A stretch of 32,477 nucleotides of DNA from contig CALFPI010000160.1 in NCBI GenBank assembly GCA_937919035.1, positions 1 through 32,477 on the forward strand, in the 5' to 3' direction. A model generated the notes under the pieces. It ran no database searches and was not told where the DNA came from. It saw only the letters and a list, made by a program, of their open reading frames with translations. This document shows, in pieces, positions 1 to 32,477 of the stretch. A program made the translations under genes and the position numbers. Each line of letters opens with the position of its first letter. The first letter of the stretch is position 1. The stretch is from an uncultured Gemmatimonadaceae bacterium (lineage in GTDB: Bacteria > Latescibacterota > UBA2968 > UBA8231).

Positions 1-1
1 G

Positions 2-1117
2 ACCAGCCAGCCCACAGCACGACGTTCCGTCGTGGTCCATCACGTCGACGGCACGATGGCAGAAATCGATCTGGCCATGTTCGCCGCCACGGGTGACATC
101 CGCAACAACCCCTATGTGAGTATGGGCGATGTCGTGCACGTGGACTTCCGCAAGCAACAGATGTTCGTCTACGGTGCTGTGAATAAAGAGGGTGACCAGG
201 AGTACCGCCCGGGTGATACCATCGACGATCTGATTCGTCTGGCTCGGGGCGTCGCCGGCGACGCGACGCTGGCACATGTGGAAATCTGGCGCTTCGTGCA
301 GGACACGGACTCGACCGTGGTCATTCCGCTGATCCAGCAGGAGACCGGGGTGGTGACGGCGACGATCTCCGACATCAGCAACATCCCCCTGCTGTCAGGT
401 GACATGCTGTTCGTGCGCACACGCTCCGACTGGCGCCAGACGCCGACGGTCTTTGCCCACGGAGAACTGAACTACACGGGCCGCTACCGCATCTCGCGGG
501 GCAAGACCCGGCTCACCGATTTTGTGCGCCAGGCGGGCGGCTTCAACGACAATGCCAACCTTGTCGAAGCTCGCGTCATCCGCACCAAGCATCGTGCCAT
601 CAAAGATCCGGAACTGGCGCGCCTGCAGTCAGCCGTTCAAGCGGGTGGACTCGCCGACCTGACACCGGAAGAACGCGCCTATCTCAAATCCAAGGAACGC
701 GAAGAACGGGGTCGCCTTGCCATCGACTTCGAGAAACTCTTCAACGAAGGGGACGAGTCCCAGGATATCCTCCTCGAAGGTGGCGACGTGGTCTTTGTGC
801 CGGAGAAGCGGCTTACCGTCAGCATGAGCGGTCAATTCCTCAAACCGGGCCTGACGGATTTCGAAGATGGTCGGCGCGCCGGTTACTATCTGGAGCAGGC
901 GGGCGGCTTCAGTTTTGACGCCGACAAATCCGGTACGCGGTTGATCCGAGCCCGTACCGGTCAACGCGAGAAGTTCGATCGCAACCTGATTGTGGAACCG
1001 GGCGACGAGATCTGGGTCCCGGAAAAGGCCTACCGCGACTGGTGGGCCCTCGTGCAGGGGACCATGCGCTCCACGGCTGAAGCCCTCACCCTCATTCTCC
1101 TCGTTCGTGCGATCTGA
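2..1117 (+). CDS. SLBB-domain polysaccharide export protein (Wza-like), 5' end outside window
   Basis: Frame stays open to the left edge upstream of the track's ATG at 32 (TSQPTARRSVVVHHVDGTMAEIDL...). Three SLBB-like units (FVYGAVNKEGDQEYRPGDTIDDLIRLARG; FAHGELNYTGRYRISRGKTRLTDFVRQAGG; MSGQFLKPGLTDFEDGRRAGYYLEQAGG). C-terminal hydrophobic helix. Confidence 0.85.
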   Translation, partial: TSQPTARRSVVVHHVDGTMAEIDLAMFAATGDIRNNPYVSMGDVVHVDFRKQQMFVYGAVNKEGDQEYRPGDTIDDLIRLARGVAGDATLAHVEIWRFVQDTDSTVVIPLIQQETGVVTATISDISNIPLLSGDMLFVRTRSDWRQTPTVFAHGELNYTGRYRISRGKTRLTDFVRQAGGFNDNANLVEARVIRTKHRAIKDPELARLQSAVQAGGLADLTPEERAYLKSKEREERGRLAIDFEKLFNEGDESQDILLEGGDVVFVPEKRLTVSMSGQFLKPGLTDFEDGRRAGYYLEQAGGFSFDADKSGTRLIRARTGQREKFDRNLIVEPGDEIWVPEKAYRDWWALVQGTMRSTAEALTLILLVRAI

Positions 1118-1119
1118 TC

Positions 1120-2331
1120 ATGAATCGAACTGACACCGACCGCACTCGTATTGACGTTCTCGACCTGCTCGCGGCGCTGATCGCGGGCCGGCGCTTCATA
1201 CTCGGCGGCACCATCGTCGTCTGCCTCGCCGCTGCCGCCCTCAGCTTCACCCTCGAGGAAGAGTACGAGGCTGTTGTCCAGCTGCTGCCGCCAAAGGAGC
1301 AGAAGCAGGGCTTCGGTTTTGCTGATCTGTTGTCCGATCTGCCGATCCCCTCCCTGCGCCTGGGAGAGAAGGGCACCCCTGCCGACATTTTCATCGCCAT
1401 TCTACAGAGTCCAACACTGCGCCGGCAGATGGTCGAACACTTCGATCTGCGGGCGAAGTACGATACGGACAGCATCGAAGACGCCATCGACGCCCTCGAG
1501 AAACGCACCGAGATCGGCAAGAGCGAGCAGGGCACGATCATGATCTCGGTCCTGGCCCGCGACCCGCAGCTGGCGGCGGACATGGCCAATCAGTACGTGT
1601 TGTTCCTCGATACCACGAACATCCGCTTGTCACAGGAGACGGCAGGTGCACGTTTCGGCTTCATCTCCAAGCTCGAGGCCCAGGAAAACCTGAAGCTGGA
1701 TGACGAACTGGCCCGCCTGCAGACCTTCCAGGAGGAGCACAACGCGATCTCCATCGAGGACCAGGCACGCGCCACCATTCGCGCCGCCTCGGAGATGCAG
1801 AGCGCCGCCATGGAGCTTGTCATCAAGCGCCGCAGTCTGCTGCTCTCCGGCTTCTCCCCGGGACACCCGGAGGTCAAGCGCCTCGAGAAGGAACTGTTGA
1901 TGCGCCAGGAGGCGCTCGTCTTCATCCGCGACGGCTCCGATGTAGACCTGCCCGCACGCTCCGCGACGGGCCAGGCTCTGTTGGAAGGACTGTTTCTCGA
2001 GGAGAACCTGTTTCTGCCACTGCGGCGGATCCCGGAGGTGGCGCACAACTATCAGAACATCGAGAAGGACGTGCTCGTACAGGCGGCGTTGATGAAGATG
2101 CTTCTCGAGCAGAAGGCGGAGGCCCTGATCGAGAAGGACAACAACACCTCCACGGTGCAACTGCTCGACAAGGCCCAGGCGCCGGAAAAACCATCCCGTC
2201 CCCGGCGGCTGCTGATGGTCTTCATCGCCGGTGTATTGAGCTTCTTCAGCTGCACGGTGTATGTGCTCGGCGCCGTCTACGTCAGAGCTCTGGCCGATCG
2301 CTGGCGCAGCGAGTTCACCGGTCGTGTCTGA
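1120..2331 (+). CDS. Wzz-like chain-length determinant / polysaccharide co-polymerase
   Basis: N-terminal TM segment (FILGGTIVVCLAAAALSF), coiled-coil middle, C-terminal Pro-rich PEKPSRPRR followed by a TM helix. Starts 2 nt after the SLBB gene stop. Confidence 0.85.
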   Translation: MNRTDTDRTRIDVLDLLAALIAGRRFILGGTIVVCLAAAALSFTLEEEYEAVVQLLPPKEQKQGFGFADLLSDLPIPSLRLGEKGTPADIFIAILQSPTLRRQMVEHFDLRAKYDTDSIEDAIDALEKRTEIGKSEQGTIMISVLARDPQLAADMANQYVLFLDTTNIRLSQETAGARFGFISKLEAQENLKLDDELARLQTFQEEHNAISIEDQARATIRAASEMQSAAMELVIKRRSLLLSGFSPGHPEVKRLEKELLMRQEALVFIRDGSDVDLPARSATGQALLEGLFLEENLFLPLRRIPEVAHNYQNIEKDVLVQAALMKMLLEQKAEALIEKDNNTSTVQLLDKAQAPEKPSRPRRLLMVFIAGVLSFFSCTVYVLGAVYVRALADRWRSEFTGRV

Positions 2332-2337
2332 GGCGTT

Positions 2338-2781
2338 GTGACTGCACTGGTCGTGCGCGTCGTGCGCGATACCACCAATGAACTGCCCGCGTATGAGACA
2401 CTCGCCAGCGCCGGACTCGACCTGCGCGCTCACCTCGACGCGTCGGTGACGCTGGCGCCGGGGGCCCGGGCTTTGATTCCCACGGGCCTGCGCCTCGAGA
2501 TCCCCACGGGGTATGAGGGCCAGGTGCGGCCGCGCAGTGGCCTTGCCCTCAAGTGCGGGGTGACGGTACTCAATGCGCCGGGAACGATCGACGCCGACTA
2601 CCGCGGCGATGTGGGTGTCATTCTCATCAATCTGTCCACCGAGGAGCAGCACATCGAGCCCGGGGATCGCATCGCCCAGCTCGTGTTCGCTCCGGTGACG
2701 CAGGCCCGGTGGGAAGAGGCGACCCAGTTGGGCTCGTCCGACCGCGGCACAGGTGGTTTCGGTTCCACGGGAACACGCTGA
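2338..2781 (+). CDS. dut: dUTP diphosphatase (dUTPase), GTG start
   Basis: dUTPase motifs: [47 protein letters not shown]-terminal [10 protein letters not shown]. Confidence 0.96.
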
Positions 2782-2940
2782 CGCGCCCGCGGACGAGCGC
2801 AGCAGTTTGCGGCATGGAGGAGTAGTGCTCGTACACACGGGCCATGTGGGCTCTGGCTGAGCCTGGCCGCAGCATCTCCAATAAAGCTCGAGAGCAGGTC
2901 CTGCCGCCCGGCAGCCGACGCTTCGCCAGAGGCGGCAGCC

Positions 2941-3699
2941 TCAACTAGCGTATTGCACCCCACGGACGACGGGCATGTTCTCTGCCGGCTCGGACTCGCG
3001 GCTGCCCCCGAGGGGCCGGGCGTTGGCATCCATGAAATGAATCGCCAGGGCCCGACGTCCAAGGGTGGTGGTATTGGCCAGCGTACGGTGCGGCATGGCA
3101 CCATGATGGAACATCACCTGGCCGCCAGCGAGTTCCAGAGGGATTGCCAGAGTCGCATCCACGCCGGTCATGGCGTAACCCGATCCAAGCGCTTCGTGCT
3201 CGCGCAGGCGGTCGTGTTGTCGAGGCAACACCCACATGCAACCGTTGTCCACGGTCACCGCGTCGACAGGCAGCCAGCAGGAAACTACCGGCCGCTCGCC
3301 ACTGACACGGAAGTAGTAGTCGTCCTGATGCCAGTGGACCTCGCCGCCCGTATGCGGCGGCTTGTACAGGCCCTGACACAGAATCACTTTGAGGTTCGAC
3401 CCGACGAGAGACTCGACGCGATCGAGAATACGCGCATCACGGACGAGACGGGAAAACAGCGGGTGTTGCAGATGCGCCGCCCGGATCTGGAACACCTGGG
3501 TCGATGTGCCGTCAGGCAGCTGGCCGTCACGGATGCTGGCGAGCTTGCCTGCCGCCTCGAGTTCGCGCAGACACGTGCAGTAGGCGGCGCCGAATGCCTC
3601 GACTTCGTCGGCACCGAAGAGGACCTCATCCACCAGGTATCCCTCCTGCTGGAACCAGGCCACCTGGGCTGCAGACAATCCCCGCTTTTGGTCACCCAT
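2941..3699 (-). CDS. Phytanoyl-CoA dioxygenase (PhyH) family protein
   Basis: Fe(II)/2OG HxD motif (VHWHQDDYYF) and distal His (FHHGAMPHRTLANTT). Start placed at MGDQKRGLSAAQVAWF (3699) rather than 3813; ATGGGTGA overlaps the upstream gene's stop. Confidence 0.88.
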   Translation of the reverse strand: MGDQKRGLSAAQVAWFQQEGYLVDEVLFGADEVEAFGAAYCTCLRELEAAGKLASIRDGQLPDGTSTQVFQIRAAHLQHPLFSRLVRDARILDRVESLVGSNLKVILCQGLYKPPHTGGEVHWHQDDYYFRVSGERPVVSCWLPVDAVTVDNGCMWVLPRQHDRLREHEALGSGYAMTGVDATLAIPLELAGGQVMFHHGAMPHRTLANTTTLGRRALAIHFMDANARPLGGSRESEPAENMPVVRGVQYAS

Positions 3700-4501
3700 A
3701 GAAGGTTTGCACAAGGTCCGCTGCCTTGCCCTCGACGGTTGCTGGATCGAGTGCACCAGGGCCGAAGAGGATGGGGAAGGACTGCCCTGTGTCCCGCGTG
3801 CAGGTGGCGGCACTCATGTACGTTGCACTGAAGGCGCGGCGAGGTGCGGCGGTGGGGTTCGTACCGGACCTGTGCAACAGCAGATTGTGCAACAGAATCG
3901 CCTCCCCTGCCGACGCCGGCAGATCGATGACATACTCCGGGCGGGCGTAGATCCCCTGTTCGTCCTCGGCAAGAAAATGACGCTCGTTGAGGACGCCGTG
4001 CAGATGACTGCCCGGCACAATCTGCATGCAGCCGTTGGCCGTTGTCGCCTCGTCGAGTGCCGTCCACACCGTGGTGATCGGATCGGTGTCGATGCCCCAG
4101 CCACTGCCCACATCCTGATGCCAGGGCAACTCCTGGTGCCATCGGGCGGGCTTGTTCATGAACATGGAACGAAACACCGAGACATGATCACCTACACAGC
4201 GATGCGCGATCCCGGCAAAAACGGGATGCTGCATGTACGCCAGGAACAGCGGATCCTGTTCGAGATCATCGATCCGCCGGTAGGACAGCGTCGGGACTTG
4301 GCACCCCATGGTTCGCCGCAACTGCCCCGTCGCCTCCTCGAACAGCTGCAAGCGCATGTTCGCATAGCGCACATGCCCCAACATGATGGCATCGATGCGC
4401 TGCTGCAGACCAGCCAGTTGGGCCGCTGAAGCCACCTTGCCCAGACGCAGATACCCCTGTGCCTGAAAACGCTCGTGGGCAGAATCGTCGAATGGAATCA
4501 C
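3692..4501 (-). CDS. Phytanoyl-CoA dioxygenase (PhyH) family protein, GTG start
   Basis: HxD motif (LPWHQDVGSGWG) and distal HNLLLHRSGTN. N-terminal AHERFQAQGYLRLG is typical of PhyH. Confidence 0.88.
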   Translation of the reverse strand: MIPFDDSAHERFQAQGYLRLGKVASAAQLAGLQQRIDAIMLGHVRYANMRLQLFEEATGQLRRTMGCQVPTLSYRRIDDLEQDPLFLAYMQHPVFAGIAHRCVGDHVSVFRSMFMNKPARWHQELPWHQDVGSGWGIDTDPITTVWTALDEATTANGCMQIVPGSHLHGVLNERHFLAEDEQGIYARPEYVIDLPASAGEAILLHNLLLHRSGTNPTAAPRRAFSATYMSAATCTRDTGQSFPILFGPGALDPATVEGKAADLVQTFYG

Positions 4502-4505
4502 GGCC

Positions 4506-4778
4506 TTACCCCCCGCTCATGGCAGGAAGAAAATGCACCTCGCTCGCCTCCTCCACCTTGCGCCGCAACCCCTCGGGGGAGATCTCGCCATCGACGGAGA
4601 CGGCCATATCAGCACGAATCCGGTCGTTTCCGGGATCTATGATGCGTTGGCGAAAGCCCGGATACTGCGCTTCCAGGGCGTCGATGACCTGTCGTACCGT
4701 GGCGCCCGCCACTTCTACCTGTACAACTCCTGCTGTCAGTTTCTCGCGCCAGGGCGCAGGTACCCAGACCAGGGCCAC
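4506..4778 (-). CDS. MoaD/ThiS-family (ubiquitin-like) sulfur carrier protein
   Basis: Core VALVWVPAPWREKLTAGVVQVEVAGATVRQVIDALEAQYPGFRQRI... and C-terminal diglycine (AMSGG-stop). The longer ORF to 4916 would run through an upstream terminator, so a GTG start near 4778 is proposed. Confidence 0.82.
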   Translation of the reverse strand: MALVWVPAPWREKLTAGVVQVEVAGATVRQVIDALEAQYPGFRQRIIDPGNDRIRADMAVSVDGEISPEGLRRKVEEASEVHFLPAMSGG

Positions 4779-4914
4779 GGTCAGCAGGCCAACGGGACGG
4801 CCAGGAGGATCGGCGGAGAACCCGGAACCTTGCAGGTGCGATCGCTGCCGTGGCGAATCTGACCGTTGCCTGACACTGTCATGGTAGCAGACCTCTCCGT
4901 ACAGGAACCTGAAC

Positions 4915-4946
4915 AAAAAAGCGCCGAACCCGGTTGGGTCCGGCGC
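4915..4946 (-). terminator. Rho-independent terminator of the coxS/coxM-like unit
   Basis: Minus strand reads GCGCCGGACCC-AACC-GGGTTCGGCGC-TTTTTT: 11-bp stem with one G-U pair, then six T. About 60 bp downstream of the stop at 5005. Confidence 0.9.
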
Positions 4947-5004
4947 CTGTCACCGTTAAGCCTATCAGGGTTGCAGCTGTAGCCGTTGAGACTCTTGTGG
5001 AGAC

Positions 5005-5475
5005 TCAGTTCTCCTGGCCGGCGGCATCCAACACGGCACGAACGATCTTGTCGTAGCCGGTGCAGCGGCACAGGTTGCCAGCCAGCCAGTGGCGTACTTC
5101 GTGTTCGGTCGGGTTCGGATTTGCTTCGAGCAGGGCCTTGCTGGCCACCAGAAATCCAGGTGTACAGATGCCACATTGCAGACCGGCATGCTCGAGAAAC
5201 TTCTGCTGCAGGGGGTGCAGACCGTCGGGACCAGCGACACCCTCGACCGTGACGATCTGCTTGCCTTCGGCCTCGACGGCCAACACCAGGCAGGAGTCGA
5301 CCAGCACACCATCGAGTGTGATCGAGCAGGCGCCGCAGTTGCCATCGTTACAGCCTTCCTTGGTACCGGTGAAACCGAGATCTTCGCGCAGCACCTCCAA
5401 CAGACTCTGCCGGGCCTCGCAAAGGAACTCCTGGGGCTCCCCGTTGATCGTGCATGAAATGTGAATCTTGCTCAT
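5005..5475 (-). CDS. (2Fe-2S)-binding small subunit of a xanthine dehydrogenase/CO dehydrogenase-family molybdenum hydroxylase
   Basis: CNDGNCGACSITLDG and CGICTPGFLVASKALL...LCRCTGYDKIVRAVLDA cluster motifs. Confidence 0.95.
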   Translation of the reverse strand: MSKIHISCTINGEPQEFLCEARQSLLEVLREDLGFTGTKEGCNDGNCGACSITLDGVLVDSCLVLAVEAEGKQIVTVEGVAGPDGLHPLQQKFLEHAGLQCGICTPGFLVASKALLEANPNPTEHEVRHWLAGNLCRCTGYDKIVRAVLDAAGQEN

Positions 5476-5490
5476 GTCGGAATCTCGTCC

Positions 5491-6429
5491 TTACGACAAC
5501 GTGTAAACGGGGTGGGCGCTTTCGTGTTCCTGCACGGCATTGGGGACGTGCTCCCCGCGGGCGCGCTTCACGGCACCAATCAGGGCCCGCTTCGTCAGCA
5601 CACCCACCAGGTGGGTGCGGTACTCGGCAGGGCCACGCATATCAGAGATCGGCTTCGCCACGCTTTTGGCCGCCTCGGCGGCGGCGAGAATGCTCTCCTC
5701 ACTTACCGACTGCCCTTCGAGGGAGGCGCCGGCGGCGCTGGCGAAAATCGGCGTGGGTCCCACGGCGGCAAGAGCGATGCGCACCCGCTTGAAGGTCTGC
5801 GCCTTGCCCCGACCCGCGAGCTCGACACAGGCACCCACACCAACAACGGCGATGTCCATCTCATTGCGTGGGATGAAACGCAGATAGTGGGCACCTGTAT
5901 TGCTCTTGCTCTGCGGGATCTGAATGCAAACGAGCATCTCTCCCGGTTGTAATGCGTTACGCCCCGGCGACACACAGAACTCCTCCACAGGAATCTTGCG
6001 CTTGCCCTGTGGTCCCTGGATCTCGGCGATCGCGCCATAGGCGATCAAGGCCGGGATCGAATCGGCGCTGGGAGAGGCGTTGCACAGATTGCCACCCAGG
6101 GTTGCCCGTCCCTGAATCTGGATGCCGCCGATGATCATGGCAGCATCAACGATCCCGGGATAGCGCTCGATGACATCAGAGTTGTGATAGATGATGTGAC
6201 AGGGGACAGCGGCACCGATGCGCAGTCCCTTGCGTGGGCTGAAGGTCAACTCATTGACCTCTGGAATCTTCTTGATATCAACGACGCGCTCTGGCTGGTA
6301 GCGCCGACCGCGCATTTGCACGATCAGGTCGGTGCCTCCTGCCAGGACCCGCGCGTTCTCACCCTTCTCCGCCAGCAGCTTTACTGCATCTCGCAGTGTT
6401 GCAGGGGCAGTGTATTCGAAGTCCTTCAA
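5491..6429 (-). CDS. FAD-binding medium subunit of a xanthine dehydrogenase-family protein, TTG start
   Basis: LAGGTDLIVQMRGRRYQPERVVDIKKI, TLGGNLCNASPSADSIPALIAYGA, and a CO-dehydrogenase flavoprotein C-terminal type domain. Confidence 0.93.
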   Translation of the reverse strand: MKDFEYTAPATLRDAVKLLAEKGENARVLAGGTDLIVQMRGRRYQPERVVDIKKIPEVNELTFSPRKGLRIGAAVPCHIIYHNSDVIERYPGIVDAAMIIGGIQIQGRATLGGNLCNASPSADSIPALIAYGAIAEIQGPQGKRKIPVEEFCVSPGRNALQPGEMLVCIQIPQSKSNTGAHYLRFIPRNEMDIAVVGVGACVELAGRGKAQTFKRVRIALAAVGPTPIFASAAGASLEGQSVSEESILAAAEAAKSVAKPISDMRGPAEYRTHLVGVLTKRALIGAVKRARGEHVPNAVQEHESAHPVYTLS

Positions 6430-6484
6430 CGCCTCAGCTCCCTCTCAGGTTCTCTCACGGGCCCGACATGTTCTTGAGGCCGGA

Positions 6485-6512
6485 AAGATATCGGGTCCAT
6501 GGAGGCTGTCAA
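6485..6512 (-). promoter_or_regulatory. Sigma70-type promoter candidate for the FAD/2Fe-2S subunit operon
   Basis: Minus strand TTGACA (6512-6507), 16-bp spacer, TATCTT (6490-6485). About 50 bp upstream of the TTG start at 6429. Confidence 0.6.
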
Positions 6513-6546
6513 CCTGAACAACCAATACCGCATGCTTCTTCTGCGG

Positions 6547-6574
6547 TTGCGGTCGACGTGACGGCGCGTACATT
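6547..6574 (+). promoter_or_regulatory. Promoter candidate for the TetR-RND operon
   Basis: TTGCGG (6547-6552), 16-bp spacer, TACATT (6569-6574), directly followed by the inverted-repeat operator at 6575. Confidence 0.4.
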
Positions 6575-6603
6575 AAACGTATGTTTGATTCAAACGTTCG
6601 TTT
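6575..6603. promoter_or_regulatory. Compound inverted-repeat operator, candidate PsrA/TetR binding site
   Basis: AAACGTATGTTTGA-T-TCAAACGTTCGTTT: 14-bp arms with two mismatches around a central T. Each half is itself AAAC-N4-GTTT. Confidence 0.8.
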
Positions 6604-6627
6604 TATCCTCCTGCCGAGATTTCACTG

Positions 6628-7299
6628 ATGAGCAAGGAACAGACGCGGGCTCGATTGCTCGATGCTGCAGAGAGGCTTTTTGCCGAAAATGGCTTCGATG
6701 GCACTTCCCTGCGTACGATCACGTCCGCCGCCGATGCCAACCTGGCAGCCGTCAACTACCACTTCCAGTCCAAGGAAGGCCTGATCGCCGCCGTTTTCAG
6801 CCGCCGCATCGAGCCGCTGAACCAGGAACGTATCACCCGTCTGGATCAAGCGATCCGCGCCGCCGCCCCCGCCCCGCCAGATCTGGAGGACATCCTCCGT
6901 GCTTTCCTGCTGCCAACGCTGAGGCTTCGGGGGACGGCAGATGGGCTGGAGGCAGGGCATTTCCTGCAGTTGCTTGGACGGGTGTTCTCCGACCCTGGAT
7001 CAATCAAGGCTGTCGTCTTGAGCCAGTTCCGCCCGACAGCACAGCGCTTTCTCGAGGTTCTCTCACAGGCCCTGCCCCAGTTGCCCCGTCCGGAGCTTCT
7101 CTGGCGTCTGCACTTCCTCATTGGCAGTCTGGCTCATGCTCATGCTGCCGGTGAGTTGATCCGGCTCATGTCGGCCGGCGCCTGTGACCCTGATGATGGT
7201 GAAGGGGTTCTACAGCACCTGACGACCTTCGCCGCCGCCGGCTTCCGCGCCCCGCATACGCGGCCTGCGCCACAGAAAGCGAGTATGGTCAATCCATGA
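6628..7299 (+). CDS. TetR/AcrR-family transcriptional regulator, PsrA-like
   Basis: N-terminal HTH (ARLLDAAERLFAENGFDGTSLRTITSAADANLAAVNYHFQSKEGLIAAVFSRR) and C-terminal PELLWRLHFLIGSLAHA...FAAAGFRAP, resembling PsrA as recalled. Confidence 0.9.
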   Translation: MSKEQTRARLLDAAERLFAENGFDGTSLRTITSAADANLAAVNYHFQSKEGLIAAVFSRRIEPLNQERITRLDQAIRAAAPAPPDLEDILRAFLLPTLRLRGTADGLEAGHFLQLLGRVFSDPGSIKAVVLSQFRPTAQRFLEVLSQALPQLPRPELLWRLHFLIGSLAHAHAAGELIRLMSAGACDPDDGEGVLQHLTTFAAAGFRAPHTRPAPQKASMVNP

Positions 7300-8723
7300 A
7301 TGGCTGCAAACGAATATTGCCCCTGTTCTTGTCCCTGACCCTGTGGTCCTGTGCCTCGGCACCGCGTCTCAGGTCCACACCAATCGTGGCGCCCTCTGCG
7401 TGGGTCGTAGCCGCCGACAGCGCCTCGGTGGAAGGTGACTGGCTGCTGGCCTTTGACGACTCTCTGGCCATCGAACTCGTGCGCGAAGCATTGCGCAACA
7501 ATCAGTCTGTGCAGATCGCGGCGACGAATGTTGCCGCCGCTCAGGCCCAGGCGACGATCGCCGGCGCCAGCCAAAGGCCGCAGGTTGCCGCAACCGGATC
7601 GGGCACGCGCGCCAAGCGCAGCAATATCGGTTTCCCCAGCGCCGGGGGGCCGGTTCCGTCCACCACATCGACGGCCTGGACCGGTACCGCTGCCGTCACC
7701 TGGGAGCTGGACCTCTGGGGTCGGCTGCGGGCCTCTCAGTCGGCTGCCCTCGGAGATCTGCAGGCGGCACAGGCCGATTGGCGGGGGGCTCAGTTGTCGT
7801 TGGCAGCCCAGACCCTGCGCGCCTACTTCGCCTGCGTCGAGGCGCGCCGCCAGGTCGGCCTGGCCCAGTCCACCGTCGAGAGCTATGCCATATCAAACCA
7901 GCAGATACAGTCGCGCTACGAGCATGGTCTGCGCCCCACTCTGGATCTGCTGCTGTCACAGGCGAGCCTGTCGAGCGCCGAGTCCAGCCTGTATCAACGA
8001 CGTCTGCAACTCGATGGCGCCACGCGTCAACTCGAGATCCTCGTCGGCCGCTATCCCGCCGGCGAGCTCGAATCGGCGGCACAGCTGCCGCTGCTGCAGG
8101 GCTCGATCCCGGCAGGGCTTCCGGCAGATCTCATCCGCCGGCGTCCGGACCTGGCCGCTGCCGAGCGGCGTCTGGCTGCCAGTGATGCGCGCGTGCAGGA
8201 GTCGCATCGGGCGCTGTATCCCCGGATCAGCCTGACCGCCTCCGGGGGGCGCTCCAGCAGTGCCCTGGCTGATCTGCTCGACGGTGATTTCAGTGTCTGG
8301 AGCCTCGTTGGCAACATCTCTCAGCCCCTGTTCCAGGGGGGGCGACTGCGCGCCGGCGTCGATCTGGCCGAAGCCGGTGCCGATCGCGCCCTGCTCAACT
8401 ATGCACAGGCAGCACTGCGCGCCTTCGCCGAAGTCGAAAGTGGACTGGCTGCGGAGGGTATACTCGCAGATCAGGAGCTGGCCCTCACAGCCGCATCGCG
8501 CCAATCGACCGATGCCCGCTTGCTCGCCGAGCAGCGCTACGCCAAGGGGCTGACGGATCTGCTGACCCTGCTGACATCACAACGATCCGCCTTCGACGCC
8601 GAGAGTCGACTCATCAGCGTGCAGCGACAGCGCCTCGATACACGAATCAACCTGCATCTGGCCCTTGGTGGAGCCTTCGCCCAGGATGCGACCTCCATTG
8701 GCGTCACGGGAGACACCCCTTGA
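7296..8723 (+). CDS. TolC-like outer membrane factor of an RND efflux system (NodT-type lipoprotein)
   Basis: Lipobox-like LTLWSCAS. OMF repeats (DLIRRRPDLAAAERRLAASDARVQESHRALYPRISLTASGG). ATGA overlap with the tetR stop. Confidence 0.93.
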   Translation: MNGCKRILPLFLSLTLWSCASAPRLRSTPIVAPSAWVVAADSASVEGDWLLAFDDSLAIELVREALRNNQSVQIAATNVAAAQAQATIAGASQRPQVAATGSGTRAKRSNIGFPSAGGPVPSTTSTAWTGTAAVTWELDLWGRLRASQSAALGDLQAAQADWRGAQLSLAAQTLRAYFACVEARRQVGLAQSTVESYAISNQQIQSRYEHGLRPTLDLLLSQASLSSAESSLYQRRLQLDGATRQLEILVGRYPAGELESAAQLPLLQGSIPAGLPADLIRRRPDLAAAERRLAASDARVQESHRALYPRISLTASGGRSSSALADLLDGDFSVWSLVGNISQPLFQGGRLRAGVDLAEAGADRALLNYAQAALRAFAEVESGLAAEGILADQELALTAASRQSTDARLLAEQRYAKGLTDLLTLLTSQRSAFDAESRLISVQRQRLDTRINLHLALGGAFAQDATSIGVTGDTP

Positions 8724-9988
8724 GCAAGCAACTGCTGAAATTCCTGCCCCTCATCATCCTCGTCGTCGCCGCCGGCGCCTTCATGGGGCTCGTCGCCACA
8801 CGCAAGGCCCCGGAGCGCCGCATCCTGCCGGATCGGGGTCCCCTTGTTGATGCGATCGCTGCCCCCACCCAGAGTCTGCAGGTCATCGTCGAGGGACAGG
8901 GCTCGGTGCAGCCAACCGACGAGATCGATCTGGTGCCGCAGGTTTCGGGCATCATCATCTGGACGGCGCCACAGCTGGAGGCGGGTGGCTTCTTTGCCCG
9001 TGGTGATGTGCTGCTGCGAATCGATCCACGCGACTACGATCTCGCCCTCACCCGTGCCGAAGCGTCCGTCGCGCGTGCCAGCTACCAGCTCGAACTGGCC
9101 CAGGAGGAAGCCACCATTGCCCGTCAGGAGTGGGACATGGTGCGCCAGTACCGGGACCTGGGGTCACAACCATCGGAGCTGGTGCTGCGCCTGCCTCAGG
9201 TACGGGCGGCACAAGCGGATCTGCTGGGGGCGGAGGCAGGCCTCGCCGAGGCGCGCCTGCGGCGGGAGCGGACAGAGATCCGCGCTCCCTTCAACGGCCG
9301 CGTACGCCAGACGTCGGTTGATGCAGGCCAGTTTGTCATGGCCAATCAATCCGTGTGCCGCATCTACGGCATCGAACGGGCGGAGATCGTCGTTGCCGTA
9401 GCCAACGAGGATATGGCCTGGCTGACGATCCCCCAACAATTGCCCGACATGCCCACGGCGAGTCTGTCGACAGCACAGAGGATGGCCCCTGTCACGCCCC
9501 CGGCGCAGGGCCTGGAAAGCCGGCAGGCGGCGGCGCCTCTGACGACGGCACCACGCGCCCGGATCCATACCGACTATGCCGGCCGTACCCACACCTGGGA
9601 AGGTTCGGTCTCCCGGGCGGCAGCCGAACTGGATGCCCGCAGCCGCATGCTGCGCCTCGTCGTCGAAGTCGACGCACCCTATGCCAACCGAGTGGGCAGC
9701 GATACCCCCCTTCTCGTCGGCATGTTTGTCGATGTCGAGATCTTTGGCTCAACCGTCGACGATGTGCGGGTACTGCCCCGTGCTGCGTTGCGCGAGGGCA
9801 ACGTCGTCTGGGTCGCTGATGATGCAGGGACGCTGCGAATGCGGCAGGCGGACGTCGTCAGAGTGCGGGACGAAGAGGTCCTGGTGCGACTGGCCATGAC
9901 GGACAAGGAGTATGTCATCATCTCACAACTCAGCGGCGCAACAGATGGTATGAAGGTTCGTGTGCAAGGCGAGGAGTCGCAGCAATGA
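8720..9988 (+). CDS. RND efflux periplasmic adaptor (membrane fusion protein), TTG start
   Basis: N-terminal TM, lipoyl/hairpin region, RAPFNGRVRQTSVDAGQFV, and C-terminal VLPRAALREGNVVWVADDAGTLRMRQVDV-like segment. Overlaps the OMF stop. Confidence 0.92.
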   Translation: MSKQLLKFLPLIILVVAAGAFMGLVATRKAPERRILPDRGPLVDAIAAPTQSLQVIVEGQGSVQPTDEIDLVPQVSGIIIWTAPQLEAGGFFARGDVLLRIDPRDYDLALTRAEASVARASYQLELAQEEATIARQEWDMVRQYRDLGSQPSELVLRLPQVRAAQADLLGAEAGLAEARLRRERTEIRAPFNGRVRQTSVDAGQFVMANQSVCRIYGIERAEIVVAVANEDMAWLTIPQQLPDMPTASLSTAQRMAPVTPPAQGLESRQAAAPLTTAPRARIHTDYAGRTHTWEGSVSRAAAELDARSRMLRLVVEVDAPYANRVGSDTPLLVGMFVDVEIFGSTVDDVRVLPRAALREGNVVWVADDAGTLRMRQADVVRVRDEEVLVRLAMTDKEYVIISQLSGATDGMKVRVQGEESQQ

Positions 9989-12900
9989 AAGCGCCTGTCA
10001 CCTGGATGTCGCGCAATCATGTCGCCTCCAACCTGCTCATGGGACTTCTCGTCCTCAGCGGCTTGCTGGCACTGGTGGGCACCAAGAAGGAAACCTTCCC
10101 CGAATTCTCCCTGGATGTGATCCAGGTGCAGGTCCCCTATCTCGGCGCCAGTCCCGCCGAGGTCGAGTCGGGTGTTGTCAGTCGCATCGAGGAGCGCCTC
10201 ATTGGCATCGAGGGCATCGACCGCATCACCTCGACAGCCGCGGAAGGCATAGCCTCCATCCAGCTCGAACTGGAACTGGGCGCCGATGTCGAACAGGTCC
10301 TGGAGGATGTGAAGAACGAGGTCGACCGCATAGAGACGTTGCCGGCAGAGACCGAAGAGCCCGTCATCAGTGAAATGCTGCGGCGCAACCGGGTGATTGA
10401 TGTTGTGCTCTACGGTGACGTCTCGGAGAAGGCGCTGAAGGTCGCCGCCGAGCGTGTGCGAGACGACCTGCGCGGACGGCCCGGCATCTCGCAGGTGGAA
10501 CTGACCGCTGTGCGGCCCGACGAGATCTCCATCGAGGTCTCCGAACACGCGTTACGCGAACATGGTCTGTCGCTGGCGCAGGTGACGGAGGCTGTGCGGC
10601 GCACGAGTGCGGACCTGCCGGGAGGCAGTGTCAAGAACGAAGCCGGCGAAGTGCTGATCCGCACGCAGGGCCTGAAGTACTCCGGACTCGAGTACGAGGA
10701 CGTCGTCGTTCTCACGCAGGCCGATGGCAGCCAACTGCGCCTCGGCGACATCGCTCAGGTCATCGATGGCTTTGAGGACACGGACCTGATCAGCCGTTTT
10801 AATGGCAAGCCAGCTGCCGTGGTGCAGGTCTATCGGATCGGTGAGCAGAGCGCCCTGCAGGTTGCCGAGACCGTGCATGAATACATCAGCGACACCAAAC
10901 TGCGGGGCAGCCTGCCCGCAGGCATCGAGATCGGCTACTCGCGCGATGACACGCGCATCCTCAACAGCCGTATCGACCTGCTGCTGCGCAATGCACGACT
11001 GGGAATCATCCTCGTGTTCATCTGTCTGAGCCTGTTCCTCGATCTGCGCCTGGCCTTCTGGGTGATGATGGGGATTCCCATCTCCTTCCTCGGCAGCTTC
11101 GTGTTGATGCAGCCCTTTGACGCCTCCATCAACATGCTGTCGCTGTTCGCCTTCATCATCGCGCTGGGCATGGTCGTCGACGATGCCATCATCGTCGGCG
11201 AGAACATCTACGCTCATCGGGAGAAAGGGAAAACCTTGCACCGCGCCGCCATCGATGGCACGCTCGAGGTGGGCACCCCGGTGATGTTTTCGGTTCTGAC
11301 AACCATCGCCGCCTTCACGCCACTGTTCTTTGTGGACGGCATGATGGGAAAGTTCATGGGTGTGATTCCCGTGATCGTCATTGCCGTGTTACTGCTGTCC
11401 CTCGTGGAATCCCTCTTCATACTGCCGGCGCACCTGTCGTCGCGCGGCAGCCTGGCCGTTATCGGCATCGTTTCCGTAGTAGCCTTTGTCGCCATGTTCT
11501 CCTTCGGTGGCTCCGTAAGTCCGTTGCAGGCCATCGTCGTGGCCGCACTGTTGCTCGCCTTCATCCTCTTCCACAATCATCTCACGGCCTGGTTCTCGAG
11601 TCGATTGCGTTTGCTGATCGACAACCAGTACACCAACACGCTGAGGATGGCCCTGGACCATCCCGGCTCGACCGTTGCCGTGGGCATCGCGATCCTGCTG
11701 CTGACGATCGGTTGGATCGCGGGGGGGCACACAAAGTTTGTCTTCATGCCGCAGATCGAGTCCGACTACGTGACGATCAGCATCGGCATGCCCGTGGGCA
11801 CAACAGCGGGCCAGACCGAGGCCGTCGTCAGGCAGGTGGAACGAGCCGCTCTGCAGGTGCGCGACGAGTTCGACGCCAACGGCGGCGCCGACGAACCCTC
11901 CCTGTTTCGCAATGTCTTCAGCTTTATCGGGGCCCAGCCCCTGGCGCGGGCCATGCCCATGAGCACAGGAGGCAGCGGCAGCAGTGCCCACCTGGCCGAG
12001 ATTGGCATCGAGTTGTTGCCTTCGGAGGAACGGGATGTGGGCAGCGACGAAATCGCCCGCCGGGTACGAGAGACGCTTGGTGAGATCGCCGGACCGGAGT
12101 CGATCACCTTCACCTCGTCGCTGTTTTCGGCCGGCAATGACATAGAAATCCAACTGTCATCGAAGGACTTCGATCAACTCCTGATGGCGGTGGAGCGTCT
12201 CAAAGCTGAAATCGGCAACTATCCTGGCACCAGCGACATCCAGGACAGTTTCCAGGAGGGCAAGGTCGAGATGAAGCTGGCTCTCAAGGACCGCGCCCGC
12301 ACACTGGGACTGACGCTGACGGATCTGGGGCGCCAGGTTCGACAGGGCTTCTATGGTGATCAGGCGCTGCGTGTGCAGCGGGGCCGCGACGACGTGCGCG
12401 TCATGATCCGCTATCCGGAGAGTGAACGGCGGTCCCTGACCGACGTCGAACAGATGCGCATTCGCACACCGGATGGCACGGAAGTCCCCTTCTCGGAAGT
12501 GGCAGAGGTCGCCATCGGCCGGGGGTATGCCAACATCCTGCGTGCCGACGGCCACCGCGTCGTCTCCGTCCGTGCCGACATCGACGAAAAGATGGCCAAT
12601 GCGGACGAGATCAATGGTGATCTGGGCGACCGCTTTCTGCCAACGCTGCAGCAGGACTATCCAGGGCTGTCCTTCAGTTATGAGGGACAGGAGCGCGAGC
12701 GCCAGGATTCCTTTGCCAGTCTCGGTCGCGGCTTCATCGTCGCCATGTTCATCATCTATGCCTTGCTGGCCATTCCCTTCCGCTCCTACACGCAGCCCCT
12801 TGTCGTCATGCTCGCCATCCCCTTCGGCATGGTCGGCGCCGTGTGGGGACACGTCATCATGGGGCTGGATCTGGCCCTGCTGAGCATGTTCGGCATCGTC

Positions 12901-13269
12901 GCCCTGTCCGGCGTTGTGGTCAACGATTCCCTCGTGCTGCTCAGTTTCTACAATCAGTTGGTCGATGCAGGCATGGATCGGCGCGAAGCCCTCATGGAGG
13001 CGGGCCGGCAGCGGTTCCGTGCCATTCTGCTGACATCGCTGACAACGTTCTTCGGTCTGCTGCCAATGATCCTGGAACGCAGCGTGCAGGCGCAGTTCCT
13101 CATACCCATGGCCGTCAGCCTGGGTTTCGGCATTCTCTTTTCCACGGCGATCATCCTGATCGGCGTGCCGACAACGATGCTGATCCTGGGGAACGTGCGG
13201 CAGTTTTACGGATACGAGGACGCCGACGAAACCGATGGGGGCGCCTTGGCACCGACCCCCACCAGCTGA
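9985..13269 (+). CDS. RND efflux transporter permease (AcrB/HAE1-like)
   Basis: 1094 aa. RND motifs such as IALGMVVDDAIIVGENIYAHREKG and GIVALSGVVVNDSLVLLSFYNQL. ATGA overlap with the MFP stop. Confidence 0.96.
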   Translation: MKAPVTWMSRNHVASNLLMGLLVLSGLLALVGTKKETFPEFSLDVIQVQVPYLGASPAEVESGVVSRIEERLIGIEGIDRITSTAAEGIASIQLELELGADVEQVLEDVKNEVDRIETLPAETEEPVISEMLRRNRVIDVVLYGDVSEKALKVAAERVRDDLRGRPGISQVELTAVRPDEISIEVSEHALREHGLSLAQVTEAVRRTSADLPGGSVKNEAGEVLIRTQGLKYSGLEYEDVVVLTQADGSQLRLGDIAQVIDGFEDTDLISRFNGKPAAVVQVYRIGEQSALQVAETVHEYISDTKLRGSLPAGIEIGYSRDDTRILNSRIDLLLRNARLGIILVFICLSLFLDLRLAFWVMMGIPISFLGSFVLMQPFDASINMLSLFAFIIALGMVVDDAIIVGENIYAHREKGKTLHRAAIDGTLEVGTPVMFSVLTTIAAFTPLFFVDGMMGKFMGVIPVIVIAVLLLSLVESLFILPAHLSSRGSLAVIGIVSVVAFVAMFSFGGSVSPLQAIVVAALLLAFILFHNHLTAWFSSRLRLLIDNQYTNTLRMALDHPGSTVAVGIAILLLTIGWIAGGHTKFVFMPQIESDYVTISIGMPVGTTAGQTEAVVRQVERAALQVRDEFDANGGADEPSLFRNVFSFIGAQPLARAMPMSTGGSGSSAHLAEIGIELLPSEERDVGSDEIARRVRETLGEIAGPESITFTSSLFSAGNDIEIQLSSKDFDQLLMAVERLKAEIGNYPGTSDIQDSFQEGKVEMKLALKDRARTLGLTLTDLGRQVRQGFYGDQALRVQRGRDDVRVMIRYPESERRSLTDVEQMRIRTPDGTEVPFSEVAEVAIGRGYANILRADGHRVVSVRADIDEKMANADEINGDLGDRFLPTLQQDYPGLSFSYEGQERERQDSFASLGRGFIVAMFIIYALLAIPFRSYTQPLVVMLAIPFGMVGAVWGHVIMGLDLALLSMFGIVALSGVVVNDSLVLLSFYNQLVDAGMDRREALMEAGRQRFRAILLTSLTTFFGLLPMILERSVQAQFLIPMAVSLGFGILFSTAIILIGVPTTMLILGNVRQFYGYEDADETDGGALAPTPTS

Positions 13270-13280
13270 CGGGTGGGGGT
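13255..13280. terminator. GC-rich hairpin between convergent genes, possible bidirectional attenuator/terminator
   Basis: ACCCCCACC-AGCTGACG-GGTGGGGGT: perfect 9-bp stem whose loop contains the RND stop codon. No U tract. Confidence 0.4.
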
Positions 13281-13287
13281 AGCGGGC

Positions 13288-14085
13288 TCAGGACCGGGTC
13301 AGGTGCGTCACAACGATCCAGGCATGACGCTGCAGCCAGGGGCGACGCAAGGCAACGCGGTCGATGAACTCCAGAGTCCGCAGGACCGTGGAGCCCGGGC
13401 CCGGTCGCAGGGGGGCCGCCAGCAGGGTGAACAGTCCGAAGAAAGCGACCTGTGACGAGGTGAAATTGCTGGTGATCCGCGCCAGGTCCGTCATGGACAA
13501 GGGGTGCTCATCGGCAGAGCGCATCGCCGGTGTCAGCCGTCGGTACAGATTGATGAACGGATTGTGCCCGAGAGGCTCGAAAAACACGGCGCGGCCCCCA
13601 GGACGCAGAATACGAAGGACCTCGGCCACGGCCCGATCCAGATCCAGATGGTGCAGAATGCCGCTGCCGCAGACCAGATCAAAGCTGCCGTCATCGAAAT
13701 CGAGAGCCTCGGCGTCCATCTGCCGGAAGTGCAGACTTTCCTGCAGGCCGAGGGCCCGTGCCTGGGCCTGGGCCTCGTGGATGCCGACCTGGGAAATGTC
13801 GATGCCGGTCACCCCGGCGCCCTGCTGTGCCAGTGTGAAAGCGGCGCTGCCGCGCCCGCAACCGTACTCCAGGACGGCACGGCCGCCGGCGTCGCGGAGG
13901 ATCAACTCCTGGTAGTGAGCTTTGGCGGCGGCGACGGTGGCGTAGTACTTGCCTGCCGCCTCTCGGCTGTTGCTGGAGAACGCGTCATCGTGGAAGTCAG
14001 CCTCGCGCTGCAGGCGATCCTCGGCGGCGGTCTCTGAGCCGGGCACATTCACCAGGACTGCATCACACTTCGGTGCGCGCGTCAT
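13288..14085 (-). CDS. Class I SAM-dependent methyltransferase
   Basis: VLEYGCGRGSAAFTLAQQGAGVTGIDIS, FDLVCGSGILHHLDLDRAVAEVLRILRPGGRAVFFEPLGHNP. Start ambiguous (14085 or 14106); overlaps the upstream gene either way. Confidence 0.9.
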   Translation of the reverse strand: MTRAPKCDAVLVNVPGSETAAEDRLQREADFHDDAFSSNSREAAGKYYATVAAAKAHYQELILRDAGGRAVLEYGCGRGSAAFTLAQQGAGVTGIDISQVGIHEAQAQARALGLQESLHFRQMDAEALDFDDGSFDLVCGSGILHHLDLDRAVAEVLRILRPGGRAVFFEPLGHNPFINLYRRLTPAMRSADEHPLSMTDLARITSNFTSSQVAFFGLFTLLAAPLRPGPGSTVLRTLEFIDRVALRRPWLQRHAWIVVTHLTRS

Positions 14086-14949
14086 CGGCGAAATCGGCGA
14101 ACTCACTGTGCAGACGCGACGCGGCGACGGGCTCGTCGAGCACGAGGAACCGGTATTTCAGCCGCAGCGTGCTCCCTGGCTCCACCGTAAGATCCTCGTT
14201 CATCAACAGCCCGGCACCAAGAAGGTTCGCGCGCGTGAACCAGGGAACCGGATGCCGTGAATTGGTCGGATGATCAAAGAGAGCCACCATGCCCCCAGCC
14301 GCGCCGGCGGCACCAACCCAGCGAGCCGACTGGCCCATGATGGCTTCGTGTCCCCGGCGGCCTTCACTGCACTGGTGTGTCGCCGGTGCCTCGGTGCTGG
14401 CAAAGGGTGGTCCCATACGCAGTTCGAGCCCGCTGTACTGGCTCTTGCGCGATGGCGCCAGAACCAGCGGTCCGCCCGTGGGACAGATGGCGGTTTCGAT
14501 GCGCCAGCGATAGCCCCCGTCGCAGGGCTCGAAGTCCCATGCACGTCTTTCGCTGGCCATGGGCTGATCCTTCGCATCCAGCCAGGTGAGGCGCTCACGG
14601 ACACGGGCGATGCCGTCCGCGTTGCCGACGTCGTCAAAACCGTCGTGCCGCTGTACACCGTGGGTGCCTTCCACGTGTTCGTACCTATCCGTCTCCGGCA
14701 GATACCAGGGCCCGCCCCACAGGTTGGCCTCGTTGGCATGCACCCAGCCATAGTAGAGTCCGGTGTGCCATGTATGATCCGTCGGCCGGTATTCAGTGAC
14801 GAGTTTGCCGGAGGCCGTGTAGATCGGTGCGAAACAGGGCTTGGGTGCGTCGCGGCGCGGCAGTTCTTCGCAGGCCCGGTAGACTGCCAGTGGCTGGTCG
14901 CCGTTGACGAGATCGAAACCCAGGATCGTCTGTCGTGCCGTCAGCTGCA

Positions 14950-14950
<1 letters not shown>
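14063..14950 (-). CDS. DUF6807 / 'PmoA family' protein
   Basis: FAPIYTASGKLVTEYRPTDHTWHTGLYYGWVHANEANLWGG resembles the HxWHTGL-type signature of this family; ALFDHPTNSRHPVPWFTR toward the C-terminus. Confidence 0.7.
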
Positions 14951-15903
<953 letters not shown>

Positions 15904-15917
15904 GGTTTGGCCCTTAT

Positions 15918-17024
15918 CTATCGGAGTGAAATGCCGTCGCGAAGAACAGCGACGAGACGCTCGGCGCTGTGGCCGTCCCACAGGTCGGGAATACGGCCCG
16001 CGGGAATGCCGTCGCGCAACACGCGCTGTGCCTCGGCAACGATGTGGTCTGGATCGATGCCGACCAGCTGATTGGTGCCTTCGGTGATGGTCACGGGTCT
16101 TTCCGTGTTTTCCCGCATCGTCAGACAGGGCACGCCCAGAACGGTGGTCTCCTCCTGGATGCCGCCCGAATCGACCAGGGCCAGCTGCGCCCCTTCCATC
16201 AGGCACAGCATGTCCACGTAGCCAAGCGGTTCGACGATGCGCAGCCGCGGTGCTCCTGCCAACCGTTGCAGGAGCCCCTCCTGCTCCAGGCGCTTACGCG
16301 TGTGCGGGTGCAGTGGAAACAACATGTCCGTGTCGGCGGCGATGCGTACCAGCGCATCCACCAGCCCCGCCAGCACATCCCGATTCTCGAGGTTGGAGCG
16401 GCGGTGGATGGTGACCAGCACGTACGATTTCTCGCGCAGGCCGTGCCTGTGGATGGCATCGGCTGCCTGTGCTTTGTCACGAAAGTGCAACAGCGTGTCG
16501 ATCATCACATTGCCGACGCGGTGTATACATCGGGCGGGCACGTTTTCCGCGGCCAGATTGTCGTCCGCGTCAGCCGAGTAGGTAAACAGCAGATCGGCGA
16601 TGGCATCGGTGGCGACGCGGTTGATCTCCTCGGGCATCCGCCGATCCCGCGAGCGCAGGCCCGCCTCCACGTGCGCCACGGGGATGCCGTGGATCCGGGC
16701 GCCCAGGCTGCAGTAGACGGAGGAATCAACATCGCCAACGACGACGACCAGGTCCGGATGCTCCTGAGTCAGAACGCCATCGAACTTGCCCAGGATGTCA
16801 GCCATCTGCGCCGCCTTGCCGGCGTCACTGCGAGCATTGAGGAAGTGATCGGGCGGGCCAAGTTCGAGCTCTTCGAAGAAGATTCCGGACAGTTGGTAGT
16901 CGTAGTGCTGGCCCGTATGCACAACAACCGTCTCAAAACTGTCCGGATGGCGCCGCAGTTGGGCGGCAATCGGGGCAATCTTGGGAAAGTTGGGGCGGGC
17001 ACCGGCGACGAGGGCAATCTTCAT
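15918..17024 (-). CDS. wecB: UDP-N-acetylglucosamine 2-epimerase (non-hydrolysing)
   Basis: [89 protein letters not shown]. Start at [12 protein letters not shown]. Confidence 0.95.
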
Positions 17025-17118
17025 GACGAGGTTTCGATTCGGGGCAAATGAGAGAGATTGAAAGGTAGCCGTAGCGGCGTAGGTCGGCAAAAATGGGTCA
17101 CCGGTGGGGGGGGCCGAT

Positions 17119-17146
17119 TTGACGGCGGTCGCAACTCACCTATTGT
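17119..17146 (+). promoter_or_regulatory. Promoter candidate for the plus-strand isomerase/CocE/M14/YbaK group
   Basis: TTGACG (17119-17124), 16-bp spacer, TATTGT (17141-17146), about 30 bp upstream of the ATG at 17176, in the gap divergent from wecB. Confidence 0.45.
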
Positions 17147-17175
17147 GGACTGCATACAACCCGGAGAAAGCAAAG

Positions 17176-17973
17176 ATGAGCATCTCTTTTACCGTGTTCA
17201 CCAAGCCGTGGAAGACCAAATCTCTGCCCGAACTGGCCCGGTTCGTCAGCGATCTCGGTTTTGACGGCGTCGAACTCCCCGTGCGCCCTGGGTTCCAGGT
17301 GGAGCCGGCGAACATCGCCAGGGACCTGCCCGAGGCAGCCAGGATCTTCGCCGATCACGGCGTCCGCATCGGCACCCTGGCAGGGCCCACGGATGAAGCC
17401 ACGATCGCTGCCTGTGCTGCAGCGGGTGTGCCGATCATCCGCGTTTGTGAGTCCGTCGATCTGGACATCGGTTATCTGGCAACGGAGAAGCGTCTGCGAC
17501 AAGGGTATGATGCGTTGATCCCGACCCTCGAATCCTACGGTGTCGCCATCGGCGTGCAGAATCACTGCGACTTCTGCGTCAACAACGCCATGGGCCTGCT
17601 GCATCTGCTGGAAGGCTACGATCCGAAGCATATCTGTGCGGTGCTGGATCAGGCCCACAATGGCCTCAACGGCGAACCGCCGGAACTGGCGATCGACATC
17701 GTCTGGTCCCATCTGCGGGTGGCCAACTTCAAGAGCGCCTTCTGGCTACGCAGCAACGGCCCGGATGCACCCGAGGCATCGTGGAAGAAACATTGGACCA
17801 CGGGGCGTCACGGCCTGGCGGCATGGACCCGCACCGTACGCGAATTGAAAAAACGCGCCTACGTGGGCGACATCTGCCTGACGGCCGAGTACAGCGACGA
17901 AGAGCGAGTCGACGCACTGATCGCCGAGGATATCGCCTACATCAAGCACCTTTTCGCTACAGTTGAGGTCTGA
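17176..17973 (+). CDS. Sugar phosphate isomerase/epimerase (xylose-isomerase-like TIM barrel)
   Basis: FVSDLGFDGVELPVRPGFQVEPANI, GVAIGVQNHCDFCVNN, AVLDQAHNGLNGEPPELAIDIVWSHLRVANFKS. Confidence 0.82.
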   Translation: MSISFTVFTKPWKTKSLPELARFVSDLGFDGVELPVRPGFQVEPANIARDLPEAARIFADHGVRIGTLAGPTDEATIAACAAAGVPIIRVCESVDLDIGYLATEKRLRQGYDALIPTLESYGVAIGVQNHCDFCVNNAMGLLHLLEGYDPKHICAVLDQAHNGLNGEPPELAIDIVWSHLRVANFKSAFWLRSNGPDAPEASWKKHWTTGRHGLAAWTRTVRELKKRAYVGDICLTAEYSDEERVDALIAEDIAYIKHLFATVEV

Positions 17974-17977
17974 GTCG

Positions 17978-19714
17978 ATGTCGCCGCACGAATACGAGAT
18001 CGTACACGAAAAGAATGTCGCTGTGCCCATGCGGGATGGCACGATTCTGCGTGCCAATGTCACGCGGCCCGTGGGTGACGGTGCCTACCCGGCTTTGGTG
18101 GAACGCACACCGTACAACAAGGAGGGTGGGTCGGAGGTCGCCATCGGCTCCCCGGAGTTCTTTGCCCGCCGTGGGTTTGCCGTTGTCATCCAGGACGTGC
18201 GCGGCCGGTTTGCCTCAGAGGGTGAGTTCTACCCCTTCCGAGACGACGGCGCCGGCGTCCTGCGCGACGGCTACGACACGGTGGAGTGGATGGCCGCCCA
18301 GCCCTGGTGCGACGGCAACGTCGGCATGTACGGCGGCTCCTACTCCGGCGCCACGCAATATCGGGCGGCCCTCAGCCGACCACCGCACCTCAAAGCCCTG
18401 TTCGTGCGCGAATCCTCCGCCGACTTCTATCGGGAGTGGGTCTATCGCGACGGGGCCCACGAGTTTGGTTTCAGCCTGTACTGGGCCCGTGTCATCACTG
18501 CCACCAACTTGCCAAATCTGGTGGCGACCAACGAACTGGCTCGCCAACAGGCTTTATTCGCCACGATTCAGGCCGACATGCCGCAGTGGTACGAACGACT
18601 GCCGCTGTATCCGGTGCCCTTTCTCGAAGGCTTGAGCGACTGGCACAACACCTGGCTCGAACACCCGGAAGACGGGCCGTACTGGTGGAATCTGGGCATC
18701 GATCGGCAGCACGATCAGATCGATGTACCGATCTATCATCAGGGCGGCTGGTATGACATCTTTCTGGCAGGGACACTGAAAAATTACATGGGACTGCGCC
18801 GCCGGGCCCGTAGCAAAGAGTCCCGGCGCGCCCAGAAGCTGATCATCGGTCCCTGGGTACATGGCTCCGGCAACATCAACAAGCAGACCGCCGGCAACTA
18901 CGATTTCGGCGCCGCTGCCGCGCAGGACTTCAACGAGATGCGCCTGCCATGGTTCGAGCACTGGCTGCAGGGCAAGGACTCGGGCAGCCTCGAAGAGCCA
19001 GCGGTGCGGCTCTTCGTCATGGGCCGCAACGAGTGGCGCGCCGAAGCCGACTGGCCGCTGCCGGACACGAGTTACACGCCCTGGTACCTGCACGGGGGCA
19101 CGAGCGGCTCTGTTGCCTCTCTCAACGATGGCACGCTGTCAGGGACCGCTCCATGCGGCGCCGAATCGGCCGACAGTTACGTGTATGATCCCGACCACCC
19201 CGTTGCGACACTGGGGGGTAACACCCTCGGGATCATCGACGGCGTGCACGACCACGTCGCCGCTGACAGACTGTCACTGACGTACACCAGCGAGCCTCTT
19301 ACAGAAGAGCTGGAGGTCACGGGCCCCGTCACGGCCGTGCTCTACGCCATGTCATCGGCACCGGATACCGACTGGGTGGTGCGGCTGTCGGACGTGCACC
19401 CCGACGGCTACGTCCGCAATCTGTGCGACGGCATTCTGCGGGCCCGCTATCGTGATTCTTTCGAGCAACCGCAGTTACTCGAGCCCGGTCAGGTGTACCG
19501 CTTCGACATCGATCTGTGGGCAACGAGCAATGCATTCCTGCCCGGTCATCGGCTTCGTGTATCCATCACCAGCAGTTGTTTCCCCCGCTTCGACCGCAAT
19601 CTCAACACCGGCGGCCCGATCCATCGCGAAGCAGCGGGGCAGGTGGCGATCAACACGGTCCTGCACGATGCGTTGCGTCCGTCCCACATTGTGCTGCCCG
19701 TGATCGACCGCTGA
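17978..19714 (+). CDS. CocE/NonD family hydrolase (X-Pro dipeptidyl-peptidase-like)
   Basis: VPMRDGTILRANVTRP, VVIQDVRGRFASEGEFYPF, nucleophile elbow GMYGGSYSGATQ, C-terminal jelly roll (HRLRVSITSSCFPRFDRNLNTG). Confidence 0.95.
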   Translation: MSPHEYEIVHEKNVAVPMRDGTILRANVTRPVGDGAYPALVERTPYNKEGGSEVAIGSPEFFARRGFAVVIQDVRGRFASEGEFYPFRDDGAGVLRDGYDTVEWMAAQPWCDGNVGMYGGSYSGATQYRAALSRPPHLKALFVRESSADFYREWVYRDGAHEFGFSLYWARVITATNLPNLVATNELARQQALFATIQADMPQWYERLPLYPVPFLEGLSDWHNTWLEHPEDGPYWWNLGIDRQHDQIDVPIYHQGGWYDIFLAGTLKNYMGLRRRARSKESRRAQKLIIGPWVHGSGNINKQTAGNYDFGAAAAQDFNEMRLPWFEHWLQGKDSGSLEEPAVRLFVMGRNEWRAEADWPLPDTSYTPWYLHGGTSGSVASLNDGTLSGTAPCGAESADSYVYDPDHPVATLGGNTLGIIDGVHDHVAADRLSLTYTSEPLTEELEVTGPVTAVLYAMSSAPDTDWVVRLSDVHPDGYVRNLCDGILRARYRDSFEQPQLLEPGQVYRFDIDLWATSNAFLPGHRLRVSITSSCFPRFDRNLNTGGPIHREAAGQVAINTVLHDALRPSHIVLPVIDR

Positions 19715-19744
19715 CACTCACCCCTTCCAGCAGAGAATTTCTTC

Positions 19745-20776
19745 ATGGCTCGTGACATCGTCTCGCCGCAGCAAGTGGATCTGCAGTCTCCAGGTCGTCG
19801 CGACTACTGGATCGCCCTCAACCATACCAGCGTCTGGGGCAGCCACCTGATCCCCCTGACCGTCATCGTCGGCCCGCAGGCAAAGCCAGGAGAAGGACTC
19901 GTCGCCTTCGGTGGCAATCATGGCAACGAGTACGAGGGCCCGGTGGCCATCAAACATCTGCTGCGTGAGATTCGCACCGAGGATGTCCTGGGACGGATCA
20001 TTCTGGTGCCGGTGCTCAATGTCGCCGCCTTCCGTGTCGGCCGGCGGGAGAGCACCGGTGATGACGGCTTCAATCTCAACCGCGTGTGGGTGGAGGGCGC
20101 CGGCACGACCCCGGCCATGGCGGGTATCACACACCGCATCGTCGAATTCGTGCGCACCGTCATCTGGCCGCATGCGCATATTTCCATCGACCTGCACTCC
20201 GGCGGCGAAGTAGCGCGCTTCATCCACTGGGCGGTCTGGTACGGGCACGACGACCCTGAGATCGACGCTCGCGGTCAGCAGATGGCGCGCTGGTTCGGCA
20301 CGCGCATCGTCATGAACTCATCTGCCGGAGCCGCCGGCGGCATCACCGGTGCATTGTTCCAGGACGCGACCAATCTCGGCAAGCTCGCCATCGCCACGGA
20401 ACTGGGACACGGGTCAGCCGTCGATGTGCGCGGCGTGCGCTACGCACGCCAGGGAGTGCTGGCAGCAGCCATTCACAACGGCCAATTGCGTGGTACAATC
20501 GAGCCCATTGGCCACCACGCCGACGGCACACAGATGCTGGTGGGCAAATCAGCATCGGTGACGGCCCCCTATCCCGGCCACTACGAGCCCCTGTTCGACT
20601 GTGGTGAGATCGTGGCCAAGGGCACCACCGCGGGCCTGCTGCATGACTTCTACCGCCTGGACGAGGATCCCTTCGAGGTTGTTGCCGGCGTCGACGGCAT
20701 CGTCGCGTCGCAGGCCTGGGGCGCCCGCGTGGAGCAGGGACAGCAGATTCTGCTCGTCACCGGTGAAAAAGAGTGA
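19745..20776 (+). CDS. Succinylglutamate desuccinylase/aspartoacylase family (M14-like) zinc hydrolase
   Basis: FGGNHGNEYEGPVAIKHLL (HxxE), SIDLHSGGEVARFIHW, C-terminal VDGIVASQAWGARVEQGQQILLVTG barrel-like domain. Confidence 0.9.
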   Translation: MARDIVSPQQVDLQSPGRRDYWIALNHTSVWGSHLIPLTVIVGPQAKPGEGLVAFGGNHGNEYEGPVAIKHLLREIRTEDVLGRIILVPVLNVAAFRVGRRESTGDDGFNLNRVWVEGAGTTPAMAGITHRIVEFVRTVIWPHAHISIDLHSGGEVARFIHWAVWYGHDDPEIDARGQQMARWFGTRIVMNSSAGAAGGITGALFQDATNLGKLAIATELGHGSAVDVRGVRYARQGVLAAAIHNGQLRGTIEPIGHHADGTQMLVGKSASVTAPYPGHYEPLFDCGEIVAKGTTAGLLHDFYRLDEDPFEVVAGVDGIVASQAWGARVEQGQQILLVTGEKE

Positions 20777-20786
20777 CGGAGGGGGT

Positions 20787-21293
20787 ATGACAGAAGCCGA
20801 ACTGTATCGGCTCCTGCAGGATGTCGGCGTCCCCTGTGAACGGGTCGAGCACCCGCCCGTATTCACCTACGAAGAGGCGGAGAAGCTGGTGCCACCCCTT
20901 CCAGGTGTGCATACGAAGAACCTGTTTCTGCGCGACAATAAGGGGCGGCGTCACTTCCTCGTCGTTGTCGGCTCACAGGCACGTGTCGACCTGCAGGGGC
21001 TGGCCCGCAGCCTCGAAGTGAGCAAGCTGGGTATGGCCTCCCCGGAGCGTCTGCAGCGGATCCTGGGGGTCACGCCGGGGGCGGTGACGTTGCTTGGCGT
21101 CGTCAACGCCAAAGCGGGCGAGGTCGAGATCATCATCGACACCGCCGTGTGGGATGCGGGGCTGCCGCTGCACTGTCATCCGCTGGTGAACACGGCGACG
21201 CTGTCAGTGCCGCTGGAGGGAGTGCAGCGATTGCTCGACACCCTCGGGCACACCTGGCGGGTCTGCCCGGTGCCCAGTCGCGACGACGACTGA
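20787..21293 (+). CDS. YbaK/ProX-type aminoacyl-tRNA deacylase (prolyl-tRNA editing protein)
   Basis: CERVEHPPVFTYEEAEKLVPPLPGVHTKNLFLRDNKGRRHFLVVV and CHPLVNTATLSVP. True start ATG 20787; the track ORF from 20601 overlaps the M14 gene. Confidence 0.93.
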   Translation: MTEAELYRLLQDVGVPCERVEHPPVFTYEEAEKLVPPLPGVHTKNLFLRDNKGRRHFLVVVGSQARVDLQGLARSLEVSKLGMASPERLQRILGVTPGAVTLLGVVNAKAGEVEIIIDTAVWDAGLPLHCHPLVNTATLSVPLEGVQRLLDTLGHTWRVCPVPSRDDD

Positions 21294-21306
21294 GATGGCC
21301 CTGGCG

Positions 21307-22170
21307 TCAGGAAATGTCGACGCCGCAGTCGCTGGCGATGCGGCGGATGTTGGCTGCCGCAACCGGCACCTTGTCCGGCGACAGATGCTCGATCAGACCG
21401 TAGCCGCGCGGAAACAGGGCGTCGAAGCGCTGCAGCATCAGCGCCAGGTCGAGTTCACCCTCTCCCGGAACCTCCTGGTCGATGTGGACCACCAGCCCGG
21501 GTGACACCTTCACGTCCTTGAGGTGCGCCACCGGGGCCAGGGGCCCCATCGTATCGAAGATGTAGTTGAGGAACTCGGTGCTGTGATAAACGGCCTGGAT
21601 GCTGCTGAAGTGATTGACGGCATCCATGATGAGTCGCAGGTGATCGGAGCCCACAGCGGCGACGATGTCCCTGCATACCTCCGGTGGATCCATGATGGAG
21701 ACGACGTGGGTCTCCAGCGCCAGAATCACGCCTTCGGTCTCCGCCTTTGCGGCGATCGGCTGCAGTGTTTCCACGAGCAGATCACGGCTTTCGGGCAGAT
21801 GATTGTCGCGGTGCGGCGACCACGAACCTGCGGGGCTGCGCGAACCGGGGCGCAGCAGGAAAGCCTGCGCCCCGAGGGCGCCGGCGATCTCCGTACCCCG
21901 GTTGATTTTGCGCGTCACCAGGGCGCGCTCTTCGGCGTCGGGTGCGAAGAGGCACTCCTTGTAGAGGATGGCGAACTGCGCCAGGTCAAGATCTTCATCG
22001 ACCATGAACTGGCGGCAGCGCCGGCAGTCCTCGGGGGTCACGTCAAAGGCCATGTCGCCGTCGAGGTGGAAACCGAAGCCAGTGAAGCCCAGGTCGCGCA
22101 CAGCCTGGGTGTGGGCCGGCGTCCACGTGCGGAAATCTCCCGGCATCATCTCGACGATTCCCAGCCGCAT
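21307..22170 (-). CDS. Sugar phosphate isomerase/epimerase (TIM barrel)
   Basis: VRDLGFTGFGFHLDG, GVILALETHVVSIMDPPEVCRDIVAAVGSDHLRLIMDAVNHF, VAHLKDVKVSPGLVVHIDQEVPGEGELDLALMLQ. Start at MRLGIVEMMPG. Confidence 0.85.
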   Translation of the reverse strand: MRLGIVEMMPGDFRTWTPAHTQAVRDLGFTGFGFHLDGDMAFDVTPEDCRRCRQFMVDEDLDLAQFAILYKECLFAPDAEERALVTRKINRGTEIAGALGAQAFLLRPGSRSPAGSWSPHRDNHLPESRDLLVETLQPIAAKAETEGVILALETHVVSIMDPPEVCRDIVAAVGSDHLRLIMDAVNHFSSIQAVYHSTEFLNYIFDTMGPLAPVAHLKDVKVSPGLVVHIDQEVPGEGELDLALMLQRFDALFPRGYGLIEHLSPDKVPVAAANIRRIASDCGVDIS

Positions 22171-22171
22171 G

Positions 22172-23302
22172 TCAGTGGACCTCGACGATCTCCGCAACAG
22201 CAGCCACGAGGGCATCGATCTCGGCGTCTGTGGTGAAAAACGACACCGACGCACGCACACCGGAAAACTTCAACCCCGTGGGCCGTGTAATGATCCTGCG
22301 GGTCCGCAGTTCGCTCGAGATGTGTGCACCTTCAACGCCGTCCACACGGAACGACACGACACCGGTACACATGGCCGGGTCTGCCGGGTTCTCAATGACG
22401 AGACCCGGAATCGACGCCAGTTCTTTACGGAAACGGACTGCTTTGGGGCTGACGCAGGCTTCGATATTGGCGATACCAAGCTCTGACAGATAATCCGTCG
22501 CTGCCGCGCTGGCGTGGTAGTAGGGCGGCGGCACGGTGGAAAACTCGAAGCGTCGCGCCCCCTCACTGCCGAAGTAGTTGGCGCTGGATGGCACGACGCG
22601 CAAACGTTCCTGCCAGGCCTTGTCGACATACAGAGCCCCCGCCGTGTACGGACCGTACATCCACTTGTACACGAGCAGGCTGTAGAAATCGGCCCCCAGA
22701 TCGGCGACATCGACGGGGAATTGCCCGAGCGACTGGGCCCCGTCGTAGACCACCGGTACATCGTGGGCGTGGGCCAGTTCAACGATCTGCTTGGCCGGCA
22801 GTTTCGTGCCGGTGTCCGTTGTCACGTGACTCAGCGCCAGCAGTCGCGTCCGTGGTGTCAGGCAATCATCGAGGCGCTGCAGAATGTCTGCGTCCGTGCC
22901 ATCGATGGGCAGATACTTGATCTCCACACCGTGGGTCAGCGCCAGCCATTCGGCCGGGATCTTTACCGCCGGGTGTTCCTCGTCGGTAAGGATGAGTTCA
23001 TCGCCGGTGTGCCAGTCGAAACCATTGAACACCGTCGTCACGCCATCGGCGACGCCATGGGTCAGGCACAGATCCCGCGCCTCCACGCCACAGAAGGTGG
23101 CCAGCCGATGCCGCGCATCCTGCAGTTGGGCGCTGTATCGGGCGTAGTCCATGATGAGCGGCGGCCCATGCTGGGCGATGCTGCGGAACTCTTCCACCAG
23201 AGAGTTGGTGACGACATCATGGCTCGGGGCAATCCCACCGGTGTTGAAGTAGAGGCACTCGCCGGTGGCGGGGATCTGGGCTCGAATCTTGTCGATGTCC
23301 AT
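22172..23302 (-). CDS. Class V aminotransferase-fold PLP-dependent enzyme
   Basis: LYFNTGGIAPSHDVV, DEHPAVKIPAEWLA, LALSHVTTDTGTKLPAKQIVELAHAHDVPVVYDGAQSLGQFPVDVADLGADFYSLLVYKWMYGPYTAGALYV (PLP lysine region). Confidence 0.92.
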   Translation of the reverse strand: MDIDKIRAQIPATGECLYFNTGGIAPSHDVVTNSLVEEFRSIAQHGPPLIMDYARYSAQLQDARHRLATFCGVEARDLCLTHGVADGVTTVFNGFDWHTGDELILTDEEHPAVKIPAEWLALTHGVEIKYLPIDGTDADILQRLDDCLTPRTRLLALSHVTTDTGTKLPAKQIVELAHAHDVPVVYDGAQSLGQFPVDVADLGADFYSLLVYKWMYGPYTAGALYVDKAWQERLRVVPSSANYFGSEGARRFEFSTVPPPYYHASAAATDYLSELGIANIEACVSPKAVRFRKELASIPGLVIENPADPAMCTGVVSFRVDGVEGAHISSELRTRRIITRPTGLKFSGVRASVSFFTTDAEIDALVAAVAEIVEVH

Positions 23303-23307
23303 TGGTT

Positions 23308-25080
23308 TCAGTCAACGCTTTCCAGGCCCATGTTGGCCCGTCCCTGGGAAGTAACTCGCGCCGCCGTCCACGCCGGCTCCCAGGTGAAGTGAATGACGAC
23401 ATCGCGAATGCCGTCGATCTGTCGCAGTCGGTTGCTCAGGGGCGTGTGGGGCGTCGGTCCGGGGCGATGAATGAAGCCATGTCGCGGACGACCCTTGTGC
23501 GGCATGGTCAGCGTAATGTGAGCGACATCCTCTTCGAGGTGCACATCGTAGATATATCCCATGTCGACGACGTTGGCATCGTTGGCGTAGAACATGGCAT
23601 CTTTCGTTTCCCGCATCGCCTCCCAGATCGCGCGTTTCAACGGCCCGCCTTCGCTGTCCATCTCACCAAGTCGTGCCAATCGTCCCGGATTCTCTGTGGC
23701 GGCGGCGGTGGGCTTGCCACCCGGGGATACCTGCACGGGTTGCAGCAGGCGCCTGCGGGTCTCTTCCACCGGCCCGGCGCCCGCGTACGGGGCGATGAGA
23801 AAGGCGCTCTCCTGCGTCAGCACAGCACCGGCGCCGATCTTGTTGTCACCTGCCGGATACCGCGCCCAGACCTGCCCGTGGCCGTCATAGTCGAAAGGTT
23901 TGCCCGTCGATACCAGGTGATCGTAGCCCTCGGCGGCATGGGCCAGGCGCAGAGCGATGAAGGCATCCTTGCTGCCGCCGTGGAAGAAACCGACACCATG
24001 CAGATCCTGCAGATGTTGCTCGGGAATCTCCCCCTCGTGCAGCTTGCCCTGATTGTCGATCCAGACGGTGCCGTTGAAAGAGTAGCCGGAGAAGACCCAC
24101 TCGTCGTCGCGAATGGTGTACTCGCCATCGGCAAGAATGTCCATGCGGCCATTCTTGAAGAAGTAGGGCAGTCCGGCGTAGAAAGTGTAGGTCACGTCGA
24201 TGTGCAGACGGCTCGGGGTATAGAGCGGGTGCCCCGGACTGTGGGGGAACCCCCAGCGTCGCACCTGCACGCACAGCGGCCCCCGGACGACTTCGTAGTT
24301 CGGACACTCGGCCCAGTTCGTCACGCGCACCTTGTGCAGTCTGCCTTCCGGCACGTAGTCATGGGCCCAGTCGATGTTTGGTGGCTCGCCGTGGCCTTCG
24401 CCGCCGGCGAACAAGGTCAGGCCGTGGTCCCGCTTGTATGTGAGACGCTCCATCTGCCCCATCTGCCGCGACAGGTTCGCCACGTAGTGATCGTTCTCGA
24501 TGTCGAGACCCCAGCCTTCGCCGGTGACGCTGAGATCCGTCGTGTAGCATGGCAACTCGGCCAGATCGTTGCCGTAGAACACGAGGACCGTGGCACCGCT
24601 GTTGGCCTCCATGTCCACGGCAAAGACGAGACGACAGTGGCGCTCGCCGCGTTCACAGGACTCATCGTATACCTGGCTGACGGTCTGCCGCAGTCGACCT
24701 GCGGCATCAACGATGGCGACGCGGACTTCGCGGCGCAGATCCGTCGTCTCTGACTCAGCAAATGCGACGGCGATGTTGACCGGTTCACGGGTGCGCGCCA
24801 GACCGGCTGCCTCGTGCAGTTCCAGCACCTTGCACCACGACCAGCCGGTGGCCCAGGTGCGCCAGGCGTCGGGCAGATCCCTGGTGGACAGTGCCTCGTC
24901 GGCACCGCTGAGAGGCACGCCCTCCGGCAGACTGCGCTGCTTCTCGTACTGCAGGGTATCCTTCATCGATTCCAGCAGCGACATGGCCAGATCCCGGCGA
25001 CCATTGCTGTAGGCTTGCTGCAGGAGGCGCAACTTCACCTCAATGCTGTCACTGCGCGTGGCGTAGGGGGGCTGTGTCAT
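23308..25080 (-). CDS. 590-aa protein: large uncharacterised beta-rich N-terminal region plus C-terminal MIP18/DUF59-like domain
   Basis: C-terminal ~112 aa (LKRAIWEAMRETKDAMFYANDANVVDMGYIYDVHLEEDVAHITLTMPHKG...LRQIDGIRDVVIHFTWEPAWTAARVTSQGRANMGLE) follow the DUF59/MIP18 pattern. N-terminal region lacks a family I can name with confidence. Confidence 0.7.
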   Translation of the reverse strand: MTQPPYATRSDSIEVKLRLLQQAYSNGRRDLAMSLLESMKDTLQYEKQRSLPEGVPLSGADEALSTRDLPDAWRTWATGWSWCKVLELHEAAGLARTREPVNIAVAFAESETTDLRREVRVAIVDAAGRLRQTVSQVYDESCERGERHCRLVFAVDMEANSGATVLVFYGNDLAELPCYTTDLSVTGEGWGLDIENDHYVANLSRQMGQMERLTYKRDHGLTLFAGGEGHGEPPNIDWAHDYVPEGRLHKVRVTNWAECPNYEVVRGPLCVQVRRWGFPHSPGHPLYTPSRLHIDVTYTFYAGLPYFFKNGRMDILADGEYTIRDDEWVFSGYSFNGTVWIDNQGKLHEGEIPEQHLQDLHGVGFFHGGSKDAFIALRLAHAAEGYDHLVSTGKPFDYDGHGQVWARYPAGDNKIGAGAVLTQESAFLIAPYAGAGPVEETRRRLLQPVQVSPGGKPTAAATENPGRLARLGEMDSEGGPLKRAIWEAMRETKDAMFYANDANVVDMGYIYDVHLEEDVAHITLTMPHKGRPRHGFIHRPGPTPHTPLSNRLRQIDGIRDVVIHFTWEPAWTAARVTSQGRANMGLESVD

Positions 25081-25142
25081 GAACGGTCTCTCCTGCGGCT
25101 GTACGCATCGACCGCGGTATGTGGTGGCAGGCTTGGCATCGC

Positions 25143-26225
25143 TCAGCGGGGGAGCTGGTTGCGCAGCGCTTTCAGGTCATTGTCGGTCACACCAGCCGGT
25201 ACATCGATGGGGCGCCCCTCCCGTGACGCACGCAGGAAGAACCCGGTATCGTTGTGCAGCGAAATCTGGTGGCCGAGTTTGGCCGACTTCAGGGCGGCGA
25301 AAATCATCCACATCACGGGCAGCGCCGTCTCCAGGCGACACTCGTGTACCTTGTGGGCGTCATCGAGCCAGGCGCCGACAGCGGCGGTGAAGTCACGCTG
25401 TCCGGGGTGCTCCTGCTCGAAGTAGTCCGCCGGGGCGTCGAAGACCTCAGCCTCGCCGCGCACCTGGTATCCCCACCGGCCCTTCTGCTGGGCCCAGATG
25501 ACACCGTTCGTGCAATGGATATCGAGGTCCAGATGCATCCAGTAGGTGGCCCCACTACGGTTGCCGAGGCCACGCGGTGAGCACTCCCAGAATACTCGCC
25601 GGTTGCCAGGGAACCAGTAGGTGGCCTGCACATGGCTTGGGGCGGCATGGGTCCATTCGTAACCCTCCAGGCCTTCGGCGCTGGCCCACACAGCTTCCGG
25701 CCACGGATCGTCCAGAACCATCATGACCAGATCCATCAGGTGTGGTCCCATGGCCAGCGGCCCACCCCAGGTACTGGCGCGGGCGAAGTCGACTTCGCCG
25801 AGTTTGCCGGAGCGGATCAGGTCACGGATTGCGGCGTACTGCGGAAAGTAACGTCGCTGGGTATTAACGATGACCTTGCAGCCCGTCTCCCGACAGATCT
25901 CAGCGATCTCGAGCGCCTCCATCGGCCACAGGGACAGGGGCTTCTCGACAATGATCGCCCGGACACCGGCGTCGGCAGCGGCACGGATCCCGGCGAGACG
26001 GTAGTCCGGCTGGGTGACCATGTGCAGAACATCGATCTGCCCCTTGTCGAGCATGTCGTGCAGGTCTCCGTAGCGCGCCGGCACACCGTGTTTGCTGGCA
26101 AAGGCATCCCGTCGCTCGGCGTCGAGGTCACAGCAGGCGACAAGATCCATAGCGGCGATGTCAGGATACACGGCGGCATGGTTGTTGGCCCGGGGGCCAC
26201 ATCCGAGAATGGCTGACCGAAACAT
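25143..26225 (-). CDS. Gfo/Idh/MocA family oxidoreductase
   Basis: FRSAILGCGPRANNHAAVYPDIAAMDLVACCDLD, AIIVEKPLSL (EKP motif), Rossmann N-terminus. Confidence 0.92.
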   Translation of the reverse strand: MFRSAILGCGPRANNHAAVYPDIAAMDLVACCDLDAERRDAFASKHGVPARYGDLHDMLDKGQIDVLHMVTQPDYRLAGIRAAADAGVRAIIVEKPLSLWPMEALEIAEICRETGCKVIVNTQRRYFPQYAAIRDLIRSGKLGEVDFARASTWGGPLAMGPHLMDLVMMVLDDPWPEAVWASAEGLEGYEWTHAAPSHVQATYWFPGNRRVFWECSPRGLGNRSGATYWMHLDLDIHCTNGVIWAQQKGRWGYQVRGEAEVFDAPADYFEQEHPGQRDFTAAVGAWLDDAHKVHECRLETALPVMWMIFAALKSAKLGHQISLHNDTGFFLRASREGRPIDVPAGVTDNDLKALRNQLPR

Positions 26226-26258
26226 GGGATCGTCTCCTGAATTTGGTTGGGCCTGTGG

Positions 26259-27329
26259 TCAGAGTGTGGCGCCACCGCGAGTCTCCCCAGGGCGGCCGTG
26301 GATGTCGCGCAGGCGGATGCGTTTCTCCTGGGCGGAAGAGGCATAGGCGGCAAGGGACGCCTCCATGACCCGCAGACCATCGAGCCCGGTCTGTGGCGGC
26401 GGGGCCCCTGTCTGTGCCGCTTCGACCCAGGCCCGCGTCATGGCGCCCATGGCGACATCCCACGAGTCGGCCAGTTGGTACTCCACGACGTCGGCACCGA
26501 GGGAGGGGGCCCCCCACACGCGCAGGCTCGCCTGCGGGCGCCAGCAGAACATCATGCCGCCCTCCGAGCCATAGACGTTGAGGTCGAGACGCGAGCGCGC
26601 CCCCGATGAGATGCCATCGGAGTGTATGAGCAGCGTCGCCCCGTCCTCCATGACATAGTGGGCGACACCGTAATCCTCATTGAGCCAGTCCTTGTGACGC
26701 AGATTGCGCATGTCGGCCATGACCTCGGCCACTTCTGTACCCCAGATCCAGCGGGTGAAGTCGATGGCGTGATCGGCGTGTGTGAACCAGGCCCCACCAG
26801 GTGAGGCGGCCGGATCCGTCCACCAGCTCAGCAGGGACTTGTCCTCTTCGGTCCTCGAGGGCACACCTGTGGGATAGCCGCAGTAGATATGGTGTGGCTC
26901 GCCGAGCTCGCCGGAATCCCAGATCTGCTTCATCAGTTGAAAAGACTTCCAGTAGCGGAAGTTGTAGCCGCTCATCAGACATACGCCGGCAGCGGCACAG
27001 GCATCGATCATACGCTGGCAGTCGGCGACGGACATGGCCATGGGTTTGTCGGCCAGCACATGTTTGCCGGCACCGGCAAGCGCCTCGGCAACGTTGGCGC
27101 GCTCCGACGTGCGCACCGTGAGGATACCGCCGTCGATATCGGAGGCGACGAATTCGGCCAGATCTGTGTATCCCGGAGCGCCGGTGTGCTGCACGAGGCG
27201 TGCCAGATCTTCCGGGTCCTCATCCCATACGGCAGCGATGGTGCAGAAATCCGCGTCCTTCAACACGCGGATGAAGGCGAGGGTGTGGGGCCACAGATCG
27301 TAGCCGGCGATACCGATACGAAACTTCAT
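26259..27329 (-). CDS. Gfo/Idh/MocA family oxidoreductase
   Basis: FRIGIAGYDLWPHTLAFIRVLKDADFCTIAAVWDED, GKHVLADKPMAMSVADCQRMID, C-terminal substrate domain with GGAWFTHADHAIDFTRWIWG. Confidence 0.92.
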   Translation of the reverse strand: MKFRIGIAGYDLWPHTLAFIRVLKDADFCTIAAVWDEDPEDLARLVQHTGAPGYTDLAEFVASDIDGGILTVRTSERANVAEALAGAGKHVLADKPMAMSVADCQRMIDACAAAGVCLMSGYNFRYWKSFQLMKQIWDSGELGEPHHIYCGYPTGVPSRTEEDKSLLSWWTDPAASPGGAWFTHADHAIDFTRWIWGTEVAEVMADMRNLRHKDWLNEDYGVAHYVMEDGATLLIHSDGISSGARSRLDLNVYGSEGGMMFCWRPQASLRVWGAPSLGADVVEYQLADSWDVAMGAMTRAWVEAAQTGAPPPQTGLDGLRVMEASLAAYASSAQEKRIRLRDIHGRPGETRGGATL

Positions 27330-28390
27330 GCGGCGATCTCCTTGAGCGCCACGCGGCGACCGCTGTGTACGGAGAGTTCGATAGCTTCCTGCAGGCGAAC
27401 GGACTCGATGCCGTCCTGCAGGGTCGAGGCAGGTGCGTGGTTGCCGGCAACGCTGGTGACGAAATCGCGCAGTTCGCCGACAAAGCCATGCAGATTCAGA
27501 CTGTTGGCGGCATCCGTGGGCTGGATGTCTTCCGGTTCCCAGTAGCGCATCTCATCCTCACCGGCGATAAAGGCAATGACGCGGCGCCAGTTCTCCACGT
27601 GCAGGCTGCTGCCGACGCCGGAGATGCTGAGCCTCTCGCTCCAGTTGGTGAAACTCGACTCGAGACAGTTGATGTTGAGCAGTCCGAGAGCACCCGAGCA
27701 GAACCGCAGGGTGATGGCGTAACCGTCGAGCCCTTCGCCACGAGACACGCGCTCCGCCGATACCGTGTCGACATCCCCCATGAAGAAGCGTGGCAGGTCG
27801 AGATGATGAATGCCGAAGCCATTGAGAAAGTTGTAGACGTCGACGGGGTAGCGGGCGTACGTGAAGCGCGCCTCGTACATGCTCGGTGCCCCGAAGGCGG
27901 GCAGCGCCATGATCTGCCGGGCTCGCAGATACGGCGCCGAGAAGCGCTTCATGAAAGCCACAGCGACCTGTTTGCCATTGCGCGCAGCCGCGTCCCGGAT
28001 GCGCAGGGACTCGGCGACACTTTCGGCCTGTGGCTTCTCCAGAAACACGTGCACGCCGGCATTGAGGCAGGCAATGGCCACATCCGGCTGCAGTCGTGGG
28101 TGCAGGCAGACGATGACGCAGTCGAGGTCCTCGTGGGCGAGCATGTCCTCATGGTTGGCGTAGACCCGCTGGATGCCGTGCACGGCGGCGATGCGCTTGG
28201 CGTGGTCGGCCTTGTGCTCGGCAAGCGCCACGAGTTCCCCCAGCAGCGGCGGCAGTTGCGCGCCAGCGTGTGTCGCCACCAGGGCGGGCAGGCCTTCAGG
28301 GGCCCCCCCGAGAGCGTGGCGCAGGCTGGGCAACAGGCTCATGCGGGCGTGCTCCCCACCACCAACGAAGCCGACTCGCATGGGGGTCAT
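27326..28390 (-). CDS. Gfo/Idh/MocA family oxidoreductase
   Basis: MRVGFVGGGEHARMSLLPSLRHA, GVHVFLEKPQAESVAESLRIRDAA. Start at MTPMRVGFVGGG (28390), ATGA overlap with the E2 stop; ATGA overlap with the next gene. Confidence 0.92.
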   Translation of the reverse strand: MTPMRVGFVGGGEHARMSLLPSLRHALGGAPEGLPALVATHAGAQLPPLLGELVALAEHKADHAKRIAAVHGIQRVYANHEDMLAHEDLDCVIVCLHPRLQPDVAIACLNAGVHVFLEKPQAESVAESLRIRDAAARNGKQVAVAFMKRFSAPYLRARQIMALPAFGAPSMYEARFTYARYPVDVYNFLNGFGIHHLDLPRFFMGDVDTVSAERVSRGEGLDGYAITLRFCSGALGLLNINCLESSFTNWSERLSISGVGSSLHVENWRRVIAFIAGEDEMRYWEPEDIQPTDAANSLNLHGFVGELRDFVTSVAGNHAPASTLQDGIESVRLQEAIELSVHSGRRVALKEIAA

Positions 28391-29547
28391 GACAGGTCCG
28401 GCGACTCCACGAGCTGCCGCAGCGTCGCCAGGAAACGAGCCGCAGGGCCGCCGTCGATGATCCGATGGTCGAAACTCAGGCTGACAACCGTGAGCCAGCG
28501 GGGCACCACCTGTCCCTCGTACACCGCCGGTCGCTGGGAAATGCGGCCGATGCCGAGGATGGCGCACTGGGGCGGATTGATGATGGGCGTAAAGGCATCG
28601 ATGCCGGCGGCGCCCAGATTGGTGATGGTGAAGGTGCCGCCGCGCATGTCGTCCCCTGTGAGTTGGCCGCGCAGTGCCTGACCTCCAAGGCGAGCGCTGT
28701 CGCGGGCGATCTCGGCGATGCTCTTGCGATTGGCATCACGGACGACGGGAACGAGCAAACCCGCTTCGGTGTCGACAGCGAAACCGATGTGGATGCTCTC
28801 GTGCAGCAGAATGTCATGGCCCTGAAGAGAACTGTTGAGTGCCGGATGCCCTTCGAGGGCGACAGCGGCGAAGCGGATCAGAAAATCGTTGTACGCCGGG
28901 CGCGGTCGGGTGGCCCTGCGCAGTTCCACCAGGGCGGTGACGTCGTATTCCGCCGTCAGGGTAACCGGTGCCGAATCACGATGGCTGCCAACGAGGCGGG
29001 TCGCAATGGCCAGACGTGTCGGATTCATGGGCACGCGCTCGACGGTGGTATCGATGTCACCCACGGAGGCCGCCGCAGCACGGACATCCTCCTCCGTGAC
29101 CCGTCCCGTGCTGCCCGTGCCGGCGAGTCGCTCCCAATCGACGCCGAGATCCTTTGCCAGTCGGCGCGCCCGCGGGCTGATCGATGGCTTGCTGCCAACG
29201 GCCTCCCTGGATATCGCTGGCGCCGCTGGCGCTGATGGGCCTGCCGAATCCTGTGCTGTGGCTCGCTCGGGCGGTGGCGGTACCAGCGCCGGACCGACTT
29301 CCCCAGCGGCCAGCACATACGCCAGTACCGTACCCACAGGCACGGTAGCGCCGGGCGCTGGCGCATTGCCGGGAATGTGCAGCGTGCCGCTGTCGAAGGC
29401 TTCGATCTCGTTGAGGGCCTTGTCACTTTCCACCGTGAACAGGATGTCGCCGACCTGCACCGGGTCGCCGGAGGCCTTCAGCCACTCCACCAGAGTGCCC
29501 TCTTCCATCGTCCAGCCCAGCCGTGGCATAACAACGTCGAAAGCCAT
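28387..29547 (-). CDS. 2-oxo acid dehydrogenase E2 component (dihydrolipoamide acyltransferase)
   Basis: Lipoyl domain (MPRLGWTMEEGTLVEWLKASGDPVQVGDILFTVESDKALNEIEAF), E3-binding domain (ISPRARRLAKDLGVDWERLAGTGSTGRVTEEDV), catalytic LSFDHRIIDGGPAARFL. Confidence 0.96.
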   Translation of the reverse strand: MAFDVVMPRLGWTMEEGTLVEWLKASGDPVQVGDILFTVESDKALNEIEAFDSGTLHIPGNAPAPGATVPVGTVLAYVLAAGEVGPALVPPPPERATAQDSAGPSAPAAPAISREAVGSKPSISPRARRLAKDLGVDWERLAGTGSTGRVTEEDVRAAAASVGDIDTTVERVPMNPTRLAIATRLVGSHRDSAPVTLTAEYDVTALVELRRATRPRPAYNDFLIRFAAVALEGHPALNSSLQGHDILLHESIHIGFAVDTEAGLLVPVVRDANRKSIAEIARDSARLGGQALRGQLTGDDMRGGTFTITNLGAAGIDAFTPIINPPQCAILGIGRISQRPAVYEGQVVPRWLTVVSLSFDHRIIDGGPAARFLATLRQLVESPDLS

Positions 29548-29554
29548 GGCGGTG

Positions 29555-30538
29555 CTATTCGGCAGCCAGGTCACGCACGGCGGCGGCAACCTGGTCCATG
29601 GAGGGCACGACAGCAGCCTCCAGCGGTGGGCTGTAGGGCGTCGGTGTGTGTACGCCATTGAGTCGGCGCACGGGCGCCGCCAGATCGTCAAATCCCTGCG
29701 CCATCACCTGCGCGGCGATCTCGGCGCCGACACCACATGGTCCGAAGGATTCATCGGCGACAAGAAGTCTGCCCGTCTTGCGCACCGACGTCAGAATCGT
29801 GTCCAGATCGAGGGGGGCCAGTGTGCGTGGATCGATGACCTCCACGGAGATCCCCTCGGCGGCGAGGGTGTCACAGGCGGCAAGGCTCTTGGGCACAAGA
29901 GGGCCGATGGCGACGACGGTCACCGTTGTTCCCTGGCGGCAGACCTGGGCCTGCCCGAAGGGAATCTGGTACTCCTCTTCCGGCACCGGACCTCGGACAT
30001 TGAGCAGTGACTTGTGCTCGAGGAACAACACCGGATCATCACTGCGCAGAGCCGTCGACATGAGACCCTTGGCATCGTATGGCGTGGTTGGCACGACGAC
30101 GCGAAATCCCGGCACATTGAGAAATAACGGATAGTAGCTGCCCGAGTGATGTGTCGCCGCACCACCACCGATCCCCACGCAGCCACGCAGTAGCACCGGC
30201 ATCTTCAATCGGCCACCGCTCATGTACTGAATCTTGGCGATCTGGTTGGTGAGTTCACCCACAGAGTCGAGGATGAAGTCGATGAACATGAAGTCGACGA
30301 CAGGCCGTGTGCCGGTCATGGCTGCACCGGTGCACAGGCCGACGAAGCCACGTTCACAGATGGGGGTATCACGCAGTCGCCGCGGCCCGAAGCGCTCGTA
30401 GAGTCCCAGTGTCGTGTTGAAATTGCCGCCACGTTCGCCGATGCCCTCACCGAGGACAAAGATGGTCGGATCCCGTTCCATCGCCGCCGTCAACGCCTCG
30501 CGCGCCGCTTCCGTGTAGCTGATCTCGCGCTCGCTCAT
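29555..30538 (-). CDS. 2-oxo acid dehydrogenase E1 component, beta subunit
   Basis: ISYTEAAREALTAAMERDPTIFVLGEGIGERGGNFNTTLGLYERFGPRRLRDTPICERGFVGLCTGAAMTGTRPVVDFMF. Start at MSEREISY (30538), ATGA overlap with the E1alpha stop. Confidence 0.96.
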   Translation of the reverse strand: MSEREISYTEAAREALTAAMERDPTIFVLGEGIGERGGNFNTTLGLYERFGPRRLRDTPICERGFVGLCTGAAMTGTRPVVDFMFIDFILDSVGELTNQIAKIQYMSGGRLKMPVLLRGCVGIGGGAATHHSGSYYPLFLNVPGFRVVVPTTPYDAKGLMSTALRSDDPVLFLEHKSLLNVRGPVPEEEYQIPFGQAQVCRQGTTVTVVAIGPLVPKSLAACDTLAAEGISVEVIDPRTLAPLDLDTILTSVRKTGRLLVADESFGPCGVGAEIAAQVMAQGFDDLAAPVRRLNGVHTPTPYSPPLEAAVVPSMDQVAAAVRDLAAE

Positions 30539-31521
30539 GAGGCAACCCCCCCGTAGATATGGTCGGCAACGGTCGCCGGATCCGGCCATGGGCTGTCGGT
30601 GGCGAAGGCCACGGCCTCCGTTATCTCGGCGACGATGGCGTCGTCGATGGTCTGCAGGTCGGCAGCCGTGACAGCCCCGTCGTCGACGACCCTTCGGGAG
30701 AAGGCGGTGATCGGATCGCGCGCCTTCCAGCTGTCGATCTCCTGCTGGGAGCGATAGCCACCGTCACGCATGCCCTCGGCGTGGGGCCGGGTGCGGTACG
30801 TGCGGCACTCGATGAGGGACGGCCCACCGCCCTGACGAGCCCGCGCCACCGCCGCACTTGCCGCCTCGTACACGGCGACAACATCATTGCCATCCACAGC
30901 CTCCGCGTGCAGACCGTAACCGGCGGCGCGCCCGGCCACATCGGTATTGCGTGCCGAGTCTTTGAAGGCGACCTCAGTGGCGTACATGTTGTTCTCGCAG
31001 ACGAACAGCACCGGCAGGTCCCAGATCGTGGCCATGTTGAGCCCTTCGTGGAAGGCGCCATTGCTGACGGCGCCATCACCGAAAAAAGCGACACCCACCT
31101 GGTCCGTTTCCTTCAACTGGAAGGAGTAGCCGGCGCCCGTGGCCTGCAGAATGCAGGGACCGACGATGCCACTCGTACCCATCATGCCGACTTCAGGGGA
31201 GAACAGGTGCATACTGCCGCCACGACCGCCGGAGCAGCCCGTTGCACGGCCAAAGAGTTCGGCCACCAGTTCGCGAGGGGGCACGCCCTTGGCCAGGGCA
31301 TGCCCGTGACCGCGATGGGTGCTGAACACGGCGTCATCGTCGCGCAGGTGCGCACAGACCCCGGTGGCGACGGCCTCCTCGCCCACATACGTGTGGCAGG
31401 CGCCGGTGATCGTACCTGCCGCGTAGGAACGGGCCAGTTGCTCCTCGCAACGCCGGATACGGACCATGGTGCGATACAGTGATAACAATGTGTCCTTGGG
31501 AATCGTCATTGTTTCCTTCAT
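30535..31521 (-). CDS. 2-oxo acid dehydrogenase E1 component, alpha subunit
   Basis: TPP-binding GDGAVSNGAFHEGLNMATIWDLPVLFVCENN; GRATGCSGGRGGSMHLFSPEVGMMGTSGIVG. Start ambiguous (31521 MKETM or 31509 MTIPK). Confidence 0.95.
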   Translation of the reverse strand: MKETMTIPKDTLLSLYRTMVRIRRCEEQLARSYAAGTITGACHTYVGEEAVATGVCAHLRDDDAVFSTHRGHGHALAKGVPPRELVAELFGRATGCSGGRGGSMHLFSPEVGMMGTSGIVGPCILQATGAGYSFQLKETDQVGVAFFGDGAVSNGAFHEGLNMATIWDLPVLFVCENNMYATEVAFKDSARNTDVAGRAAGYGLHAEAVDGNDVVAVYEAASAAVARARQGGGPSLIECRTYRTRPHAEGMRDGGYRSQQEIDSWKARDPITAFSRRVVDDGAVTAADLQTIDDAIVAEITEAVAFATDSPWPDPATVADHIYGGVAS

Positions 31522-31522
31522 C

Positions 31523-32338
31523 TCAGCCTGTGATCCCGGGACCACCGGGGTAGGAACCGCCGGCGTTCATCGCCAGGTTGCCGCCGTCCATGGGCAGCAG
31601 AATGCCCGTCACCCAGCGGGCCGCGTCGGATGCCAGAAAGATGGCCACCCCCCGGACATCGTCGGGCTCGCCGAGCCGACCCGTGGGGATACCCCGCAGC
31701 CACTGCGTCTCCATACGCGGATCCTTGTCGATGCGGGCGCGCAGACCCGGGTTCATCACCTGCGCCAGGACGATGGCGTTGACCCTGACGCCACGGCTGG
31801 CCCACTCTGTGCTCAACTCACGGGTCATCTGCACAACACCGCCCATGGCTGTGCTGTAGGCGGCGTGACCACGGCCCAGGGCTGTGAGTCCCGCCAGCGA
31901 CGCGATGTTGATGATGCTGCCTTTGCCGGCAGCCAGCATGCGTCGCCCTGCCTCCTGGCAACAGCAGAAGCGTCCCACCACGAGGCCCTGCAGGGAGCGG
32001 GTGACCTCGTCGATGTCGATATCTTCCGGTGGCCCGAGCGCAACACTGCCACCGGCGACGTTGGCGAGCACATCGATACGACCGAACTCGCTGTCGAGGC
32101 GCTCGAACATGGGCCGAATCTGTGCCGGGTCGGAGACGTCGCATTTTACCGCGATGGCGCGCCGACCCAGGGCCTCGACATCAGCGGCGGTCTGTTGGGC
32201 GCCGGCTTCGTTCAGATCGGCCAGCATGAGGTCGGCGCCGGCTTCGGCCAGGGCCAGGCTGATCGCCCTGCCGACACCTTGGGCGGCACCAGAGACCAGG
32301 GCAACACGCCCGGTCAGATCGAAGAGTTCATGGATCAT
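31523..32338 (-). CDS. SDR family oxidoreductase
   Basis: GRVALVSGAAQGVGRAISLALAEAGADLMLADLN, NVAGG, GHAAYSTAMGGVVQMTRELSTEWASRGVRVNAI (GxxxG plus YSTAM region), C-terminal ASDAARWVTGILLPMDGG. Confidence 0.94.
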   Translation of the reverse strand: MIHELFDLTGRVALVSGAAQGVGRAISLALAEAGADLMLADLNEAGAQQTAADVEALGRRAIAVKCDVSDPAQIRPMFERLDSEFGRIDVLANVAGGSVALGPPEDIDIDEVTRSLQGLVVGRFCCCQEAGRRMLAAGKGSIINIASLAGLTALGRGHAAYSTAMGGVVQMTRELSTEWASRGVRVNAIVLAQVMNPGLRARIDKDPRMETQWLRGIPTGRLGEPDDVRGVAIFLASDAARWVTGILLPMDGGNLAMNAGGSYPGGPGITG

Positions 32339-32477
32339 GCTGGATCTCCCAGATAAGCGATGGCGTCGATCTCGACGAGGATTCCCTTGAACATGTCACC
32401 GGCACCCACGAGGCGGCGGGTTGGCATGCGGGGCACACCCTCAAAGTAGCGCATGTAGGCCGCATTGAAACCGTCCC
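32335..32477 (-). CDS. RidA family protein, C-terminal fragment (rest beyond right edge)
   Basis: Minus-strand translation ...DGFNAAYMRYFEGVPRMPTRRLVGAGDMFKGILVEIDAIAYLGDPA-stop matches the RidA C-terminal pattern (FNAxYxxYF...LVEIxAIA). Not in the ORF track. ATGA overlap with the SDR start. Confidence 0.82.
   Translation of the reverse strand, partial: DGFNAAYMRYFEGVPRMPTRRLVGAGDMFKGILVEIDAIAYLGDPA

Follow-up and report, generated by a model that had tools for sequence, protein, structure and literature searches.

DUF59 is a small module known as a helper in iron-sulfur cluster assembly. The SufT/DUF59/MIP18 proteins (PF01883, TIGR02945; solved examples 2CU6, 1UWD and 3LNO) come closest to the domain described here, and for real SufT an association with suf genes is frequent, not universal. 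PaaD (NF041868, TIGR02159) is a DUF59 protein of a catabolic operon, and in Mrp/ApbC/HCF101 (8ZKC) a DUF59-like domain lies N-terminal to a bigger partner, which is a P-loop NTPase. PaaD is not known to occur fused to a supersandwich, nor are the DUF4861/galactose-mutarotase-like supersandwich proteins known to contain a DUF59 domain. The cysteine of SufT was present in 761 of 761 homologues surveyed, and the function of the DUF59 domain is stated to be unknown in the same paper (PMC4982691). In SufT the residues D, E and T form a pocket together with the hyper-reactive cysteine, the protein homodimerises, and the C62A variant of the M. tuberculosis protein neither homodimerised nor bound SufS or SufU any longer (PMC9045647).

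The protein analysed here joins a DUF59 domain to a large supersandwich protein, an architecture that is absent from the DUF59 architectures listed in PMC4982691. No description of such a fusion was found in the literature searched, outside which most subscription journals fall, and nothing on DUF4861 (PF16153) was found in that same literature. Judged by title and abstract, none of the papers on DUF59 with carbohydrate and fusion appears to describe it. The DUF59 domain as such is already known; here it is fused to the supersandwich and carries an invariant Cys-to-Arg replacement.

Domain organization of the fused protein

The window, which is the whole stretch of 32,477 nucleotides that was analysed, carries the fused gene on its reverse strand with the following features:

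23308..25080 (-): 590-aa fused protein with N-terminal helices, beta-sandwich, mutarotase-like supersandwich and C-terminal DUF59 (ORF with ATG start; family conservation)
24931..25068 (-): N-terminal helices, residues 5-50, in the long subfamily A only (AlphaFold2 secondary structure, pLDDT; alignment)
24511..24843 (-): first beta-sandwich, residues ~80-190 (AlphaFold2 model; border drawn by eye)
23716..24510 (-): beta-supersandwich like those of galactose mutarotase, the GH38 C-terminal half and PL26, residues ~191-455 (Foldseek against PDB; border by eye from the model)
23320..23646 (-): cysteine-free DUF59/MIP18 domain, residues ~479-587 (profiles, structure comparison, alignment)
23485..23505 (-): loop motif MPHKGRP, residues 526-532, where the canonical sequence is T-x-x-G-C-P (alignments)
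23488..23490 (-): codon of Arg531 at the conserved-cysteine position of DUF59 (gap-free alignment to 2CU6; homologue comparison)

Residues 479-587 are a true DUF59/MIP18 domain, with a significant profile match and a MIP18-like alpha/beta fold. In the profile search the best-scoring DUF59 model was NF041868 (PaaD), which matches residues ~479-587 at E=1.3e-11, with 44.7 bits against an equivalog cut-off of 180, followed by TIGR02945 (SUF_assoc) at E=8e-8 and TIGR02159 at E=5e-4. PF01883 stays sub-threshold for this protein (E=0.037 with the full-length sequence, 0.0036 with the domain by itself; Pfam cut-off 23.5 bits), so that a check by Pfam alone would miss the domain; the same model matches 32 of the 37 members of the fused family at E<=1, the best at 2.4e-9. 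A profile built from the fused family finds the solved DUF59 proteins 2CU6, 1UWD, 3LNO and 5IRD with E values of 9e-17 to 9e-9, and the DUF59 domain by itself reaches 5e-17. Folded alone, the domain is predicted with a pLDDT of 81, and its model superposes on 3CQ2 with a TMt of 0.86 at 1.9 A (0.72-0.86 and 1.9-3.1 A over 3CQ2, 2CU6 and 3LNO); the top eight to nine structure matches are all DUF59 entries. The earlier note had assigned the domain by reading motifs, and profiles, predicted structure, superposition and homologues all bear this out, with the reservation that PF01883 falls below its cut-off where the NCBIfam PaaD and SUF models and the family profile do match. With SufT the domain shares the fold, an end-to-end match over ~100 residues, the V-[VD]-x-G start of a strand and the C-terminal P-x-W...R...G pattern. 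Unlike SufT, it sits at the C-terminus of a large protein and has no suf neighbourhood. The sequence match to the Mrp/ApbC/HCF101 group is weak (E=0.9).

The full-length AlphaFold2 model, made from a 37-row alignment, has a pLDDT of 83.5 and a pTM of 0.88. When it was compared with the PDB by Foldseek, the matches were the C-terminal half of GH38 mannosidase, PL26 exo-rhamnogalacturonan lyase, LacZ and galactose mutarotases, all of which contain a galactose-mutarotase-like supersandwich; the E values to GH38, PL26 and GalM were 2e-9 to 4e-6, with modest TM-scores of 0.3-0.5. On this model the large domain is predicted to be a galactose-mutarotase-like supersandwich, and the fusion to a beta-rich protein of ~480 aa described before is confirmed and conserved in homologues. 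The N-terminal ~380 residues share their fold with GalM, the GH38 C-terminal half and PL26, but the identity to the solved proteins is only 8-12%. One paralogue, L022, passes the Pfam model for DUF4861 (PF16153) narrowly (22.5 bits against a cut-off of 22.3, over 96 residues) in the region corresponding to the first beta-sandwich (residues ~80-190); for the window protein, Pfam gives no DUF4861 match. The polar residues R96, E118, R120, H230, D241, R275, Y298, R324 and E327 are near-invariant in the family, which makes an enzymatic pocket in the predicted N-domain plausible, and W340 and W405 are conserved alongside R324, E327 and Y298. From the modelled fold, the N-domain would handle carbohydrate enzymatically; mutarotase-like folds are also found in non-catalytic roles.

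Replacement of the conserved cysteine and loss of the pocket

All six cysteines of the window protein lie at or before residue 270, and the DUF59 domain has none. The loop 'PHRGRP' aligns without gaps to 'TTPGCP' of 2CU6, turning GCP into GRP, and this pairing places Arg531 at the family cysteine position. The P, G and R of the loop motif are invariant, and the strictly conserved cysteine of SufT is absent, in 33 of 33 aligned fused rows; arginine occupies the position in all 40 distinct fused proteins compared. The same column holds a cysteine in all 30 (29 distinct) DUF59 domains of other architectures that were compared from the same phyla, and the window's own genome also has a stand-alone, Cys-bearing DUF59 with the loop 'SPACP' on contig C301. 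Moreover, the remainder of the D-P-E and Thr pocket known from SufT is absent from the fused family in the alignment: DPE is replaced (e.g. by DEMFY, EDQFN or NEFELY) and accompanied by an insertion of 3 residues in subfamily A and ~10 in subfamily B, and the second pocket Thr is lost, MTLT becoming MTMP in subfamily A and IVMP in subfamily B.

The cysteine loss claimed in the earlier note is therefore real, and both it and the fusion are conserved across the homologues. The reading of the loop needs one refinement, since the general motif of the family is P[HY]xGR, and the long stretch after the arginine in the window protein (GFIHRPGPTPHTP) is owed to an insertion of few members. This insertion, RHGFIHRPGPTPHTPL, at 23437-23484 (residues 533-548), follows Arg531, is also present in a 96%-identical relative and is modelled with low confidence; in the paralogue L021/L050 another sequence is inserted there. 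A DUF59-like domain without the cysteine is not unique, as the solved ApbC 8ZKC reads 'VELVMPFVWHSAF' at this place, and 8ZKC is nevertheless named an iron-sulfur carrier, so that the loss of the cysteine alone leaves room for an Fe-S link.

The domain has been inherited together with its partner. Identities of the N-domain and of DUF59 run parallel (r=0.95 over 528 pairs, which are non-independent; means 0.47 and 0.45). In the comparison with L026, which is 96% identical, the whole protein has a dN/dS of 0.12. The N part stands at 0.15 (23 non-synonymous and 46 synonymous codons) and DUF59 at 0.02 (1 non-synonymous and 14 synonymous codons), a difference between the parts that is borderline (Fisher p=0.056). 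Judging from these substitutions, the DUF59 domain is clearly under purifying selection and not decaying.

Distribution and origin of the fused family

The fused proteins form a family that has no name so far, with members in Latescibacterota, Poribacteria, Chloroflexota and Planctomycetota; the records of close relatives with the same architecture are labelled Poribacteria, Planctomycetota, Chloroflexi, Gemmatimonadota and Latescibacteria. The window's genome and the Latescibacteria chromosome OX638377 have a family in common (the G050 and L011 copies being identical in sequence), so that its phylum is probably Latescibacterota. Of 64 genomes from this phylum, 24 gave a match. Among the 251, 246 and 85 genomes of the phyla of the Chloroflexota, Planctomycetota and Poribacteria seeds, respectively, the fusion is sparse, and the remaining strong DUF59 matches read in these searches are of the Cys type. 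No relatives were found in viral contigs, and the plasmid collection gave only ordinary stand-alone DUF59/PaaD of haloarchaea.

Two subfamilies, ~30% identical and both with the Arg-type DUF59, can be told apart: subfamily A is long, with N-terminal helices and the loop PHxGRP, and subfamily B has ~530 aa and the loop PYAGR. A third group (L045-L048) consists of the N-domain without DUF59. The ~339-residue N-terminal extension of L049 looks like a spurious frame and was rejected as a domain. In a tree of 70 rows and 102 columns, a single branch (SH-aLRT 92) separates all Arg-type rows from the others, and L111 is Cys-type. As far as sampled, this supports, and does not prove, a single capture and fusion event.

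One apparent counter-example to the fusion was considered and rejected. In the Chloroflexota locus L128 (8952-9290, +), only the Arg-type DUF59 part is found, with the N-domain absent, next to a gene of the cluster-2 family described below. This fragment (L098/L128) shares only ~50% identity with its relatives, against 81-84% for the neighbour gene, and no longer has the P-x-W motif; it is thus probably a decaying remnant.

The window's genome holds four fused copies. In one of the paralogues (L021:1468-3408, -, on contig C758), a signal-peptide-like stretch (MKSTRLLLTLFLLMTVMTEARSA) lies in frame upstream. An alternative in-frame Met start matches the relatives, which makes the signal peptide ambiguous; if it is real, the DUF59 domain of this copy would be exported.

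Genetic neighbourhood

The fused gene lies within a run of genes on the same strand, in the order SDR, E1-alpha, E1-beta, E2, three Gfo/Idh/MocA genes, fused gene, class-V PLP enzyme and AP_endonuc_2:

28387..32338 (-): SDR dehydrogenase and 2-oxoacid dehydrogenase E1-alpha, E1-beta and E2, start of the run
25143..28567 (-): three Gfo/Idh/MocA oxidoreductase genes directly upstream of the fused gene
22172..23302 (-): class-V PLP aminotransferase with SufS-like fold, 5 bases downstream of the fused gene
21307..22260 (-): AP_endonuc_2/xylose-isomerase-like TIM-barrel, whose true start is probably later, as the call overlaps its neighbour

In the relative L067 the core gene order is preserved, and the Chloroflexota locus L006 has Gfo/Idh/MocA and class-V enzyme genes near the fusion. 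The loci of other members bring in UxuA, PhyH-type oxygenases and proteins of the enolase superfamily that lie closest to sugar-acid dehydratases, and a solute-binding protein is also among the neighbours. The setting of the fused gene is thus sugar and sugar-acid catabolism, not Fe-S, in agreement with the catabolic operon proposed before. Neither the neighbours on the same strand nor the genes sampled near homologues include any recognised suf or Fe-S gene, and no phenylacetyl-CoA epoxidase genes were recognised in the window. A link to Fe-S assembly through the SufS-like neighbour was considered and rejected, because this enzyme scores far below all desulfurase equivalog cut-offs and its last 60 residues contain no Cys, and so it gives no signal of such assembly.

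A further unnamed family of ~430-460 aa, here called cluster 2, recurs beside the fused protein in 10 of 43 loci (e.g. L131:10546-11856, +; L006:9796-11190, +; L081:7579-8952, +; and L068:979-5043, +, with three tandem copies). It has the strong motif FPKHYFWHRGFDGxYGTVxR and no significant match in Pfam, NCBIfam or PDB; by eye it looks like an uncharacterised TIM-barrel glycosidase.

Possible role of the captured domain

We consider it rather probable that the fused protein is carbohydrate-active and that its captured DUF59 serves as a structural or substrate-binding module and no longer as an Fe-S factor. The supersandwich protein would act inside the cell, probably on a sugar or oligosaccharide, possibly an acidic one. 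Its C-terminal domain descends from the Fe-S accessory DUF59; after capture by fusion it would have given up the Fe-S pocket (DPE, the second Thr and Cys), with P-[HY]-x-G-R becoming fixed instead. Since the characteristic cysteine and the neighbouring pocket residues are replaced, the domain has probably been given a new job, most likely structural or substrate-binding, with the conserved Arg loop facing an anionic ligand or the neighbouring domain; the arginine may accordingly bind a ligand or pack on the N-domain. From its residues, the domain would no longer serve Fe-S assembly. The repurposing suggested in the earlier note is to this extent supported, namely as a departure from the known Fe-S role, by the missing D-P-E, T and C, the lack of recognised Fe-S genes nearby and the normal Cys-bearing DUF59 elsewhere.

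The strongest competitor, which we regard as appreciably less likely, holds that DUF59 is a pure scaffold for dimerisation or for stabilising the supersandwich, and that the Arg loop is a structural salt bridge and binds no ligand. The pTM of the full model points to domains packed in a fixed arrangement, the N-domain-only group indicates that the main part can stand alone, and SufT itself forms homodimers (PMC9045647). The invariance of P[HY]xGR across subfamilies of ~30% identity is, however, more than a scaffold normally needs, and the loss of SufT homodimerisation on changing Cys to Ala implies that a Cys-less form may not use that interface (PMC9045647). More speculative, and in our view improbable, is that these proteins are a new family of carbohydrate-active enzymes whose active site is complete only with the Arg-type DUF59, where the arginine (and the His/Tyr) would bind an acidic sugar group.

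There is little to recommend the idea that DUF59 still does Fe-S or metal work and, with no need for the Cys, supplies its own N-domain or a neighbouring enzyme with a cofactor. It could draw on PaaD as the best profile, on the Cys-less DUF59-like domain of ApbC and on the adjacent SufS-fold PLP enzyme. Against it, D-P-E, the second T and C have all changed, no Fe-S protein is recognised around the gene, and the SufS-like neighbour, besides its sub-cut-off scores and lack of a C-terminal Cys, is found near the family only in the window lineage and one Chloroflexota locus. Finally, that the C-terminal resemblance is due to chance or to a generic beta-alpha-beta fold, as the sub-threshold PF01883 score might suggest, is ruled out for practical purposes by several independent DUF59 profiles, by the PDB profile matches and by the leading structure matches, all of them DUF59.

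If the arginine does complete an active site, an Fe-S assembly domain would have been turned into part of the catalytic centre of a sugar enzyme. The family offers a DUF59 fold whose presumed active residues are gone and which is maintained under strong selection in a different context, and it thereby separates the role of the fold from the role of the cysteine. It also draws attention to an unannotated family, predicted to be carbohydrate-active, whose partners recur and which occurs in Latescibacterota, Poribacteria, Chloroflexota and Planctomycetota.
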